This document shows positions 1 through 64,000 of a stretch of 64,000 nucleotides of DNA, in pieces (the stretch's first letter is position 1; each line of letters begins with the position of its first letter). The notes under the pieces are model-generated. The model saw only the letters and a program-made list of their open reading frames with translations. It did no database searches and was not told the origin of the DNA. The stretch is from Nonomuraea typhae. Lineage in GTDB: Bacteria > Actinomycetota > Actinomycetes > Streptosporangiales > Streptosporangiaceae. The translations under genes were made by a program, and so were the position numbers. The stretch covers positions 1,054,001 to 1,118,000 of the forward strand of contig NZ_VRLV01000001.1 of assembly GCF_009760925.1 (NCBI RefSeq), read 5' to 3'.

Positions 1-2
1 GC

Positions 3-767
3 GGACTGACCGTCACCGTGGACCATCTCGGCGAGGAGACCCACGACGCCTCCGCCGCCGCGGCCACCGCCCGGGCATACGTGACCCTCCTGGAGACCCT
101 GCGCCCCCTGAACCTGGGCGAGCGCGGCGAGGTCTCGGTCAAGCTGTCGGCCGTCGGCCAGGAACTCTCCGACGACATGGCGCTGGAGCACGCGCGGGAG
201 ATCTGCGCGGCCGCCGCGGCCAACGGCTCCCACGTCACGCTCGACATGGAGGACCACACCACCGTCGACTCGACGCTGAGCATCCTGCGCAAGCTGCGCG
301 AGGAATACCCGTCGACCGGCGTCGCCATCCAGGCATACCTGCACCGCAGCGAGGACGACTGCCGCGAGCTGGCCCACGAGGGCAGCCGCGTCCGGTTGGT
401 CAAGGGCGCCTACAACGAGCCCGCCTCCGTCGCCCACCAGGGCAAGGCCGACGTCGACAAGGCGTACGTGCGATGCCTGCGGATCCTCATGGCGGGGAAG
501 GGGTACCCCATGGTGGGGACGCACGACGACCGCCTGATCTCGATCACCGAACTGCTGGCCGACCGCTTCGGCCGCGCGATCGGCGACTACGAGTACCAGA
601 TGCTCTACGGAATCAGGACCGACCGGCAGGAGGCACTGGCCGGAGCGGGCCACACGGTCCGCGTCTACGTGCCGTACGGCGACGACTGGTACGGCTACTT
701 CATGCGCCGCCTCGCCGAACGCCCCGCCAACGTCGCCTTCTTCCTTCGCGCCCTTGGAGGCAAATAG
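3..767 (+). CDS. Proline dehydrogenase, 5'-truncated
   Basis: Proline dehydrogenase (FAD-dependent oxidation of proline to pyrroline-5-carboxylate). The reading frame is already open at the window edge and reads GLTVTVDHLGEET before the first possible start (GTG at 18), so the N-terminus lies outside. Visible PRODH features are the segment VSVKLSAVGQ, LDMEDH, IQAYLHR and the flavin/substrate segment RLVKGAYNEP; the C-terminus contains YVPYGDDWYGYFMRRLAERPAN, with the RRLAERP stretch typical of the proline-binding end of the barrel (sequence shortened here to key residues: paired Arg and Glu). It is immediately followed by the P5C dehydrogenase gene: its TAG stop abuts the next ATG, so both steps of proline catabolism are translationally linked as separate proteins rather than a PutA fusion. 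Confidence 0.93.
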   Translation, partial: GLTVTVDHLGEETHDASAAAATARAYVTLLETLRPLNLGERGEVSVKLSAVGQELSDDMALEHAREICAAAAANGSHVTLDMEDHTTVDSTLSILRKLREEYPSTGVAIQAYLHRSEDDCRELAHEGSRVRLVKGAYNEPASVAHQGKADVDKAYVRCLRILMAGKGYPMVGTHDDRLISITELLADRFGRAIGDYEYQMLYGIRTDRQEALAGAGHTVRVYVPYGDDWYGYFMRRLAERPANVAFFLRALGGK

Positions 768-2393
<1,626 letters not shown>

Positions 2394-2404
2394 CCAGCCC
2401 ATCC

Positions 2405-2437
2405 GACGCCCCCGGCGCCTGCCACGCCGGGGGCGTC
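2405..2437 (+). terminator. Rho-independent-like hairpin after the proline operon
   Basis: A perfect 13-bp stem (2405-2417 with 2425-2437) closes a 7-base loop 11 bases after the pruA stop. There is no long U-tract, which is common for actinobacterial terminators. It separates the proline operon from the convergent MerR gene. Confidence 0.75.
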
Positions 2438-2508
2438 GTCATGTCCGGAGGATCACCGCCCATGTGCGGCGCCTCAGGCGTTCCCACCGTGACGACTCGC
2501 CGTGACGA

Positions 2509-3372
2509 CTACGAGCCCAGCGCCCGCAGGAGCCAGTCGATCACCGGCCGCTGGTCCTCCGGAGGCGGCCAGCCGTTGACGATCGCCAGCAGCCGCAGGT
2601 AGCGGGCCCAGCGCGGGTCGGCCGCCGCGGCCAGCAGGTCCGTGTCGACGCGCTCGTGCCCGGCCCGCACCGCGGCCACCACCCCGGCCGCCTCGGGCGC
2701 GTCCGGGCCGATCCCGGCCGCCAGCGCCGGCCGTACGTGCTCACGCACGACCGCGACGAGGTCACGGTACGGCGGAGCCGCCCCGTAGGAGTGGCCGGCC
2801 ACATGCAGGTCGCCCATGCGGTGGACGGCGGCGCGGAAGTCCGGGTCCCGGGTCAGCTCGGCCAGTTCGACCCACGCCTCGACCTGCTCGTCCGTGGGAT
2901 CCTCCGGCAGTTCGGGGGTGAGCGAGCTGCGGATGCAGGCGAGTTCGGGCTGGGACAGGGCGTGGTCGAGGAAGTCGGCGACGAGCCGGCGCCGTTCGTC
3001 CTCGGACAGGCGGGCGAGTTTGTGCATGATGTCCATCTCCTCGGGGCTGGATCCCCGCCGTGCGACCACCCGGAGCACCGCCCGCCGCAGCCGGAGGGCG
3101 CGCACCTGCGCGTCCAGCGCCTCGGCGTGGGCGGCGGCGACCTCGGGCAGCGGCAGTTCCCGGTCCACGACCTTGCGGATGGTCGCCAGGTCGAGGCCCA
3201 GGTCGCGCAGCGTGCGCACGAGGTCGAGGCGGGCGGCGGCGCCGGGGTCGTACAGGCGGTAGCCGGCGGCGGTGCGTCCGATCGGCGGCACGATGCCGGC
3301 GTCGGAGTAGAACCTGATGGTCTTGACCGATAGCCCGGTCCTCCTGGCCAGGTCGCCGATCGTGTAACGCAT
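2509..3372 (-). CDS. MerR family transcriptional regulator
   Basis: Residues 1-70 form a clear MerR winged-helix domain (MRYTIGDLARRTGLSVKTIRFY, then the wing RTAAGYRLYDP). A dimerisation helix follows (about 75-115). The rest (about 120-287) is an alpha-helical effector domain rich in acidic and Leu residues that I cannot assign to a ligand; there is no metal-binding Cys cluster, so a metal sensor is unlikely. The ATG at 3372 lies 15 bases from a palindrome (3388-3406) of MerR-operator type, implying autoregulation. A small P-loop gene is divergently arranged on the other side of that palindrome. Confidence 0.9.
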   Translation of the reverse strand: MRYTIGDLARRTGLSVKTIRFYSDAGIVPPIGRTAAGYRLYDPGAAARLDLVRTLRDLGLDLATIRKVVDRELPLPEVAAAHAEALDAQVRALRLRRAVLRVVARRGSSPEEMDIMHKLARLSEDERRRLVADFLDHALSQPELACIRSSLTPELPEDPTDEQVEAWVELAELTRDPDFRAAVHRMGDLHVAGHSYGAAPPYRDLVAVVREHVRPALAAGIGPDAPEAAGVVAAVRAGHERVDTDLLAAAADPRWARYLRLLAIVNGWPPPEDQRPVIDWLLRALGS

Positions 3373-3387
3373 GCCCTCAACCTTCGC

Positions 3388-3406
3388 GTCTCCCCTTGGT
3401 GGAGAC
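3388..3406. promoter_or_regulatory. MerR-type operator between divergent genes
   Basis: The dyad GTCTCC-N7-GGAGAC has an outer TTGAGT on the minus strand (3405-3410) and GAAGGT further down, a layout like the long-spacer promoters that MerR proteins bind and twist. It lies 15 bases from the MerR start. Its right arm (GGTGGAGA) also serves as the likely ribosome binding site of the plus-strand gene at 3414. Confidence 0.6.
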
Positions 3407-3413
3407 TCAAGCT

Positions 3414-3860
3414 ATGCCCAAAGTATTGATCACCGGCATGTCCGGCACCGGGAAGTCGTCCGTCGTGCGCAGGCTGGGCGAGCGCGGTCACCGCGCGGTC
3501 GACACCGACTACGGCGATTGGTCCCACCGGGTGGACGACGAGTGGATCTGGCGTGAGGACGCGATCGCGGGCCTTCTGGACGAGGAGGGGAGCGTGTTCG
3601 TGGCGGGCTGCATGTCCAATCAGGTGCGGTTCTATCCGCGCTTCGACCACGTGGTCCTGCTGAGTGCCCCGGCCGAGGTCATGCTGGCCCGGATCGAGGC
3701 GCGCACCGGCAACCCGTATGGCAAGAGCCCCGGGGAGCGCCAGGCGATCCTGGACGACCTGGCCGAGATCGAGCCCCTGCTCCGGCAGAGCGCCTCTCTG
3801 GAGATCGACACCCGCGCCCCTCTCGACGAGGTCGTCCGCCGCCTGGAGCGGCTCATGTAA
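3414..3860 (+). CDS. Small P-loop NTPase / kinase-like protein
   Basis: 148-residue protein starting with a textbook Walker A loop (LITGMSGTGKSSVV, residues about 5-18), followed by a segment (DTDYGDW) resembling the nucleotide/substrate-binding DxD region of shikimate- and adenylate-kinase-like folds and a lid-like RIEARTGNPYGK. It is shorter than genuine shikimate or adenylate kinases. I chose ATG 3414 over an upstream TTG (3396) because GGTGGAGA is 7-9 bases upstream. The substrate is unknown. It is divergent from the MerR gene and shares its operator region. Confidence 0.75.
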   Translation: MPKVLITGMSGTGKSSVVRRLGERGHRAVDTDYGDWSHRVDDEWIWREDAIAGLLDEEGSVFVAGCMSNQVRFYPRFDHVVLLSAPAEVMLARIEARTGNPYGKSPGERQAILDDLAEIEPLLRQSASLEIDTRAPLDEVVRRLERLM

Positions 3861-3895
3861 AGAAAAGTAGACATGATGTCGGCGATGTTTTACAT
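3855..3895. promoter_or_regulatory. Nested dyad operator upstream of oxidoreductase
   Basis: Two inverted repeats share one centre at 3875: the inner palindrome GACATGATGTC (3870-3880) and outer arms ATGTAAA (3855-3861) and TTTACAT (3889-3895). It overlaps the last codons of the P-loop gene and ends 8 bases before the ATG of the next gene. The inner element resembles TetR-family operators; the cognate regulator is not evident nearby. Confidence 0.55.
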
Positions 3896-3903
3896 TGAGG
3901 GGC

Positions 3904-4866
3904 ATGAAAGCCATCGCCCACCAGAGGTACGGCCCGGCCGGCGTGCTGGCCCTGACCGACCTGCCCATCCCGGCCCCCGGGGAAGGCGAGGTGCTGGTCC
4001 GGGTCCGCGCCGCCGGGGTGGACACCGGGGTCATCCACCTCATGACCGGCCGGCCGTACCTCATGCGCCCGGCCACCGGCCTGCGCGCGCCCAGGAAGCA
4101 GGTGCGGGGCACCGACGTGGCGGGGACCGTCGAGGCCGTGGGCGCGGGCGTCACCCGGTTCCGGCCGGGGGAGGCGGTGTTCGGCTCCTGTGACGCCGCC
4201 TTCGCCGAGTACGCGGTGGCCCAGGCGGGCAAGCTGGCCCCGATGCCGGGCGGGATCGGCTTCGAGGCTGCCGCTGCCGTGCCGACGTCGGGGGCCACGG
4301 CGCTGATGGCGGTGCGCGGCCGGGTGGCCGCGGGGCAGAAGGCGCTGATCATCGGGGCGGGCGGCGGGGTCGGCGGCTTCGCCGTGCAACTGGCCAGGGC
4401 GCGGGGCGCGCACGTGACCGGCGTGTGCGGGCCCGGCAAGGCGGATCACGTGCGGGAGCTCGGCGCCGACCACGTCGTCGACTACACCCGCGAGGAGGTC
4501 ACCGGCCGCTACGACCTCGTCGTGGACACGGCCGGCGGCCGCCCGCTGCGCCGCCTGCGGCGCCTTCTCACCCCGGGCGGCGCCCTCGTGATCGTCGGCA
4601 GCGAGCGGGGCGGCCCGTGGCTCGGGGGTATGCACCGGCAACTGCGGGCGGCGCTGCTCAACCCCTTCACCCGCCAGAGCCTGCACGCCCTGTTCGTCTT
4701 CACCACCGCCGCCCACCTGGACGAACTGGCCGGATACCTCGCCTCCGGGCAGGTGCGGCCGCTCGTCAGCGCGACCTACCCGCTGGAGGAGGCCGCCGCC
4801 GCCGTCGCCCACGTGGCCCGCGGGCACACGCTCGGCAAAGTGGTCGTCACGCTCGGTTCCGCCTGA
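3904..4866 (+). CDS. NAD(P)-dependent alcohol dehydrogenase / quinone oxidoreductase-like
   Basis: Medium-chain dehydrogenase/reductase of 320 residues. Residues 1-110 form the GroES-like domain; the Rossmann domain carries ALIIGAGGGVGGFAVQLARARGAHVTGVCG (glycine-rich GAGGGVGG loop shown). No cysteine cluster for structural zinc is visible, so it is closer to zinc-independent quinone oxidoreductases. The ATG at 3904 has GAGGGG just upstream. Expression is probably governed by the nested dyad at 3855-3895. The physiological substrate is not deducible. Confidence 0.88.
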   Translation: MKAIAHQRYGPAGVLALTDLPIPAPGEGEVLVRVRAAGVDTGVIHLMTGRPYLMRPATGLRAPRKQVRGTDVAGTVEAVGAGVTRFRPGEAVFGSCDAAFAEYAVAQAGKLAPMPGGIGFEAAAAVPTSGATALMAVRGRVAAGQKALIIGAGGGVGGFAVQLARARGAHVTGVCGPGKADHVRELGADHVVDYTREEVTGRYDLVVDTAGGRPLRRLRRLLTPGGALVIVGSERGGPWLGGMHRQLRAALLNPFTRQSLHALFVFTTAAHLDELAGYLASGQVRPLVSATYPLEEAAAAVAHVARGHTLGKVVVTLGSA

Positions 4867-4932
4867 CCCGCCCGCCGCGACCGGTACCCTTCCAGGCGAA
4901 ACCCCGTTCACCCACCCCCGGTCGAGGAGCCC

Positions 4933-6162
4933 ATGGGCGCCAATCACACCCACGTGCCCACCTCGCGACGTGCCGCGCTCGCCGCGGCCGCCGTCCTGGT
5001 CCCGCTGGCCCTCGCCACCGTCGCCGCGCTCGTGTGGCTCTGGCCCTCGCCGCCCAAGGCGCCCGCCGCGCCCGACAGCGGCCTGGCCCGCTACACCGCC
5101 GCCGTCCAGGCCGTCACCCTGACCCCGTGCCAGGAAGAACCCCCGATCGAAGGCGGCCCCCGGCTCCCGCCGCCCGACCCCGCCACCTGCGGCGAGGCCG
5201 TCGTCAAGCTCACCAGCGGCCCGAACGCCGGCACCGAGACCAAGCTCCAGCTCCCCAGCGGCCCCGGCGCCCAGGTCTTCCACCCCGGTGACGCGGTGAT
5301 CGTCCTGTACGCCCCGGAACCCACCCTCGACGCCCCGCCGTACCGGCTGTCCGACCACGACCGCTCCACCCCGCTGTGGCTGTTCGGCCTCGCCTTCGCC
5401 CTGGCGGTGATCGCCTTCGGCCGCTGGCGGGGCCTGTCGGCCCTGTTCGGGCTGGGCATCACGTTCGCGATCCTGCTGCTGTTCGTGCTGCCCGGCATCC
5501 TGGACGGCAAGCCGCCGCTGCTCGTGGCCATCGCCGGCGCCTCGGCGATCATGCTGACCGTGCTCTTCCTCACGCACGGCTTCACTCTGGCCACCGCCAT
5601 GGCCGTCCTGGGCACGCTCGCCGCCCTCGTCATCACCGGCGCCCTGTCCTACGTCTCCCTCGACCTGGCCCACCTGGCCGGCATCACCGACGAGGCCGCC
5701 TTCAACCTGGGCATGAGCTACCACATCGACACCCAGGGCCTGCTGCTGGCCAGCATCATCATCGGCTCGCTGGGCGTGCTCGACGACGTCACCGTCACCC
5801 AGGCGGTCACCGTCGGCGAACTCGCCCACGCCAACCCGACGTACGGCTTCCGCCGCCTGTACCGCGCGGGCGGGCGCGTGGGCCGGGCGCACATCGCCTC
5901 GGTCATCAACACGATCATCCTGGCCTATGCCGGGGCCTCCCTCCCGCTGCTCCTGCTGATCAGCGTGGGCCGCGAGCCGCTGGGCCAGGTCCTGACGAAT
6001 CCGGTCATCGCCCAGGAGATCGTCCGCAGCGTGGTCGGCACCCTGGGGCTCATCTCGGCCGTCCCCATCACCACCGCCCTGGCCGCGCTCGTGGCCCGCC
6101 GTACCACGGAGGCCGAACCGGCCCCGCAGGCCCACCGCCCGCGCCACGCGGCGCATTCCTAG
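4933..6162 (+). CDS. YibE/F family membrane protein
   Basis: 409-residue membrane protein with an N-terminal anchor (residues about 15-38), an external domain of about 100 residues, then at least seven hydrophobic segments from about residue 145 on. The central region with GITDEAAFNLGMSYHIDTQG and SLGVLDDVTVTQAVTVGEL matches the YibE/F family, whose biochemical role is not established. A GAGGAG ribosome binding site precedes the ATG. A short GC hairpin (6162-6175) lies at its stop. Confidence 0.85.
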   Translation: MGANHTHVPTSRRAALAAAAVLVPLALATVAALVWLWPSPPKAPAAPDSGLARYTAAVQAVTLTPCQEEPPIEGGPRLPPPDPATCGEAVVKLTSGPNAGTETKLQLPSGPGAQVFHPGDAVIVLYAPEPTLDAPPYRLSDHDRSTPLWLFGLAFALAVIAFGRWRGLSALFGLGITFAILLLFVLPGILDGKPPLLVAIAGASAIMLTVLFLTHGFTLATAMAVLGTLAALVITGALSYVSLDLAHLAGITDEAAFNLGMSYHIDTQGLLLASIIIGSLGVLDDVTVTQAVTVGELAHANPTYGFRRLYRAGGRVGRAHIASVINTIILAYAGASLPLLLLISVGREPLGQVLTNPVIAQEIVRSVVGTLGLISAVPITTALAALVARRTTEAEPAPQAHRPRHAAHS

Positions 6163-6286
6163 GCGCGGGGGCGCCCTGGCCGGTAGGACAAACAGGGCGG
6201 TGTCGCTTGTGGGCGACCGGTCTATCCCCGGAAGTGGGACATATACCAACATAGGCTGCAAAGTGCCGTCTATGAGGAGTTGCCCT

Positions 6287-7465
6287 GTGGTTGACCGCCT
6301 GGCCTGCGAAGCCATGGACCAAGAGGACCCGCTTCGCGCGTTCCGCGCTGAGTTCGTGCTCCCCGACAAGGAGATCTACCTGGTCGGCAACTCGCTGGGC
6401 GCCCCGCCCCGCACGGCCGCGGAGAGAGTACGGCAGGCCGTCGAGGACGAGTGGGGCCGCCATCTCGTCGGCGGCTGGAACGAGTCGGGCTGGTACGCCC
6501 AGCCGCTGACCACCGGCGACCGCCTGGCCCCGCTGATCGGCGCGGGACCCGGTGAGGTCGTGGCCGGCAACACCACCTCGATCGCCGTCTACCAGGCGGT
6601 CAGCGCCGCCCTGCGGCTGCGCCCCGGCCGCCGGGTGATCGTCGTGGACCGGCGCAACTTCCCGACCGACAACTACGTCATCGAGGGCCTGGCCGAGCTG
6701 CGCGACGTGAGCGAGGGCCGCTTCGACGACGCCGCGGCCGTGCTGCTGTCGGAGGTGGACTACCGCACCGGCGCCCGCTACGACGTGCCCGGGATGACCG
6801 CCCGCGTGCAGGCGGCCGGCGCGCTGATGATCTGGGACGTCTGCCACAGCGTCGGTGCCCTGCGCGTGGACGTCTCGGCCGCCGACCTGGCCGTCGGCTG
6901 CACCTACAAGTACCTCAACGGCGGCCCCGGCGCCCCCGCCTTCCTCTGGGTCAGCCCGCGGCACCAGGAGGCCGCCGAGAACGTCCTGTCCGGCTGGTAC
7001 AGCCACGCCGAGCCGTTCGCGTTCGAGCCCGGCTACCGCCCGGCCGAGGGCATCCGGCGCTTCACGGTCAGCACCCCGCACGTGCTGTCGTTCGCCGCGC
7101 TGGAGGCCGCCCTGGACATGTGGGACCGGGTGGACCTCGACCGGGTGCGCGCCAAGAGCATGGCACTGACCTCGCTCTTCATCGACCTCGTCGGCGACCG
7201 GCTGGAGCTGGCCTCCCCGCGCGAGGCCGAGCGGCGCGGCAGCCAGGTGAGCTTCTACCACCCCGACGGCTACCCGGTGATGCGCGCCCTCATCGACCGC
7301 GGCGTGCACGGCGACTTCCGCGCCCCCGACATCCTGCGCTTCGGCTTCGCCCCGCTCTACACGCGGTTCACGGACGTCTGGGACGCCACGCAGATCATCG
7401 CCGAGGTGCTGGAGAAGGAGCTGTGGCGGGACGAGAAGTACGCGGTGCGGCTGGCCGTGACCTGA
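6287..7465 (+). CDS. kynU: Kynureninase
   Basis: PLP-dependent hydrolase that cleaves kynurenine to anthranilate and alanine in tryptophan catabolism. At 392 residues it has family length. The PLP lysine is in GCTYKYLNGGPGAPAF (about K208), preceded by the cofactor-binding IWDVCHSVGAL; YLVGNSLG near the N-terminus is also characteristic. GTG 6287 is chosen because GAGGAG lies 8 bases upstream; longer in-frame starts back to 6200 lack this. No tryptophan dioxygenase or formamidase gene is in the window, so the rest of the pathway lies elsewhere. Confidence 0.92.
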   Translation: MVDRLACEAMDQEDPLRAFRAEFVLPDKEIYLVGNSLGAPPRTAAERVRQAVEDEWGRHLVGGWNESGWYAQPLTTGDRLAPLIGAGPGEVVAGNTTSIAVYQAVSAALRLRPGRRVIVVDRRNFPTDNYVIEGLAELRDVSEGRFDDAAAVLLSEVDYRTGARYDVPGMTARVQAAGALMIWDVCHSVGALRVDVSAADLAVGCTYKYLNGGPGAPAFLWVSPRHQEAAENVLSGWYSHAEPFAFEPGYRPAEGIRRFTVSTPHVLSFAALEAALDMWDRVDLDRVRAKSMALTSLFIDLVGDRLELASPREAERRGSQVSFYHPDGYPVMRALIDRGVHGDFRAPDILRFGFAPLYTRFTDVWDATQIIAEVLEKELWRDEKYAVRLAVT

Positions 7466-7472
7466 TATACGC

Positions 7473-7478
7473 CATAAT
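7473..7478 (+). promoter_or_regulatory. -10 box of a leaderless corA promoter
   Basis: CATAAT lies 7 bases before the corA ATG in a small AT-rich island and no ribosome binding site is visible, indicating a leaderless transcript. Confidence 0.5.
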
Positions 7479-7485
7479 TCGGTAA

Positions 7486-8454
7486 ATGCGCACGAGGTTG
7501 TACAAAGACGGAGCCGTCGTCAAGAAGGGTTTCCCCATCGCCGACGTCTCCGACTACATCTGCGACGACGACTGCGTGGTCTGGTTCGACCTGTGCTCGC
7601 CCACCCCCGAGGAACTCGGCGTGATCAGCGAGGAACTCGGCCTGCACGAGCTGGCCGTGGAGGACGTGCTCAACGACCACCAGCGCCCCAAGCTGGACGT
7701 CTACGACACCCACCTGTTCATCACGGTCTACGGCATCTACCTGGACGAGGCGGGCGACCTCGACCCGGTGGAGATGAACGTCTTCGTGACCAAGAACGCG
7801 CTGGTGACCGTCCGGGAGAACGACCGCTTCGACATCGACGAGGTGGTCGCCCGATGGGACGCCAGCACCCAGACGGCCCGGCACGGCGTCGCGTTCCTGC
7901 TGCACGGCCTGCTCGACTACGTCGTGGACGGGCAGTTCGAGCTCGTCCAGACGCTCGACGGGCAGGTCGAGGAGCTGGAGGACGCGCTGTTCGGCGGGGA
8001 CGGCGGCAGCACCAGGGAAGTGCAACGCCGAACCTTCCGGCTGCGCAAGAACATGGTCCGCTTCCGCAAGGTCACGCTGCCCATGCGCGAGGTCGTCTCC
8101 ACGCTGGTGCGGCGCGACACCCAGGTGGTCAACGCCGAGATGGGCCCGTACTACCAGGACGTCTACGACCACGTGCTGCGCGTCACCGACTGGGTGGACT
8201 CGCTGCGCGAGCTCATCAGCAACCTGCGCGAGACGCACCTGGCCCAGCAGGGCTTCCGGCTCAACGAGATCATGAAGCGGCTCACCGGCTGGGCGGCCAT
8301 CATCGCGGTGCCCACCGCGATCACCGGGTTCTACGGGCAGAACGTGCCCTACCCGGGCGAGGGCCAGCCCTGGGGCTTCTGGATGTCGTCGGTGACCGTG
8401 GCGGGGGCCTCGGTGGCCCTGTACACGATCTTCAAGAAGAAGGACTGGTTGTAG
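7486..8454 (+). CDS. corA: CorA family divalent cation transporter
   Basis: 322-residue CorA-type channel: a large cytosolic N-terminal domain, a long stalk helix (about 190-265) and two C-terminal membrane helices. The loop after the first helix reads TGFYGQNVPYPG; the signature GMN is replaced by GQN (about 284-286), which may alter selectivity, although GQN variants seem common among actinobacterial members. The last membrane helix ends in the basic tail FKKKDWL. Its 3' end overlaps the convergent DUF1850 frame by about 106 bases. Confidence 0.9.
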   Translation: MRTRLYKDGAVVKKGFPIADVSDYICDDDCVVWFDLCSPTPEELGVISEELGLHELAVEDVLNDHQRPKLDVYDTHLFITVYGIYLDEAGDLDPVEMNVFVTKNALVTVRENDRFDIDEVVARWDASTQTARHGVAFLLHGLLDYVVDGQFELVQTLDGQVEELEDALFGGDGGSTREVQRRTFRLRKNMVRFRKVTLPMREVVSTLVRRDTQVVNAEMGPYYQDVYDHVLRVTDWVDSLRELISNLRETHLAQQGFRLNEIMKRLTGWAAIIAVPTAITGFYGQNVPYPGEGQPWGFWMSSVTVAGASVALYTIFKKKDWL

Positions 8455-8900
8455 CACGGGTCGCCGGACGGAGCCCCCGGCGGGCTGACGCCCACGGCCA
8501 GCCGTACCTCGGCCGATCCCGCGGCGGGATGGAGCGGCAGGCAGCGCCCGCCCGCGACGAGCGTGCGGCGCCCGACGGCGGAGGCGATCAGGTCCAGGCG
8601 GTCGTAGCCGACCGGCGTGGCCAGGCGCAGCAGCCACAGGCCCTCGGGGGTGCGCGAGCGGACGCCGTCGAGGGCGTAGTAGTCGAGCACGCCCGCGCTC
8701 TCCGACAGCACCGCGCGCATGGTGAAGCGGCGGCCCTCCACCGAGAACAGCTCGGCGGCGGGCACACGGTACATCGAATGCACGTAGGCGAGGGCGAAGC
8801 CGCCCCCGCCCAGGGGCAGGCCGTGCACGGCCGGGCCGCCCGCGGCGGCGCCCGAGCCGAGCGCCAGCGCCGCGAGCAGCGAGAGTGCGAGCCTGATCAG
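8349..8900 (-). CDS. DUF1850 protein of the TRAP-TAXI operon
   Basis: The frame encodes a signal-peptide-like N-terminus (IRLALSLLAALALGSG) followed by a DUF1850 domain (ALAYVHSMYRVPAAELF, then LDYYALDG). DUF1850 genes typically accompany TAXI receptors and fused TRAP permeases, as here. The best start is a CTG at 8900 that overlaps the receptor stop (CTGA), an uncommon start codon; the next in-frame GTG would remove the signal peptide. The last 36 or so codons run antisense to corA and lie beyond the recognisable domain. Function is unknown; it is probably exported. Confidence 0.7.
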   Translation of the reverse strand: MIRLALSLLAALALGSGAAAGGPAVHGLPLGGGGFALAYVHSMYRVPAAELFSVEGRRFTMRAVLSESAGVLDYYALDGVRSRTPEGLWLLRLATPVGYDRLDLIASAVGRRTLVAGGRCLPLHPAAGSAEVRLAVGVSPPGAPSGDPCYNQSFFLKIVYRATEAPATVTDDIQKPQGWPSPG

Positions 8901-9841
8901 CCCTGCGTCTCCTTGAACCAGCGGGCCGCGCCCGGGTGCAGCGCGACCGGCTCGACCTGCCGGCCGAGCTTCGGGTCCAGCTTGTTCGCCTCGCTGTGCA
9001 CCTTGACCAGCTCGGCCTTCTTCCCGAACAGCGTCTTGGTGATGTCGTAGGCGAGCTGCTCGCCCATCTTGTCCGGCACCAGCAGCACGTTGCCCACGGC
9101 CATGGTCTTGATCGCGCCCTCGAGCTTGTAGGAGCCGGCCAGATCGATGTCCAGCGTCACGTACTGCTTGCCGAACTTGGTCTGCATGGCGCTCAGCACG
9201 TCGCTGGTGTCGAGGATCTTCATGTCCGGCTTGCTCGTGGCCAGGTCCACGATGCCCGCGGTGGGCACGCCGCCGACCCAGAAGAAGGCGTCGATGGTGT
9301 CGTCCTTGACCGCCTGCACCGAGTCGTTGATCGACAGCTGCGACTTGTTGACGTCGGTATCGGGGTTGAGCCCGGCCGCCTCCATCATGCGGCGGGCCAT
9401 GACCTGGGTGCCGGAGTTGGGCGGGCCGAGCGAGACCCGCTTGCCCTTCAGGTCGGAGATCTTGGTGGCGGTCACGCCGGGCGCCACGACGACCTGCGCG
9501 TAGTTGTCGTAGATGCGGGCGATCGCCTTGATCGGCTGCTTCTCGGTGAAGGAGCCGGTGCCGGTGACCGCGTCGGCCGCCGTGTCGGTCTGGGAGAAGC
9601 CGATGTCGGCCTTGCCGCTGACCAGCAGCTTGATGTTGTCCACCGACGCCGAGGTGACCGAGGCCGTGGCCTGGGTGTTGGCGATGCCGGACGACAGCTG
9701 CTTGGCCAGGCCGCCGCCGTAGACGTAGTAGACGCCGGTGGTGCCGCCGGTCGCGATGGACAGCCGGTTGCCGCCGGCGCAGCCCACGGCCGTGGCCAGC
9801 GCCACGACAGCCGCCGCCAGGGTGATGAGCACTCGTTTCAC
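8897..9841 (-). CDS. TAXI family TRAP transporter solute-binding lipoprotein
   Basis: 314-residue extracytoplasmic receptor. A lipoprotein signal (hydrophobic run ending ATAVGC, Cys about 20) is followed by the TAXI hallmark LSIATGGTTGVYYVYGG and later RVSLGPPNSGTQVMA. It binds a substrate, often a carboxylate, outside the membrane for the fused TRAP permease encoded just upstream. GTG 9841 overlaps the permease stop in GTGA, implying translational coupling. The ligand cannot be read from sequence. Confidence 0.92.
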   Translation of the reverse strand: MKRVLITLAAAVVALATAVGCAGGNRLSIATGGTTGVYYVYGGGLAKQLSSGIANTQATASVTSASVDNIKLLVSGKADIGFSQTDTAADAVTGTGSFTEKQPIKAIARIYDNYAQVVVAPGVTATKISDLKGKRVSLGPPNSGTQVMARRMMEAAGLNPDTDVNKSQLSINDSVQAVKDDTIDAFFWVGGVPTAGIVDLATSKPDMKILDTSDVLSAMQTKFGKQYVTLDIDLAGSYKLEGAIKTMAVGNVLLVPDKMGEQLAYDITKTLFGKKAELVKVHSEANKLDPKLGRQVEPVALHPGAARWFKETQG

Positions 9842-11817
9842 GCGGGTGTTCTCCTTCTTCTGATGACATGTACGGCTGTCGCCACTGCGAGCACCGCGAA
9901 ACCTGCGACGATCGGAACGGGTTCGAGGAAGAGCAGGAGCACGCCGGCGACGGCGGCGATCACCCGCTCCGGCACGCCGGTGAAGCCTCCGGTGGCCATC
10001 GCCAGCGCCGCGACCGCCACCGCCGAGACCGCGCTCAGCGCCAGCACCGTCCCGATCGGCCCCTGCCCGAGCAGCGCCTGCCCGTTGGGCGTGAGCACGA
10101 AGGCGAACGGCACGAGGAACGCCGGGAGGGTGTAGCGCCAGGTCATCATCATCGTCTTGTAGCTGTTGCCGCCGGTGATGGCCGCCGCCGCGACGGCCGA
10201 CAGCGCCGTGGGCGGGCTCACCTCCGACAGCACCGCGTAGTAGAAGATGAACATGTACGCCTCGGGCCGGGTGACGCCGAGGGTCATGAGGGCGGGGGCG
10301 ATGATGACGGCGGCGATGATGTAGCTGGCGGTCACCGGCACGGCCAGGCCCAGCAGCATGACCGCGAGCCCGGCCATGAGCGTGGTGAGGATGAGGTTGC
10401 CGGCGGCCACGTCGACGATGATCGAGCTGAGGTTGAGCCCGAGCCCGGTCTGGGTGATGACGCCGACGATGATGCCCGCCGCCGCGCAGACCGCGGTGAC
10501 CGGCAGCACGTCCAGCGAGCCCTTGGCCAGCGCCTGGGCGATGCGCTTGGGTCCCATGCGGTGCTCGGGGTCGAGGAAGGACAGGGCGAAGGCGACGGCG
10601 GTGGCGATGACCACCGACTGGAAGGCCGAGCGGTCCAGCGCCATCAGCACGACGATGAGGATGAGCGAGCTGAAGTGGTAGCCGAAGCGCAGCAGGAGCC
10701 GGCCGGCCTTGGGCGCGTTCACGTCCACGGCGTGCGTGCCGAAGCGCCGCGAGTCGATCTCGATGGCCAGGAAGATGCCCAGGTAGTACAGCAGCGTCGG
10801 GATGATCGCGTACAGCAGCACCTGCAGGTAGCCGACCTGGAGCTGCTCGGCGATGATGAAGGCCGCCGCGCCGAGCGTGGGCGGCGACAGGATCGCGCCG
10901 ATGCCGCTGGCGGCCAGGATGCCGCCCGCGGGCTCCCTGGGGTAGCCGGCGCGCTTGAGCACCGGCCAGGCCACGCTGCCGAGGCTGACGGTGGTGGCGG
11001 TGCCGGAGCCGGAGACGGTGCCGAGCAGGAACCCGGCGGTGGTGACGGTCCGGCCGGGGGCGGCCCGCGAGTTTCGGAAGGCGGCGAAGCTGAGGTCGAT
11101 GAAGAACTTGCTGGCGCCCGAGTAGTCGAGGACGGCGCCGTAGATGGTGAACAGAACGATGTAACTGGCCGCCACCTGCATCGGGACGCCGAAGAATCCC
11201 TCCGTGCCCGTGTAGAGCTGCGAGACGATCTGGTCGAGGTCGAATCCACGATGCGAGATCGGCCAGCTGATGGGCAAATAGTTCCCGAAGTAGGCGTATA
11301 CCAGGAAAATTCCGCAAATGATGCTGAGGGCGCTGCCGACCGTCCGCCGCACCGCCTCCAGAAGCAGCACGGTCAGCCCGACGCCGCCCAGAACGTCCCA
11401 GGCGTTCAGGCTCGAACTCGAGCCCCGGTCACGGAAGGCGTCCATGTCGAGCAGCGGGTAGAGCAGCACCCCGAGCGCCAGCGCCGCCAGCACCCAGTCG
11501 AGCGCGGACGGCCGCTCGTCGCGCTGCTCAGGGGCCTCCTGCCCGCGCCGGCGCCGCACGAAAGAGGCCAGCCCCGAGCGGTAGCACAGGAAGACCAGGG
11601 GCAACGCCACCGCCAGGAACGTCATCCGGTGCTGGACCGGCTCGATCGGCTGAAAGACCACGACGACGGAGTACGCCGACAGCAGCCCGCCGGCGGTCCA
11701 CACCATGAGCCGCAGGGGCCCGGACAATTGGCGGGCGGGGCGTTCCCCTTCGGCGGCCGAGACGAGCTCGGCCGTTCGCTCGCCACTGACTTCTGTCAAC
11801 ACTGGCCTCCCCGTCAT
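9838..11817 (-). CDS. TRAP transporter fused permease (DctQ-DctM)
   Basis: 659-residue permease with about 15 hydrophobic segments. The N-terminal part (about 35-190) corresponds to the small DctQ-like subunit and the rest to the large DctM-like subunit, with TVSGSGTATTVSLG and ILSPPTLGAAAF as typical conserved loops. It energises solute uptake, normally with a Na+ or H+ gradient, with the TAXI receptor. First gene of a three-gene minus-strand operon. Codons near 11270-11330 are unusually A/T-ending. Confidence 0.92.
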   Translation of the reverse strand: MTGRPVLTEVSGERTAELVSAAEGERPARQLSGPLRLMVWTAGGLLSAYSVVVVFQPIEPVQHRMTFLAVALPLVFLCYRSGLASFVRRRRGQEAPEQRDERPSALDWVLAALALGVLLYPLLDMDAFRDRGSSSSLNAWDVLGGVGLTVLLLEAVRRTVGSALSIICGIFLVYAYFGNYLPISWPISHRGFDLDQIVSQLYTGTEGFFGVPMQVAASYIVLFTIYGAVLDYSGASKFFIDLSFAAFRNSRAAPGRTVTTAGFLLGTVSGSGTATTVSLGSVAWPVLKRAGYPREPAGGILAASGIGAILSPPTLGAAAFIIAEQLQVGYLQVLLYAIIPTLLYYLGIFLAIEIDSRRFGTHAVDVNAPKAGRLLLRFGYHFSSLILIVVLMALDRSAFQSVVIATAVAFALSFLDPEHRMGPKRIAQALAKGSLDVLPVTAVCAAAGIIVGVITQTGLGLNLSSIIVDVAAGNLILTTLMAGLAVMLLGLAVPVTASYIIAAVIIAPALMTLGVTRPEAYMFIFYYAVLSEVSPPTALSAVAAAAITGGNSYKTMMMTWRYTLPAFLVPFAFVLTPNGQALLGQGPIGTVLALSAVSAVAVAALAMATGGFTGVPERVIAAVAGVLLLFLEPVPIVAGFAVLAVATAVHVIRRRRTPA

Positions 11818-11901
11818 GGCTTTCGGGGGGACTTTACGAGGCTGTTTAGGTCCGTGGGAAGAGGCCGTTATCTCATTGGTTTCTCGCCGACAATTCCCCG
11901 G

Positions 11902-13077
11902 TCAGAAAACCGGCCGCGCGCGTGCCATCAGTTCCGCGACGGGCACGTCGCCCGCCTGCCCGCCGTCGCGCAGCCGCACCGCCGCCCCGCCGGAGGCCGC
12001 CTCCCGCGGTCCCACCACCAGCTGGTACGGCACCAGCCGATGCGCCCGGATCCTGGCCCCGAGGCTGCCCCGGCCGGGGCCGGCCAGCTCGGCCCGCAGC
12101 CCGGCGGCCAGGCAGCGGCGCAGCAGGTCGTGCCCGGCCGCCAGCTCGGCCTCCGACAGCGGCACCACCACCGCCTGCACCGGCGCCAGCCAGGCGGGCA
12201 GCGCGCCGCCGTGCACCTCGACGAGGTGGCCCAGCAGCCGCTCGACGCCGCCGACGACGCTGCGGTGGACCATGGCCGGGCGCCCGCCGCCGGCGTAGGA
12301 CAGCTCGAAGCGGCCGGGCATGTAGAGGTCCACCTGGACGGTGGACAGGGTGGACTCGCGGCCCGCGGAGTCGGCTATCTGGATGTCGATCTTCGGGCCG
12401 TAGAAGGCGGCCTCGCCGTACTCCTCGTCATAGGGCCGCCCGCGCTCGGCCAGCACCGCGCGCAGCACGCCCTCCGCGTGCGCCCACAGGGCGGGATCGT
12501 CGACGAACTTGCCCGAGGAGCCGCCCAGCGACAGGCGGTACCGCGCGGCCTCGATGCCGAGCTGGGCGTGGGCGGCCTCGATGAGGTCGAGCGCGGCCGA
12601 GACCTCGGCGGCGGCCTGCTCGGGCGGGCAGAACACGTGGCCGTCGTTGAGGTGGATGGCGCGCACCCGGTTGAGGCCGCCGAGCACGCCCGACAGCTCC
12701 GAGCGGTACTGCCCGCCCAGCTCGGCCAGGCGCAGCGGCAGCTCGCGGCGGCTGCGCCCGCGCGAGCGGTAGATGAGCGCGTGGTGCGGGCACAGGCTCG
12801 GCCGCAGCACGAACTGCTCGCCGCCGACCTCCATCGGCGGGAACATGTCCTCGGCGTAGTGGTCCCAGTGGCCGGAGCGCTCGTACAGCTCGCGTTTGCC
12901 GAGGACGGGGGAGTTGACGTGCTGGTAGCCGTTGCGGCGTTCCAGCTCGTGCACGTAGTCCTCGACGGCCTTGCGGATGGCCGCCCCGGCCGGGAGCAGG
13001 TACGGCAGGCCGGAGCCGATGAGCGGGTCGGTGCCGAAGAGGCCGAGCTCGCGGCCCAGCTTGCGATGGTCGTTCAT
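11902..13077 (-). CDS. Short threonyl-tRNA synthetase paralogue
   Basis: Class II aminoacyl-tRNA synthetase of 391 residues, against about 640 for housekeeping ThrRS. It has only the catalytic core and the anticodon-binding domain (about 295-391); the N-terminal TGS and editing domains are absent. The three zinc/threonine ligands of ThrRS are conserved with right spacing: C96 (LRPSLCPHH), H147 (LNDGHVFC) and H271 (AMVHRSVVGG). Motif 3 is GGVERLLGHL. A second ThrRS of this kind could give resistance to a ThrRS inhibitor or charge a carrier or tRNA in a special pathway (inference). The gene sits behind a Thr-rich leader peptide and has its AAGGGG ribosome binding site buried in a hairpin. Confidence 0.9.
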   Translation of the reverse strand: MNDHRKLGRELGLFGTDPLIGSGLPYLLPAGAAIRKAVEDYVHELERRNGYQHVNSPVLGKRELYERSGHWDHYAEDMFPPMEVGGEQFVLRPSLCPHHALIYRSRGRSRRELPLRLAELGGQYRSELSGVLGGLNRVRAIHLNDGHVFCPPEQAAAEVSAALDLIEAAHAQLGIEAARYRLSLGGSSGKFVDDPALWAHAEGVLRAVLAERGRPYDEEYGEAAFYGPKIDIQIADSAGRESTLSTVQVDLYMPGRFELSYAGGGRPAMVHRSVVGGVERLLGHLVEVHGGALPAWLAPVQAVVVPLSEAELAAGHDLLRRCLAAGLRAELAGPGRGSLGARIRAHRLVPYQLVVGPREAASGGAAVRLRDGGQAGDVPVAELMARARPVF

Positions 13078-13084
13078 CGTGGTT

Positions 13085-13145
13085 CCCCTTGTCAGGAAAG
13101 GGGGCGAACGACCGTCGCGGCGCGTCTCCGGGCGTTCGCCCGGAG
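13085..13145 (-). promoter_or_regulatory. Attenuator-like leader hairpins before ThrRS paralogue
   Basis: Read on the minus strand, hairpin A (13145-13126) is a perfect stem CTCCGGGC/GCCCGGAG. The segment GGGCGAACG inside it (13141-13133) can instead pair perfectly with CGTTCGCCC (13110-13102). A third hairpin pairs CCCCTT (13103-13098) with AAGGGG (13090-13085), which is the ribosome binding site 7 bases before the ATG. The second pairing and the third share bases 13102-13103, so they compete. No U-tract follows, favouring control of translation over transcription termination. Folding is by eye. Confidence 0.65.
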
Positions 13146-13153
13146 TGCAGGAA

Positions 13154-13204
13154 TCAGCGCGCCGGGACGGTGTCCGGCGTCGTCGTGACGAAGGCGCGCT
13201 GCAT
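13154..13204 (-). CDS. Threonine-rich leader peptide MQRAFVTTTPDTVPAR
   Basis: A 16-codon ORF starts 17 bases after the nucleotidyltransferase stop and ends 76 bases before the ThrRS-like ATG. It encodes three consecutive Thr codons (ACG x3) and a fourth three codons later, 4 of 16 residues. GGTGAG upstream is a modest ribosome binding site. The arrangement (amino acid run matching the downstream synthetase, then competing hairpins) is that of classical ribosome-mediated attenuation. Within the ORF, GCGCGCC (13199-13193) can also pair with GGCGCGC (13163-13157). Confidence 0.7.
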   Translation of the reverse strand: MQRAFVTTTPDTVPAR

Positions 13205-13220
13205 GCGGCTCACCGTAGCA

Positions 13221-13688
13221 TCAGCCGCCGCGGGCCGCATTCACGATTCGGGTGGTCGAGCGGTCGGGGATGGCCTCGAGCTCCCAGCACTCGGCACCGA
13301 GCAGCGCCGCCGCCGCGCACCGGCCGCCGGCGTGCGGGTCGCCGGCGGTGTGGGCCAGCGCGCCCGGGCGCATCGGCGCCATCAGGTCGATGTAGTCCTC
13401 CGGGCCGTGCGCCTCAGGCGGCCCGGTCACGATGAACACGCCGCTCACGCAGCGCAGCGCGGCCAGCACCTCGGCACGCTCGGCCGCCGGGTTGACCGGG
13501 CGGGTCGGGCCCTTCCAGGCACGCACCCGGGGGTCGTCCTCGACGCCGATGACCAGCGGCAGCCCGCGCGCCGCCACCTCCTCGAGATAGCGGACGTGGC
13601 CGACGTGCAGGATGTCGAAGACACCGGTCACGTACGCCGCTCCCGGCTGGTCGTAGGGGCGCACCCACACGGCCTCGAGGCTGCTCAC
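13221..13688 (-). CDS. Cytidylyltransferase-like nucleotidyltransferase
   Basis: 155-residue protein with the nucleotidyltransferase signature [17 protein letters not shown] (HVGH corresponds to the HxGH motif) early in the sequence and a STTRIV segment near the C-terminus, the ISSTxI-like motif. It is related to glycerol-3-phosphate cytidylyltransferase and the RfaE N-terminal nucleotidyltransferase; substrate unknown. GTG 13688 is preferred because GGAGGAG lies just upstream, whereas longer in-frame starts overlap the divergent promoter. It is followed by the Thr leader and ThrRS paralogue on the same strand, so they may be one operon. Confidence 0.8.
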
Positions 13689-13849
13689 CCGTGCTCTCCT
13701 CCGTCCGCGGACTCGTCGATCGCAGCGTACTTGGTCTTCGGGAGCACCCGCGCAGGCGACCATGGGAAAGGGCATTCCTACCTTTTCGCGATAGTCTGCG
13801 ACCCCCGGGCGGCGCGTCTCATGACGATGCCGGAATCGGGGAGGTTGCC

Positions 13850-14278
13850 ATGGCAGCGCCGGACTTTCATACCCATGCCCACGTGGTGCTGCCGGGCGTG
13901 CCCGCCCAGGTCGCCCGGGCCCGTCACGCCGTGACGGACGCGGTGGGCCGGGGTCATCCCCTGCACGACGAGGCCGTCCTGCTCACCAGCGAACTGGCCA
14001 CCAACGCCGTCCTGCACACCCAGTCGGGCGCCGGCGGCACCTTCTCCGTCACCGTCCAGGCCACCGGCGAGCTGGTGCGCGTCTGCGTCGAGGACGCCGG
14101 CTCCGACGCGCCGCCGTGCGCCTGCCACTCCGGCGCCCTGGCCACCGGCGGCCGCGGGCTGCCGCTGCTGGAGGCGCTCAGCCATCGCTGGGGTTTCGAA
14201 CGTTCCAACGGCGTCAACCGCGTCTGGTTCGAGCTGCTGCTCGTCACCGTCCCCGCCGGATGGGTCCTAGAGGTCTAA
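13850..14278 (+). CDS. HATPase domain protein, anti-sigma regulatory (RsbW-like)
   Basis: 142-residue GHKL ATPase. The N box is [13 protein letters not shown]; the ATP-lid region reads VCVEDAGSD and [11 protein letters not shown]. Such single-domain proteins are anti-sigma factors or Ser kinases acting on STAS antagonists in actinomycetes, but no partner sigma or STAS gene is adjacent. A CACH cysteine/histidine cluster sits in the lid. ATG 13850 is chosen for the GGGGAGG site 6 bases upstream. Its stop overlaps the convergent LuxR gene by 12 bases. Confidence 0.85.
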
Positions 14279-15226
14279 TCGGCACAACCCCTCGGCCAGC
14301 GCCTTCGTGGTCAGCCGGGTCCGGCTGTCGCAGCCGAGCTTGGTGAAGATGTGCTCCAGGTGCGTGGTGACCGTCCGCACGCTCAGCACCAGCGCCGCCG
14401 CGATCTGCGGGTTGGAGTCGCCCGCCGCCACCCGGGTCAGCACCTCCACCTCCCGCCCGGTCAGCTCGTACGGCAGGGCGCACGGCCGCTCGGCCACCAC
14501 CGCGCCCTGAAGGCCCCCCTGGAACCCCACTCCCGCCCGGACCACCCGCACGTCCCGCCACTGGCCGGAGGCGTCCAGCCACAGGCCGCGCCGGCTCAGC
14601 TCGCGCGAGTCGATGAACGCGCGGGCGAAGGCGGCCATCCCCGGCTCGCCGAAGAGGGCGGGGGAGTGCTCGGCCCCCGGGACGGCCCGCCGTACGCCGG
14701 CCCGGTCGAAGGCGACCGCGCGATAACCCGGCGGCAGCGCGGTCGGGGTGAGCACGCAGCGCGACAGGTCCGTGACGTGGGCCAGCGTGGGCGCGGCCGC
14801 CGACACCAGCGCCGGGGCCGTGCGCGGCGGCTCCCGGCGGTAGGCCAGGTGCAGCAGGCCCGTGTAGCGGCCGTCCGGCAGGAACAGCGGCGCGGTCAGG
14901 CCGCAGCGCCAGCCGTAGGGCTCCAGGTGGCGGCGGAAGTAGCGGCGGGTGCCCGGCTCCGGCATCACGACCGGGCTGCGGGTGGCGATGGCCCGCCGGT
15001 ATGCCTCCAGCGTGGCGTACTCCTCGGCGGCGTCATGGTCGATGCGCTCGTGCCCGGCGGCGGCGACGCTGTGATGGCCGCCCGTGGCCGGGTCGTAGGC
15101 GACGAACTCGTACCCCTCGACCGGGAGCACCCGCCGCAGGGCCGTCATGGCGCCGTGCGCCCCGCCACCCCCCGCCACCTGGTAGCCGACCTCGGCGAAC
15201 GCCTGCAGCAGGGAGATCTCGGCCAC
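14267..15226 (-). CDS. LuxR family transcriptional regulator
   Basis: 319 residues. The C-terminal 65 are a LuxR/FixJ-type helix-turn-helix (LTGREVEVLTRVAAGDSNPQ, then VRTVTTHLEHIFTKLG). The N-terminal two-thirds resembles a GAF-like sensory region with no receiver aspartate, so it is not a typical two-component response regulator. GTG 15226 lies 9 bases after GATATA (15235-15240 on this strand), suggesting a leaderless message. Target genes are not evident. Confidence 0.85.
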   Translation of the reverse strand: MAEISLLQAFAEVGYQVAGGGGAHGAMTALRRVLPVEGYEFVAYDPATGGHHSVAAAGHERIDHDAAEEYATLEAYRRAIATRSPVVMPEPGTRRYFRRHLEPYGWRCGLTAPLFLPDGRYTGLLHLAYRREPPRTAPALVSAAAPTLAHVTDLSRCVLTPTALPPGYRAVAFDRAGVRRAVPGAEHSPALFGEPGMAAFARAFIDSRELSRRGLWLDASGQWRDVRVVRAGVGFQGGLQGAVVAERPCALPYELTGREVEVLTRVAAGDSNPQIAAALVLSVRTVTTHLEHIFTKLGCDSRTRLTTKALAEGLCRLDL

Positions 15227-15312
15227 GGCTCTTTATATCATCCGCGTAAATCTTCCCGGATGTACCGCCAAACGCCGCGGGCCCGGCGGATGACCGATTC
15301 GGCCGCCATGTC

Positions 15313-15909
15313 ATGATCGCTGGCATGACGGCCGACCTTGTCGCCCGAAAGGTGACCAACCTGCTCGCGCCGCAGGTGCTGGTGATCGCGATGCCGCCGC
15401 TCGTCGGCGTCCTCGCCCAGGGCTGGACCGGCGCCGCCTGGGGCCTGCTCGCCTCCGCCCTGTGCGGCGGCGTCCCCGCCCTGGTCATCGCCTCAGGAGT
15501 ACGCGCCGGGCGGCTCGACTCCCACCACATCGTGGACCGGACCCGCCGCACCGGCCCGCTGATCAGCGCCGTCGCCGCCGTCCTGGCCGCGCTCGTGCTG
15601 CTGATCCTGCTGGACGCCCCGGTCCTGCTCACGGCCACGGTCACCGCCATGCTCGCCGCCCTGGCCGTGACCGTCCCCATCACGCTGCGCTGGAAGATCT
15701 CCTTCCACGCCGCCGTGTGCGCCGGCACGGTCGTGGTCCTGGCCCACGTCCTGCCTCCGGCCCCGACGGCACTGGCGGGGGCGCTCGTGGTGGCCCTGGT
15801 CTGCTGGGCCCGCGTCCGGCTCACCCACCACACGACCGCCCAGGTCCTCGCCGGCGCCGCCGCCGGCCTGCTCACCACCCTGGCCACGTTGACCGCGTTC
15901 GGGGTGTGA
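15313..15909 (+). CDS. Membrane protein, PAP2-like remnant fold
   Basis: 198 residues with five to six hydrophobic segments. RWKISFHAAVCAG and RVRLTHHTTAQVLAGAAAG align in pattern with the PSGH and SRx5Hx3D regions of PAP2 phosphatases, but the catalytic Ser-Gly-His is changed to SFHA and the final Asp to Gln, so phosphatase activity is doubtful. Two candidate starts, ATG 15313 and ATG 15325, are in frame; neither has a good ribosome binding site. Confidence 0.65.
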   Translation: MIAGMTADLVARKVTNLLAPQVLVIAMPPLVGVLAQGWTGAAWGLLASALCGGVPALVIASGVRAGRLDSHHIVDRTRRTGPLISAVAAVLAALVLLILLDAPVLLTATVTAMLAALAVTVPITLRWKISFHAAVCAGTVVVLAHVLPPAPTALAGALVVALVCWARVRLTHHTTAQVLAGAAAGLLTTLATLTAFGV

Positions 15910-15948
15910 GGCCGGAATATCCCGTGGGCGGGCCGGGTTGGGCCAGCC

Positions 15949-16677
15949 ATGAAGAGCCGGTTGCGAGTTGAGCCGACGGCCAAGCGGGTGCGCGCCTACC
16001 TGGGCGGGCATCCGGTCGCCGACACCACCCGGGCCCTGCTGGTCTGGGAGAGCCCTCACTACCCGACGTACTACCTGCCCCTGGCCGACGTCACCGCCAC
16101 GCTCACGGCCACGGGGGCGACCAGCCACTCGCCCAGCCGGGGCGAGGGCGTCGTGCACACGGTCGGCGCGGGCGGCAGGACGGCGGCGGAGGCGGCGCTG
16201 ACCTATCCGGACTCGCCGATCGAGGAGCTGCGCGGGCACGTGCGTCTCGAGTGGAGCGCGATGGACGCCTGGTTCGAGGAGGACGAGGAGGTGTACGTGC
16301 ACGCGCGTGACCCCTACACCCGCGTCGACATCCTGCCCAGCTCGCGGCGGATCCGGGTCGAGGTGGACGGCGTCACCGTGGCCGACTCCACGCACGCGAT
16401 GATCCTGTTCGAGACCGGGCTGCCGGCGCGGTACTACCTGCCGAAGACCGACGTGCGCATTGACCTGCTGGAGTCCACCGACACGGCCACCCGATGCCCG
16501 TACAAGGGGACGGCCGAGTACTGGACGGTCAACGGGCGGGCCGATCTCGCCTGGTCCTACCGGACGCCGCTGCCGGAGAGCGAGCGCGTCGCCGGGCTCA
16601 TCGCCTTCTACAACGAGAAGCTCGACGTCTACGTGGACGAGAAGCTGGAGGAGCGGCCCAGGACCCAGTTCTCCTAG
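15949..16677 (+). CDS. Tandem DUF427 protein
   Basis: 242-residue protein made of two DUF427 domains (about 5-110 and 118-225). Both contain the same landmarks: a VxVxxxGxxVADSTxA-like start, then YYLP and a Ser/Thr-rich CPYKGTAEYW-like end. In the second copy this reads TRCPYKGTAEYWTV; in the first it is degenerate (SHSPSRGEGVVHTV), suggesting that only the second domain keeps a functional pocket. The biochemical role of the family is not established. Confidence 0.85.
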   Translation: MKSRLRVEPTAKRVRAYLGGHPVADTTRALLVWESPHYPTYYLPLADVTATLTATGATSHSPSRGEGVVHTVGAGGRTAAEAALTYPDSPIEELRGHVRLEWSAMDAWFEEDEEVYVHARDPYTRVDILPSSRRIRVEVDGVTVADSTHAMILFETGLPARYYLPKTDVRIDLLESTDTATRCPYKGTAEYWTVNGRADLAWSYRTPLPESERVAGLIAFYNEKLDVYVDEKLEERPRTQFS

Positions 16678-16726
16678 AGCCCGGACGCCGTAAGGTGGTC
16701 GCCATCTCTGAGGGGGTGTCGCGGTC

Positions 16727-17638
16727 GTGGTGAGTCTGGGGCAACTGGGCATCGCGGAGGGTGACGCGCGGGTCTACCGGTCGCTGCTGGCGGACCCGTC
16801 GGCGCCGGTCGAGGACGCCGCGGCGGTGGCCAGGCTGGCCGAGCTCGGGCTGGTCACCGAGCGCGACGGCGGGCTGGTGGTGACCGACCCGGAGACGGCG
16901 CTCAGCGAGCTGGTCAAGCGGCGCATCAGCGACACGTTCTCCGAGATGCGGCATCTGGCCTCGGCCTGGCAGGATCTGGCCCGGCTGCAGGCGGCGGCGC
17001 GGGCCGAGCAGGTCGAGACGATCGAGCGTGTCGACGATCAGGACCAGGTCGGCCAGCGCGTCGACTCGCTCGCCCTGCAGGCGCGCGAGGCGCTGAGCAT
17101 CCATCCGGTCCGGCGCCCGCCGAAGCCGGGCGAGCAGCTGCCGCGGGCGCTGGCCAGGCTGCAGGACGGGGTGCGGTGGCGCACCGTGATCGGGCTGGAG
17201 TGCCTGCGCGACCCCATGGTGCTGGCCTACTGCACGGCCCTGCACCGCGCGGGCGACCTGCACCGGAGCAACCCCGCGCCCCTGCAGCGGATGGTCATCC
17301 TGGACCGTGAGGTGGCCTTCGTGCCGACCGAGCCGGACCGGGCCGGCTCCGGGGCCTTCATCATCCGCCAGCCGGGGGTGGTGGCGACGCTGGTGCACCT
17401 GTTCGAGCAGACGTGGGCGGCCTCGGCCGACCTGGAGCCGCCCGCCGATCCGCTGTCGGCGGTGGAGCGGCAGGTGCTGCACCTGCTGCTGGCGACGGAC
17501 AAGGACGAGGTGGCCGCCCGCGAGCTGGGCGTCAGCCTGCGCAGCTACCGGCGGCGCGTGGCCGAGGTCCTGGAGCGGCTCCAGGTGGCCAACAGGTTCC
17601 AGGCGGGCGCCAAGGCCAAGGAACTGGGCTGGATCTGA
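16727..17638 (+). CDS. Helix-turn-helix regulator, TrmB/LuxR-like layout
   Basis: 303 residues. An N-terminal winged-helix-like part (1-75) resembles TrmB-type regulators (GIAEGDARVYRSLL, then LAELGLVTERDGGLVVTD), and the C-terminus is a LuxR-type helix-turn-helix (VERQVLHLLLATDKDEVAARELGVS shown by key residues E, V, A, A, LGVS, then YRRRVAEVLERLQ). The middle is a PLD-like sensor region typical of a family abundant in actinomycetes. GTG 16727 or the adjacent GTG 16730 is the start; AGGGGG is upstream. Its stop is 4 bases from the convergent MFS gene. Confidence 0.8.
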   Translation: MVSLGQLGIAEGDARVYRSLLADPSAPVEDAAAVARLAELGLVTERDGGLVVTDPETALSELVKRRISDTFSEMRHLASAWQDLARLQAAARAEQVETIERVDDQDQVGQRVDSLALQAREALSIHPVRRPPKPGEQLPRALARLQDGVRWRTVIGLECLRDPMVLAYCTALHRAGDLHRSNPAPLQRMVILDREVAFVPTEPDRAGSGAFIIRQPGVVATLVHLFEQTWAASADLEPPADPLSAVERQVLHLLLATDKDEVAARELGVSLRSYRRRVAEVLERLQVANRFQAGAKAKELGWI

Positions 17639-17642
17639 GCCG

Positions 17643-18953
17643 TCAGGCGGGCGCCCCGGTGACCAGGTCCTTCTGGCGGACCAGGACCAGCGCGATGACC
17701 GCGGTCAGCACCGCCAGCCCCGAGGCGGTGTACATGACCAGCGAGGTGCCGCCCGCGGTGTACGGCAGGCTCAGCAGGCCGACTCCGGCGGCGGCGCCGA
17801 TCGCCAGCATGGTGTTGACCATGCCCGAGGCCATCCCGGCGCGCTCCTTCTCCACGACGTTGACCGCGAGCGTGGTCTTCGGGGTGGCCGCCAGCCCGCC
17901 GCCGACGCCCCACAGGATGAGGCCGGGCAGGAAGCCGGGGGCGGAGGCGGTGGAGGAGAAGGCCAGCGCCAGGTGGACGCCGCCCGCCGCCAGGACGGCC
18001 GAGCCGGCGGCGATGAGGACCGAGGGGGAGAAGCGGGCCTGCAGCCGGCCCGCCGCCAGGCCGGTCAGCAGCTGGGGGATGAGGATCGCGCTCAGCAGCA
18101 GGCCGGTGGCCAGCGGGGTCAGGCCGAGCTGCCGCTCGAAGGACAGCACGTAGTAGACCGAGCTGCCGATCGTGGCCACGCGGGAGACGAAGGCCAGCAG
18201 GGAGGCGGCCACGAACGTCGGGATGCGGAACAACGACAGGTCGAGCACGGGCGCCTCGGCCCGGCGTTCGGCGGCGAGGAAGGCGGCCAGCAGGATCGCG
18301 GCGGCGGCGCCGTACCACCACTGGCCGAGGGTGAGGCCGAGGTTGGCCGCGGTGAGCAGCAGCACGAGCAGGCCGGCGCCGAGCCAGTCGATCGGTGCCC
18401 GGCCGCGGGCGGCGTCGGCGGGCAGCACGCGCCGGCACAGCACCAGCGCGGCCACCCCGACCGGGACGTTGACCAGGAACAACGCCCGCCAGTCCGCGAC
18501 CGCCAGCAGCAGCCCGCCGATGACCGGGGCGGCGGCTCCGGCGGCGCCCAGGGTGGTGCCCCAGACGGCGATGGCCATGTTGCGGCGCTGGCCCTCGTAG
18601 GTCTGGGCGAGCATCGGCAGCGCATTGGCCATGATCAGCGCGGCCCCGGCGCCCTGGGCCAGGCGGGCGAGGTCCAGCGCCAGGGCGGTCGGGGCCATGC
18701 CGCAGGCCAGCGAGGAGAGCGTGAACACGGTGATGCCGGCGGTGAACATCGTGCGCCGGCCGAGGCGGTCCGACAGCGCGGCGGCCGGTTGCTGCAGGGC
18801 GCCGAAGGTGACGGTGTAGCCGATGATGATCCACTGCGTGGCGGCCAGGCTGCCGCCCAGGTCGGCCTGGATGGCCGGCAGGGCGATGGAGACGATCGTG
18901 ATGTCGATGACGAGCAGCGCGGTCGCGGCGATCGTCATGATCAGGACGGCCAA
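17643..18953 (-). CDS. MFS transporter (EmrB/QacA-like), iron-box regulated
   Basis: 436-residue major facilitator with 12 to 14 hydrophobic segments. Motif A is seen as ALSDRLGRRTMF; the N-terminus TIAATALLVIDITIVSIALP carries the D(I)TIV signature of the DHA2 drug-proton antiporters. A TTG start at 18953 is supported by AGGAG seven bases upstream; ATG 18938 is the alternative. The promoter holds a near-consensus iron box plus a TetR operator (see 18965-19012), so the substrate may be a siderophore or an iron-related compound (inference). The divergent TetR gene is the likely local repressor. Confidence 0.88.
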   Translation of the reverse strand: MAVLIMTIAATALLVIDITIVSIALPAIQADLGGSLAATQWIIIGYTVTFGALQQPAAALSDRLGRRTMFTAGITVFTLSSLACGMAPTALALDLARLAQGAGAALIMANALPMLAQTYEGQRRNMAIAVWGTTLGAAGAAAPVIGGLLLAVADWRALFLVNVPVGVAALVLCRRVLPADAARGRAPIDWLGAGLLVLLLTAANLGLTLGQWWYGAAAAILLAAFLAAERRAEAPVLDLSLFRIPTFVAASLLAFVSRVATIGSSVYYVLSFERQLGLTPLATGLLLSAILIPQLLTGLAAGRLQARFSPSVLIAAGSAVLAAGGVHLALAFSSTASAPGFLPGLILWGVGGGLAATPKTTLAVNVVEKERAGMASGMVNTMLAIGAAAGVGLLSLPYTAGGTSLVMYTASGLAVLTAVIALVLVRQKDLVTGAPA

Positions 18954-18964
18954 GGGACAACTCC

Positions 18965-18983
18965 TTAGGTAAGGCTTACCTGA
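18965..18983. promoter_or_regulatory. IdeR/DmdR-type iron box
   Basis: TTAGGTAAGGCTTACCTGA matches the IdeR/DtxR consensus TWAGGTWAGSCTWACCTWA at 18 of 19 positions and contains the perfect palindrome AGGTAAGGCTTACCT (18967-18981). It abuts the -10 box of the minus-strand MFS promoter and covers the expected transcription start, the place where an iron-loaded repressor would block initiation. Confidence 0.85.
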
Positions 18984-19012
18984 ACATTAAAGTCCACATG
19001 TGTGAACTTCAA
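18984..19012 (-). promoter_or_regulatory. Promoter of the MFS gene
   Basis: On the minus strand a -35 box TTGAAG (19012-19007) and a -10 box TAATGT (18989-18984) are separated by 17 bases. The spacer holds the TetR dyad and the iron box lies directly downstream. Confidence 0.65.
18990..19009. promoter_or_regulatory. Probable TetR operator
   Basis: AAGTCCACATGTGTGAACTT is a 20-bp imperfect dyad (8 of 10 arm positions pair) lying exactly within the spacer of the MFS promoter and 23 bases before the TetR start, the usual site for a divergent TetR repressor. Confidence 0.65.
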
Positions 19013-19031
19013 GGCTGATAGGCTGCCCGCG

Positions 19032-19619
19032 ATGGAGCGCACCAGGAAACGGCCCGAGTTCCGCAAGGGGCGGCCCACGCTCACGCGCGAGGCGATCGGG
19101 CGGGCCGTCCTCGACCTCGGCGACGCCGAGCTCACGATGCGCGCCCTCGCCGCGCACCTGCAGGTCACGCCGCGCGCGCTGTACAAGTACGTGGCCGACC
19201 GCGACGACGCCGTACGGCTGGCCGCCGGTCAGCTCCAGGCCGCCTGGACCCTGCCCGAGCTGGACCCGGGCGACTGGCGGGCGAGCCTGGGCACCCTCTG
19301 CCACACCCTGCTCGGCCTCTACCGGCGCCATCCCGCCGCGCTGCGCCTGGCCGAGACCACAGCCCTCGACGAGCACGAGAACACCCGGCGCGGCAACGAG
19401 GCGATGCGCGCCTTCTTCACCGCCGCCGGGCTGAGCCCGCACGACGCCGAACGCGCCTGGCGGCAGACGATCGCGGTCGTGGCCGGGCACAGCGAGATCG
19501 AGCGCTGGCTGGGCCGGGCGACGGCCCACCGCCCGGAGGCGGAGGCGGAGGCCGGGCTTTCCTTCACCGACGTGGTGGAGATGCTGACTGCCTGGGTCGG
19601 AACCCTCCGCAGTACGTAA
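19032..19619 (+). CDS. TetR family transcriptional regulator
   Basis: 195-residue TetR-type repressor. The DNA-binding domain (about 12-60) reads LTREAIGRAVLDLGDAEL and LQVTPRALYKYVADRDD; the rest is a TetR C-terminal ligand-binding domain with HRHPAAL-type helices. ATG 19032 is preferred to an upstream GTG at 19002 that lies inside the operator. It is divergent from the MFS exporter and likely controls it through the dyad at 18990-19009. The peptidase operon follows 8 bases downstream. Confidence 0.88.
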   Translation: MERTRKRPEFRKGRPTLTREAIGRAVLDLGDAELTMRALAAHLQVTPRALYKYVADRDDAVRLAAGQLQAAWTLPELDPGDWRASLGTLCHTLLGLYRRHPAALRLAETTALDEHENTRRGNEAMRAFFTAAGLSPHDAERAWRQTIAVVAGHSEIERWLGRATAHRPEAEAEAGLSFTDVVEMLTAWVGTLRST

Positions 19620-19627
19620 ACCATCCG

Positions 19628-20659
19628 ATGTGCGACAAGCGGCACGAAACCACAATGGTGTCGGTGCCCGTCTCCTACACCAGGCTCACCCCCGGCCACG
19701 ACACCCTCGTCGAGCTGGGCTTCGCCGCCACCGAACTGGTGCCCTCCTGGACCGCCGACGCGCCCGAGGGCACGTGGATCGAGGTCTCCCTCCAGGCCAG
19801 GCTGGCCACGGGCGAGCTGACCAAGTGGTACGTGATGGGCCGCTGGTCGGAGGAGCCGGGCCGCGCCTCCGTGCCCGGCCAGGGAGACGAGCACGGCGAC
19901 GTGGCCGTGGACACCTTCGTGGCCAAGACTCCGGTCACCGCCTGCCGGGTGCGCGCGGCCGCGCACGGCGCCGGCGCCCGCGTCAGGTCGCTGGGCCTGA
20001 TGGCCTCGGCCGTCCCGCACCGCCCCAGCGTGCCGCCCAGCCCCGCGAGCTCCGCCGAGCCGGTGACCCTCGACGTCCCCCGCTACTCCCAGCGCGCGCA
20101 CACCGGCCACCACCCCGAATGGGACGGCGGCGGCGCCCACTGGTGCAGCCCCGTCTCGGTCGCCATGGTCCTGGCGTACTGGGGCCGCGGCCCCGGCCCC
20201 GCGGAACTGGCCTGGGTGGCGCCGGACGACCCCTGCCCGGCCGTCGACCACGCCGCCCGCGGCACCTACGACCGCAGCTACCAGGGCACCGGCAACTGGC
20301 CCTTCAACGTCGCCTACGCCGGCCGCTACGGCCTCGACGGCCTGGTCACCAGGCTCCATTCGGCCGTGGAGCTGGAACGCCTGGTCAGGGCGGGCGTCCC
20401 GGTCGTGACGTCGCTGTCGTTCAAGGAACACGAGCTGCCCGGCTCCGGCTTCTCCACCGGCGGCCACCTCATGGTCGTGGCCGGGTTCACCGCCGGAGGC
20501 GACATCGTGGCCAACGACCCCGCCGACCCGCAGGTGCGGAAGGTCTATCCGCGGGCAGCATTCGAGAACGTGTGGCTGCGCAGCTCGGGCAGCGCCGGCA
20601 TCGTCTACATCCTGCACCCGCCCGGGCACCGGCTTCCCCCATCCGACGGCAATTGGTGA
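19628..20659 (+). CDS. C39-like cysteine peptidase
   Basis: 343-residue protein of the Peptidase_C39_2 type. The catalytic Cys is in GGAHWCSPVSVAMVLAYWG (about C173), the His in STGGHLMVVAGF (about H280) and the Asp in VANDPAD. The first 150 residues form a beta-rich domain without a signal peptide. ATG 19655 (MVSVPVSY) is an equally plausible start. It is the first gene of a three-peptidase set: the S9 gene begins 4 bases after its stop. Substrate unknown. Confidence 0.82.
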   Translation: MCDKRHETTMVSVPVSYTRLTPGHDTLVELGFAATELVPSWTADAPEGTWIEVSLQARLATGELTKWYVMGRWSEEPGRASVPGQGDEHGDVAVDTFVAKTPVTACRVRAAAHGAGARVRSLGLMASAVPHRPSVPPSPASSAEPVTLDVPRYSQRAHTGHHPEWDGGGAHWCSPVSVAMVLAYWGRGPGPAELAWVAPDDPCPAVDHAARGTYDRSYQGTGNWPFNVAYAGRYGLDGLVTRLHSAVELERLVRAGVPVVTSLSFKEHELPGSGFSTGGHLMVVAGFTAGGDIVANDPADPQVRKVYPRAAFENVWLRSSGSAGIVYILHPPGHRLPPSDGNW

Positions 20660-20663
20660 GTGA

Positions 20664-22517
20664 ATGAGCATCAGCGCGACAGACGTGGCCAGAACCGACG
20701 GCGGCGCCCAATGGGTCGAAGCGGTCGAGACGCCGGACGGCGCCGAGGTGTGGTGGGACGAGCCCCGCCCGCGGGAGGGCGGGCGCCGCTGCGTGGTGCG
20801 CCGCCTGCCGGACGGCTCGCGCCGCGACGTCCTGCCCCCGGGGTGGAACGCGCGCAACCGGCTGATCGAGTACGGCGGGCGGTCCTGGCGCCCGCTGCCC
20901 GGCGGCGCGCTGGTGTTCACCCACTGGGCCGACCAGCGCCTCTACCTCGTGAACCCGGGCACGGACCCGGTCCCGCTGACCCCCGAGGGCCCGTGGCACT
21001 ACGGCGACCTGTACGCGCCGCCCGGCCGGGAGGAGGTGTGGGCCGTCAGGGAGACCCATGGGGCCGCCCGCGACCTGGTGGCCGTCCCCCTGACCGGCGG
21101 CGAGCCGAGGGTCGTGCTCAAGGCCCACCACTTCCTCATGAACGCCCGGCTCTCACCCGGCGGGCGGCACGTCTCCTGGATCGGCTGGGAGCATCCCCAG
21201 ATGCCCTGGGACGGCACCGAGCTGTGCGTGGCCGAGCTCGACGCCGAGGGCGTGGCCGGGCCGTACCGGGTGATCGCCGGCGGCGCGGACGAATCGGTCG
21301 TGCAGGCCGAATGGCGCGACCCGGACACCCTCTACGCCGTCACCGACCCCACCGGCTGGTGGAACCTGCACGAGATCGGCCGCGACGGCGTCCGGCGGCG
21401 CAACCTGACGCCGCTGGAGCTGGAGTTCGGCAACGCCGTGTGGAAACCGGGCGCCACCTGGTTCGCGTTCGCGGGGGAGCGGGTGGCGGCCGTCTACGGC
21501 ACCGCCGACGACCGGCGGCTCGGGCTGCTCGATCCGGCCACCGGGGAGATCCGCGATCTGGGCGGCGCGGCCACCCACTGGACCGCGTCGGTCTCCGCCG
21601 CCGGCGGGATCGCGGCCGGGGTGGCGGCCTCGCCGTACACGCCGATGGAGGTGACGGCGGTCAGCCTGGCCGACGGCGCGCACACCGTGGTCTCGGCGCC
21701 CAAGCCGCTGCCGCCGCGCGAGCTGCTGCCCGCCCCCCGCGTCACCGTGATCGAGGGCGTGCACGCGCACGTGTACCCGCCGCGCGAGCGGCCCGCGCCG
21801 TACGTGGTCTTCGTGCACGGCGGGCCGACCGGCGCGCACCCGCTCATGCTCGACCTGGAGATCGCCTACTTCACCTCGCGCGGGCTCGGCGTGGCCGTGG
21901 TCAACTACGGGGGCTCCACCGGGTACGGCAGGGCCTACCGGGAACGGCTGCGGCACCAGTGGGGCGTCGTGGACGTGCACGACTGCGCCAAGGTCGCCCG
22001 CGGCCTGGTGGAGCAGGGCCTGGCCGACGCCGGGCGGATCGCGATCAGGGGCGGCAGCGCGGGCGGCTGGACGACCGTGGCCGCGCTCGTGCACAGCGAC
22101 GTCTTCGCCGGCGGCGTCGCCCACTACGCGATCACCGACCCGGCGGGATGGGCGGCCGAGACGCACGACTTCGAGTCCCGCTACCTCGACGGGCTCATCG
22201 GGCCGCTGCCGGAGACCGAGCAGCGCTACCGCGAGCGCTCCCCGCTGCTGCACGCCGATCGCGCGTCGGGCCCGTGCCTGATGCTGCACGGACTGGAGGA
22301 CAGGATCGTGGACGTGGGCCAGGCCGAGCGCTTCGTCGCCGAACTGGACAAGCATGGCAAAGAGTGGGCCTTGCTCACCTTCGAGGGTGAGCAGCACGGC
22401 TGGCGCCGGGAGGAGACTATCGTCGCGGCGCTCGAGGCCGAGCTGGCCTTCTACGGCAGGCTGTTCGGGGTCGAGACGCCGGACGTCGCCGCGATCGAAC
22501 TCCGGGGGGCCAAGTGA
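20664..22517 (+). CDS. S9 family prolyl oligopeptidase-like serine peptidase
   Basis: 617-residue peptidase with an N-terminal beta-propeller-like part (about 1-350) and a C-terminal alpha/beta-hydrolase domain. The nucleophile is in RGGSAGGWTTV (about S465), the Asp in HGLEDRIVDV and the His in GEQHGWR. The domain entry segment YVVFVHGGPTGAHP is typical of acylaminoacyl-peptidase-like enzymes. It has no signal peptide and so acts in the cytoplasm. Its stop overlaps the next start in GTGA. Confidence 0.92.
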   Translation: MSISATDVARTDGGAQWVEAVETPDGAEVWWDEPRPREGGRRCVVRRLPDGSRRDVLPPGWNARNRLIEYGGRSWRPLPGGALVFTHWADQRLYLVNPGTDPVPLTPEGPWHYGDLYAPPGREEVWAVRETHGAARDLVAVPLTGGEPRVVLKAHHFLMNARLSPGGRHVSWIGWEHPQMPWDGTELCVAELDAEGVAGPYRVIAGGADESVVQAEWRDPDTLYAVTDPTGWWNLHEIGRDGVRRRNLTPLELEFGNAVWKPGATWFAFAGERVAAVYGTADDRRLGLLDPATGEIRDLGGAATHWTASVSAAGGIAAGVAASPYTPMEVTAVSLADGAHTVVSAPKPLPPRELLPAPRVTVIEGVHAHVYPPRERPAPYVVFVHGGPTGAHPLMLDLEIAYFTSRGLGVAVVNYGGSTGYGRAYRERLRHQWGVVDVHDCAKVARGLVEQGLADAGRIAIRGGSAGGWTTVAALVHSDVFAGGVAHYAITDPAGWAAETHDFESRYLDGLIGPLPETEQRYRERSPLLHADRASGPCLMLHGLEDRIVDVGQAERFVAELDKHGKEWALLTFEGEQHGWRREETIVAALEAELAFYGRLFGVETPDVAAIELRGAK

Positions 22518-23779
22518 AGAGCGTCGCCGAGATCTGCTCGGATCTGATCAGATTCGACACCACCAACCCGGGCAAGGGGGAGCGCCCCGCCGCCGAGTAC
22601 GTCGCGACCCTGCTGGCCGACGCCGGCATCGAACCGGCCGTCTTCGAGCCGGCGCCCCGGCGCACCACCGTCGTGGCCCGCATCGACGGCGACTCGGCCG
22701 ACGCCCTGCTCGTCCACGGCCACCTCGACGTCGTCCCCGCCGACCCCGCCGAATGGCGCATGCACCCCTTCTCCGGCGAGATCACCGACGGCTGCGTGTA
22801 CGGCCGCGGCGCCGTGGACATGAAGGGCTCCTGCGCGATGACGCTGGCCACCGTGCTCGGCATGGCCGCCCGGGGGCAGCGGCCCAGGCGCGACCTCGTG
22901 CTGGCCTTCCTGGCCGACGAGGAGGCCACCGGCGAGTACGGCTCCCGCCACGCCGTCACCGCCCACCGGGAGCTGTTCGACGGCGTCACCCAGGCCATCA
23001 GCGAGTCCGGCGGCTACAGCGTCCCGGCCGGCGACGAGCGCGTCTACCCGATCTCCGTCGGCGAGCGCGGCACCGCCTGGATGAAGCTGACCGCCCGCGG
23101 CGTGGCCGGCCACGGCTCCAGGCCCGCGGTCGACAACCCGGTCGCGACGCTGGTCCACGCACTGTCCAGGGTCGCCTCGCATCAATGGCCGGTACGGCTC
23201 ACGCCGTCCGTCGCCGCGCTCGTCCAGGCGCTGTCGGAGATCACCGGGCAGCCGATCGACCTGGACCGGCTCGACGAGGAGGCGGTACGGCTCGGCGCCC
23301 TCGGCACCCTGTTCGCCGGCCAGATCCGCAACTCCGCCAACCCGACCATGCTGGAGGCCGGCTACAAGGTGAACGTGGTCCCCTCCACGGCCTCGGCCCA
23401 CGTGGACGGGCGCTACCTGCCGGGGCTGCAGGAGGAGTTCCTGGCCACGATCGACGACCTCCTCGGGCCCAAGGTGGCCCGGGAGTTCGTCAACCTGGAG
23501 GACGCGCCGGCGGCGCCGTACCCCGCGCCGTTCTTCGACGAGATGGCCGCGGCGCTGCTCGCCGAGGACCCCGTGGCCCGGCCCGTCCCGTACGTGATGA
23601 GCGGGGGCACCGACGCCAAGTCGTTCGCCAGGATCGGCATCGACGGCTACGGCTTCGCCCCGCTCATGCTGCGGCCGGATCTGAACTACTTCGGCATGTT
23701 CCACGGCAAGGACGAGCGGGTGCCGGTGGAGGGCCTGGAGTTCGGCACCCGCGTGCTGACCCGGCTGCTGGCGGCCTAG
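22514..23779 (+). CDS. M20 family metallopeptidase / deacylase
   Basis: 421-residue M20/M25/M40 dizinc hydrolase. Metal ligands are visible in LLVHGHLDVVP (His), GRGAVDMKGS (Asp), LADEEATGEYG (catalytic Glu-Glu) and the C-terminal MFHGKDER (His). A dimerisation domain lies between about residues 195 and 310. Its GTG overlaps the S9 stop by 4 bases, making the trio C39-S9-M20 one operon, a logical order for breaking a protein or peptide to its final units. Its stop overlaps the convergent AAA gene in CTAG. Confidence 0.92.
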   Translation: MKSVAEICSDLIRFDTTNPGKGERPAAEYVATLLADAGIEPAVFEPAPRRTTVVARIDGDSADALLVHGHLDVVPADPAEWRMHPFSGEITDGCVYGRGAVDMKGSCAMTLATVLGMAARGQRPRRDLVLAFLADEEATGEYGSRHAVTAHRELFDGVTQAISESGGYSVPAGDERVYPISVGERGTAWMKLTARGVAGHGSRPAVDNPVATLVHALSRVASHQWPVRLTPSVAALVQALSEITGQPIDLDRLDEEAVRLGALGTLFAGQIRNSANPTMLEAGYKVNVVPSTASAHVDGRYLPGLQEEFLATIDDLLGPKVAREFVNLEDAPAAPYPAPFFDEMAAALLAEDPVARPVPYVMSGGTDAKSFARIGIDGYGFAPLMLRPDLNYFGMFHGKDERVPVEGLEFGTRVLTRLLAA

Positions 23780-24882
23780 AGGTAGGGGCCGATGGGCTCG
23801 CGGACGGCGGCCGGGGCGAGGGCGGCGCCGTTGCGCTTGGCATACAGCTCGGCCAGCGTCGCCCCCTCCGGGCCCAGGCCCGCGGGCGAGCCCATCCAGG
23901 CCGCCGCCTCGGCGTGCGACAGCGCGCCCACCTCGATCTGGGCCAGGCAGCGGCCGGGCCGTACCACCGCGGGGTGCAGGCGGGCGAGGTCCTCGTTGGT
24001 GGTGATGGCGACCAGCACGTCGCGGCCCTGGCCGAGCAGGCCGTCGGTGAGGTTGAGCAGGCGCGACAGGCCCTGGCCCGTCACCTCCTTGGCGCCGGAG
24101 CGGATGAGCTCGTCGCAGTCCTCCAGGACCAGCAGGCGCCAGCGGGGGTTGCCCTCGTCCTCCTCGTGGTCGTAGCCGACCGCCACCTCCATGAGGTAGC
24201 CGGGCTCGGCGAACAGGTGCTCGGGGTCGAGCACGCAGTCCACCTGGCACCACTCGCGCCACTGGCCGGCCAGCGTGCGCAGCAGCGTGGTCTTGCCGGT
24301 GCCCGGCGGGCCGTGCAGCAGGATGAGCCGGCCGCTGACCTCGGCCGGGGTGATGGCCATGAGCGCGTCGATGGAGGTGCGGGCGGTGCCGGAGTAGTTG
24401 CGGCCGATCTCGGACCACGACTGCGTGGTGATGGGCTTCTCGGAGCGGTGGCCGCCGTGCGGGCCGCGCCACCAGAAGCCCATCCGGGTGTGGTCGTCGG
24501 CCGGCTCGGGCTCCTCGGCCCCGTCGGTGCACTCCCGTAGCACCGAGCGGGCGAGGTCCTCGCTGACGGCGGTGACCGAGACGGTGGCCGTGCGGTTGCG
24601 GTGGCGGACCACGCGCAGCGTCCACCCCTCGCCGGTGACCAGTCGCGACTCAGAGCCGTCCTCGACCTTGGCGGTGCGGACGATCTGGCCGGTGGCGGGC
24701 TGGAGGACGGCGTCGGGGCGGACGCGCTCGAGGTCGGCCGAGCGCGACCACGGCTGGGTGCCGGTGGCGAACGGTGACAGCGCGAGAGCGTCGATGACGT
24801 CGATCGCCGAGTCGGCGTCATCGAGCCACAGATTCATAGGGAGGCCGGAGGACATGTGGTCAATGATCCTGGTCAGAGCCAT
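23776..24882 (-). CDS. AAA ATPase with DUF5925 N-terminal domain
   Basis: 368-residue protein. Residues 1-130 match the actinobacterial DUF5925 region; the AAA core has Walker A GPPGTGKTT (191-199), Walker B LLVLEDCDELI, sensor VAITTNED and an arginine-finger-like VVRPGRCLAQIEV. The AAA part is like Bcs1/FtsH-type ATPases but no protease or membrane segment follows. ATG 24855 is an alternative start. Partner unknown. Confidence 0.85.
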   Translation of the reverse strand: MALTRIIDHMSSGLPMNLWLDDADSAIDVIDALALSPFATGTQPWSRSADLERVRPDAVLQPATGQIVRTAKVEDGSESRLVTGEGWTLRVVRHRNRTATVSVTAVSEDLARSVLRECTDGAEEPEPADDHTRMGFWWRGPHGGHRSEKPITTQSWSEIGRNYSGTARTSIDALMAITPAEVSGRLILLHGPPGTGKTTLLRTLAGQWREWCQVDCVLDPEHLFAEPGYLMEVAVGYDHEEDEGNPRWRLLVLEDCDELIRSGAKEVTGQGLSRLLNLTDGLLGQGRDVLVAITTNEDLARLHPAVVRPGRCLAQIEVGALSHAEAAAWMGSPAGLGPEGATLAELYAKRNGAALAPAAVREPIGPYL

Positions 24883-24935
24883 CCAGTGTCGAAGTATTTT
24901 GCTGGAAATAGCGGTATACCACTAATCTTTCCGAC

Positions 24936-26129
24936 ATGACCGATCTGCTGCTCCGTGACGCCCTGCTCTGGCACCCCGGCTCCGCCGGCGACTCCCTGAC
25001 CGACGTGCTCATCCGCGCCGGCCGGGTCGCCGCCGTCGGTCCCGGCCTCGAGGCCGGGGACGTGCCCGTGGAAGGGCTCGGGGGCAGGCTGCTGCTGCCC
25101 GGGTTCGTGGACGCGCACGCCCACGTGGACAAGACCCTGTGGGGCGGTCCCTGGGTGCCGCACGACGCCGGGCCCGGCCTCCAGGGCAAGATCCGCAACG
25201 GCGTCGAGGCCAGGCCCGCGCTCGGGCTGCCGAACCCCGGCTACATCACCGCGCTGCTCCAGCAGATGGTCGCCTGCGGCACCACGCACGCCCGCACCCA
25301 CGTGGACGTCGACACCGCCATGGGACTGGCCGCCGTGCACGCCGTCCGCGAGGCCGTGGCCAGGCTCGACGGGCGGATCACCGTGGACCTCGTCGCCTTC
25401 CCCCAGGCCGGGCTGCTCACCGCCCCGGGCACCGCCGAGCTCATGGACGCCGCGCTGGCCGAAGGCGCGGACCTGGTGGGCGGCATCGACCCCGCCGGGC
25501 TGGAGAACGATCCGGTCGCGCATCTCGACGTGGTGTTCGGGCTGGCCGGCAAGCACGGCGCCGGCGTCGACATCCACCTGCACGACGGCGGGCCGCTGGG
25601 GGTGTGGCAGTACGAGCTGATCATCGAGCGGGCGCGGGCCCTCGGGATGCGGGGGAAGGTGACGATCTCCCACGGGTTCGCGCTCGGCGAGGCCGCGCCC
25701 GCCGTGCAGGAGCGGGTGATCGCGGGGCTGGCGGAGGCCGGGGTGAGCCTGGCCACCGTCGCGCCCGCCGCGGCCGCGCCGCTGCCCCTCGTGGCGCTGC
25801 GCGAGGCCGGGGTGCCCGTGGGGGCGGGCAATGACGGGGTGCGGGACCTGTGGAGCCCCTACGGCGACGGGGACATGCTGGAGCGGGCGTTGTTCCTGGC
25901 CCAGCGCGGGCGGTTCGTGCGCGACGAGGAGATCGAGATCGCGCTGGAGGCGGCCACCCTGGGCGGGGCCCGGGTGACCGGGCGGCGCGCGGGGTTCGCT
26001 CCCGGGGACCCGGGGGACTTCGCCGCCGTTCCCGCGCGCACGGCGGCCGAGGCGGTGTGCGTGCGGCCGGTGCGCTCGCTGGTGGTCAAGGGCGGGCGCG
26101 TCGTGGCCAGGGACGGGCGGCTGGTGTGA
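24936..26129 (+). CDS. Amidohydrolase, cytosine-deaminase-like
   Basis: 397-residue metal-dependent amidohydrolase. Metal ligands: AHAHVDKT (HxH at about 58-60), VDIHLHDGG, TISHGFAL and the Asp in GAGNDGVRDLWSPYG. This pattern is that of the CodA/cytosine deaminase and related triazine-deaminating branch, where VDKT replaces the usual HxH context. Exact substrate unclear. The -10-like CTAATC is 8 bases before the ATG, suggesting a leaderless message. Its stop abuts the convergent kinase gene. Confidence 0.85.
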   Translation: MTDLLLRDALLWHPGSAGDSLTDVLIRAGRVAAVGPGLEAGDVPVEGLGGRLLLPGFVDAHAHVDKTLWGGPWVPHDAGPGLQGKIRNGVEARPALGLPNPGYITALLQQMVACGTTHARTHVDVDTAMGLAAVHAVREAVARLDGRITVDLVAFPQAGLLTAPGTAELMDAALAEGADLVGGIDPAGLENDPVAHLDVVFGLAGKHGAGVDIHLHDGGPLGVWQYELIIERARALGMRGKVTISHGFALGEAAPAVQERVIAGLAEAGVSLATVAPAAAAPLPLVALREAGVPVGAGNDGVRDLWSPYGDGDMLERALFLAQRGRFVRDEEIEIALEAATLGGARVTGRRAGFAPGDPGDFAAVPARTAAEAVCVRPVRSLVVKGGRVVARDGRLV

Positions 26130-27533
26130 TCACCTCTTCCTGAGGTCGCCGGTCTGGGTGTCGAGGCCGAAGCCGGGAACGTCGCGCCAGGTGTACTTGA
26201 GGACGTCGCCGTCGAGGTCGAGCCAGATCGTCCCCGTCATGCAGTCGCCCTTGATGTTCTCCAGCGCGAACGTCAGGCGCCTGTCCTCGACGCCGCTGAG
26301 CCTGATCCGGGACGTGCACCTGACCGCCTGGTCCGTCTCGGTCCAGGCGGCGGCGGCCTGGCCCGCCTTGAGCACGATCGTGTTGTCGGCCCCGTTGGTG
26401 TCCGCCGGGTTCTCCGACTTCGTGTGACCGGCCCACGTGCCCGCGAACGCCTCCGGGATCTTCAGGCCGGTCTGCGCCTGAGTGGACGGCTGGGTGACCT
26501 CCCGGGTCTGGGCGACGCTGGGCGGCGTGGTGGTCGCGGTCTGCCTCCTGACGTCGTCCGGGCGCTGGTTGAACAGCACCAGCGCGCCCCCGGTCACCGC
26601 CAGCGCCACCACGGCCGCGATGCCGCCGAGGAGCGCGCCCCGCCCGCGGTTGCGCGGAGCGCTCTGGGTGGTCAGGGCCGAGTGCTGCGGGCCCGTCCGA
26701 TGGGGCGGCCCGCCGTACGGCCCCGCGGTGTTCACCGCGGCCGGGCTCGGATCCACCAGGGCCACCATCAGGTCGCGGGCGGTCGGGCGGTGCGCGGGAT
26801 CCTTCGACAGGGCGGCCGCGATCGGCCCGCGCAGCCGCGCGGGCAGCGCCGACAGGTCGGGCTCGAGGGTCAGCACCCGTTGCATGGCCGCCGGCACCGT
26901 CTCGGCCCCGAACGGGCTCGCGCCGTTGGCCGCGAAGACCATCGTGGCGCCCCAGGCGAAGACGTCCGAGGCGGGCGCGGCAGGGGTGCCGTGGATCTGC
27001 TCGGGCGACAGGTACGCCGGGGTGCCGATCAGCCCGGAGGTCATGGTCGCGGCGCCCTCCGCGCGGGCGATGCCGAAGTCCACCACCCGCGGCCCGTCGG
27101 GCCCCAGCAGCACGTTGGCGGGCTTGAAGTCGCGGTGCACGATCCCGGCCGCGTGAATGGCCGCCAGCGCGGTGGCCGTGCCGACGATCAGGCGCTCGAG
27201 CTCGCCGTCCCGCAGCGGCCCGCGCATGCTCACGCGGTCGGCGAGGGAGGGCCCGTCCACGAACTCGCTCACCACGTACGGCCGGCCGCCGTCCAGCGAG
27301 ACGTCCAGGACGCGGGCGGTGCAGAACGAGGCGATGCTCTCCATGGCCTCGAGTTCGCGGGCCAGACGGGCCCGGGTGTGGGCGTCGCCGGCGCTGAGGA
27401 GTTTGACCGCGACCTGGTCCCCGGAGCGGGTGCGGGCGAGGTACACGATGCCCTGCCCGCCCTCGCCAAGACGGGCATCCAGCGCATAATCGCCCAGAGT
27501 CTCCGGATCACCGGCTGTCAGGGGGCTCACCAT
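26130..27533 (-). CDS. Serine/threonine protein kinase with external domain
   Basis: 467-residue PASTA-less receptor kinase. The kinase domain (about 15-270) has the Gly loop GEGGQGIVYLA, VAVKLL lysine, catalytic loop IVHRDFKPANVLL and DFG in VVDFGIARAEG, followed by GTPAYLSPEQ. A membrane helix (about 300-322) leads to a 140-residue external domain with paired Cys (VRCTSRI and KGDCMTG). ATG 27533 is preferred over an upstream ATG 27557 because it begins MVSPLTAGDPETLGDY like relatives. Signal unknown. Confidence 0.9.
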   Translation of the reverse strand: MVSPLTAGDPETLGDYALDARLGEGGQGIVYLARTRSGDQVAVKLLSAGDAHTRARLARELEAMESIASFCTARVLDVSLDGGRPYVVSEFVDGPSLADRVSMRGPLRDGELERLIVGTATALAAIHAAGIVHRDFKPANVLLGPDGPRVVDFGIARAEGAATMTSGLIGTPAYLSPEQIHGTPAAPASDVFAWGATMVFAANGASPFGAETVPAAMQRVLTLEPDLSALPARLRGPIAAALSKDPAHRPTARDLMVALVDPSPAAVNTAGPYGGPPHRTGPQHSALTTQSAPRNRGRGALLGGIAAVVALAVTGGALVLFNQRPDDVRRQTATTTPPSVAQTREVTQPSTQAQTGLKIPEAFAGTWAGHTKSENPADTNGADNTIVLKAGQAAAAWTETDQAVRCTSRIRLSGVEDRRLTFALENIKGDCMTGTIWLDLDGDVLKYTWRDVPGFGLDTQTGDLRKR

Positions 27534-27625
27534 GGCCGCTACGTTACCGGTCGGCATGCGCGACGGCAGATCGCCAGGTACCTTGTGTCGTTGGCAAATA
27601 TCCCCTTATTGGTGGAGGTATCTGG

Positions 27626-29491
27626 GTGTCCAGGGTGACGTTCCGCGAGCGGGCTCGGTACTGGTTCGACAACACCATGTCCAAGGGCACCGCGTCGCTG
27701 ATCGGCTGGCTGGCCCTGATATCGCTGGCCCTCATCCTGATCGTCACCGGCCTCACGCTCTGGCTGGCCCCCGGCGAGCCAGACGGCGCCGGCGGACCGG
27801 GCGGCGTGCTCTGGATCGCGCTCATGCACGCCCTGACCCCCGGCAAGCTCGCCAGCGACAAGGGCAGCATCTGGTACATGGCGGTCATGTTCGCCGGCTC
27901 GCTCGGCGGCCTGTTCATCGTCAGCCTGCTCGTCGGCCTGCTGTCCAACGGCGTCAAGATGAAGGTCGAGCGCCTGCGCCGCGGACGCTCCCGCATCGCG
28001 GAATCCGGCCACACCGTCGTGCTCGGCTGGTCCGACCAGGTGTTCACCATCATCGGCGAACTCGTCAAAGCCCACGCCAGCCAGCGCGGCTCGGTCATCG
28101 CCGTCCTGGCGGACCGGGACAAGCTCGCCATGGAAGAGGAGATCCGCGAGCGCGTCGGCGACCTCGGCAGAACCCGCGTCGTCTGCCGCACCGGCCGCCC
28201 CACCGAGCCGCGCGACCTCGTCCTCATGAACCTCGCCGCCGCCCGCTCGGTCGTCGTGCTCTCGCCCGAGGGCGAAGACCCCGACGCGCACGTCATCAAG
28301 ATCCTGCTCGCCCTGGCCAAGCGCGCCGGCATCCACCCGCCGGTCGTGGCCGCGCTCGCCTCCGGCCGCAACATGGCCGCCGCCCGCCTGGCCGGCGGCC
28401 CCCTCGTGCACCTGGTCGACTCCGACGACACCGCCTCCCGGCTCATCGTCCAGTCCTCCCGCCAGTCCGGCATGTCCGTCGTCTGCATGGACCTGCTCAA
28501 CTTCGACGGCGGCGAGATCTACCTGCGCCCCGCCGGGCTGCTCGACGGAAAGACGTACGGCGAGGCCCTGCACGGCTACCACTCCGCCACCGTCATCGGC
28601 CTGCGCACCAAGGCCGGCATCGCGCTCAACCCGCCCATGGACACCGTCATCGGCCCCAGGGACGAGGTCATCGTCATCGCCCACGACGACTCCTCCATCT
28701 GGCCCGCCGCCGGCGCCCCCGCGATCACCGAATCCGCCGTCGTCACCGCCGAGCGCGCCAAGCACGCCCCCGAGCGCACCCTGCTGCTCAACTGGAACGG
28801 CCGCGCCGAGCAGATCGTCCGCTACCTCGACGGCTACGTCGCCCCCGGCTCGGTCCTGGAGATCGCCGCCGACCACCCCAAGGCCGGCAACGGCCTGTCC
28901 GGCCTGGAAAACCTCACGATCAACGTCAAGGACTGCGACACCACCGACCGCTTCGCCCTCGAAGCACTCGGGCTCGGCCTGTTCCAGCACGTCATCGTGC
29001 TCTCCGACGACCGCTACCCGGCCCACCACGCCGACACCCGCACCCTCATGACGCTGCTGCAGCTGCGCGACATGCAGACCAAGCTCGGCGAGCACTACTC
29101 GATCGTCAGCGAGATGCACGACGAGAACAACCGCGCCCTGGCCGAGGTCACCGAAGCCGACGACATCGTCATCAGCGACACCGTCATCGGCCTCCTCCTC
29201 GCCCAGCTCGCCGAGAACCAGCACCTCGCCGACGTCTTCGGCTACCTCTTCGACTCCCGCGGCTCCGAGATCTACCCACGCCCCGCCTCCGCCTACGTCA
29301 CGACCGGCGAGGAGATCGGGTTCCCCACCGTCGTCGAGGCCGCCCGCCGCCGCGGCGAGACCGCCATCGGCTACCGCATGGCCTACGCCCGCAACAAGCC
29401 CCCGCACTACGGCATCGTCCTGAACCCCGACAAGACCCGGCGCATCTCCTTCGGCCCCCACGACTCCGTGATCGTGCTTTCGGAGCGCTAG
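27626..29491 (+). CDS. CASTOR/POLLUX-related putative ion channel
   Basis: 621-residue membrane protein with two to three N-terminal membrane helices (about 22-48 and 88-112), a pore-like segment between them (IALMHALTPGKLASDKGS) and tandem RCK-like Rossmann domains (HTVVLGWSDQVFTIIGEL, then TLLLNWNGRAEQIVRYLDG). This is the layout of CASTOR/POLLUX-type and related bacterial channels, likely Ca2+- or ligand-gated cation channels. A GTG start at 27626 has GGAGG about 10 bases upstream. It is divergent from the kinase gene. Confidence 0.88.
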   Translation: MSRVTFRERARYWFDNTMSKGTASLIGWLALISLALILIVTGLTLWLAPGEPDGAGGPGGVLWIALMHALTPGKLASDKGSIWYMAVMFAGSLGGLFIVSLLVGLLSNGVKMKVERLRRGRSRIAESGHTVVLGWSDQVFTIIGELVKAHASQRGSVIAVLADRDKLAMEEEIRERVGDLGRTRVVCRTGRPTEPRDLVLMNLAAARSVVVLSPEGEDPDAHVIKILLALAKRAGIHPPVVAALASGRNMAAARLAGGPLVHLVDSDDTASRLIVQSSRQSGMSVVCMDLLNFDGGEIYLRPAGLLDGKTYGEALHGYHSATVIGLRTKAGIALNPPMDTVIGPRDEVIVIAHDDSSIWPAAGAPAITESAVVTAERAKHAPERTLLLNWNGRAEQIVRYLDGYVAPGSVLEIAADHPKAGNGLSGLENLTINVKDCDTTDRFALEALGLGLFQHVIVLSDDRYPAHHADTRTLMTLLQLRDMQTKLGEHYSIVSEMHDENNRALAEVTEADDIVISDTVIGLLLAQLAENQHLADVFGYLFDSRGSEIYPRPASAYVTTGEEIGFPTVVEAARRRGETAIGYRMAYARNKPPHYGIVLNPDKTRRISFGPHDSVIVLSER

Positions 29492-29499
29492 CGGTCACA

Positions 29500-30438
29500 A
29501 TGGGAAGGGTGAGGACCATCGACTGGGTGGACGACGCCATCGAGCTCGTCGACCAGACCAAACTCCCCGACGAACTCGTCACCCTCCGCATCACCGACGT
29601 CGACACCCTGATCGGCGCCATCGGCCGCCTGGCCGTGCGCGGCGCCCCCGCCCTCGGCGTGGCCGGCGCCTTCGGCGTCGTCCTGGCCCGCGGCGACGCC
29701 GCCCGGATCGCCCGCCTGCGCGCCGCCCGCCCCACCGCCGTCAACCTCGCCTGGGCCGTCGACCAGGTCAGCGCCCTCCCGCCCGAGCAGGCGCTGGCCG
29801 CCGCGCTGCGCATCCGCGACGACGACATCGCCGCCTGCGTCGCGATGGGCGAGCGCGGCGCCGCCCTCCTCGAAGGCGAACGCGTGCGCGTCATGACCGT
29901 CTGCAACACCGGCGGCCTGGCCTGCGTCGAACGCGGCACCGCCCTGGGCGTCGTGCAGACCCTCCACGAACGCGGCCGCCTCGAAGAGGTCCTGGCCCTG
30001 GAAACCCGCCCCCTGCTCCAGGGCGCCCGCCTCACCACCTGGGAACTGGCCCGCATGGGCGCCCCCCACCGCCTGATCATCGACTCGGCCGGGCCGTACC
30101 TGCTGGGCAGGGGCGGCATCGACGCGGTCCTCATCGGCGCCGACCGGATCGCCGCCAACGGCGACGTCGCCAACAAGATCGGCTCGTACGCGCTGGCGCT
30201 CGGCGCCGAGCGCGCCGGCGTCCCCTTCATCGTCGTCGCCCCCGAGTCCACCATCGACGAGTCCGCCCCCAACGGCGACAAGATCACCATCGAGGACCGC
30301 GACCCCTCCGAGGTGACCCGCGTCCGCGGCGTGCGCCTGGCGCCCAAAGGCACCCAGGCCCTCAACCCCGCCTTCGACGTGACCCCCCACGACCTCATCA
30401 CGGCCATCGTCACCGAGAAGCGCGTGATCAAGCCTTAG
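29500..30438 (+). CDS. mtnA: S-methyl-5-thioribose-1-phosphate isomerase
   Basis: 312-residue isomerase that converts methylthioribose-1-phosphate to methylthioribulose-1-phosphate in methionine salvage. Characteristic motifs are AIGRLAVRGAPALGVAGA, the catalytic Cys in VCNTGGLACVERG and the Asp in GADRIAANGDVANKIG. ATG 29500 and GTG 29509 are both possible; the latter has GGGAAGG just upstream. No other salvage gene is near, which is common for dispersed actinobacterial pathways. Confidence 0.93.
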   Translation: MGRVRTIDWVDDAIELVDQTKLPDELVTLRITDVDTLIGAIGRLAVRGAPALGVAGAFGVVLARGDAARIARLRAARPTAVNLAWAVDQVSALPPEQALAAALRIRDDDIAACVAMGERGAALLEGERVRVMTVCNTGGLACVERGTALGVVQTLHERGRLEEVLALETRPLLQGARLTTWELARMGAPHRLIIDSAGPYLLGRGGIDAVLIGADRIAANGDVANKIGSYALALGAERAGVPFIVVAPESTIDESAPNGDKITIEDRDPSEVTRVRGVRLAPKGTQALNPAFDVTPHDLITAIVTEKRVIKP

Positions 30439-30528
30439 GCCAATCGGCCCAACTCCCGGACCTGTCCGCACATCCCGCGTTACGCTCAGTCGTCAACTCC
30501 TTGTGATCCCCCGCACCCGGGAGCGACT

Positions 30529-31293
30529 GTGGCCATCGACCTCATCCTGCGCCGCGAGTGGAACGCCCGCCCGCCGCGCGGCGACTACACCAACCTCGAC
30601 CGCACCCGCGGCGTCAAGGTCCACTACACCGGCGGCCGCGTCGAACCCGCGCTGGTCACCGACCACGACCGCTGTGTCGCGCTGGTGCGCTCCATCCAGA
30701 ACCATCACATGGACGGCAACGGGTGGATGGACATCGGCTACAGCTACGCCGTATGCCCCCATCAGAAGGTGTTCGAAGGGCGAGGGCCGCACCACCTGCC
30801 CGCGGCCAACGGCGCCGGGCTCAACGCCGGCCACTACGCCGTGCTCGGGCTCGTCGGCAACGCCGGGCTGGTGCAGCCGCCGGACGCCATGCTGCACGGC
30901 ATCGTCGACGCCATCGAGCACCTGCGGGCCAAGGGCAACGCGGGGCGGGAGGTCAAGGGGCATCGCGACGGTTATGCCACGGACTGCCCGGGTGAACCCC
31001 TCTACGCATGGGTACGGCGGGGCGCGCCACGGCCGGGCGGCACGCCCAATCCGCCTGCCGCACCGCCCTTCCCCGGGCGGCTGCTGAAGTATCCGCCGGT
31101 GATGACCGGGCAGGACGTGCGCACGTGGCAGGAGCAGATGAAGACGCGCGCGTTCGAGATCGAGGTCGACGGGGCCTACGGGCCGGCGTCGCGGGACGTG
31201 TGCCGCCGGTTCCAGCGCAACCAGGGCATCGAGGACGACGGGGTGGTGGGGCCGCTCACCTGGCGGCTGGCGTGGGAGGCACCCCTGCCCTGA
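30529..31293 (+). CDS. N-acetylmuramoyl-L-alanine amidase with PG-binding domain
   Basis: 254 residues: an amidase/PGRP domain (about 1-165) with the zinc ligands suggested by KVHYTGG and VKGHRDGYATDCPG, then a Pro-rich linker and a C-terminal PG_binding_1 repeat (VRTWQEQMKTRAF, DGAYGPASRDVCRRFQ, VVGPLTW). It should cleave the sugar-peptide amide bond of peptidoglycan. There is no signal peptide, as in phage endolysins, but no phage genes lie nearby. GTG 30529 has GGGAG upstream. A terminator hairpin follows. Confidence 0.88.
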   Translation: MAIDLILRREWNARPPRGDYTNLDRTRGVKVHYTGGRVEPALVTDHDRCVALVRSIQNHHMDGNGWMDIGYSYAVCPHQKVFEGRGPHHLPAANGAGLNAGHYAVLGLVGNAGLVQPPDAMLHGIVDAIEHLRAKGNAGREVKGHRDGYATDCPGEPLYAWVRRGAPRPGGTPNPPAAPPFPGRLLKYPPVMTGQDVRTWQEQMKTRAFEIEVDGAYGPASRDVCRRFQRNQGIEDDGVVGPLTWRLAWEAPLP

Positions 31294-31310
31294 GGAGCCG
31301 CCAAACCGTG

Positions 31311-31328
31311 CCCCGCGGCGTTGCGGGG
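31311..31328 (+). terminator. Hairpin after the amidase gene
   Basis: CCCCGC (31311-31316) pairs with GCGGGG (31323-31328) around a 6-base loop, 17 bases after the amidase stop and before the mutA promoter. Confidence 0.5.
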
Positions 31329-31341
31329 GTTCGGTTCCGCT

Positions 31342-31347
31342 TACTAT
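31342..31347 (+). promoter_or_regulatory. -10 box of a leaderless mutA promoter
   Basis: TACTAT lies 7 bases before the mutA ATG and no ribosome binding site is present, so the mut transcript is probably leaderless. Confidence 0.5.
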
Positions 31348-31354
31348 CCGAGAC

Positions 31355-33045
31355 ATGAAACTGGCAGCCGGGTATCCCCCCACCACCCGTGACGACTGGC
31401 ACGCGATGGCGGTCGCGGTGCTGAGCAGGTCCGGGCTCGAGTTCGACGCGCTGACCAGCCGCACCTACGACGGGCTCACGCTGCAGCCGCTCTACGACGC
31501 CGCCGACCTGCCCGCCGGCCCCCGGCCGCCGCTGGGCGCGCGGGGCTGGGACGTGCGGCAGCGGCACGCCGTGGCCGACCCGGAGGCGGTGCTCGCCGAC
31601 CTGGAGAACGGCGTCACCTCGCTCTGGCTGGTCGTCGGTGACGACGGGATCCCGGCCGGGGAACTGCCCCGGGTGCTCAAGGACGTCTACCTGGACCTCG
31701 CGCCGGTCGTGCTGGAGGCGGGGGAGTCGGTTTCCGCCGCGGCGGAGGTCCTGCTGGGGCCGGCCGCCGCGGGTCAGGGGTCCGTGCGGGGGAATCTGGG
31801 GGCGTCCCTGGGCGCGGCGGGGCCGGCGGTCGTCGCGGCGCTGGCCACCCGGTGTGCGCGGGAGCATCCCGGGCTGCGGGCGGTGGTCGTGGACGCCACG
31901 CCGTACCACGATGCCGGGGCCGGTGACGCGCAGGAGCTCGGGTGCTCGCTGGCGCTCGGGGTGGCCCATCTGCGGGTGCTGACCGAGGCCGGGCTGAGTG
32001 TGGAGCAGGCGCTGGGCCAGCTCGAGTTCCGGTACGCGGCGACGGCCGATCAGTTCGCGACCATCGCGAAGCTGCGCGCGGCCCGGGTGACGTGGCGGCG
32101 GGTGGCCGAGGCGTGCGGTGCTCCGGCCAAGGGGCAGCTGCAGCACGCGGTGACGAGCTCGGCCATGATGACGGCGCGGGATCCGTGGGTGAACATGCTG
32201 CGGACCACGCTGGCCTGCTTCGCCGCCGGGGTGGGCGGGGCCGACGCGGTGACCGTGCAGCCGTTCGACGCGCGGTTCGGGGCGCCGGACGCGTTCGGGC
32301 GGCGGATCGCGCGCAACACGCACGCGCTGCTGATGGAGGAGTCCGGGGTGGCCAGGGTGGCCGATCCGGCGGGCGGCTCGTGGTACGTGGAACGGCGTAC
32401 GGCGGAGCTGGCCGAGGCGGCGTGGGCGTGGTTCCAGGAGATCGAGGCCGCCGGCGGGCTGCCCGGCGGCGGCGAGGAGGTCGTGGCGGCCGGGATCGCG
32501 CGGGTGCGGGCGATGCGCGACGGCGACATCGCGCATCGGCGGTTCCCGATCACGGGGGTGAGCGAGTTCCCGAACCTGGCGGAGGAGCCGCTGCGGAGCA
32601 CCCGGGCGGCCCGGCCGGGACCGGACCTCCACTACGCGGACGCCTTCGAGGAGCTGCGGGATCTGGCCGACGCGCAGCCGGAGCGCCCCACGGTGTTCCT
32701 GGCCACGATCGGTCCGGTCGCGGCGCACACGGCGCGGGCGAGTTTCGCGGCCAACCTGTTCCAGGCCGGCGGGCTGGCCACCGAGAGCGCGGGGCCGGGG
32801 ACGGATCCCGGGCAGATCGCGACCGCCTTCGCCGTCAGCGGGGCCCGCGTGGCCTGCCTGTGCTCGACCGACAGGCTGTACGGCGAGCACGCCGAGGCCG
32901 TGGCCGCCGCGCTGAAACGGGCCGGGGCGAGACGGGTCTGGCTGGCGGGGAAGGGGGAGTACGAGCACGTGGACGGGCGCCTGTTCGCCGGGTGTGACGC
33001 GCTGGCCGTGCTCAGGACGACCTTCGAGGACCTGGAGGTGGCTCG

Positions 33046-33049
<4 letters not shown>
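31355..33049 (+). CDS. mutA: Methylmalonyl-CoA mutase small subunit
   Basis: 564-residue non-catalytic subunit of the heterodimeric mutase. It has the mutase barrel (for example [25 protein letters not shown]) and a degenerate B12-binding domain: where the large subunit has DGHDRG, this one reads GPVAAHTAR, so it cannot provide the cobalt-ligating His. The stop overlaps the start of the large subunit (ATGA). The mutase interconverts methylmalonyl-CoA and succinyl-CoA in propionate metabolism and precursor supply for polyketides. Confidence 0.93.
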
Positions 33050-35211
<2,162 letters not shown>

Positions 35212-35234
35212 CAAGAATCTCGCAAGCGACATGC

Positions 35235-35303
35235 ATGTGCCTGGCGGTTGAATCCCGTCTTGTCAGCCATGACGGGAAGGACGTGTGGTGTCCATGTCGT
35301 TGA
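35235..35303 (+). CDS. Possible 22-residue cysteine-containing mini-ORF
   Basis: ATG 35235 opens 22 codons that begin MCLAVESRLV and end VWCPCR, just after mutB. It contains a small stem CCCGTC/GACGGG. Its stop overlaps the start of a second mini-ORF (35294) in ATGTCGTTGA, so the two could be coupled. No database match known to me; it may equally be non-coding spacer. Confidence 0.2.
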   Translation: MCLAVESRLVSHDGKDVWCPCR

Positions 35304-35365
35304 CCGAGAACACCGAGGCCCCGGCGCACTGCGGCGTCGGCTGGGGGAGCCTCGTGCTCCGATAG
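35294..35365 (+). CDS. Possible 23-residue mini-ORF with good RBS
   Basis: ATG 35294 follows GGGAAGGA at 13-20 bases and opens 23 codons starting MSLTENTEAPAHC and ending GWGSLVLR. A perfect hairpin (35379-35400) follows 13 bases after the stop. The layout is that of a small peptide gene (leader or modified-peptide precursor) but no modifying enzyme is adjacent and function is unknown. Confidence 0.3.
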   Translation: MSLTENTEAPAHCGVGWGSLVLR

Positions 35366-35370
35366 GTCCG

Positions 35371-35853
35371 CTATGACTCTCCCCGGGATGACCCGGGGAG
35401 GGTCAGGTCGATCTGGTACTTGATGAAACCCGGATTGTCGGCCACCTGGTCGTACAGGCGGCGGGCCGTGGCGTTCGTCTCCTGCGTCATCCAGTAGACG
35501 CGGGCGCAGCCGCGCGAGGCGGCCCAGCCGGTCACGGCCGCGATCAGGGCCCGTCCGGCGCCGTGGCCGCGGGCGTCCGGGGCGGTGAAGAGGTCCTGGA
35601 GGTAGCAGATCCGGGCGTCGGGGGCAGAGGTGCTGCCGTGGAGCAGGAAATGGGTGATCCCCACCAGGCGGCCGTCCAGGCGGGCGCCGAGGGCGTGCAG
35701 GCGGGTGTCCTCCTGGAACTCCGCCCACGCCCTGTCGTACATGCTCTGGGGTTCGGCGCGGCCGTAGAAGGCGATGTAGCCGCGGAACAGCTCTTCCCAG
35801 GCTTCCCGGTCGCCGGGGTGTAGCTTCTCGACTGTCAGTGTGTCCTGCACCAT
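35371..35853 (-). CDS. GNAT family N-acetyltransferase
   Basis: 160-residue acetyltransferase. The acetyl-CoA loop is DARGHGAGRALIAAV (R/Q-x-x-G-x-G/A motif) after the beta4 strand ICYLQDLFT; the C-terminus VYWMTQETNATARRLYDQV is the usual closing motif. Substrate unknown. It lies downstream of the kinase array on the same strand with a 66-base gap. A terminator-like hairpin overlaps its last codons. Confidence 0.92.
   Translation of the reverse strand: MVQDTLTVEKLHPGDREAWEELFRGYIAFYGRAEPQSMYDRAWAEFQEDTRLHALGARLDGRLVGITHFLLHGSTSAPDARICYLQDLFTAPDARGHGAGRALIAAVTGWAASRGCARVYWMTQETNATARRLYDQVADNPGFIKYQIDLTLPGSSRGES
35379..35400. terminator. Bidirectional terminator between mut and GNAT genes
   Basis: CTCCCCGGG (35379-35387) and CCCGGGGAG (35392-35400) form a perfect 9-bp stem with a 4-base loop. 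It overlaps the last codons of the GNAT gene and could stop transcription from both sides. Confidence 0.6.
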
Positions 35854-35919
35854 GCCCGGAAATTTACGGATACGTCATCGCAGGTGGGAGAGCCACTCGG
35901 CGCTCCAAGCGGCCGACCA

Positions 35920-37437
35920 CTATTCCTCGGGCCAGGGGGCGCCGTCGCAGGTGCTGAAGGAGAACGAGCGGGACACGGCGTTGGGGGACAACACCTTGAA
36001 CCGCACGGTGTGCGGCCCGTCCGAGCGGATGTGCGCATAGCCGAGAACCAGCTTGACCGGCGCGGTGGCGGCGGCCTTGCCCATGTCCCTGCCGTCCAGG
36101 ATCCACCGATAGGTGAACGGCGTCCTACCGGAGGCCGCAACCGAGGCGGCGATGTTGGACTGCCGGTAGCACGTGCCGGTCAGCAGCCCCTCCGACCGCA
36201 GACTCACCGCCCCGATCCGGCCGGCCGGGCGGGCGGTCTTCGAGGTCGTGGCAGGGGTGCCCACCGGGCTCGAGGACGTGGTGGGCGTCGGCCTTGACGA
36301 CGGGGTGCGCGCCGCCGTGGGCTCCCGGCTCCGGGTGCGCGTCACGGTCGGCTCCGAGGCACGGCCGCGCGTTGTCGCGGACCCCGGGGTACGGCTCCGC
36401 GTCGTCGTGGCCCCCGGCTCCGCGGCCGGCGTGGCGGTCTTGCCGTCCTTCGCCGGTGCCGGCCCCGTGGTCCCCGGCCCGGCCGACGGCAGCGCCACCG
36501 GCGACCGGCCAACCGGCCAGGACACCTGGGTCACCAGCACCACCACCAGCCCGGCCACCACCACCGCGCCAAACATCGCGCCACCCACCACCAGCATCCG
36601 CCCACCTGAGGTCTGACCATCCAGAGTCCGATGGCCCGTGCCCCCGCTCGCGGGTGTGGGCGCGGCCGGCGGGACGTGGCTGCCGCCGATGAGTTCGAAC
36701 AGCACATCCTGCATGGAAGGCCGCAGAGCGGGATCCTTCTCCAGGCAGCGGGTCACGATGGGCCGCAGGGCTGCGGGCAGGTCGCCGAGGTCCGGGCCGG
36801 CCCGCTGGATGCGGGTGATGACGGCGGGCAGCGAGTCGTCGCCGAACGGCGGCCGGCCGGTCGCCGCGAACACCATCACCCCGGCCCACGCGAACACGTC
36901 CGCCGCGGGCCCCACCGGCACCCCGGCGAGTTGCTCGGGCGCCATGTAGGCGGGCGTGCCCACGATGCCGCTGGTCATCGTCAGCGCCGTCCCCGACCGC
37001 GCGATCCCGAAGTCGATCACCCTTGGCCCGCCGGGCCCGAGCAGAACGTTGCCCGGTTTGAAGTCGCGGTGCACCACTCCCGCCCGGTGGACGGCGGCCA
37101 GCGCGGTCGCGGTGGCGACCGCGAGGCGCTGCAGGCCGGCGCCCGTGTGCCGGCCGGCCTGTGCCAGAGAGGGCCCTTCCACGTACTCGGTCACGATGTA
37201 CGGCGTGCCGCCCGCCGAGGCGTCCAGCACCTGAGCGATGCAGAACGGCTCCACGCGCCGCGCCGCCGCGATCTCCCTGGCCAGGCCGTCCCCGCCCGAG
37301 CGCAGCACCTTGACCGCCACCCGGGTCCCGTCGCGCCCCTCACCCAGGTACACCACACCCTGCCCGCCCTCACCCAGCCGGCCGATCAGCCGGTACGCGC
37401 CGACGGCGGGCGGGTCGTCGTCTCGCAGCGGCCGCAT
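35920..37437 (-). CDS. Receptor Ser/Thr kinase, array member 1
   Basis: 505 residues. Kinase domain (about 10-265): Gly loop GEGGQGVVYLG, VAVKVL, catalytic loop VVHRDFKPGNVLL, DFG in VIDFGIARSG, GTPAYMAPEQ. Membrane helix about 285-310 (AMFGAVVVAGLVVVLV). A Thr/Arg/Pro-rich linker of about 90 residues leads to an external domain with a Cys pair (LTGTCYRQ and FSTCDGAPW). Its ATG directly follows a TAG belonging to the remnant at 37438, the same TAGATG junction used elsewhere in the array. Confidence 0.93.
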   Translation of the reverse strand: MRPLRDDDPPAVGAYRLIGRLGEGGQGVVYLGEGRDGTRVAVKVLRSGGDGLAREIAAARRVEPFCIAQVLDASAGGTPYIVTEYVEGPSLAQAGRHTGAGLQRLAVATATALAAVHRAGVVHRDFKPGNVLLGPGGPRVIDFGIARSGTALTMTSGIVGTPAYMAPEQLAGVPVGPAADVFAWAGVMVFAATGRPPFGDDSLPAVITRIQRAGPDLGDLPAALRPIVTRCLEKDPALRPSMQDVLFELIGGSHVPPAAPTPASGGTGHRTLDGQTSGGRMLVVGGAMFGAVVVAGLVVVLVTQVSWPVGRSPVALPSAGPGTTGPAPAKDGKTATPAAEPGATTTRSRTPGSATTRGRASEPTVTRTRSREPTAARTPSSRPTPTTSSSPVGTPATTSKTARPAGRIGAVSLRSEGLLTGTCYRQSNIAASVAASGRTPFTYRWILDGRDMGKAAATAPVKLVLGYAHIRSDGPHTVRFKVLSPNAVSRSFSFSTCDGAPWPEE

Positions 37438-37608
37438 CTAGGCCGTCGCGCACATCGTGAGCGACACGGAGGCGGAGCCGCCGCCGGCCACCCGGTACGT
37501 GATGGTGCGCGGCCCGTAGGACAGGGACACCTGCTTCTCGGAGAAGACGTGGCCACCCTCGCCGAACCGCCTGACGATGCGCTTCGGCCCGACGTCCGGC
37601 GGGATCAA
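37438..37608 (-). pseudogene. C-terminal remnant of a lost array kinase
   Basis: Right after the member-2 kinase stop, a frame reads on from VLIPPDVGPKRIVRRF to a C-terminus YGPRTITYRVAGGGSASVSL plus TMCATA, then TAG directly abutting the next ATG. That end has the same pattern as the external-domain ends of the neighbouring kinases (for example TGGHSVTLKV ... FSVC). It has no own kinase domain, start or membrane helix; the only in-frame start is a TTG overlapping the previous stop. This is best explained as the tail of a fourth kinase deleted by recombination. A tiny real protein cannot be ruled out. Confidence 0.65.
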
Positions 37609-39401
37609 TACTCCTCCATCGGGCAGACGCTGAACGGCACCGTCTTGGCCGCGCTTCCCGGCGCCGTGACCTTCAGCGTGACCGAGTGGCCTCCGGTCTT
37701 GAGCATGTACTGGTGGGCCAGCGCCGGCGCCGTGAACTCCCCCTTGGGCACCCAGCTGCGGTTGCGCATCTTGACCACGCCGTCCACGACCCACGCGTAG
37801 CTGATCCACACCTCCGACCGCGAGGACTCCATCGAGCCCGAGAACCCGACCGGCGGCATGTAGCAACTGGCCGAGTGATCCTGGCCGGGGCCGCCGCGCA
37901 GGTCGATGCCGAGAATCCGGATCCTCGCGCCCCCGGCCGCGGGCCTGGTGGTGGACGTGGTGGGTTCCGGGGTGGTCCGCTGAGCCGCAGGGGTGGTACG
38001 CACCGGTGCGGGGGTGGTGCGCCGAGGCGTCGGGGTGCGCGCGGGCGAGGGCGTGGTGCGCGGGGGCTTCGGCGTGGCGGGTTTCGGCTTGGGCGTCCTT
38101 TTGGCGTACGGCTTCCGCCCCGGCGTGACCGGCGTCGGCCCCTGGGACATCGCCACCGCGGGCCCGGCCCCCGCGTCCGGCAGGCCCGGCCGGAACGAGG
38201 TCACCCCGTACACCAGCCCACCGGTCACCACGACCGCAGCGGCCGCCGCCAGCGGCACGACCACCCCCGCCCGGACCGGCCCGCCCGCCCTGCGGGAAGC
38301 ACCCGGCCCCGCGAAGGCTTCAGGGCCACCGGATCGACCGCGCCCCGCGAAGGCGCCGGATCCGCCGGATCGACCTGGCCCCGCGAAGGCGCCAGATCCG
38401 CCGGATCCACCCGGTCGCCCAAAGGCTTCACGGCCACCGGCTCCACCCAGGTCGCCGTCGGCGTGGCGGCCGCCGCGGCCGTGCCGTACCCGATCGACCG
38501 TCCGATCCCGCCCCGCGGGATCGGTGAAGGGTCCTGGAGAGTGCGTCGCGGCGGGAGCGGGGGCAGCGGCGGGGGAGCGCTCCCACGCGGGCGTGCCCTC
38601 CGCGCCGGCCGCCTCCCGGTCACCGCCCAGCAGCCGTAACAGCACCTCCCGCATCGGCGGCCGCGCACCCGGGTCCTTGGCCAGGCAGTCGTACACGACC
38701 CCGCGCAACTGCCGGGGCAGGTCGCCGAGGTGAGGTTCGTTGTGCAGGATGCGGTTGATGATCGCGGGCAGGGTGTCGTCCCCGAAAGGCGGCGTCCCGG
38801 TGGCGGCGAAGACGATGACGCCGGCCCACGCGAAGACGTCCGCCGCGGGCCCGGCCTCCTGCCCCGCGAGCTGCTCCGGCGCCATGTACGCGGGGGTGCC
38901 CACGATCCCGCTGGTCGCGGTGGCCACGGCGCCGACCGCCCGGGCGATGCCGAAGTCGATCACCCGCGGCCCGCCGGGCCCGAGCAGGACGTTGGCGGGC
39001 TTGAAGTCGCGGTGCACCACCCCGGCCGCGTGGACGGCGGCCAGCGCGGTGGCGGTGGCGACGGCGAGGCGCTGCAGGTCGGCGCCGCTGTGGCGGCCGG
39101 CCTGGTGCAGGGAGGGCCCTTCGACGTACTCGGTCACGATGTACGGCCGGCCGGCGGCGGAGGCGTCGAGCACCTGGGCGATGCAGAACGGCTCGACCCG
39201 CCGCGCCGCCGCGATCTCCTTGGCGAAGCGGTCGTCGCCGCCGAGCCCGCCGCGCAGCACCTTGACCGCGACCCGGGTCCCGTCGCGCCCCTCGCCCAGG
39301 TACACGACGCCCTGGCCGCCTTCCCCGAGGCGGCCGAGCAGCCGGTACCCGCCGACGGCCGGGGGATCGCCGGCCCGCAGCGGCTCGGCCGGAGGGTTCA
39401 T
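37605..39401 (-). CDS. Receptor Ser/Thr kinase, array member 2
   Basis: 598 residues. Kinase domain with GEGGQGVVYLG, VAVKVLRGG, VVHRDFKPANVLL, VIDFGIARAVG and GTPAYMAPEQ. The juxtamembrane region contains four 12-residue Gly/Ala/Phe repeats (GRSGGSGAFAG type, encoded by 38304-38447). A membrane helix follows (VVVPLAAAAAVVVTGGLVYG), then a Pro/Thr/Lys-rich linker and an external domain with Cys in SASCYMPPVG and FSVCPMEEY. ATG 39401 abuts the TAG of array member 3, so the kinases are co-translated. Confidence 0.93.
   Translation of the reverse strand: MNPPAEPLRAGDPPAVGGYRLLGRLGEGGQGVVYLGEGRDGTRVAVKVLRGGLGGDDRFAKEIAAARRVEPFCIAQVLDASAAGRPYIVTEYVEGPSLHQAGRHSGADLQRLAVATATALAAVHAAGVVHRDFKPANVLLGPGGPRVIDFGIARAVGAVATATSGIVGTPAYMAPEQLAGQEAGPAADVFAWAGVIVFAATGTPPFGDDTLPAIINRILHNEPHLGDLPRQLRGVVYDCLAKDPGARPPMREVLLRLLGGDREAAGAEGTPAWERSPAAAPAPAATHSPGPFTDPAGRDRTVDRVRHGRGGRHADGDLGGAGGREAFGRPGGSGGSGAFAGPGRSGGSGAFAGRGRSGGPEAFAGPGASRRAGGPVRAGVVVPLAAAAAVVVTGGLVYGVTSFRPGLPDAGAGPAVAMSQGPTPVTPGRKPYAKRTPKPKPATPKPPRTTPSPARTPTPRRTTPAPVRTTPAAQRTTPEPTTSTTRPAAGGARIRILGIDLRGGPGQDHSASCYMPPVGFSGSMESSRSEVWISYAWVVDGVVKMRNRSWVPKGEFTAPALAHQYMLKTGGHSVTLKVTAPGSAAKTVPFSVCPMEEY
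38304..38447 (-). repeat. Four 36-bp tandem repeats in kinase linker
   Basis: Units 38304-38339, 38340-38375, 38376-38411 and 38412-38447 are each 36 bp with a shared core CCCCGCGAAGGC and CCGGATC; the outer units are more diverged. They encode 12-residue repeats in the cytosolic linker of array member 2. No spacers, so not CRISPR. Confidence 0.85.
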
Positions 39402-40751
39402 CTACTCGGTCCCCGCGGGGCAGACCTCGACCGCGATCGACTCGCGGGCGGGCACGGGGGAGGTGACGCGCAGGGTGACCGTGTGCCGTCCGGGGGCGGT
39501 GATGGCGGGCGGGGCGGCGATGGCGCGGGTGCGGGCCTGGGTGATGTAGGCGGCGCCGCGCCGTACCACCTGGCCGTCGACGATCCAGGCGTAGCGGAAG
39601 CGGACCGGCCACCGGGTGCCCTCGACCAGGCCGCTGACCACGGTGTCGCCGACCTGGCAGTCGCGGCTCTGGGCGGTTCTGGCCCCTTGGGCGCGGACGT
39701 ACAGGACCCTGATGCTGCCGACGTCGCGCGCGGAGGAGGAGGCGCTGGGGGTGGGGCGGGTGCGCTTGGGCTTGGGGCTGGTGGAGGAGACGGCGGCGGG
39801 CGTGACCGTGGCGGTGACGCGGGGGCCGGCCTCGCCCCGGGGGTCGTCGGAGGTCAGCCAGACGATGGCTCCGGACAACGCCAGCACCATCACCCCGGAC
39901 ACGCCCGCGATCAGCGCTCGGCGGACCGTGCGCCGCATAGGCGACCTGGGCTTCCTGGGGGCGGGCAGCGGCTGCTCGCCGCCGAGCAGTTGCACGACGA
40001 CCTGGCGCATGGCGGGCCGGAGCGCCGGATCCTTGGCCAGGCAGCTCTGGACGATGGCGCGCAACGGCTGCGGCAGGTCGCCCAGCCGGGGTTCCTCGTG
40101 CAGGATCCGGTGGATGACCGCGGGCAGCGCCCCGTCGCCGAAGGGCGGCTTGCCGGTGGCGGCGAAGACCACGACGCAGCCCCAGGAGAACACGTCCGCC
40201 TCGGCCCCCGCCTCCAGGCCGGACAGCTGCTCGGGCGCCATGTAGGCGGGCGTGCCGGAGATCCCGCCGCCGGCGCTGAGCGTCTGCCCGCCGGCGGTGA
40301 TCCCGAAGTCCACCACCCGCGGCCCGCCGGGCCCGAGCAGCACGTTGGCGGGCTTGAAGTCGAGGTGCGCGACCCCGGCCTGGTGGATGGCGGCCAGCGC
40401 GGTGGCCGTGGCGTTGGCCAGCCGCTGGACCTCGGCGCCGCTGTGCCGTCCCACCCGCTGCAGCGACGGCCCGTCCACGTACTCGGTCACGAGGTACGGC
40501 CGGCCGTGGAAGGAGGCGTCGAGCACCCGGGCCACGCCGAGCGGTTCCACGCGGCGGGCGGCGGCGATCTGGGCGGCGGCGCGGTCGTCCCCCGCCAGGT
40601 CGTCGCGCAGCACCTTGACCGCGACCGGCACGCCGTTCCTGGCCTGGCCCAGATAGACCACGCCCTGACTGCCGGCGCCGAGCCGCCCGACCAGGCGGTA
40701 GGGTCCCACGACCGCCGGGTCGCCCTCGCGCAACGGGTCTACCTGAGGCAT
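39402..40751 (-). CDS. Receptor Ser/Thr kinase, array member 3 (HLD variant)
   Basis: 449 residues from ATG 40751 (MPQVDPLREGDPAVVGPYRL, aligned with its neighbours; a longer frame to 40901 covers the promoter). The catalytic loop reads VAHLDFKPANVLL: the Arg of HRD is Leu, making it a non-RD kinase, while the Asp, Lys and Asn and the DFG (VVDFGITAGG) remain. Gly loop GAGSQGVVYLG. Membrane helix about 315-335 (GVSGVMVLALSGAIVWL); external domain with Cys in SRDCQVGDT and VEVCPAGTE. Promoter-proximal gene of the array. Confidence 0.92.
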   Translation of the reverse strand: MPQVDPLREGDPAVVGPYRLVGRLGAGSQGVVYLGQARNGVPVAVKVLRDDLAGDDRAAAQIAAARRVEPLGVARVLDASFHGRPYLVTEYVDGPSLQRVGRHSGAEVQRLANATATALAAIHQAGVAHLDFKPANVLLGPGGPRVVDFGITAGGQTLSAGGGISGTPAYMAPEQLSGLEAGAEADVFSWGCVVVFAATGKPPFGDGALPAVIHRILHEEPRLGDLPQPLRAIVQSCLAKDPALRPAMRQVVVQLLGGEQPLPAPRKPRSPMRRTVRRALIAGVSGVMVLALSGAIVWLTSDDPRGEAGPRVTATVTPAAVSSTSPKPKRTRPTPSASSSARDVGSIRVLYVRAQGARTAQSRDCQVGDTVVSGLVEGTRWPVRFRYAWIVDGQVVRRGAAYITQARTRAIAAPPAITAPGRHTVTLRVTSPVPARESIAVEVCPAGTE

Positions 40752-40818
40752 GAGGGGAGTGACTCCTGTGACGGCTGAGATGGATCTCCAAGACCCTAGC
40801 GCCAAACCACATCCTTTG

Positions 40819-40857
40819 TCGGAAGTTAGTCCGATAAATGCGTCAACGACGCTAACT
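40819..40857. promoter_or_regulatory. Inverted repeats upstream of the kinase array
   Basis: This AT-richer intergenic region (40752-40979) holds TCGGA/TCCGA (40819-40834), GCGTC-AAC-GACGC (40840-40852) and longer arms AGTTAG (40824-40829) and CTAACT (40852-40857). They lie between the kinase array and the divergent amidohydrolase and are candidates for regulator binding. No clear -35/-10 pair could be fixed. Confidence 0.4.
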
Positions 40858-40979
40858 GTCAGGTCAAACTCCGCCTGACCCGGCACGCGAATCCATGACA
40901 TATGACACGTCCCCTGTGCACCTCGCCCGTTGTCTACTGGCGAGGCAAAGATCGGATCGGGTGAACGGGAGAAAGTCCT

Positions 40980-42530
40980 ATGTCCAGGATGATTCTGAGC
41001 GCGCCCGCGGGCCGCCGCGATTTCCTGCGCGGTGTCTCACTCGCCGGGGCGGGCGCCGTCCTCGCATCGGCCGTGCCGCCGGCCGCGGCCGCCGCGGGCG
41101 AGGCCATCACGGTCCTCCGGCGGGCCACCCTGATCGACGGCACCGGCGCGCCTCCGCGACCGGCGACGACCATCGTGATCATCGGCGAGCGGATCACCTG
41201 GACCGGCCCCGGCCACGAGGCGCCCCGTCCCGGGAACGCCCTGGTCATCGACCTGAACGGCAAGGTCGTCATCCCGGGCCTGTGGGACATGCACGCCCAC
41301 GGCAGCCTGCAGGAGAAGATCGCCCCGCCGCTGTACGTCGTCAACGGCGTCACCGGCATCCGCGAGATGATGGGCCTGCCCGGCCACCACGCGCTCCGCG
41401 CCAGGATCGACCGCGGCGAGGTGCTCGGGCCGCGCATGGTCATCGGCAGCGCCATCGTCGACGGCCCGGTCTCCGTGCTGGGACCGCTGCCCGTCAAGGT
41501 GGGCACCGAGGCCGAGGCGCGGCAGGCCGTACGCGAGGCCAAGGCGGGCGGCGCGGAGTTCCTCAAGGTCTACTCCTACCTGCCCCGCGACCTCCTGCGC
41601 GTGCTGGCAGACGAGGCCGCGAAGCTCGGCCTGCCCATGGACGGCCACCTGCCGTACCTGGTGCCGATGGAGGAGGCGAGCAGGCTCGGCCAGCGCAGCA
41701 TCGAGCACCTGACCGGCCTGACCCTGGCCACCTCCAGCCGGGAGGCGGAGTTCCGCAGCCGGCTGGAGTCCACCCCGATCACCGACCCCTTCTCCTGGTA
41801 CGCCATGGCCCGCGACCTGGAACGGCAGGCCGCCGCCGGCTACGACCCGGCCAAGGCCCGCCGCCTGTACGCCGAGCTCATCCGCAACGGCACCTGGCAC
41901 ACCCCCACGCTGGCGGTGCTGAAGGTGTTCTCCCAGCCCGCCGACGCCTGCACCGGCGACCCGCGCCTGAAGTACATCCCCGCGGCCGACCGGCGGCAGT
42001 GGCTGGCGACCCTGAAGGCCGCCGCTCCGGACACCCCGGAGGAGATCGCCCGGGATCGCCGCTTCTTCCGGCAGCTCCTGACGCTGACCGGCCGGTTGCA
42101 CCGGGCGGGCGCCGGCCTGCTCGGCGGCACCGACAGCTACAGCCCCTTCGTCATCCCGGGCTTCAGCGCCCACGACGAGCTCTCGCTCCTGGTCCGCGCC
42201 GGACTGCCGCCGATGGCGGCCCTGCAGGCCATGACCAGGGACGCCGCCCGTTTCCTCGGCCGCGCCGCCACCACCGGCACCGTGACGCCCGGCAAGCTCG
42301 CCGACCTGGTCGTCCTGGACGCCGACCCGCTGGCCGACATCCGCAACGTCCGCCGCATCCACGCGGTCATGACCCGCGGCCGCTACCTCGGCCCGAGGGA
42401 CCGCGAACGCATCCTGGCCGAGGTCGAGAAGGCCGCCCGGAACCCCGCCGCCCCGGACTCCGCCGCCCCGGACTCCGCCGCCCCGGACTCCGCCGCGCAG
42501 GCGGCCGCGGCCGCCTGCGCCTGCCGCTGA
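40980..42530 (+). CDS. Exported amidohydrolase (Tat substrate)
   Basis: 516-residue amidohydrolase of the imidazolonepropionase/prolidase-like branch. The N-terminus AGRRDFLRGVSLAGAGAVLA is a twin-arginine signal (RRDFLR). Metal sites: GLWDMHAHGS (HxH), DGHLPY, SIEHLTG and the Asp in GLLGGTDSYSP. The C-terminus carries PDSAA repeats (42447-42491) and ends CACR. RBS GGGAGAAAG precedes the ATG. Probably hydrolyses small cyclic amides or dipeptides outside the cell; substrate unknown. Confidence 0.87.
   Translation: MSRMILSAPAGRRDFLRGVSLAGAGAVLASAVPPAAAAAGEAITVLRRATLIDGTGAPPRPATTIVIIGERITWTGPGHEAPRPGNALVIDLNGKVVIPGLWDMHAHGSLQEKIAPPLYVVNGVTGIREMMGLPGHHALRARIDRGEVLGPRMVIGSAIVDGPVSVLGPLPVKVGTEAEARQAVREAKAGGAEFLKVYSYLPRDLLRVLADEAAKLGLPMDGHLPYLVPMEEASRLGQRSIEHLTGLTLATSSREAEFRSRLESTPITDPFSWYAMARDLERQAAAGYDPAKARRLYAELIRNGTWHTPTLAVLKVFSQPADACTGDPRLKYIPAADRRQWLATLKAAAPDTPEEIARDRRFFRQLLTLTGRLHRAGAGLLGGTDSYSPFVIPGFSAHDELSLLVRAGLPPMAALQAMTRDAARFLGRAATTGTVTPGKLADLVVLDADPLADIRNVRRIHAVMTRGRYLGPRDRERILAEVEKAARNPAAPDSAAPDSAAPDSAAQAAAAACACR
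42447..42491 (+). repeat. Three identical 15-bp repeats
   Basis: GCCGCCCCGGACTCC occurs three times in tandem, encoding (AAPDS)3 near the amidohydrolase C-terminus. Likely slippage-prone and variable in copy number. Confidence 0.9.
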
Positions 42531-42539
42531 CGCCTCGGC

Positions 42540-43592
42540 TCAGCGGGTGCCCTTGATGCCCACCACCATGCCGTCCAGCGCGGGCAGCCGGGTCACCGAC
42601 GGGGAGGCGAAACCGGCCTCGAGCATCCATTCCGCGCAGTCGGCGCCGGTGAAGTCGAAGCCGCCCAGGGTGTTGACCAGCATGTTCAGGCTCATGAGCA
42701 GGCCGGGGGCGTTGGTGGCCCGCTCGTCGTCGATGAGGGTCTCGTAGACGATCAGCGCGCCCCCCTCGGGCAGGGCCTCGTACGCCTTGCGCAGCAGGAG
42801 CCGCTTGGTCTCCAGATCCCAGTCGTGCAGCACGTGACCCATCACCAGGATCTCGGCCTGGGGCAGCGGCCCGGTCAGGAAGTCGCCGGCGTAGAAGCTG
42901 AGCCGGTGCGACAGGCCGTGCTCGGTGACGTACTCGGTGAACAGCGGACGGACCTGCGGCAGGTCGAACACGCCGCCGGTCAGGTGCGGGTGCGCCTCGG
43001 CGAGCTGTACGGCCAGCGCCCCGCGGGCCCCGCCCACGTCCAGGAACGTCGTGTACTTCTCGAAGGGGAAGGCGGCCGCGATGGCCCTGGCCGTGGGCAG
43101 GGTGAGGCCGGTCATGCCCTTCAGGAAGCGGCGCATGGCCTCTTCGTCGGTGTACATCGACTGGAACAGGTCCTCGCCCCCCGCCGTCTCGCTGCTCTGC
43201 GCCCGGCCGGTACGCAGCGCGGTCGTCAGCGAGGCCCAGGACCCGTAGCCGCGGTCGCCGGCCAGCTCCATCAGGTCGCCGATGTAGGTCGGCCTGGCCC
43301 GGTCGAGGTAGTAGGCGGTGGCGGGGGTGTTGGCGTAGAGGCCGCCGGAGCGCTGGAGCATGCCGAGGGCCACGAGGGCGTCGAGGAAGTCGCGCGCGCC
43401 GCGCTCGTGCAGGCGCAGCCGCTCGCGGAGCTGCTCCAGCGTCAGCCCGCCCTGCGCCAGCTCGGTGAAGACACCCAGCTCCACGGCGCTGATCAGCGTT
43501 CTCGCCCCCCAGAACGCCCGGCCGAGGATCATGATCGGGGCGGCGTCCGGCGGTTGCGATGGGTTAGCCGTCATCGTCCCAGTCTTGGTCAT
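42540..43592 (-). CDS. SAM-dependent O-methyltransferase (family 2)
   Basis: 350 residues of the acetylserotonin/hydroxyindole O-methyltransferase type. An N-terminal winged-helix dimerisation domain (about 20-100) precedes the Rossmann fold with FLDVGGARGALAVQLAEAHP (SAM loop) and the catalytic His in MGHVLHDWDLE. Substrates of such enzymes are often secondary metabolites. ATG 43592 overlaps the stop of the upstream enoyl-CoA hydratase gene (ATGA), so the two form an operon. Confidence 0.9.
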   Translation of the reverse strand: MTKTGTMTANPSQPPDAAPIMILGRAFWGARTLISAVELGVFTELAQGGLTLEQLRERLRLHERGARDFLDALVALGMLQRSGGLYANTPATAYYLDRARPTYIGDLMELAGDRGYGSWASLTTALRTGRAQSSETAGGEDLFQSMYTDEEAMRRFLKGMTGLTLPTARAIAAAFPFEKYTTFLDVGGARGALAVQLAEAHPHLTGGVFDLPQVRPLFTEYVTEHGLSHRLSFYAGDFLTGPLPQAEILVMGHVLHDWDLETKRLLLRKAYEALPEGGALIVYETLIDDERATNAPGLLMSLNMLVNTLGGFDFTGADCAEWMLEAGFASPSVTRLPALDGMVVGIKGTR

Positions 43593-44368
43593 CGGGCGCC
43601 GGGCTGGCCAATATCACTCGCGGGATGATTCCGGCGGGCGGCCACCGTGCGGTCCATGAACGCCCGGATCCGGCCGTCGGCCGCCGCGGTCCGCCACAGC
43701 CGCGCCGTCGCCGGCTCGGCGGCGAGGCGGCCGGCCGCATCGGCGTGCAGCTGCCGTTTGGTGTGCCGGAAGGCGTCGGCGGGGATCGCCGCGGCCAGCC
43801 GGCCGGCTACGGCCATGGCCCGCTCGAGCAGGGTCTCCGGCGCCGTCACCTCGTCGACGAAACCCCGGGCCAGCGCCTCGGCGGCGGCATGGTTGCGGCC
43901 GTCCAGGATCGCCCGCCGGGCGCCTACCGGGCCCAGCGCGTACTCCATGATCTCCAGGGCCGCGGCCGGGAACGGCACCCCCACGAGCAGCTCGGGCACC
44001 CCGATCGTCCCCCCGGCCATCACCCGGTGGTCGCAGGCGGCGGCCAGCACGCACCCACCGGCGATCGCATGGCCGTTGATCGCCGCCACCACGGGCTTGC
44101 CCAGGTCGAAGACGGCGCGGAACGCCTCGGAGAGCGCCGGCAGGAACGCCTCCACGTAGTCCGCGCCCCCCGACACCACGCGCTCCAGGTCGACCCCGGC
44201 CGAGAACGCCCGCCCGGAGCCGGTGAGCACGACGGCCCCGGCCGGCCCGGCGTCCACCTCGCGCGCCGTCGCCGTGATCTCCTGGCACAACTCCAGGTCC
44301 AGGGCGTTGACCTTGCCGTGGGCCAGCCGTACCACGGTGACGTCGCCGGAGGTCTCGACCTCGATCAC
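43589..44368 (-). CDS. Enoyl-CoA hydratase/isomerase family protein
   Basis: 259-residue crotonase. The oxyanion-hole segments are GSGRAFSAGVDLERV and INGHAIAGGCVLAAACD; the active-site acidic region is IGVPELLVGVPFP, with one Glu (PEL) retained. GTG 44368 is preceded by GGGAG at about 5 bases. It is translationally coupled to the methyltransferase and divergent from meaB. The precise acyl-CoA substrate is unknown. Confidence 0.88.
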   Translation of the reverse strand: MIEVETSGDVTVVRLAHGKVNALDLELCQEITATAREVDAGPAGAVVLTGSGRAFSAGVDLERVVSGGADYVEAFLPALSEAFRAVFDLGKPVVAAINGHAIAGGCVLAAACDHRVMAGGTIGVPELLVGVPFPAAALEIMEYALGPVGARRAILDGRNHAAAEALARGFVDEVTAPETLLERAMAVAGRLAAAIPADAFRHTKRQLHADAAGRLAAEPATARLWRTAAADGRIRAFMDRTVAARRNHPASDIGQPGAR

Positions 44369-44425
44369 GGCGCTCCCTTCCCGGGCTCTCGATGATCGCC
44401 CATGGTAGGGCCGTACGATCGGGGG

Positions 44426-45385
44426 ATGCGATCGGTCGAGGACTATGTCGAGGGCGTGAAGGCCGGGTCCAGGACGTGGATCGGGCGGGCCGTCACGCTC
44501 GTGGAGTCCACCAAGGGCGATCACGCGCGCATGGCCCAGGAGATGCTGGTCGCGCTCACCCCGCTGGCGGGCCGGACGTGGCGGATCGGGGTCTCCGGGG
44601 TGCCGGGGGTGGGCAAGTCCACGTTCATCGACGCCTTCGGGAGCATGCTCACCGGGCTGGGGCACCGCGTGGCGGTGCTGGCGGTGGACCCGTCCTCCAC
44701 CCGGACCGGCGGGAGCATCCTGGGGGACAAGACCCGGATGGCGCGGCTGGCGGCCGATCCGCACGCCTACATCCGGCCGTCGCCCACGTCGGGGACGCTC
44801 GGCGGCGTGGCCAAGGCGACCCGGGAGGCCATCGTCGTGGTGGAGGCGGCCGGGTTCGACGTGGTGCTGGTGGAGACCGTCGGCGTCGGGCAGTCGGAGA
44901 CGGCGGTGGCCGACATGGTCGACACCTTCCTGCTGCTGAGCCTGGCGCGGACCGGCGACCAGCTGCAGGGGATCAAGAAGGGCGTGCTGGAGCTCGCGGA
45001 CGTGATCGCGGTCAACAAGGCCGACGGCGAGCACGAGGTGGCGGCCCGCAAGGCGGCCAGGGAGCTGGCCGGGGCGCTGCGCATGCTCCGGTCCGAGACG
45101 GCGCCGCCCCCGGTGCTCACCTGCAGCGCGCTGACCGGGGCCGGGCTCGAGGAGCTGTGGCGGCAGATCGGCGCCCACCGCGAGCGGGTGGACGTGCCGG
45201 CCAGGCGGCGGGCCCAGCAGGTCCGGTGGACGTGGACGCTGGTGCGCGACCGGCTGCTGGCCGAGCTGCACGCCGACCCCCGGGTGGCCGGCCTCACCAG
45301 GGAGGTCGAGCGCGAGGTGCTGGCCGGCGAGCTGACCCCGGCACTGGCCGCCGACCGGCTCCTCGCCGCCTTCAAACGCCCCTGA
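44426..45385 (+). CDS. meaB: Methylmalonyl-CoA mutase-associated GTPase
   Basis: 319-residue G3E-type GTPase that loads and protects the adenosylcobalamin cofactor of methylmalonyl-CoA mutase. Walker A GVPGVGKST (about 57-65), switch region DPSSTRTGGSILGDKTRM, Walker B VETVGVGQSE and base-specificity NKADG are all present. ATG 44426 has GGGGG upstream; a longer frame from 44402 is less likely. In many actinomycetes meaB directly follows mutAB; here about 9 kb of other genes lie between. Confidence 0.95.
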   Translation: MRSVEDYVEGVKAGSRTWIGRAVTLVESTKGDHARMAQEMLVALTPLAGRTWRIGVSGVPGVGKSTFIDAFGSMLTGLGHRVAVLAVDPSSTRTGGSILGDKTRMARLAADPHAYIRPSPTSGTLGGVAKATREAIVVVEAAGFDVVLVETVGVGQSETAVADMVDTFLLLSLARTGDQLQGIKKGVLELADVIAVNKADGEHEVAARKAARELAGALRMLRSETAPPPVLTCSALTGAGLEELWRQIGAHRERVDVPARRRAQQVRWTWTLVRDRLLAELHADPRVAGLTREVEREVLAGELTPALAADRLLAAFKRP

Positions 45386-45444
45386 CGACCGCCGACCGCC
45401 CCTGACAACGGGCAGCCGCCCCTTGACCGCCGCCCAGAAAACTA

Positions 45445-45466
45445 AACGACCGGTCGTTCGTATATA
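45445..45466 (+). promoter_or_regulatory. TetR operator and leaderless promoter
   Basis: AACGACCGGTCGTT (45445-45458) is a perfect 14-bp palindrome directly upstream of a TATATA -10 box (45461-45466) that ends 9 bases before the TetR ATG at 45476. It should let the TetR protein repress its own leaderless transcript. Confidence 0.75.
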
Positions 45467-45475
45467 GTGGCTCCC

Positions 45476-46105
45476 ATGACCGATGGACGCAGGCTGCGCG
45501 GCGAGCGCAGCAGGGAGTCGATCCTGGCGCGGACCGTCGCCCTGGCCTCCGTGGACGGCCTGAGCGGCCTCACTCTGGGCCGCCTGGCCGAGGCGGCCGG
45601 AGTGAGCAAGTCCGGATTTTTCGCGCATTGGCGTGACAAGGAGGAACTCCAGCTCGACGCCGTCGACTGGGCCGCCCGCCAATGGGTGGACCACATCGTC
45701 CGCCCGGCCATGCACGCCCCCGCAGGCGTGCGCAGGCTGCTGGCCATGCACGAGGCCCGCCTGCGCTTCTACGAGGACGGCGTGCTGCCCGGCGGCTGCT
45801 TCTTCTTCGTCGCCCAGGCCGAGTTCGACGACCGGCCGGGTCCGGTGCGCGACAAGGTGGCCAAGGCGATGTCCGACTGGCTCAAGGCGGTCCGCGGCAT
45901 GGCCGAGGAGGCCCTCGCCCTGGGCGAGCTCCTCCCCGGCACCGACCCCGGCCTGCTCGCCTTCGAGATCAACGCCCTGGGCGAGGCGACCGTCGCCCAC
46001 GCCCGGCTCATCGGCTCCGCCGAGGCGTACGCCTACTCCCGCGCCGCGGTCCTGCACCGCCTGCGTGCTCTCTGCCCCGACCCCGAACTCCTCCCGGAGG
46101 CCTGA
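45476..46105 (+). CDS. TetR family regulator of the thioesterase operon
   Basis: 209 residues. DNA-binding domain GERSRESILARTVALASVDG through GRLAEAAGVSKSGFFAHWRDKE; the C-terminal domain has the GGCFFFVAQAEFDDRPGPVRD segment typical of one common actinobacterial TetR branch. It probably binds the palindrome 45445-45458 and is co-transcribed with the thioesterase gene starting 2 bases after its stop. Ligand might be an acyl-CoA (inference from the partner). Confidence 0.9.
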   Translation: MTDGRRLRGERSRESILARTVALASVDGLSGLTLGRLAEAAGVSKSGFFAHWRDKEELQLDAVDWAARQWVDHIVRPAMHAPAGVRRLLAMHEARLRFYEDGVLPGGCFFFVAQAEFDDRPGPVRDKVAKAMSDWLKAVRGMAEEALALGELLPGTDPGLLAFEINALGEATVAHARLIGSAEAYAYSRAAVLHRLRALCPDPELLPEA

Positions 46106-46107
46106 CC

Positions 46108-46536
46108 GTGACCCAGCTCCAGCCCGTCCAGGTGTACTTCGACGACCTCGACGCCATGGGCATGCTGCACAACTCCCGCTACGCCCTGCTCGTCGAGCGC
46201 GCCGTCTCCGCCTTCTGGACCGACCTCGGCTGGCGCTTCGACCCGGCGCAGTCGGCGTTCAAGGACGTCTTCTTGGCCGTGCGGGAGTTCAAGATCGTGT
46301 ACAACGCGCCGGTCCTGGGGGCGGGCGAGGTGCTCGTGGAGTTCTGGCTGGAGCGCATGGGGCGCACCAGCGGCGTGTACGGCTTCCGCGTCCTGTCGGC
46401 CGACGGCTCGGTGGTCCACGCCGAGGGGCACCGGGTCAACGTCAACCTCGACCCGGCCACGTTCCGGCCCGCGCCGTTCTCCGACGAGATCCGTGCGGCG
46501 GCCGCGGTCCTGCTGCGCGAGCCGGCCGCGCTGTGA
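46108..46536 (+). CDS. Hotdog-fold acyl-CoA thioesterase
   Basis: 142-residue 4HBT-type thioesterase. The catalytic-type segment VYFDDLDAMGMLHNSRYALLVER matches the D-x-x-G-x-x-x-N-x-x-Y pattern (Asp17 equivalent in 4-hydroxybenzoyl-CoA thioesterase; here DDLDAMG). GTG 46108 is chosen because CGGAGG is 7 bases upstream. Downstream member of the TetR operon. Specific acyl-CoA unknown. Confidence 0.85.
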   Translation: MTQLQPVQVYFDDLDAMGMLHNSRYALLVERAVSAFWTDLGWRFDPAQSAFKDVFLAVREFKIVYNAPVLGAGEVLVEFWLERMGRTSGVYGFRVLSADGSVVHAEGHRVNVNLDPATFRPAPFSDEIRAAAAVLLREPAAL

Positions 46537-46672
46537 GGGAAGAGGCACATCCCACCGGGTGACCGATGTTTCCCTCTCAGGGGAAATATCGTTACTGGTT
46601 TCCGCACGTGCGCCTGCCCGATCCGATGGCGTGTGCCACCATGGCGCGCAGTCGACGACGGGGAGACCGCGC

Positions 46673-48739
46673 ATGTGTGATGACCCGATGCTGCCCGAAC
46701 CGGTCGCGGGGGCGCTGCGGGAGTACTGCGGACTGCTGGGCGAGCACGGCATCACCTGGGGCGAACCGGAGGTCCACTACGTGCGGCTCTTCGCCCGCAG
46801 GCGCATCCTCCCGCCGCACCTCATGGGCCGCTTCTGGCGGGTGGCCTTCCACCGGCTGGCCGAGCGGCACCCCGGCGAATCACCGAACGACCTGGGCGCC
46901 CGCCTGGCCGAACCCGACTACGACGAGGTCCTGCGCGACACCCTGCGCGGCGACCTGCCCGCCCACGCCGCGGCCCTGCGCCTCGATCCGGGCGGCCACC
47001 TGCTGGAAGGCGGCCCCCGGGTCGTCCTGCGCGCGCACCCGCGCCGCCCGGTGGACCCGGTCCGGATCCCGCTGCTCGTCGACTCCCGGCGCGACGAACC
47101 GGCCACCGTCCGGATCGGCGGCTTATGCCGCGACATCCCGCCCCGCGGCGCCTGGCTCGCCGAGATCACCCCGGACGCCGACCTCACCCTCGACGGCGCC
47201 CCGGTGGACCTCGCGCCCCTGCTCAGGATCGCTCCAGCGGCCCGGCTCCGGCTCCGCTCGCCGTACCCCTGCCGATGGAGCGTCACCGGTGAGAACGGCC
47301 AGGGCTGGTTTCCCCACGGCGTGCCCCAGCGCCACGACTTCCACGGCCGCCCCTATTTCCACGGCGACGACCTGGCCCTCGACGTCCCCGCCGAGCCGCT
47401 CACCGTCACCGCCGCCCGCGGCATGGAGTACGACGAGGCCGGCACCGGCCTGACCCCGCGCCAGGGCCAGGAGCATCTGGTACGGCTGACGCCGCACCGC
47501 ATCTACCACGCGGCCGCCCGCGGATGGTACGGCGGCGACCTGCACACCCACCTCAACTGGGCCGGTGACCTGGTCGCCGCCCCCGCCGCGGCGGCGGCCG
47601 CCCAGCACGGCGAGGACCTGCACATCCTCAACCTGCTCGCCGGGAACGTGGCCGGGGCCAGGGTGTACGACCGCGAGGCGCTCGAGCACTGGATCGGGCG
47701 CGACCTGCCCTGGTCCGACGCCACCCACATCGCCAGGATGGGCGCGGAGTACCGCAACGACCTGCTCGGCCACGCCTACGCCTTCGGCCTGACGGGCCGC
47801 CCCGGCCGCCTGCACTCCGGCTTCGACGGCGACGCCGACTGGCCGCCCAACTCCGCCGGCCTGGCCGAGCTGCGCGAGCTGGGGGCGCTGCTCGGCTACA
47901 GCCACCCGTTCGGCCTGCCGGTCCGCGACGACGACCCGGCCGGGGCGCTGTTCGGGCCGGTGGCCCGCGACTGCACGGCCAGGGAGCTCGTCGCCGACGC
48001 CGCACTCGGCCTGGTGGACAGCCTGGACGTGCTCACGCACGCCTCCATCCCGGCCACGGCCGCCGTCTACCGCCGCCTGCTCGGGGCGGGCAACCTCCTC
48101 GCCGTCACCGCGGGCACCGACACGATGATCTCCTTCACCCGCTCGGACAACCAGTCGAACCCGCCGGGCTGGGCCCGCGTCTACGCCCGGGTGGACGGCG
48201 TGCTGAGCGCCGAGTCGTTCGCCGCCGCCGTCCGCGCCCGCCGCACGTTCGCCACGACCGGGCCGTGGCTGGAGCTGTCGGTGGACGGCCACGGCCCGGG
48301 CGCGGTGATCGAGGCGGAGCCGGGGCGGCGGCTGTCGGTCACCGCGACCGCGATCGGCCCGGAGGTGAGCGCGGTGCGCATCCGCACTGCCGACGGCGTG
48401 CGCGCGGGCGCGGGCCGGCTCGGCGGCGGTGACGACGCGCTGACCGTCACCGCCGAGCTGGACGTCGCCGAGCCCACGTACGTGCTGGCCGAGGCCCTGT
48501 GCGAGGCCCACCCGCGCACGCTCACCACCTGCGGGTACGCGCTGACGAGCCCCGTGCACGTGGACGTGGCGGGCCGGCGGGTGGCGCGCGGCCCGGACGT
48601 GCGCTGGTGCCTGGACTGGCTGGACCTGCTGGAGGATCTGGTCAGAACCCGGGCCCGGCTGCCGAAGCCGGGCCAGCTCGGCGACCACCTGACGGTGATC
48701 GAGCGGGCCAGGGAGGTCTACCGCGCCCGGCTAAGCTGA
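46673..48739 (+). CDS. CehA/McbA-like PHP metallohydrolase
   Basis: 688 residues. The C-terminal half is a PHP-like hydrolase: GGDLHTHLNWAGD supplies the HxH pair, GYSHPFGLP another His and AVTAGTDTMISF the Asp. An N-terminal region of about 300 residues has no recognisable motif and may be beta-rich. CehA and McbA are carbaryl esterases/hydrolases; the true substrate here is open. ATG 46673 has GGGGAGA upstream; earlier in-frame codons overlap the thioesterase gene. Confidence 0.82.
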   Translation: MCDDPMLPEPVAGALREYCGLLGEHGITWGEPEVHYVRLFARRRILPPHLMGRFWRVAFHRLAERHPGESPNDLGARLAEPDYDEVLRDTLRGDLPAHAAALRLDPGGHLLEGGPRVVLRAHPRRPVDPVRIPLLVDSRRDEPATVRIGGLCRDIPPRGAWLAEITPDADLTLDGAPVDLAPLLRIAPAARLRLRSPYPCRWSVTGENGQGWFPHGVPQRHDFHGRPYFHGDDLALDVPAEPLTVTAARGMEYDEAGTGLTPRQGQEHLVRLTPHRIYHAAARGWYGGDLHTHLNWAGDLVAAPAAAAAAQHGEDLHILNLLAGNVAGARVYDREALEHWIGRDLPWSDATHIARMGAEYRNDLLGHAYAFGLTGRPGRLHSGFDGDADWPPNSAGLAELRELGALLGYSHPFGLPVRDDDPAGALFGPVARDCTARELVADAALGLVDSLDVLTHASIPATAAVYRRLLGAGNLLAVTAGTDTMISFTRSDNQSNPPGWARVYARVDGVLSAESFAAAVRARRTFATTGPWLELSVDGHGPGAVIEAEPGRRLSVTATAIGPEVSAVRIRTADGVRAGAGRLGGGDDALTVTAELDVAEPTYVLAEALCEAHPRTLTTCGYALTSPVHVDVAGRRVARGPDVRWCLDWLDLLEDLVRTRARLPKPGQLGDHLTVIERAREVYRARLS

Positions 48740-48745
48740 TCAACG

Positions 48746-49684
48746 ATGGACGTCAAGAACCTCCTGCGCGAGCATCCCGCCTGGCTGGCGCACCTCGAAT
48801 CGCTGGGGAGCATCGAGGCCCGCTTCCCCGCCGACCCGATGACCGAGCTGATGCGGCTGACCGTGCCGCACGAGGACGTCGCGGGCGTGCTCGCGAGCGT
48901 GCCCGAGCCCGGCACCTCGCACCGGTGGCTGCTGGAACGCTGCGTGCACTCGCTGGTCTCCACCATGGGCGGCTTCGACCGCCCGCCGGCCTTCCCCTAC
49001 GTGCCCGAGCTGGGCCCGTACTTCTTCGTGCACGCCTTCATGGCCGCCCTGCCGTACACCCGCGACTATCACCGCGAGCACGGCGTCCCCGAGGACGTGT
49101 CGCAGGCGACCTTCGCCGACCTCGGCCGCAACATGGCCGTGCACCGCAAGCGGCACGGCACGGCCGGGCTGCACGCGCCGTTCTGGTTCATGCTGCACAC
49201 CCGCGGCCTGCTCTACCAGCTCGGGCGGCTGCAGTTCGAGCGGGCGCGGCTGGGCCAGACCACGCTGCGGCGCGCGGTGGAGGACGGGGCGCCGGTGGGG
49301 CCGGAGGGGCTGGCGGTGGCCGTGCACATCCCCGACTTCCACGGGCCGGTGACCCCGGCAGCCTGCACGGACTCCTTCGAGCGGGCCCGGGTGTTCTTCC
49401 CCAAGCACTTCCCCGAGGAGGACCTGCGGGTGGCGACCTGCCACTCGTGGATGCTCGACGACCAGCTCGGGCGCCACCTTCCCGCCACGTCCAACATCCT
49501 CGCCTTCCAGCGCCGCTTCCGCCTGCTGCACCGCTTCGACGACAGCGGAATGATGGAGTTCGTCTTCGGCGCGGACGCGAAGGCCGACCCGCTGCCGCGC
49601 CGCACCAGCCTGGAGCGCGCGATCGGCGACCACCTCGCCGCGGGCGGCACCTGGTACGGCACAGCCGGCTGGCTGGCCCTTTAA
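48746..49684 (+). CDS. Acyltransferase with NAT_N and GNAT_C-like domains
   Basis: 312-residue protein of the actinobacterial acyltransferase group with an alpha-helical N-terminal domain (about 1-130) and a C-terminal GNAT-like half (about 140-305). Landmarks are GPYFFVHAFMAALPYTRDYH, AVHIPDFHGPVTPAACTDSF and HSWMLDDQLGRHLPATSNI. Substrate unknown. The start is 6 bases after the previous stop. Its stop overlaps the convergent TetR gene by 4 bases. Confidence 0.7.
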   Translation: MDVKNLLREHPAWLAHLESLGSIEARFPADPMTELMRLTVPHEDVAGVLASVPEPGTSHRWLLERCVHSLVSTMGGFDRPPAFPYVPELGPYFFVHAFMAALPYTRDYHREHGVPEDVSQATFADLGRNMAVHRKRHGTAGLHAPFWFMLHTRGLLYQLGRLQFERARLGQTTLRRAVEDGAPVGPEGLAVAVHIPDFHGPVTPAACTDSFERARVFFPKHFPEEDLRVATCHSWMLDDQLGRHLPATSNILAFQRRFRLLHRFDDSGMMEFVFGADAKADPLPRRTSLERAIGDHLAAGGTWYGTAGWLAL

Positions 49685-50496
49685 CGGGCCTCCAGCAGCC
49701 GGGCGATGCCGTCCAGGTGCAGCCGGAGGCTGAACTCGAAGATCTCGTCCAGGTCGGAGAGGTCGGCCATGACCCCGGGGTCGCCGCCCAGCGCGGCCTG
49801 CCTCGGATAGCGGCCGGGGCCCAGTTCGGCGAGGGCGGCGGGCACCTGGACCGTGCGCCACTGGCCGAGCGTGCCGCGCCGCTCGGCGGTGATCTCGCTG
49901 ACCCGCAGCAGCGCCAGGCCCTGCAGGAGGCCGCTGACGCCGAGGTAGAGGCGGTGCACGGTCACGGGATCGAGGCCGAGGCCGTCGAAGGCGCCGAGCC
50001 CGCGTTCGAACTGGGCCAGCAGGCTGGGCACGAGCGGCGGCCGGACGGTCGCGATGATCTCCAGGACCCACGAATGCCGGGAGTAGAGCGCCCACTCCCA
50101 GCGGGCGGCGGACTCGAGTGCGGCCCGCCAGCCGCCGTGCTCGCGTGCGCCGGGGTCCTGCTCGCGGAAGACGGCCTCGACCATCAGGCCGGTCAGCTCG
50201 TCCTTGCCGGCGAGGTGGGTGTACAGCGACATCACCTTGACGCCGAGCGCGGTGGCGACATGCCGCATGGACAGGCTCTCCAGGCCGTGCGCGTCGGCGA
50301 TCAGGATGGCCGAGCGCACGATCCGGTCCCGGGACAGGCCGGGGTCGGCGGGGCGGCGGGCGGGGGGCGCCGGGGTGGCGCGCGTGTGGAGGCGGGCCCG
50401 GTAGGCGCGGGCCTGGCAGGCGCGGGAGCAGTAGCGGGGCTTGCGGCCGCGGGCGGGGACGTCGAGCGGACTCCCGCACTCCACGCATGACGCCAT
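49681..50496 (-). CDS. TetR regulator with N-terminal zinc ribbon
   Basis: 271 residues. The first 35 carry four Cys in CVECGSPLD and RYCSRACQAR, a zinc-ribbon-like module, fused to a TetR DNA-binding domain (about 55-105: IVRSAILIADAHGLESLSMR, VKVMSLYTHLAGKDEL) and a TetR_C_1 type ligand domain. ATG 50496 has GAGAGGTG upstream. It is divergent from an MFS pump and the intergenic region holds several copies of its probable operator. Confidence 0.88.
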   Translation of the reverse strand: MASCVECGSPLDVPARGRKPRYCSRACQARAYRARLHTRATPAPPARRPADPGLSRDRIVRSAILIADAHGLESLSMRHVATALGVKVMSLYTHLAGKDELTGLMVEAVFREQDPGAREHGGWRAALESAARWEWALYSRHSWVLEIIATVRPPLVPSLLAQFERGLGAFDGLGLDPVTVHRLYLGVSGLLQGLALLRVSEITAERRGTLGQWRTVQVPAALAELGPGRYPRQAALGGDPGVMADLSDLDEIFEFSLRLHLDGIARLLEAR

Positions 50497-50545
50497 TTCA
50501 TCACACCTCTCTACTTGTGACGAAATCATAGTATCCGTGATGAAA
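50496..50545. promoter_or_regulatory. Repeated operator TGTGAYGAAA for zinc-ribbon TetR
   Basis: Three copies of TGTGAYGAAA-like sequence: minus strand 50505-50496, plus strand 50516-50525 and plus strand 50536-50545 (first base C). The outer two form a perfect 8-base inverted repeat TTTCATCA/TGATGAAA. A fourth related site, TTGTGAAATATCACG, lies near 50575-50590. The region serves the TetR gene and the divergent MFS gene. Confidence 0.6.
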
Positions 50546-50611
50546 AAGGCCGAGATAGGGCTATCCGTATGGTGTTGTGAAATATCACGTACAGCGTATG
50601 GAGGAATGGAT

Positions 50612-52111
50612 ATGACCGTCACAGAAAGCGGCGCCAGAGCGGGATGGCGGCCGTGGGCCGGGCTGGCGATCCTCATGCTGCCCGTCCTGCTCATCTCGAT
50701 CACGGTGACCGTGCTCTTCTTCGCCCTGCCCGCGCTGACCGCGGCCCTGGAGCCGACCGGCACGCAGCAGCTGTGGATCGTGGACGTCTACGCCTTCCTG
50801 CTGGCCGGGCTCCTCATCCCCATGGGCAACCTGGGCGACCGGATCGGCCGCAGGCGCCTGCTGCTGACCGGCGCGGTCGCCTTCGGCCTCACCTCGGCCC
50901 TGGCGGCCTACGCGCCCAGCGCCGAGCTGCTCATCGTCGCCCGCGGCCTGCAGGGCGCCGCCGCGGCCACGCTGATGCCGCCCACGCTCGCCCTCATCCG
51001 GGTGCTGTTCACCCATGCACGCCGGCTTCAGCTGGCCATCGCCGTCTGGGCAGCCGTCTTCACCCTCGGCAGCGTGACCGGGCCGATCGTCGGCGGCTGG
51101 CTGCTGGAGACGTTCTGGTGGGGCGCGGTCTTCCTGGTCAACGTGCCGATCATGCTCCTGCTTCTGCTGCTCGGGCCGCTGCTGCCGGAGTACCGCAACC
51201 CGGAGCCGGGCAGGTTCGACCTCCTCAGCGCGCTGCTCGTCCTCCTGGCCGCGCTGCCGATCGTGTACGCCGTGAAGAAGGCCGCCGAGCAGGACCACAC
51301 GCCCGCGACGTGGGGCGCCGCCGTGGCCGGGCTGGTCTTTCTGGCGGCGTTCCTGGGCCGCCAGAGGGCGCTGGCCGACCCCATGCTCGACCTGGCGCTC
51401 TTCCGGCGGCGGGACTTCACGCTCGCGCTCCTGGCCGCCACGCTCGCGGTCTTCGCCCTGGTCGGGACGTTCTACTTCATCACCCAGTACCTCATGTCCG
51501 TGCTCGGCCTGAGCCCCCTCGCGGCCGGGCTGATGACCGTGCCCGCGGCGCTCAGCTCGGCGGCCGGATCGGTGCTCGGTGCGGCGCTGACCCGGTGGAT
51601 CCGCCCCGGCCACGTCATGGGCTCCGGCATGATCCTGGGGGCCGGAGGCTTCCTGCTGATCGCCCGCCTGGACGGCCAGAGCGGCCTGCCCCTGCTGTTC
51701 GGCGCGTTGTTCCTGCTCGGCTGGGGGATCGGCGCGGTGCAGGCGCTGGCCTCCACCCGGGTCCTGGCCGCGGCGCCGCCCGAGAAGGCGGGTGCGGCCT
51801 CCGGCCTGTTCGAGTCGGCCACCGAGTTCGGGCAGGCGCTCGGCGCGGCCGTGCTCGGCAGCGTCGGCATGGCCGTCTACCGGTCCTCGCTGGCCGCGAC
51901 CGTGCCGCCGGGAGTGCCGGAGCGGAGCGCCGCGGTGGCGGGGGAGACCCTCGGCGGCGCGCTGGCGGTGGCCGGTGAGCTCGCCGGAGACGTGGGTACG
52001 GCCCTGGCCGCCGCGGCCCGCGCCGCGTACGTGGACGGCATGCAGACCGCCGCCTACGCCGGCGCGGCGACCATGCTGATCATGGGGCTCGCCGTCCTCC
52101 GGGTCCGATAG
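50612..52111 (+). CDS. MFS drug/proton antiporter (DHA2-like)
   Basis: 499-residue 14-helix major facilitator. Motif A is GNLGDRIGRRRLLL; motif C-like GSVTGPIVGGWLLE. The pattern matches the QacA/SmvA multidrug exporters. GGAGGAA lies 5 bases before the ATG. It is presumably repressed by the divergent TetR protein until a toxic ligand binds. Substrate unknown. Confidence 0.92.
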   Translation: MTVTESGARAGWRPWAGLAILMLPVLLISITVTVLFFALPALTAALEPTGTQQLWIVDVYAFLLAGLLIPMGNLGDRIGRRRLLLTGAVAFGLTSALAAYAPSAELLIVARGLQGAAAATLMPPTLALIRVLFTHARRLQLAIAVWAAVFTLGSVTGPIVGGWLLETFWWGAVFLVNVPIMLLLLLLGPLLPEYRNPEPGRFDLLSALLVLLAALPIVYAVKKAAEQDHTPATWGAAVAGLVFLAAFLGRQRALADPMLDLALFRRRDFTLALLAATLAVFALVGTFYFITQYLMSVLGLSPLAAGLMTVPAALSSAAGSVLGAALTRWIRPGHVMGSGMILGAGGFLLIARLDGQSGLPLLFGALFLLGWGIGAVQALASTRVLAAAPPEKAGAASGLFESATEFGQALGAAVLGSVGMAVYRSSLAATVPPGVPERSAAVAGETLGGALAVAGELAGDVGTALAAAARAAYVDGMQTAAYAGAATMLIMGLAVLRVR

Positions 52112-52124
52112 CCCGCGCAATCCT

Positions 52125-52160
52125 CTGGCCGCATGTGCTAAATTCTGGCCATGCGGTCAG
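52125..52160. promoter_or_regulatory. Inverted repeat over the start of a TetR gene
   Basis: CTGGCCGCAT (52125-52134) and ATGCGGTCAG (52151-52160) form a dyad with 9 of 10 arm matches; the right arm covers the ATG of the TetR gene. TAAATT (52139-52144) sits between the arms as a -10 box, so binding would block a leaderless transcript. Confidence 0.55.
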
Positions 52161-52762
52161 AAAATAAGCCCGAAGGTCAGAGAACCTTCATCGAGGAGGC
52201 CAGGCGAGCGCAGATCATCGCCGCCACCATCGAGGTCCTGGCCGAGGCGGGCTTCGCCGGCGCGTCCCTGGCGGCCATCGCCAAGCACGCCGGCATCAGC
52301 AAAGGCGTCATCTCCTACCACTTCGCCGGCAAGAACGAGCTGATGGAGGAGGTCGTCGAGCAGGTCTACACCCGGATCGCCGAGCACGTCGTGTCCCGCA
52401 TGCAGAGCGGGACCACGGCGAAGGAGCTGCTGCGCACGCACATTCTGGCCGTCGCCGAACACATGCGGGACAACCGCGCCCAGGTCAAGGCGCTCGGGGA
52501 GATCTTCACCAACCTCCGCGACGACAAGGGCGGGCTCCGCTACGGCATGCACACCGATGAAGTGCTCTACCAGGGGCTGGAGACCATCTACCAGTGGGGT
52601 CAGGAGAACGGCGAGTTCCGCCCCTTCGATCGCCGGATCATGGCCGTCACCCACAACGCGGCCGTCAACGCCATGTTCGCCTACTGGGTGATCACCCCTG
52701 GGCACGACCTCGACGCACACGCGAACGAGCTGGCCGACCTCTTCGAAAGGGCTGTCACGTGA
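52151..52762 (+). CDS. TetR family transcriptional regulator
   Basis: 203 residues with a TetR DNA-binding domain EEARRAQIIAATIEVLAEAG to ISKGVISYHFAGKNEL and a helical C-terminal domain. Autoregulation via the dyad at 52125-52160 is likely. The stop overlaps the start of the acyltransferase gene (GTGA), so both are one operon and the regulator probably controls it. Confidence 0.92.
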   Translation: MRSENKPEGQRTFIEEARRAQIIAATIEVLAEAGFAGASLAAIAKHAGISKGVISYHFAGKNELMEEVVEQVYTRIAEHVVSRMQSGTTAKELLRTHILAVAEHMRDNRAQVKALGEIFTNLRDDKGGLRYGMHTDEVLYQGLETIYQWGQENGEFRPFDRRIMAVTHNAAVNAMFAYWVITPGHDLDAHANELADLFERAVT

Positions 52763-53829
52763 CAACCTCGACGCGCACCCGGCTCCTGGGCATCGACAAC
52801 CTGCGCATCGTGCTCACCGTACTCGTGGTCATCCACCACGCGGCGGTCACCTACGGCAACATCCCCGCCTGGTACCACCACGAGCCCGCCCGGGACGGCA
52901 CCGGCCTCGTCCTGGACGTCCTGGTCATGTTCAACCAGGCGTTCTTCATGGGCTTCTTCTTCCTCATCGCCGGCTTCTTCACCCCGGCCTCCCACGACCG
53001 CAAGGGCTCGGGAGCGTTCCTGCGCGACCGGCTCAAGCGGCTCGGCATCCCGCTGCTGGTCTACCTGCTCGTGCTGCGCCCGTGGGTCATGCTCGGCTTC
53101 TACGACGGCTCCATCCCGTACTGGCTCTTCTACATCGGCTCCTGGGACCCGGGCCCCATGTGGTTCGTGGAGGTCCTGCTCGTCTTCTCCGCCTGCTACG
53201 TCCTGTGGCGACGCTCCGGGCGCCCGGCCGAGGTACGGCAGAGCCCGCTGAGCCTGCGGGCGATCGTGGTGTTCACCGCGGCGTTGTCCCTGGCCGTGTT
53301 CGCCTGGCGGTTCCTGGTGCCGGTCGGGCAGTACTGGCCGATCGTCGGCCTGCCCACCCCGTCCTTCCTGCCGCAGTACGCCGCCATGTTCGCCGTGGGC
53401 GCCCTGGCCTACCGGCGCGGCTGGTACACCTCGCTGCCCCCGGCGGCGGCCACGTGGGGTCTCATCGCGGCCGGCGTCACCTCCGCGGTGCTGCTACCGG
53501 TCGGGCAGGTGCTGACCCAGGGCTGGGCCGCCCAGCTGGCGAGCGCGGCCTGGGAGACGTCCTTCGCCGTCTCGATGGCCATCGGGCTGAGCGTGTGGTT
53601 CCGCGAGCGCTTCAACACCCAGGGCCCGATCGGCAGGTTCCTGGCCGAGAACGCGTTCACCGTCTACATCATCCACCCGCTCGTGCTGGTCGGCGTCGCC
53701 CTCCTGCTGTCCGGCCTGCACACGCTCGCGGTGGTCAAGTTCGCCGTCCTCGTGCTGATCGCGCTGCCGGTGTGCTGGAAGCTGGCCTCGCTGGTGCGCA
53801 AGATCCCCGCGGCCAGGAGGATCCTGTGA
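52759..53829 (+). CDS. Membrane acyltransferase (acyltransferase 3 family)
   Basis: 356-residue integral membrane protein with about ten hydrophobic segments. IDNLRIVLTVLVVIHHAAV contains the essential His of the acyltransferase-3 family (DxLRxxxxxxVxxxH pattern); VYIIHPLVL in the penultimate helix is also conserved. It is like OpgC/glucan-modifying acyltransferases, so it may acylate a cell-surface sugar or lipid. GTG start overlaps the TetR stop. Confidence 0.88.
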   Translation: MTTSTRTRLLGIDNLRIVLTVLVVIHHAAVTYGNIPAWYHHEPARDGTGLVLDVLVMFNQAFFMGFFFLIAGFFTPASHDRKGSGAFLRDRLKRLGIPLLVYLLVLRPWVMLGFYDGSIPYWLFYIGSWDPGPMWFVEVLLVFSACYVLWRRSGRPAEVRQSPLSLRAIVVFTAALSLAVFAWRFLVPVGQYWPIVGLPTPSFLPQYAAMFAVGALAYRRGWYTSLPPAAATWGLIAAGVTSAVLLPVGQVLTQGWAAQLASAAWETSFAVSMAIGLSVWFRERFNTQGPIGRFLAENAFTVYIIHPLVLVGVALLLSGLHTLAVVKFAVLVLIALPVCWKLASLVRKIPAARRIL

Positions 53830-53877
53830 GCGCGCCCTGACCCGGAACCCCCCGTGCCCCGCCGGTGTATCGCAGAC

Positions 53878-54405
53878 ATGAGACGAACGACCCTCGCCAC
53901 CGCGGCGCTGCTCCTGAGCGGCTGCACCGCCGCCACCGGCGGCACGCTCTCCACGACACCCACGACGGCCGCGGCCGTGCGTGAGCCCCCCGGGCAGCGC
54001 ATCTGCGCCGGCGCCAACCAGCAGGACTTCGACCCCGGCCTCGGCTCCCGCATCGTCACCTCGGGCCCGGCCGCCCTGCTCGCCTTCGTCCTGGCCCAGC
54101 GCCCCAGCCCGACGGCGACGGTGCGCAGCTTCAAGCTCGCCGTGCGCGCCGAGCCGGGCGCCGACTTCACCGTCACCACGGGCACGTCCGGCACCGCCCT
54201 GCTGTTCGACCGGGCGAGGTACCGCGCCGACAACACCTACACCCTGGCCGACGGCGCCCCCTCCTACCGCTTCACCGGCTGCCCCGACCGGCGCGCGCTG
54301 TGGGTGGGCAGCATCCTGACCACCGGCCCGGCCACGGTCTCGCTCACCATCCGGTACGGCGCGGCCGTCCGCGAGATCACGGTCACCGCCTACGAGAGAC
54401 GGTGA
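53878..54405 (+). CDS. Putative lipoprotein
   Basis: 175 residues. The lipobox is LLLSGC at residues about 12-17, followed by a Thr-rich stretch and a domain with Cys at about 44 (RICAGANQ) and 133 (FTGCPDRR) that may form a disulfide. The rest is predicted beta-rich. I recognise no family. ATG 53878 is preferred over 53854 because it begins directly with the basic n-region of the signal. Confidence 0.75.
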   Translation: MRRTTLATAALLLSGCTAATGGTLSTTPTTAAAVREPPGQRICAGANQQDFDPGLGSRIVTSGPAALLAFVLAQRPSPTATVRSFKLAVRAEPGADFTVTTGTSGTALLFDRARYRADNTYTLADGAPSYRFTGCPDRRALWVGSILTTGPATVSLTIRYGAAVREITVTAYERR

Positions 54406-54436
54406 TGCCCGGCGGCGATTGGGCAGTATGGGGTGT

Positions 54437-55066
54437 ATGCGACTCCGTTCCCGCCTGCACCGCTGGGACAAGCGCCTGTTCAAGGCCGTGGCCAAGGCGC
54501 ACCTGCCGGGACTCGAGGGCGTCCTCCCGCCGCTGTCCCGGGCGGCCGACAACTGGGTGCTCTGGGGCGTGATCTCGGGCGGGCTGGCCTTCACCGGCCG
54601 CCGCAGGCTGCGCCGCGCCGCCACCCGCGGCATGCTGGCGATCAGCCTGGCCAGCCCGCTGGCGAACCTGGCCGGCAAGCCCGCCTTCAAGCGCAAGCGC
54701 CCGCTGGCCGACATGCTCCCGCTGTCCAGGGTCCTGAAGACGCCGCTGTCGGCCTCCTTCCCGTCCGGTCACTCGGCCGCGGCCGCCGCCTTCGCCACCG
54801 CCGTGGCCATGGAGGCGCCGCGGCGGGTCAGCGTGCCCGTGGGCGTGGTCGCCGGCGCGGTGTGCTTCTCCCGCGTGTACACCGGCGTGCACTACCCGGG
54901 CGACGTGCTGGCCGGGGCGGCCATCGGCGTGGCCGCCGGGTTGTTCACCCGGTGGCTGTGGCCCAGGGCGGGCGAGGCCGTCCTCGTGCTGAGGAAGACC
55001 CCGCCGCGCGCGGCCGTACGGGAAGAGCGGGAGGACCCGCCCGCGAGTGCGGATCAGCCGGAGTAG
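54437..55066 (+). CDS. PAP2 family phosphatase
   Basis: 209-residue membrane-associated phosphatase with all three PAP2 motifs: KRKRPLADM (KxxxxxxRP), FPSGHSAAAAAF (PSGH) and SRVYTGVHYPGDVLAG (SRxxxxxHxxxD). It likely dephosphorylates phosphatidate, undecaprenyl diphosphate or a related lipid. ATG 54437 has a leaderless-type upstream region. Its 3' end overlaps the convergent acyl-CoA synthetase gene by 13 bases. Confidence 0.92.
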   Translation: MRLRSRLHRWDKRLFKAVAKAHLPGLEGVLPPLSRAADNWVLWGVISGGLAFTGRRRLRRAATRGMLAISLASPLANLAGKPAFKRKRPLADMLPLSRVLKTPLSASFPSGHSAAAAAFATAVAMEAPRRVSVPVGVVAGAVCFSRVYTGVHYPGDVLAGAAIGVAAGLFTRWLWPRAGEAVLVLRKTPPRAAVREEREDPPASADQPE

Positions 55067-56808
55067 AAGCCGTCGAGCACCTTGCCGTGGTGCTCCTCGA
55101 CGACCTTGCGCCTGATCTTGAGGCTGGCGGTCAGCTCCCCGGTCTCCACGGTGAAGTCGGCGGGCAGGACGGCGAACTTCTTGACCGTCTCGTAGGTGGC
55201 CAGCGTGGCGTTGACCTGGTCGATCGCCGTCTGGACCTCCTGGAGCATCCGCGGGTGCCCGCGCAGCGCGTCGGCGTCGGCGGGCAGCCCCTCGGCCTCG
55301 GCCCAGGGGCGCACCACGTCCATGTCGAGCGTGACCAGGGCGGTGCAGTAGTTGCGGCGGTCGCCGTGGACGAAGACGTGGGACAGGTACGGGCAGGCGG
55401 CCTTGATCCGGCCCTCGAGGTAGGTGGGCGCGACGTATTTGCCGCCCGAGGTCTTGATGAGCTCCTTCTTGCGGTCGGTGATGCGCAGGCGACCCTGCTC
55501 GTCGAGTTCGCCGATGTCGCCGGTGTGCAGCCAGCCGTCCTCGAGGGCGTCGGCGCTCTCCTCGGGCAGGCCGTGGTAGCCGCGCATGACGCCGCGCCCG
55601 CCGATCAGGACCTCGCCGTCCTCGGCGATGCGCACGGTGGTGCCCGGCAGCGGCGGGCCCACGGTGCCGAACTTGACGGTGGCGGGCCGGTTGAGGAAGT
55701 TGCCCGCCGACGACTCGGTCAGGCCGTACCCCTCCAGGATGGTCAGCCCGGCGGCGTCGAAGAACTCGGCCATCTCCATCGACAGCGGCGCGGCGCCCGA
55801 GATGAAGAAGCGGATGCGCCCGCCGAAGCGCTCGCGCAGCTTGGCGAAGACGAGCCGGTCGGCCAGCTTGTACTCGGCGCGGGTGGTGAAGGGGACGGCC
55901 GCGCCGCGCTGGCGGGCCCGCGCGACGCGCAGGCCGGTCGCCTTCGCCCAGGTGAAGATGCGCAGCTTGAGCCCGCCCTCGGTGCGCATGTTCGCCGCGA
56001 CCGTGTTGTGGATCTTCTCGAAGATGCGCGGCGCGGCGGCCATGAACGTGGGCCTGAGCACGCCGAGATTGTCGGCGATCTTGTCCAGGCGGCCGTCGAT
56101 GGCGGTCGGCACGCCGATGTCGATCATCACGACCTCCAGCAGCTTGCCGAAGGAGTGCGACAGCGGCAGCCACAGGAAGTGCAGGTCGGCCGGGCTCAGC
56201 AGGCCGAGCTCACGCACGGAGGCGGCGGTGAACAGCCAGTTGTCGTGGGTCAGCTCCACGCCCTTGGGGCGGCCGGTGGTGCCGGAGGTGTAGATGAGGG
56301 TGGCCAGGTCGTTCTCGGAGATGGCCTCGACCATCGCGTCGTAGTCGCCCTCGCCGGCCAGCTCGTCCATGCGCACGACCCAGCCGTCGTCGCTCGCCGT
56401 GCCGTCGACGACCACGACGGTGCGCACGCCGGGCAGTTCCTCCCGGACCGAGCGCAGCTTGGCCACCTGGTCGTCGTTCTCGGCGATGACGATCGAGCTG
56501 CCCGAGTCGTTGATCACGAACGCGGACTCGGCGGCGGTGTTGGACGGGTAGATCGTCGTGGTGGCCGCGCCCGTGGACAGCACGGCCAGGTCGGCCAGGA
56601 CCCACTCCAGCCGGGTGGAGCACAGGATCGCCACCCGCGTGTCCGGCCCCGCGCCCAGCCCGGCCAGGCCGAGCGCCAGTTCCCTGACCCGGTCGCCGGT
56701 CTCCCGCCACGACAGGGAGGTCCAGCCGTTCTCGGACGGGGTGCGGTATGCCTCGGCGTCCGGGGTGGCGTTGACCCGGTCGCGCAGCAAGGCGGGGATG
56801 CTGGACAT
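55054..56808 (-). CDS. fadD: Long-chain fatty acid-CoA ligase
   Basis: 584-residue AMP-forming acyl-CoA synthetase. Motif I is LIYTSGTTGRPKGVELTH (Ser/Thr/Gly loop), followed by VLEGYGLTES and the hinge region WLHTGDIGELDEQGRLRITDRKKELIK with the catalytic Lys near the end of its small domain. The AGGAGG site is 7 bases before the ATG. An imperfect dyad (56825-56856) over its promoter suggests control by a fatty-acid-responsive repressor. Exact chain length unknown. Confidence 0.93.
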   Translation of the reverse strand: MSSIPALLRDRVNATPDAEAYRTPSENGWTSLSWRETGDRVRELALGLAGLGAGPDTRVAILCSTRLEWVLADLAVLSTGAATTTIYPSNTAAESAFVINDSGSSIVIAENDDQVAKLRSVREELPGVRTVVVVDGTASDDGWVVRMDELAGEGDYDAMVEAISENDLATLIYTSGTTGRPKGVELTHDNWLFTAASVRELGLLSPADLHFLWLPLSHSFGKLLEVVMIDIGVPTAIDGRLDKIADNLGVLRPTFMAAAPRIFEKIHNTVAANMRTEGGLKLRIFTWAKATGLRVARARQRGAAVPFTTRAEYKLADRLVFAKLRERFGGRIRFFISGAAPLSMEMAEFFDAAGLTILEGYGLTESSAGNFLNRPATVKFGTVGPPLPGTTVRIAEDGEVLIGGRGVMRGYHGLPEESADALEDGWLHTGDIGELDEQGRLRITDRKKELIKTSGGKYVAPTYLEGRIKAACPYLSHVFVHGDRRNYCTALVTLDMDVVRPWAEAEGLPADADALRGHPRMLQEVQTAIDQVNATLATYETVKKFAVLPADFTVETGELTASLKIRRKVVEEHHGKVLDGFYSG

Positions 56809-56824
56809 GCGTGACCTCCTGAGG

Positions 56825-56856
56825 GGGTGTTGGTGCCGACAATAGGACGAACACCC
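56825..56856. promoter_or_regulatory. Operator over the fadD promoter
   Basis: GGGTGTTGGT (56825-56834) and ACGAACACCC (56847-56856) are inverted copies matching at 9 of 10 positions around the -10-like TATTGT (56843-56838 on the minus strand). Confidence 0.5.
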
Positions 56857-56877
56857 TCGGAGAGTCGATGGCGCCGG

Positions 56878-57036
56878 TCAGTCACCTCCCGGGCGTGTCG
56901 CCGCGATGGCCGCGTCGAGGCCGGCGGTGGTGCGCACCTCCCACGCCCCGCAGGCGCAGCGGTAGTACGTGACGAGTCCTTCCGAGGTGTGGTGGGCGGA
57001 GGCGGCGGTCAGGTCGTGCAGGTGAGTGGAGTGCAT
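56878..57036 (-). CDS. Small conserved-looking protein with CxC motif
   Basis: 52 residues from ATG 57036 (MHSTHLHDLTAASAHHTS), with the core GLVTYYRCACGAWEV. His-rich N-terminus plus CxC could bind metal, and similar short proteins with an RCxCG core are frequent in actinomycetes. It is head to head with the CGNR gene, 25 bases apart. Function unknown. Confidence 0.5.
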   Translation of the reverse strand: MHSTHLHDLTAASAHHTSEGLVTYYRCACGAWEVRTTAGLDAAIAATRPGGD

Positions 57037-57061
57037 GGCTCCAACCTGATGTAATGGCCTT

Positions 57062-57583
57062 GTGCATTTCAACACTTACGGCGGCAACGGGGCGGCCCTG
57101 TCGGCCGACCTGGTCAACACCCGCGACCACGCGCCGCGCACGCTGGAGCGCATCCTGGCGGCCCACTCGATGCTCCGGCCCGAGCTCACCCCCGCCCAGG
57201 CCGAGGAGCTGCGGATGTGGGCGGAGCGGCTCGCCCCCGTCTTCGGCGAGCGCGACCAGGACGTCCAGATCGAGCTGGTCAACGCGCTGCTGAAGATCTC
57301 CGCCGCCACGCCGTACATCAGCGCGCACGACGGGCGCAAGCCGCACCTGCACTTCTTCTCCGTCGACGCCGACATCGTCAACCGCGCCAAGGACACCACC
57401 GCCGGCGGCCTGGCCATGGCCATCTCCTTCTCCGACGGCCGCCGCCTGGGCCGCTGCGACCGCGAGGGCTGCTCGACCGTCTACGTCGACACCTCCCGCA
57501 ACGGCCGGCGCCGCTTCTGCACGCTGGCCTGCGCCAACCGGGTCAACGTGGCCAACCACCGGGCCCGCCGGGTCACTCCCTGA
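57062..57583 (+). CDS. CGNR zinc-finger regulator
   Basis: 173 residues. An ABATE-like N-terminal domain (about 1-125) precedes a C-terminal CGNR zinc finger: RCDREGCSTVYVDTSRNGRR, then FCTLACANRVNVANHRARR (CGNR appears as CANR). Putative transcription regulator. GTG 57062 lies 8 bases after TGTAAT, hence probably leaderless. It overlaps the convergent ROK gene by 11 bases. Confidence 0.88.
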   Translation: MHFNTYGGNGAALSADLVNTRDHAPRTLERILAAHSMLRPELTPAQAEELRMWAERLAPVFGERDQDVQIELVNALLKISAATPYISAHDGRKPHLHFFSVDADIVNRAKDTTAGGLAMAISFSDGRRLGRCDREGCSTVYVDTSRNGRRRFCTLACANRVNVANHRARRVTP

Positions 57584-58790
57584 TCAGCCGGTCCAGGCGC
57601 GGCGCGTAGGTGACGTGGAAGACCAGCGAGGCCGCGCCGATCGCCGCCGCGTCGGCGGCGATGGGGGAGACCGCCACCCGGACGGCCTGCAGCCCCCGGG
57701 CCAGCACCCGGGTGGCCACCGCCCGCCCGATCACCTCCCGGTAGAGCCCGCCCAGCTCGCGTACGGCCGGCCCGCCCACCACGAGCAGGTCCACGTCGAG
57801 CATGTTGACCACCGAGACCGCGGCGTCGGCCAGCCGGTCGGCGGCCTCCTCCGTCACCGAGACCGCCAGCGGGTCACCGGCGGCCGCGGCGGCGCAGACG
57901 GCGGCGTGGCTGAGCCGCCCCCGGGTCAGCGCCGACTCCGCGCCCAGCGCCAGCCGCTCCCTGACGGTGGCCACGATCGCGTCCGGGCAGCACAGCGCCT
58001 CCACGCAGCCGCGGTTGCCGCAGTAACACGCCGGGCCGTCCGGCATGACCGTGATGTGGCCGAACTCGGCGGCGTTGAGCGTGCGGCCCCGGTAGACCTG
58101 CCCGTCCAGGAACAGGCCCCCGCCGATCCCGGTGCCCAGGTAGAGGTAGACGAAGCTGGGCACCGTGCGGGCCAGGCCCGCCCAGCGCTCGCCGATCGCC
58201 GCCGCGGTCGCGTCGTTGTCCACGGTCACCGGGTAGCCGACGTGCCGCTCCAGCAGGCTCCTGATCGGCACGCCGTCCCAGCCGGCCAGGCGCGGCGGGT
58301 TGACGATGACGCCGTCGGGGTCGAGCGGGCCGGGGGAGGCCAGGCCCACGCCGAGCACCTTGCCGTCCGGGACGCCGGCCTCCTTCAGCAGGCGGCGGGC
58401 GGTGCGGGCCAGGCTCCTGACCACCGGCTCCGGCTCGGCCCGCCGTACCGGGCGGTGGATCTTGACCAGCGGGCGGCCGGCCAGGTCGGCGAGCACGTAG
58501 GAGACCGACTCCGGGTCGAAGTGGATGCCGACGGCGTACCCGGCGGCGGCGTCCACCCGCAGGATGGTGCGGGGTTTGCCGCCCGTGCCCGGCGCGGAGC
58601 CGTCCTCGACGACCAGGCCGTCCTCCAGCAGCTTCCTGACGATGACCGAGACGGCCTGCGGGGTCAGGCCGGTGCGCTCGGCGATCTGGACCCTGCTGAT
58701 GCCGTCGGAGACCTGCACGGCCTCCAGGACTACCGCCCGGTTGTAGTCGCCAACCTTGGGCAGATTGGTGCCCATTCGCATGAGACCCAT
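57573..58790 (-). CDS. ROK family transcriptional repressor
   Basis: 405 residues: an N-terminal MarR-like winged helix (VSRVQIAERTGLTPQAVSVI-type, residues about 30-60; ISRVQIAERTG in sequence) and a C-terminal ROK sugar-kinase fold with LYLGTGIGGGLFLDGQ and the zinc cluster CYCGNRGCVEA. It should sense a sugar and repress the divergent sugar ABC transporter by binding the palindrome at 58799-58817. Alternative starts ATG 58781 and ATG 58775 exist. Confidence 0.92.
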   Translation of the reverse strand: MGLMRMGTNLPKVGDYNRAVVLEAVQVSDGISRVQIAERTGLTPQAVSVIVRKLLEDGLVVEDGSAPGTGGKPRTILRVDAAAGYAVGIHFDPESVSYVLADLAGRPLVKIHRPVRRAEPEPVVRSLARTARRLLKEAGVPDGKVLGVGLASPGPLDPDGVIVNPPRLAGWDGVPIRSLLERHVGYPVTVDNDATAAAIGERWAGLARTVPSFVYLYLGTGIGGGLFLDGQVYRGRTLNAAEFGHITVMPDGPACYCGNRGCVEALCCPDAIVATVRERLALGAESALTRGRLSHAAVCAAAAAGDPLAVSVTEEAADRLADAAVSVVNMLDVDLLVVGGPAVRELGGLYREVIGRAVATRVLARGLQAVRVAVSPIAADAAAIGAASLVFHVTYAPRLDRLIRE

Positions 58791-58798
58791 GTTGTCAT

Positions 58799-58817
58799 GT
58801 AAATCAAATTGATTTAC
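58799..58817. promoter_or_regulatory. Operator for the ROK repressor
   Basis: GTAAATCAAATTGATTTAC is a perfect 9-base inverted repeat about one central base, an AT island in GC-rich DNA between the ROK gene and the divergent transporter operon. It resembles XylR/NagC-type operators in AT-rich arms. Confidence 0.8.
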
Positions 58818-58852
58818 GTTCGGGGAACCAGCGACATCCCGGGGGTGCCCCG

Positions 58853-60211
58853 ATGAAACATGTCCTGATCACCTCAACCCTCGTCATCGGCCTGGCCGCC
58901 TGCGGATCCGGCGCCAAGGAGCCCGCCGCCTCCGGGGCCAAGGAGCTCGAGGTCCTCTACAAGGTCGAAACCACCTGGCCGCACCTGGAGAAGATGCTCC
59001 AGAACGCCAAGAAACAGTACGAGTCCTCGCACAAGGGCGTCACCGTCAAGCTGACCCCGGTGCAGGGCAACAACGAGGCGTACTACACCAAGCTCGCCCT
59101 GCTCAACCGCTCCGCCGACTCCGCGCCCGACCTCTACTACCACGACACCTTCCAGGTCAACGCCGACGTGGCCGCGGGCAAACTGGCCCCGCTCGACGAG
59201 TACCTGGCCGGCTGGGCCGACTGGAGCACCCAGTTCCCCGACTCGGTCAAGGCCGCGGCCAAGGGCGGCGACGGCAAGATCTACGGCGTCCCGATCAGCA
59301 CCGACACCCGCGGCCTGTGGTACCACAAGGACGTCCTGGCCAAGGCCGGCATCGCCGTACCGTGGGAGCCCAAGACCTGGGCGGACGTGCTCGCGGCGGC
59401 CCGCGCGATCAAGCAGAAGGTCCCCGGCGTCGTCCCCTTCAGCATGTACTCCACCAAGATCCACGGCGAGGCCACGACCATGCAGGGCTTCGAGATGCTC
59501 CTGTACGGCACGCCCGGCGGCACCCTCTACGACCAGGCGCAGAAGAAGTGGGCGGCGGCCGGCAAGGGCTTCACCGACTCCCTGGCCTTCGTCAACACGC
59601 TCTACCGGGAGAACCTCGGCCCCAAGCTCGCCGACGCGCACAACGCGAAGCTGGCCGACAAGAACAACCTGGAGTGGTTCCCGCAGGGCAAGCTCGGCAT
59701 CTCGCTCGACGGCGCCTGGACCGCCGCGGCCTGGAAGCCGACCAGCCCCAAGCCGTGGCCGGAGTGGCAGCAGAAGATCGGCTGGACCAGGATGCCGACG
59801 CAGAACGGCCAGGAGCCGGGCGCGGTGAGCATGTCCGGCGGCTGGGTGATGGCGATGAGCTCCTACACGCCGAACAAGAAGGAGGCGTTCGACTTCATCG
59901 CCACCGCCACGAACAAAGAGAACCAGATGCTCTACTCCATCGGCACCGGCGACCTGACCACCCGCAAGGACGTCGCCGCCGACCCCGCCTACAACGCCGA
60001 CAACCCCTCCATCAAGTTCTGGACGGACCTGGCCGCCGTCACGCACTACCGGCCGGCCTTCGAGGAGTACCCGAAGGTCTCGGCCGAGGTCCAGGAGGCC
60101 ATGGAGGCGGTCACCACCGGGACGCGCAGCCCCGAGGAGGCGGCCAGGACGTTCTCCGACCGGCTGCCCGGCGTCGTCGGCGGCCCGGACAAGGTCGTCG
60201 CGGGCGGATGA
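58853..60211 (+). CDS. Sugar ABC transporter substrate-binding lipoprotein
   Basis: 452-residue extracellular solute-binding protein (family 1). The lipobox is GLAACGSG (Cys about 18). The signature DLYYHDTFQVNADVAAGKL and GVPISTDTRGLWYHKDVLAKAG are typical of carbohydrate binders. ATG 58853 starts an operon of three genes; its stop overlaps the next start in ATGA. Ligand likely a sugar or oligosaccharide. Confidence 0.92.
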   Translation: MKHVLITSTLVIGLAACGSGAKEPAASGAKELEVLYKVETTWPHLEKMLQNAKKQYESSHKGVTVKLTPVQGNNEAYYTKLALLNRSADSAPDLYYHDTFQVNADVAAGKLAPLDEYLAGWADWSTQFPDSVKAAAKGGDGKIYGVPISTDTRGLWYHKDVLAKAGIAVPWEPKTWADVLAAARAIKQKVPGVVPFSMYSTKIHGEATTMQGFEMLLYGTPGGTLYDQAQKKWAAAGKGFTDSLAFVNTLYRENLGPKLADAHNAKLADKNNLEWFPQGKLGISLDGAWTAAAWKPTSPKPWPEWQQKIGWTRMPTQNGQEPGAVSMSGGWVMAMSSYTPNKKEAFDFIATATNKENQMLYSIGTGDLTTRKDVAADPAYNADNPSIKFWTDLAAVTHYRPAFEEYPKVSAEVQEAMEAVTTGTRSPEEAARTFSDRLPGVVGGPDKVVAGG

Positions 60212-61110
60212 CGGCCACGGCGGTCGCGGGCGTGGCCGGGACACGCCCGCCGGGACGCGGGTTCCGGGCCCTGCGCCGCCTGGCGCCGCTGGTCCCGGCG
60301 CTGGTGCTGCTCGTGCTCTTCCTGGCCGGGCCGGTGTTGTGGAGCTTCTACGCCGCCTTCACCAACGAGACGCTGACGGGCACCAACTCGGTCAGCCCGC
60401 GGTTCGTCGGCCCGGCCAACTTCGTGCGCATGTTCGCCGACGCCGACTTCCTCAACTCCTTCACCCTCACCTTCGTCTTCGTCGTCGGCTCGGCCGTCGT
60501 CGGGCAGAACACGCTCGGCCTGATGATCGCGCTGCTGCAACGGGGCCGCTCACGGTTCACGCGCAGCACGGTCAACGGCGTGGTCATCGCGGCCTGGGTG
60601 ATGCCCGAGGTCGTGGCGGCGCTGTGCTGGTTCTCCTTCCTGGCCGAGGAGGGCACGCTCAACACGCTGACCGGCCTCGGGCAGGAGTGGCTCTACACCG
60701 CGCCGATGGTCGCGGTCATCCTGGCCAACGTCTGGCGCGGCACCGCCTTCTCGATGCTGGTGTACTCGGCGGCGCTGTCGGAGGTGCCCGCCGACCTGGT
60801 CGAGGCGGCGGCCGTGGACGGGGCGGGGAGGTGGCAGCGCCTGTGGCACATCACGCTGCCGCTGATCCGCCGCTCGATCATGGCCAACCTCATGCTCATC
60901 ACCCTGCAGACGCTGGCCAGTTTCGGCCTCATCTACACCCTCACGGGCGGCGGCCCGGGCAACGCCAGCCAGACGACGCCGCTGTACATGTACGACAAGG
61001 CCCTGAGATACGGCGAGATCGCCTACGGCTCCGCCATGGCGCTGGTGATGCTGGTGATCGGGGCGTTGTTCTCGCTGATCTATCTCCGGCTGATCAAGGT
61101 GGAGGACTGA
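60208..61110 (+). CDS. Sugar ABC transporter permease (MalF-like)
   Basis: 300-residue permease with six membrane helices and the EAA loop EVPADLVEAAAVDGAGRWQR before the LPLI segment. It is coupled to the binding-protein gene by ATGA and to the next permease gene by TGATG. Confidence 0.93.
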   Translation: MTATAVAGVAGTRPPGRGFRALRRLAPLVPALVLLVLFLAGPVLWSFYAAFTNETLTGTNSVSPRFVGPANFVRMFADADFLNSFTLTFVFVVGSAVVGQNTLGLMIALLQRGRSRFTRSTVNGVVIAAWVMPEVVAALCWFSFLAEEGTLNTLTGLGQEWLYTAPMVAVILANVWRGTAFSMLVYSAALSEVPADLVEAAAVDGAGRWQRLWHITLPLIRRSIMANLMLITLQTLASFGLIYTLTGGGPGNASQTTPLYMYDKALRYGEIAYGSAMALVMLVIGALFSLIYLRLIKVED

Positions 61111-61919
61111 TGGGCCGCCTGGCCGCACGGCTCGCGCTGCTGGTCGTGGCGATCTCGTTCGCCGCGCCGTTCCTGTGGGTGGTCATCGCCTCGGTCCAGC
61201 CGGGCGCGGGGTTGTCGGCGCAGCCGACGGGGGAGTTCTCGCTGGGTAACTTCCGGGCGGTGCTCACCTGGGAGACCACGGTGCTGCCGGTGATCAACTC
61301 CATCGTGATCTCCGGCGGGACCGCATTGCTCACCGTGGCCGTCGCCGTGCCGGCCGCCTATCCGCTCTCGCGCTACGAGCTGCGGTACAAGCGGTCCTTC
61401 ATGCTGACGCTGCTGTTCACCACCGGCCTGCCGCTGACCGCGATCATCGTGCCGGTCTACTCCCTGTTCTACCGGTTCAACCTCTACGGCTCGGTGCCGG
61501 CGATGGTGCTCTTCCTGACGGCCAGCGCGCTGCCGTTCGCGATCTGGCTCATGAAGAACTTCATGGACGGCGTGCCGGTCGGCCTGGAGGAGGCGGCCTG
61601 GGTGGACGGGGCCGGATGGGTGCAGTCGCTGGTGCGGGTGGTCGGGCCGCTGATGGCGCCCGGCGTCGCGGTGGTCGGCATCTTCGTCTTCGTCGGGCAG
61701 TGGGGCAACTTCTTCGCCCCGTTCGTGCTGCTGGACGAGCCGGGCGAGGCGCCGGCGGCGGTGACCATCTACACGTTCTTCTCCCAGTACGGGCAGGTGG
61801 CCTACGGCGAGCTGGCCGCCTTCTCGATCATCTACACCGCGCCGGCCGTGGCGTTGTACGTCGCGGTCAACAAGTATCTGGCCGGATCGTTCAGCTTCGG
61901 CGGGGCGGTCAAAGGCTAG
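61110..61919 (+). CDS. Sugar ABC transporter permease (MalG-like)
   Basis: 269-residue permease with six membrane helices; the EAA loop is VPVGLEEAAWVDGAGWVQS. No ATPase gene follows; actinomycete sugar importers of this class usually share a multi-use MsiK/MalK-type ATPase encoded elsewhere. Confidence 0.93.
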   Translation: MGRLAARLALLVVAISFAAPFLWVVIASVQPGAGLSAQPTGEFSLGNFRAVLTWETTVLPVINSIVISGGTALLTVAVAVPAAYPLSRYELRYKRSFMLTLLFTTGLPLTAIIVPVYSLFYRFNLYGSVPAMVLFLTASALPFAIWLMKNFMDGVPVGLEEAAWVDGAGWVQSLVRVVGPLMAPGVAVVGIFVFVGQWGNFFAPFVLLDEPGEAPAAVTIYTFFSQYGQVAYGELAAFSIIYTAPAVALYVAVNKYLAGSFSFGGAVKG

Positions 61920-61921
61920 GC

Positions 61922-61951
61922 TTGCCAACCGATCCGTGGCCGGGGTACAGT
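61922..61951 (+). promoter_or_regulatory. Promoter of the ABC-F gene
   Basis: TTGCCA (61922-61927) and TACAGT (61946-61951) are separated by 18 bases, giving a start near 61958 and a 5' leader of about 185 bases before the ABC-F ATG. Confidence 0.5.
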
Positions 61952-61989
61952 TCCCGACGTCTTATCGCCGAGCCCAGGGGGCAGTTGAC

Positions 61990-62001
61990 GTGAGGGTCTG
62001 A
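61990..62001 (+). CDS. Three-codon uORF (Met-Arg-Val-stop)
   Basis: GTG AGG GTC TGA is preceded by AGGGGG (61976-61981) at an ideal 8-base spacing. Such minimal leaders (MR-x) recall the MRL-type stalling peptides of macrolide-inducible resistance genes. Its bases take part in the stem described at 61990-62076. Confidence 0.5.
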   Translation: MRV

Positions 62002-62076
62002 GGTCGCGGGCACCGCGCCGTTCCGCCCCGTCGTGGGCACGCGCGCACTCCTGGACCTCGGCGTTCGCCACCTCAC
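61990..62076 (+). promoter_or_regulatory. Attenuator-like leader structure before the ABC-F gene
   Basis: GTGAGG of the uORF (61990-61995) pairs perfectly with CCTCAC (62071-62076), and GAGGTC (62000-62005) pairs with GACCTC (62054-62059), forming nested helices that bury the uORF. A competing hairpin CGCGG/CCGCG lies at 62005-62017. A further stem GTCACA/TGTGAC (62106-62111 with 62127-62132) sits just before the GGGAG site of the ABC-F gene. A ribosome on the uORF would open the nested helices. By-eye folding only. Confidence 0.5.
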
Positions 62077-62144
62077 ACGGGCGTTTTCGCGGTGATTCCC
62101 GCCAAGTCACATTTCATGCTGATCTTTGTGACGGGAGCCGCCTT

Positions 62145-63731
62145 ATGTCATTTTCCGTGGTAATCGACCGCGTCTCGTACGGCTGGGCCGACGGCACCTT
62201 GGTGCTCGACCAGCTCGAGGCCGCCTTTCCCGCCGGCCGTACCGGTCTGATCGGGACCAACGGGTCGGGCAAGTCCACACTGCTCAAGATCCTCGCCGGG
62301 GAGCTGAAACCCGCCGGGGGCAGCGTCACGCTGGCCGGACGGGTCGGCTACCTGGCGCAGAATCTCACCCTGCGCCGGGAGAGCACGGTCGCGGATCTGC
62401 TCGGGATCGCCCCGATCCGGGCCGCGCTGCACGCCATCGAGTCCGGTGACGTGGCCGTGGCGCACTTCGAGGCCGTGGGCGACGACTGGGACGTCGAGGA
62501 ACGCGCCAGGGCCGAGCTCGACCGGCTCGGCCTGGACCACGTGCACCTCGACCGCACCGTCGGCACGCTGTCCGGCGGCGAGGTGGTCATGGTCGGGCTC
62601 GCGGCCCAGTTCCTGTCCCGGCCGGACGTGCTGCTGCTGGACGAGCCCACCAACAACCTCGACCTGGACGCCCGCACCCGGCTGTACGCGGCGGTCGAGG
62701 CGTGGCCGGGCGTGCTCGTCGTGGTCAGCCACGACCGGGCGCTGCTCGCGCTCGCCGACCAGATCGCCGAGTTGCGCGAGGGCCGGGTGCGCATGTTCGG
62801 CGGCGACTTCGCCGACTACGAGCGCATGCTCGCCGCCGAGCAGGACACGGCCGAGCGGCTGGTCCGCGTGGCCGAGGCCGACATGCGCAAGCAGAAGCGC
62901 GAGCTGGCCGACGCCCTGGTCAAGCTGGATCGCCGGGTGCGGTACGGCAACAAGATGTACGCCCAGAAGCGCGAGCCGAAGATCGTCATGAACGCCCGCA
63001 AGCGCGAGGCGCAGGTCTCGGCCGGCAAACACCGCACCATGCACCAGGACAAGCTGGAGGAGGCACGTGACAAACTGACCGAGGCCGAGCAGGCCGTCCG
63101 CGACGACAAGGAGATCCGCATCTCCCTGCCGGAGACCGCGGTGCCCGCCGGGCGGGTGGTGCTGGAGCTGCCGCTCGATCCGGCCCCGGAGGCCGGGGAC
63201 GGCGCCGCCGTACTGGAGAAGCTGCTCGTGCAGGGGCCCGAGCGGATCGCGCTGACCGGCGCGAACGGCTCGGGCAAGACCACCCTGCTCAAGCGCATCG
63301 CCGCGCACGGCGTGCCGGTGCCGCTGCGCTACCTGCCGCAACGGCTCGACCTGCTGGACGAGAGCATGAGCGTGCTGGACAACGTGCGTGCCTTCGCGCC
63401 GCAGGCGAGCGTGACCGACGTGCGCTCGCGGCTGGCCCGCTTCCTGTTCCGCGGGCAGAAGGTGCACCAGCCGGTCGTCACGCTGTCGGGCGGCGAGCGG
63501 TTCCGGGCGACGCTGGCGGCGCTGCTGTCGGCCGACCCTGCGCCGCAGCTGCTCCTGCTCGACGAGCCGACCAACAACCTGGACCTGGCCAGTGTGCGGC
63601 AGCTCACTCAGGCGCTGTCGGCCTACCGGGGAGCGCTGATCGTGGCCAGCCACGACCTGCCCTTCCTGGAGGAACTCGGCATCACCCGCTGGCTGGTGCA
63701 GGACAGGGAGACGGGACTGTCGGAATCGTGA
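62145..63731 (+). CDS. ABC-F family ATPase
   Basis: 528-residue soluble protein with two ABC domains. First: Walker A GTNGSGKST, LSGGEVVMVGLA, LLLDEPTNNLD. Second: GANGSGKTT, LSGGERFRATLAALL, LLLDEPTNNLD. The charged interdomain linker (about 235-320) is long, as in antibiotic-resistance ABC-F proteins that dislodge drugs from the ribosome; some paralogues act instead as translation factors. GGGAG lies 7 bases before the ATG. The structured leader and uORF favour an antibiotic-inducible type (inference). Confidence 0.92.
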   Translation: MSFSVVIDRVSYGWADGTLVLDQLEAAFPAGRTGLIGTNGSGKSTLLKILAGELKPAGGSVTLAGRVGYLAQNLTLRRESTVADLLGIAPIRAALHAIESGDVAVAHFEAVGDDWDVEERARAELDRLGLDHVHLDRTVGTLSGGEVVMVGLAAQFLSRPDVLLLDEPTNNLDLDARTRLYAAVEAWPGVLVVVSHDRALLALADQIAELREGRVRMFGGDFADYERMLAAEQDTAERLVRVAEADMRKQKRELADALVKLDRRVRYGNKMYAQKREPKIVMNARKREAQVSAGKHRTMHQDKLEEARDKLTEAEQAVRDDKEIRISLPETAVPAGRVVLELPLDPAPEAGDGAAVLEKLLVQGPERIALTGANGSGKTTLLKRIAAHGVPVPLRYLPQRLDLLDESMSVLDNVRAFAPQASVTDVRSRLARFLFRGQKVHQPVVTLSGGERFRATLAALLSADPAPQLLLLDEPTNNLDLASVRQLTQALSAYRGALIVASHDLPFLEELGITRWLVQDRETGLSES

Positions 63732-63732
63732 A

Positions 63733-63762
63733 TTGACGCAAGGGGATCAACCGGGCGATAGT
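63733..63762 (+). promoter_or_regulatory. Promoter of the terminal lipoprotein gene
   Basis: TTGACG (63733-63738) and GATAGT (63757-63762) with 18-base spacing point to a start at about 63770, which is the GTG itself, so the message is likely leaderless. Confidence 0.5.
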
Positions 63763-63769
63763 GTGGCAG

Positions 63770-64000
63770 GTGGCTGCCCCCCGGTTGATGACCTGCGTAC
63801 TCGCTCTCGCGACCCTCACCGCCTGCTCCTCCGGCGGCGGCACCCTGACCGGTGGCGAACCCGTCGCCCGGGGCGTGGCCGGCGGCCCCGGCAGCGCCCC
63901 GCCGAGCACGGGAACGAGCTCCGCCCCGCCCAGCGGCACCGCGCTCACCCCCGAGGGCTACAAGAGCGAACTGTCCACCCGCAAGCAGGAGCTGACCGCC
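63770..64000 (+). CDS. Lipoprotein, 3'-truncated by the window
   Basis: From GTG 63770 (or ATG 63788) an open frame runs to the last base of the window without a stop. It starts MAAPRLMTCVLALATLTACS, a lipoprotein signal with Cys at about 19, followed by a Gly/Ser/Pro-rich linker and, near the edge, TPEGYKSELSTRKQELTA, which looks like the start of a charged helical domain. Family not recognisable from this part. Confidence 0.6.
   Translation, partial: MAAPRLMTCVLALATLTACSSGGGTLTGGEPVARGVAGGPGSAPPSTGTSSAPPSGTALTPEGYKSELSTRKQELTA

What the first reader, a model, noticed from the sequence alone, without database searches (positions are those of the whole stretch)
13078..13204. Threonine-codon leader peptide and switching hairpins before a second ThrRS
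Seen: a 16-codon ORF with ACG ACG ACG and a further ACC, then hairpin A, an alternative 9-bp pairing that destroys it, and a hairpin that hides the AAGGGG ribosome binding site of the ThrRS-like gene. Known: leader peptides rich in the cognate amino acid control amino-acid genes by ribosome stalling. Inferred: low charged tRNA-Thr, or a ThrRS inhibitor, stalls the leader ribosome and exposes the ribosome binding site, turning on the spare ThrRS. I know of no described system of exactly this form for an actinobacterial short ThrRS.
Basis: partly seen in the sequence, partly recalled or inferred. Interest (0 to 1): 0.85.

Follow-up and report, generated by a model that had tools for sequence, protein, structure and literature searches.

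The report
Threonine-codon switch before spare ThrRS
A 16-codon reading frame with three threonine codons in a row, starting right behind a promoter-like motif and followed by mutually exclusive RNA hairpins, precedes a second, short threonyl-tRNA synthetase gene, and it likely acts as a switch that would turn this spare enzyme on when charged threonine tRNA runs short.

Summary
Upstream of the short ThrRS gene (11902-13077, minus) lies MQRAFVTTTPDTVPAR* (13204-13154). Of 107 distinct short-ThrRS loci collected from Actinobacteria, 105 have enough upstream DNA, and all 105 carry a Thr leader (104 with three or more consecutive Thr codons, one T-S-T). The start codon lies 6-7 nt behind a TANNNT motif, so the leader is predicted to be leaderless. 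A transcript-based study already lists this element once: thrL-thrS in S. lividans, leaderless, termination unclear (PMC8079986, passages).

New here: broad conservation and the switch logic. With a ribosome stalled at the Thr codons, folding pairs the leader's end with hairpin A's 5' arm (0.85); without a ribosome 0.04; with one at the stop codon 0.00. With shuffled leader ends the switch collapses. A second pair of mutually exclusive helices, hairpin-A apex:strand 4 and strand 4:SD, co-varies across 16 sequence clusters (0 of 3600 partner swaps as good).

Against: equilibrium folding keeps hairpin A and the SD clamp in every ribosome position, and hairpin A in the window has no U-tract, so switching would have to be co-transcriptional. 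Best reading: a ribosome-mediated threonine attenuator, possibly two-tier.

The parts
13212..13220 (-). extended -10-like promoter motif TGC-TACGGT, 7 nt before the leader ATG
   Evidence: Sequence. Among 103 leaders found by the scan, TANNNT lies 7 nt before the start in 83 and 6 nt in 20; TGN in front in 76. The scan itself required a spacing of 5-8 nt, so a leader without the motif would have been missed; the loci without a hit were L117 (leader farther upstream) and L118, L146 (contig ends).
13154..13204 (-). leader ORF MQRAFVTTTPDTVPAR* (16 codons and stop), predicted leaderless
13178..13186 (-). threonine codons ACG ACG ACG (codons 7-9), the proposed stall site
   Evidence: ACG in 312 of 318 Thr-run codons of 106 leaders
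13193..13201 (-). strand 1 (CAGCGCGCC), pairs with strand 2
   Evidence: own-versus-swapped z -2.0, 62 of 3600 swaps as good
13155..13168 (-). strand 2 (GTCCCGGCGCGCTG), end of the leader ORF; pairs with strand 1 or with the 5' arm of hairpin A
   Evidence: kept as RNA in three leaders whose reading frame is lost there (L061, L129, L136)
13126..13145 (-). hairpin A (strands 3 and 3'); terminator-like in some relatives, no U-tract here
13100..13113 (-). strand 4 (GGTCGTTCGCCCCC); pairs with hairpin A loop and 5' arm (helix B) or with the SD/start region (helix C)
13085..13090 (-). Shine-Dalgarno AAGGGG of the ThrRS gene, held in helix C
11902..13077 (-). short ThrRS, 391 aa, catalytic and anticodon-binding domains only

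Best explanation
The leader is a conserved RNA element with a run of threonine codons before a spare, editing-domain-less ThrRS gene, and it likely works in cis as a ribosome-mediated attenuator that would raise ThrRS expression when Thr-tRNA charging falls. Shown by sequence and calls: the leader, its association with every testable short ThrRS locus collected here, the fixed distance to a -10-like motif, and co-varying competing helices. Predicted from folding: without a ribosome the leader folds on itself (1:2), and with a ribosome at the stop codon strand 2 is covered; in both cases hairpin A and the SD clamp (helix C) form, which would mean off. A ribosome halted at the ACG codons covers strand 1, so strand 2 would pair with the 5' arm of hairpin A before its 3' arm is made. 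Inferred: hairpin A then fails, so RNA polymerase reads on in lineages where A acts as a terminator, and strand 4 can pair with the hairpin-A loop (helix B), which would leave the SD free. Leaderless translation is inferred here from the promoter spacing; leaderless transcription is reported for the S. lividans homologue.
For: 105 of 105 distinct short-ThrRS loci with enough upstream DNA have a Thr leader. The Thr run and promoter spacing persist in distant loci whose other leader residues differ. By contrast 0 of 49 full-length thrS loci have such a leader with three or more Thr in a row, and 0 of 20 full-length genes in family genomes that also carry the short one (all 40 stretches hold the ThrRS N-terminus with 730 nt or more before it). 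Strand 2 pairs with hairpin A's 5' arm 0.85 with a Thr stall, 0.04 without ribosome, 0.00 with ribosome at stop; the stall-minus-none difference is 0.82 real and 0.17 shuffled, larger in 16 of 16 clusters. Helices B and C: 0 of 3600 partner swaps as good as own partners; the loop, unpaired in A, co-varies with strand 4 (0 of 10000). L061, L129 (frameshift) and L136 (early stop) lose the VPAR end of the peptide but keep the strand-2 RNA, so the RNA rather than the peptide end seems to be kept.
Against: Equilibrium folding shows hairpin A plus helix C in all ribosome positions, mean SD accessibility 0.31-0.33. With A blocked, helix C still wins at equilibrium. Helix 2:3 is not supported by the swap test alone (207 of 3600 swaps as good; strand 2 with loop and 3' arm 101 of 3600), although its strands are nearly invariant and that test has little power there. 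Before the SD emerges, helix B forms partly also with the ribosome at the stop codon (0.29 on average; 0.62 in the eight Nonomuraea-type members tested), which argues against a clean second tier. Hairpin A in the window has no U-tract. L136 stops before strand 2, so there a ribosome at the stop would not cover all of it. No expression data.
Confidence: 0.75

Rival explanations
1. Pure translational control: hairpin A is not a terminator in Nonomuraea; the stalled ribosome only shifts helix C to helix B and so opens the SD. This is.
For: No terminator-like site in 13000-13300 and a mean of 1.85 T in the 8 nt after hairpin A in the cluster of 48 that holds the window; helices B and C co-vary; SD and start codon are held in helix C.
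Against: SD accessibility does not change between ribosome positions at equilibrium; in other loci A is a long GC hairpin followed by TTT or TTTT (L046, L055, L066, L068).
Confidence: 0.35
2. Pure transcription attenuation of the classical kind; helices B and C only mark ordinary structure around the start codon.
For: Strand 1/2/3/3' logic folds as in a classical attenuator; four full-length thrS genes have Thr leaders, followed by GC-rich hairpins.
Against: The hairpin-A loop, which no terminator needs, co-varies with strand 4 (0 of 10000 swaps); many A hairpins lack U-tracts.
Confidence: 0.3
3. The conserved peptide itself acts, for example by arresting the ribosome through its sequence or as a small protein.
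For: M[QK]RA..TTTP[DE].VPAR is conserved in Nonomuraea, most of the other family loci and many loci of the class.
Against: Distant loci keep only the Thr run (L081, L083, L084, L086); L061, L129 and L136 lose the VPAR end but keep the RNA; VPAR codons are strand 2 and QRA codons strand 1.
Confidence: 0.07
4. Reversed polarity: a ribosome at the stop codon weakens hairpin A, helix B forms and the gene is on when threonine is plentiful.
For: In the eight Nonomuraea-type members tested, strand 4 is 0.62 paired in helix B before the SD emerges with the ribosome at the stop codon.
Against: Once the SD region is present, A plus C dominate again; strand 2 would have no role; it makes little sense for a spare synthetase.
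Confidence: 0.07

Closest known systems
thrL-thrS of Streptomyces lividans TK24 (PMC8079986, 2021; passages with Table 4 read)
   Same: Leader MKRVRPFLETTPGFVPAR* before a thrS, transcription reported as leaderless, one hairpin after it; by its sequence the same family as L117 MKRAQPFLTTTPDSVPAR and the window leader.
   Different: Reported for one strain, two Thr codons, termination called unclear; no conservation, alternative pairings or SD clamp in the passages read. That this thrS is the short type is recalled, not tested.
trpRS1 attenuator of S. coelicolor (Vecchione and Sello; recalled, the paper is not held)
   Same: Inducible spare, inhibitor-resistant synthetase under ribosome-mediated attenuation.
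   Different: Tryptophan; recalled as transcriptional attenuation only.
Predicted trpS and leuS attenuators in Streptomyces (Seliverstov et al. 2005, PMC1262725; passages read)
   Same: Classical leader-peptide attenuators before synthetase genes in Actinobacteria.
   Different: Threonine not found there; the paper says no conserved structures were seen for genes of other amino acid pathways.
Leaderless polycysteine sORFs of mycobacteria (Canestrari et al. 2020; seen only as a reference in PMC13236596; paper not held)
   Same: Leaderless short ORF with a run of the sensed amino acid.
   Different: Cysteine; mechanism recalled as translational coupling, not competing hairpins.
thrZ of Bacillus subtilis (recalled)
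   Same: Second ThrRS induced when threonine charging falls.
   Different: T-box riboswitch; no T-box found here.

Membership tests
Ribosome-mediated attenuator | Short translated ORF with a run of codons for the amino acid that the controlled gene handles | tested here: met
   Thr leader in 105 of 105 testable short-ThrRS loci, 104 with a run of three or more; translation itself not tested
Ribosome-mediated attenuator | Mutually exclusive helices whose choice depends on ribosome position | tested here: met
   Strand 2:3 0.85 / 0.04 / 0.00 with Thr stall / no ribosome / stop; shuffled control. Prediction only, in a partly transcribed RNA; at equilibrium hairpin A wins everywhere
Transcriptional (classical) attenuator | Intrinsic terminator with U-tract | tested here: not met
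   In the window 0 terminator-like sites; cluster means 1.0-4.0 T of 8 after hairpin A. So it is not filed as a classical transcriptional attenuator; the transcriptional tier is unproven
Ribosome-mediated attenuator | Expression responds to charging of the cognate tRNA | not testable with these tools
   needs reporter or RNA data
thrL-thrS leader (S. lividans type) | Leader M[KQ]R..TTP..VPAR, leaderless, before a thrS | tested here: met
   Same motif. Leaderless start only inferred here from TANNNT spacing
T-box riboswitch | Match to the T-box family in Rfam | tested here: not met
   No Rfam match at gathering score in the window or at E up to 1 in 13040-13260
Leaderless sORF attenuator (mycobacterial Cys type) | Leaderless start and run of one codon, with no competing hairpins needed (recalled) | tested here: inconclusive
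   First two features met by sequence, but competing helices are conserved here
Canonical bacterial ThrRS | N-terminal TGS and editing domains | tested here: not met
   Only PF00587 and PF03129; TIGR00418 matched from model position 171

The most novel reading that the evidence does not exclude
A two-tier, leaderless threonine attenuator, ancient in Actinobacteria: one ribosome stalled on ACG codons flips a chain of helices (1:2 to 2:3, hairpin A to helix B, helix C to open SD), so that the same event lifts both a transcription stop and a ribosome-binding-site clamp; the near-exclusive use of ACG would make it read one threonine tRNA isoacceptor, and the controlled enzyme would be an inhibitor-tolerant emergency ThrRS.
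Probability: 0.35. Interest if true: 0.75.

Novelty: new variant of a known kind. Interest (0 to 1): 0.57.

Why it matters
It would give Actinobacteria a threonine-starvation sensor for a spare synthetase, comparable to trpRS1 for tryptophan. It predicts when a possibly borrelidin-tolerant ThrRS is made, offers a clean case in which leaderless translation would drive an RNA switch, and gives a conserved, testable example of one stalled ribosome acting on both transcription and translation.

Tried and rejected
Chance: rejected. T-box or other Rfam RNA: no match. Leader exclusive to the short gene: rejected, four full-length thrS genes in genomes where no short one was found also have a Thr leader, one of them T-S-T (L207, L208, L217, L223). 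One full-length gene in a genome with the short one (L231) has a GTG-started ORF with TTT, but without the promoter-like spacing. Weak R1 hits elsewhere: in the phylum search 7 of 14 hits have no Thr leader at the hit and no ThrRS match; in the family search, of 23 hits, 14 are short-ThrRS leaders, six precede a DAHP-synthase-type gene with an aromatic leader (family model checked for L200 only), two are the full-length thrS leaders L207 and L208, and L206 shows no Thr ORF. Equilibrium switch: rejected. In one search an automatic search gave helix B as 'hairpin A' for L001 and others; hairpin A was redefined with a shorter window, and L068 was set by hand because its loop has 7 nt. One literature listing on borrelidin and ThrRS gave residues but no regulatory report in what I saw. 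Alignment A2 was made and not used for a count.

Rows dropped: identical loci were merged; L118 and L146 lie at contig ends; 49 full-length ThrRS loci (by an editing-domain motif upstream in frame) served as controls; ProRS matches were ignored. One search left out 20 loci by hand (L002, L003, L085, L087, L088, L090-L104) as long ThrRS or other synthetases; L104 is at a contig end and undetermined. Two further matches with open frames under 470 aa (G112, G577) end at contig ends 143-195 nt upstream and are undetermined. The match lists were cut by the tool, so weak short-type relatives may be missing. L153 (T-T-A-T) and L163 (TTT) came later and are not in the 107.

Full report
WHAT IS THERE. 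[quoted passage not shown] it aligns with solved ThrRS structures over residues 2-387. The genome holds another ThrRS in a longer reading frame, 44% identical. The closest named relative is Nonomuraea endophytica, 88% protein identity; 29 loci were returned, all but two named Nonomuraea.

CONSERVATION. After merging identical loci there are 107. 103 have, within 340 nt, an ORF of 8-40 codons with at least three consecutive Thr codons whose start lies 5-8 nt behind TANNNT; L117 has it at 370 nt; L016 has T-S-T; L118 and L146 are cut by contig ends. Thus 105 of 105 testable loci. Two further loci (L153 T-T-A-T, L163 TTT) agree. In the distant ones only the Thr run and the promoter spacing remain, e.g. 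L081 MAGLRSTTTTTGLPPAVCRVR, L083 MQHLRALTTTTGAVPEV, L086 MHHHARTTTATEHAPEAGSSR. Controls: 0 of 49 full-length thrS loci have such a leader with three or more consecutive Thr, two have two. In the family, 0 of 20 full-length genes in genomes that carry the short one and 2 of 20 in genomes in which no short one was found have it (all 40 stretches hold the ThrRS N-terminus with 730 nt or more before it). Two more full-length cases were found by the RNA model, one of them T-S-T (L207, L208). One of the 20 with the short gene (L231) has a TTT-containing GTG ORF without the promoter-like spacing.

LEADERLESS START. The spacer from TANNNT to the start codon is 7 nt in 83 and 6 nt in 20 of 103; TGN precedes it in 76; an SD-like motif lies before the leader start in only 2. 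By general knowledge of promoters this puts the transcript start at or next to the ATG. For S. lividans the homologous thrL is reported as transcribed leaderless (PMC8079986).

THE SWITCH. I used 106 leaders in 16 clusters at 80% identity; four clusters hold 93 of them, and the window's cluster of 48 mixes Nonomuraea with other genera. Partner strands were compared with partners swapped between clusters: helix B (hairpin-A apex:strand 4) own -26.3, swapped -21.2 kcal/mol, 0 of 3600 swaps as good; helix C (strand 4:SD region) -16.0 against -13.2, 0 of 3600; helix 1:2 62 of 3600; helix 2:3 207 of 3600 and strand 2 with loop and 3' arm 101 of 3600, which I do not count as support; four controls 1081-2576 of 3600. 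The loop alone, which is unpaired in hairpin A, co-varies with strand 4 (0 of 10000), and strand 4 with the 3' flank of the SD (37 of 10000), but not with the 5' side of the SD (5006 of 10000); loop against strand 2 gives 842 of 10000. In RNA exposed only up to the 5' arm of hairpin A, that arm pairs with strand 2 at 0.85 with a stall at the first Thr codon, 0.62 at the last, 0.04 without ribosome and 0.00 with a ribosome at the stop (up to 15 leaders per cluster). Shuffling strand 2 gives 0.54 and 0.38 for stall and no ribosome; the real switch (0.82 against 0.17) is larger in 16 of 16 clusters (up to 4 leaders per cluster, 25 shuffles each). L061 and L129 are frameshifted and L136 has an early stop after the Thr run, yet all three keep the strand-2 RNA.

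AGAINST. In full-length RNA at equilibrium, hairpin A and helix C dominate in every ribosome position and mean SD accessibility stays at 0.31-0.33. If A is blocked, 2:3 forms but C persists. Hairpin A is 1.6-15.6 kcal/mol better than the best fold without it in 15 of 16 cluster examples and equal in one. So the switch, as in the classical trp case (recalled), would have to be kinetic. Helix B before SD emergence is 0.54 if A is blocked and 0.10 if A is allowed during a Thr stall, but 0.29 with a ribosome at the stop (15 of 16 clusters), so its exact role is inferred. No terminator-like site with U-tract is found at A in the window, so termination there is doubtful. Ribosome footprint edges were assumed, not measured.

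THE ENZYME. The Cys, His and motif-2 Arg positions that I recall as zinc site and active site are kept in all variants printed. At two positions that I map by motif and recall to human Q566 and L567 (E. coli L489), next to the borrelidin side pocket, 88 of 93 distinct short enzymes have Tyr, Phe or His at the first; the second is Gln in 81, Met in 7 and Leu in 5. The window enzyme has Tyr-Met. Full-length enzymes have Leu at the second site in 36 of 49, Gln in 8; the window genome's own long enzyme also has Gln. Mutations at H309 and L489 of E. coli ThrRS are reported to raise the borrelidin Ki 300- to 1000-fold (PMC4389257, passages), but Leu489Met did not protect against obafluorin (PMC11252418, passages). 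Tolerance to an inhibitor is thus a lead, not a result.

PRIOR ART. Nine paper searches in an open-licence library gave one report of this element among what I read, PMC8079986. Seliverstov 2005 (PMC1262725, passages) predicted attenuators for trpS and leuS, not thrS. I found no description there of its conservation or alternative pairings; most subscription papers are not covered.

VERDICT. A real, strongly conserved threonine leader, very likely an attenuator; new variant because of the two competing layers; function untested.

Noticed in passing
L200-L205 (G021, G023, G008, G040, G010, G007): A leaderless-looking leader rich in aromatic codons (e.g. MQRKFWRFYGYRPSGRTVALLALR*) with a terminator-like hairpin precedes a DAHP-synthase-type gene (family model checked for L200 only); an aromatic amino acid attenuator by its looks.
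   Followed up: partly
L207, L208, L217, L223: Full-length thrS genes in genomes in which no short ThrRS was found carry their own Thr leaders (TTT in three, T-S-T in L208) and a GC hairpin; in 20 genomes with the short gene the full-length gene has none at the promoter-like spacing.
   Followed up: partly
window 13186-13178 and 106 leaders: The Thr run uses ACG in 312 of 318 codons, while five window genes use ACC 67, ACG 34, ACA 3; this may point to one tRNA isoacceptor or to an RNA constraint.
   Followed up: partly
L061, L129, L136: Leaders whose reading frame is lost after the Thr run (frameshift in L061 and L129, early stop in L136) but whose strand-2 RNA is kept.
   Followed up: partly
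L078, L117, L035-L038, L060: Some short ThrRS genes have long N-terminal extensions, repetitive and rich in His, Asp and Pro in L078.
   Followed up: no
window 13221-13775 (minus): A cytidylyltransferase-like gene ends directly before the leader promoter.
   Followed up: no
window 8897-11817 (minus): TAXI-type TRAP transporter genes (solute-binding protein and DctM) lie directly downstream of the ThrRS gene.
   Followed up: no
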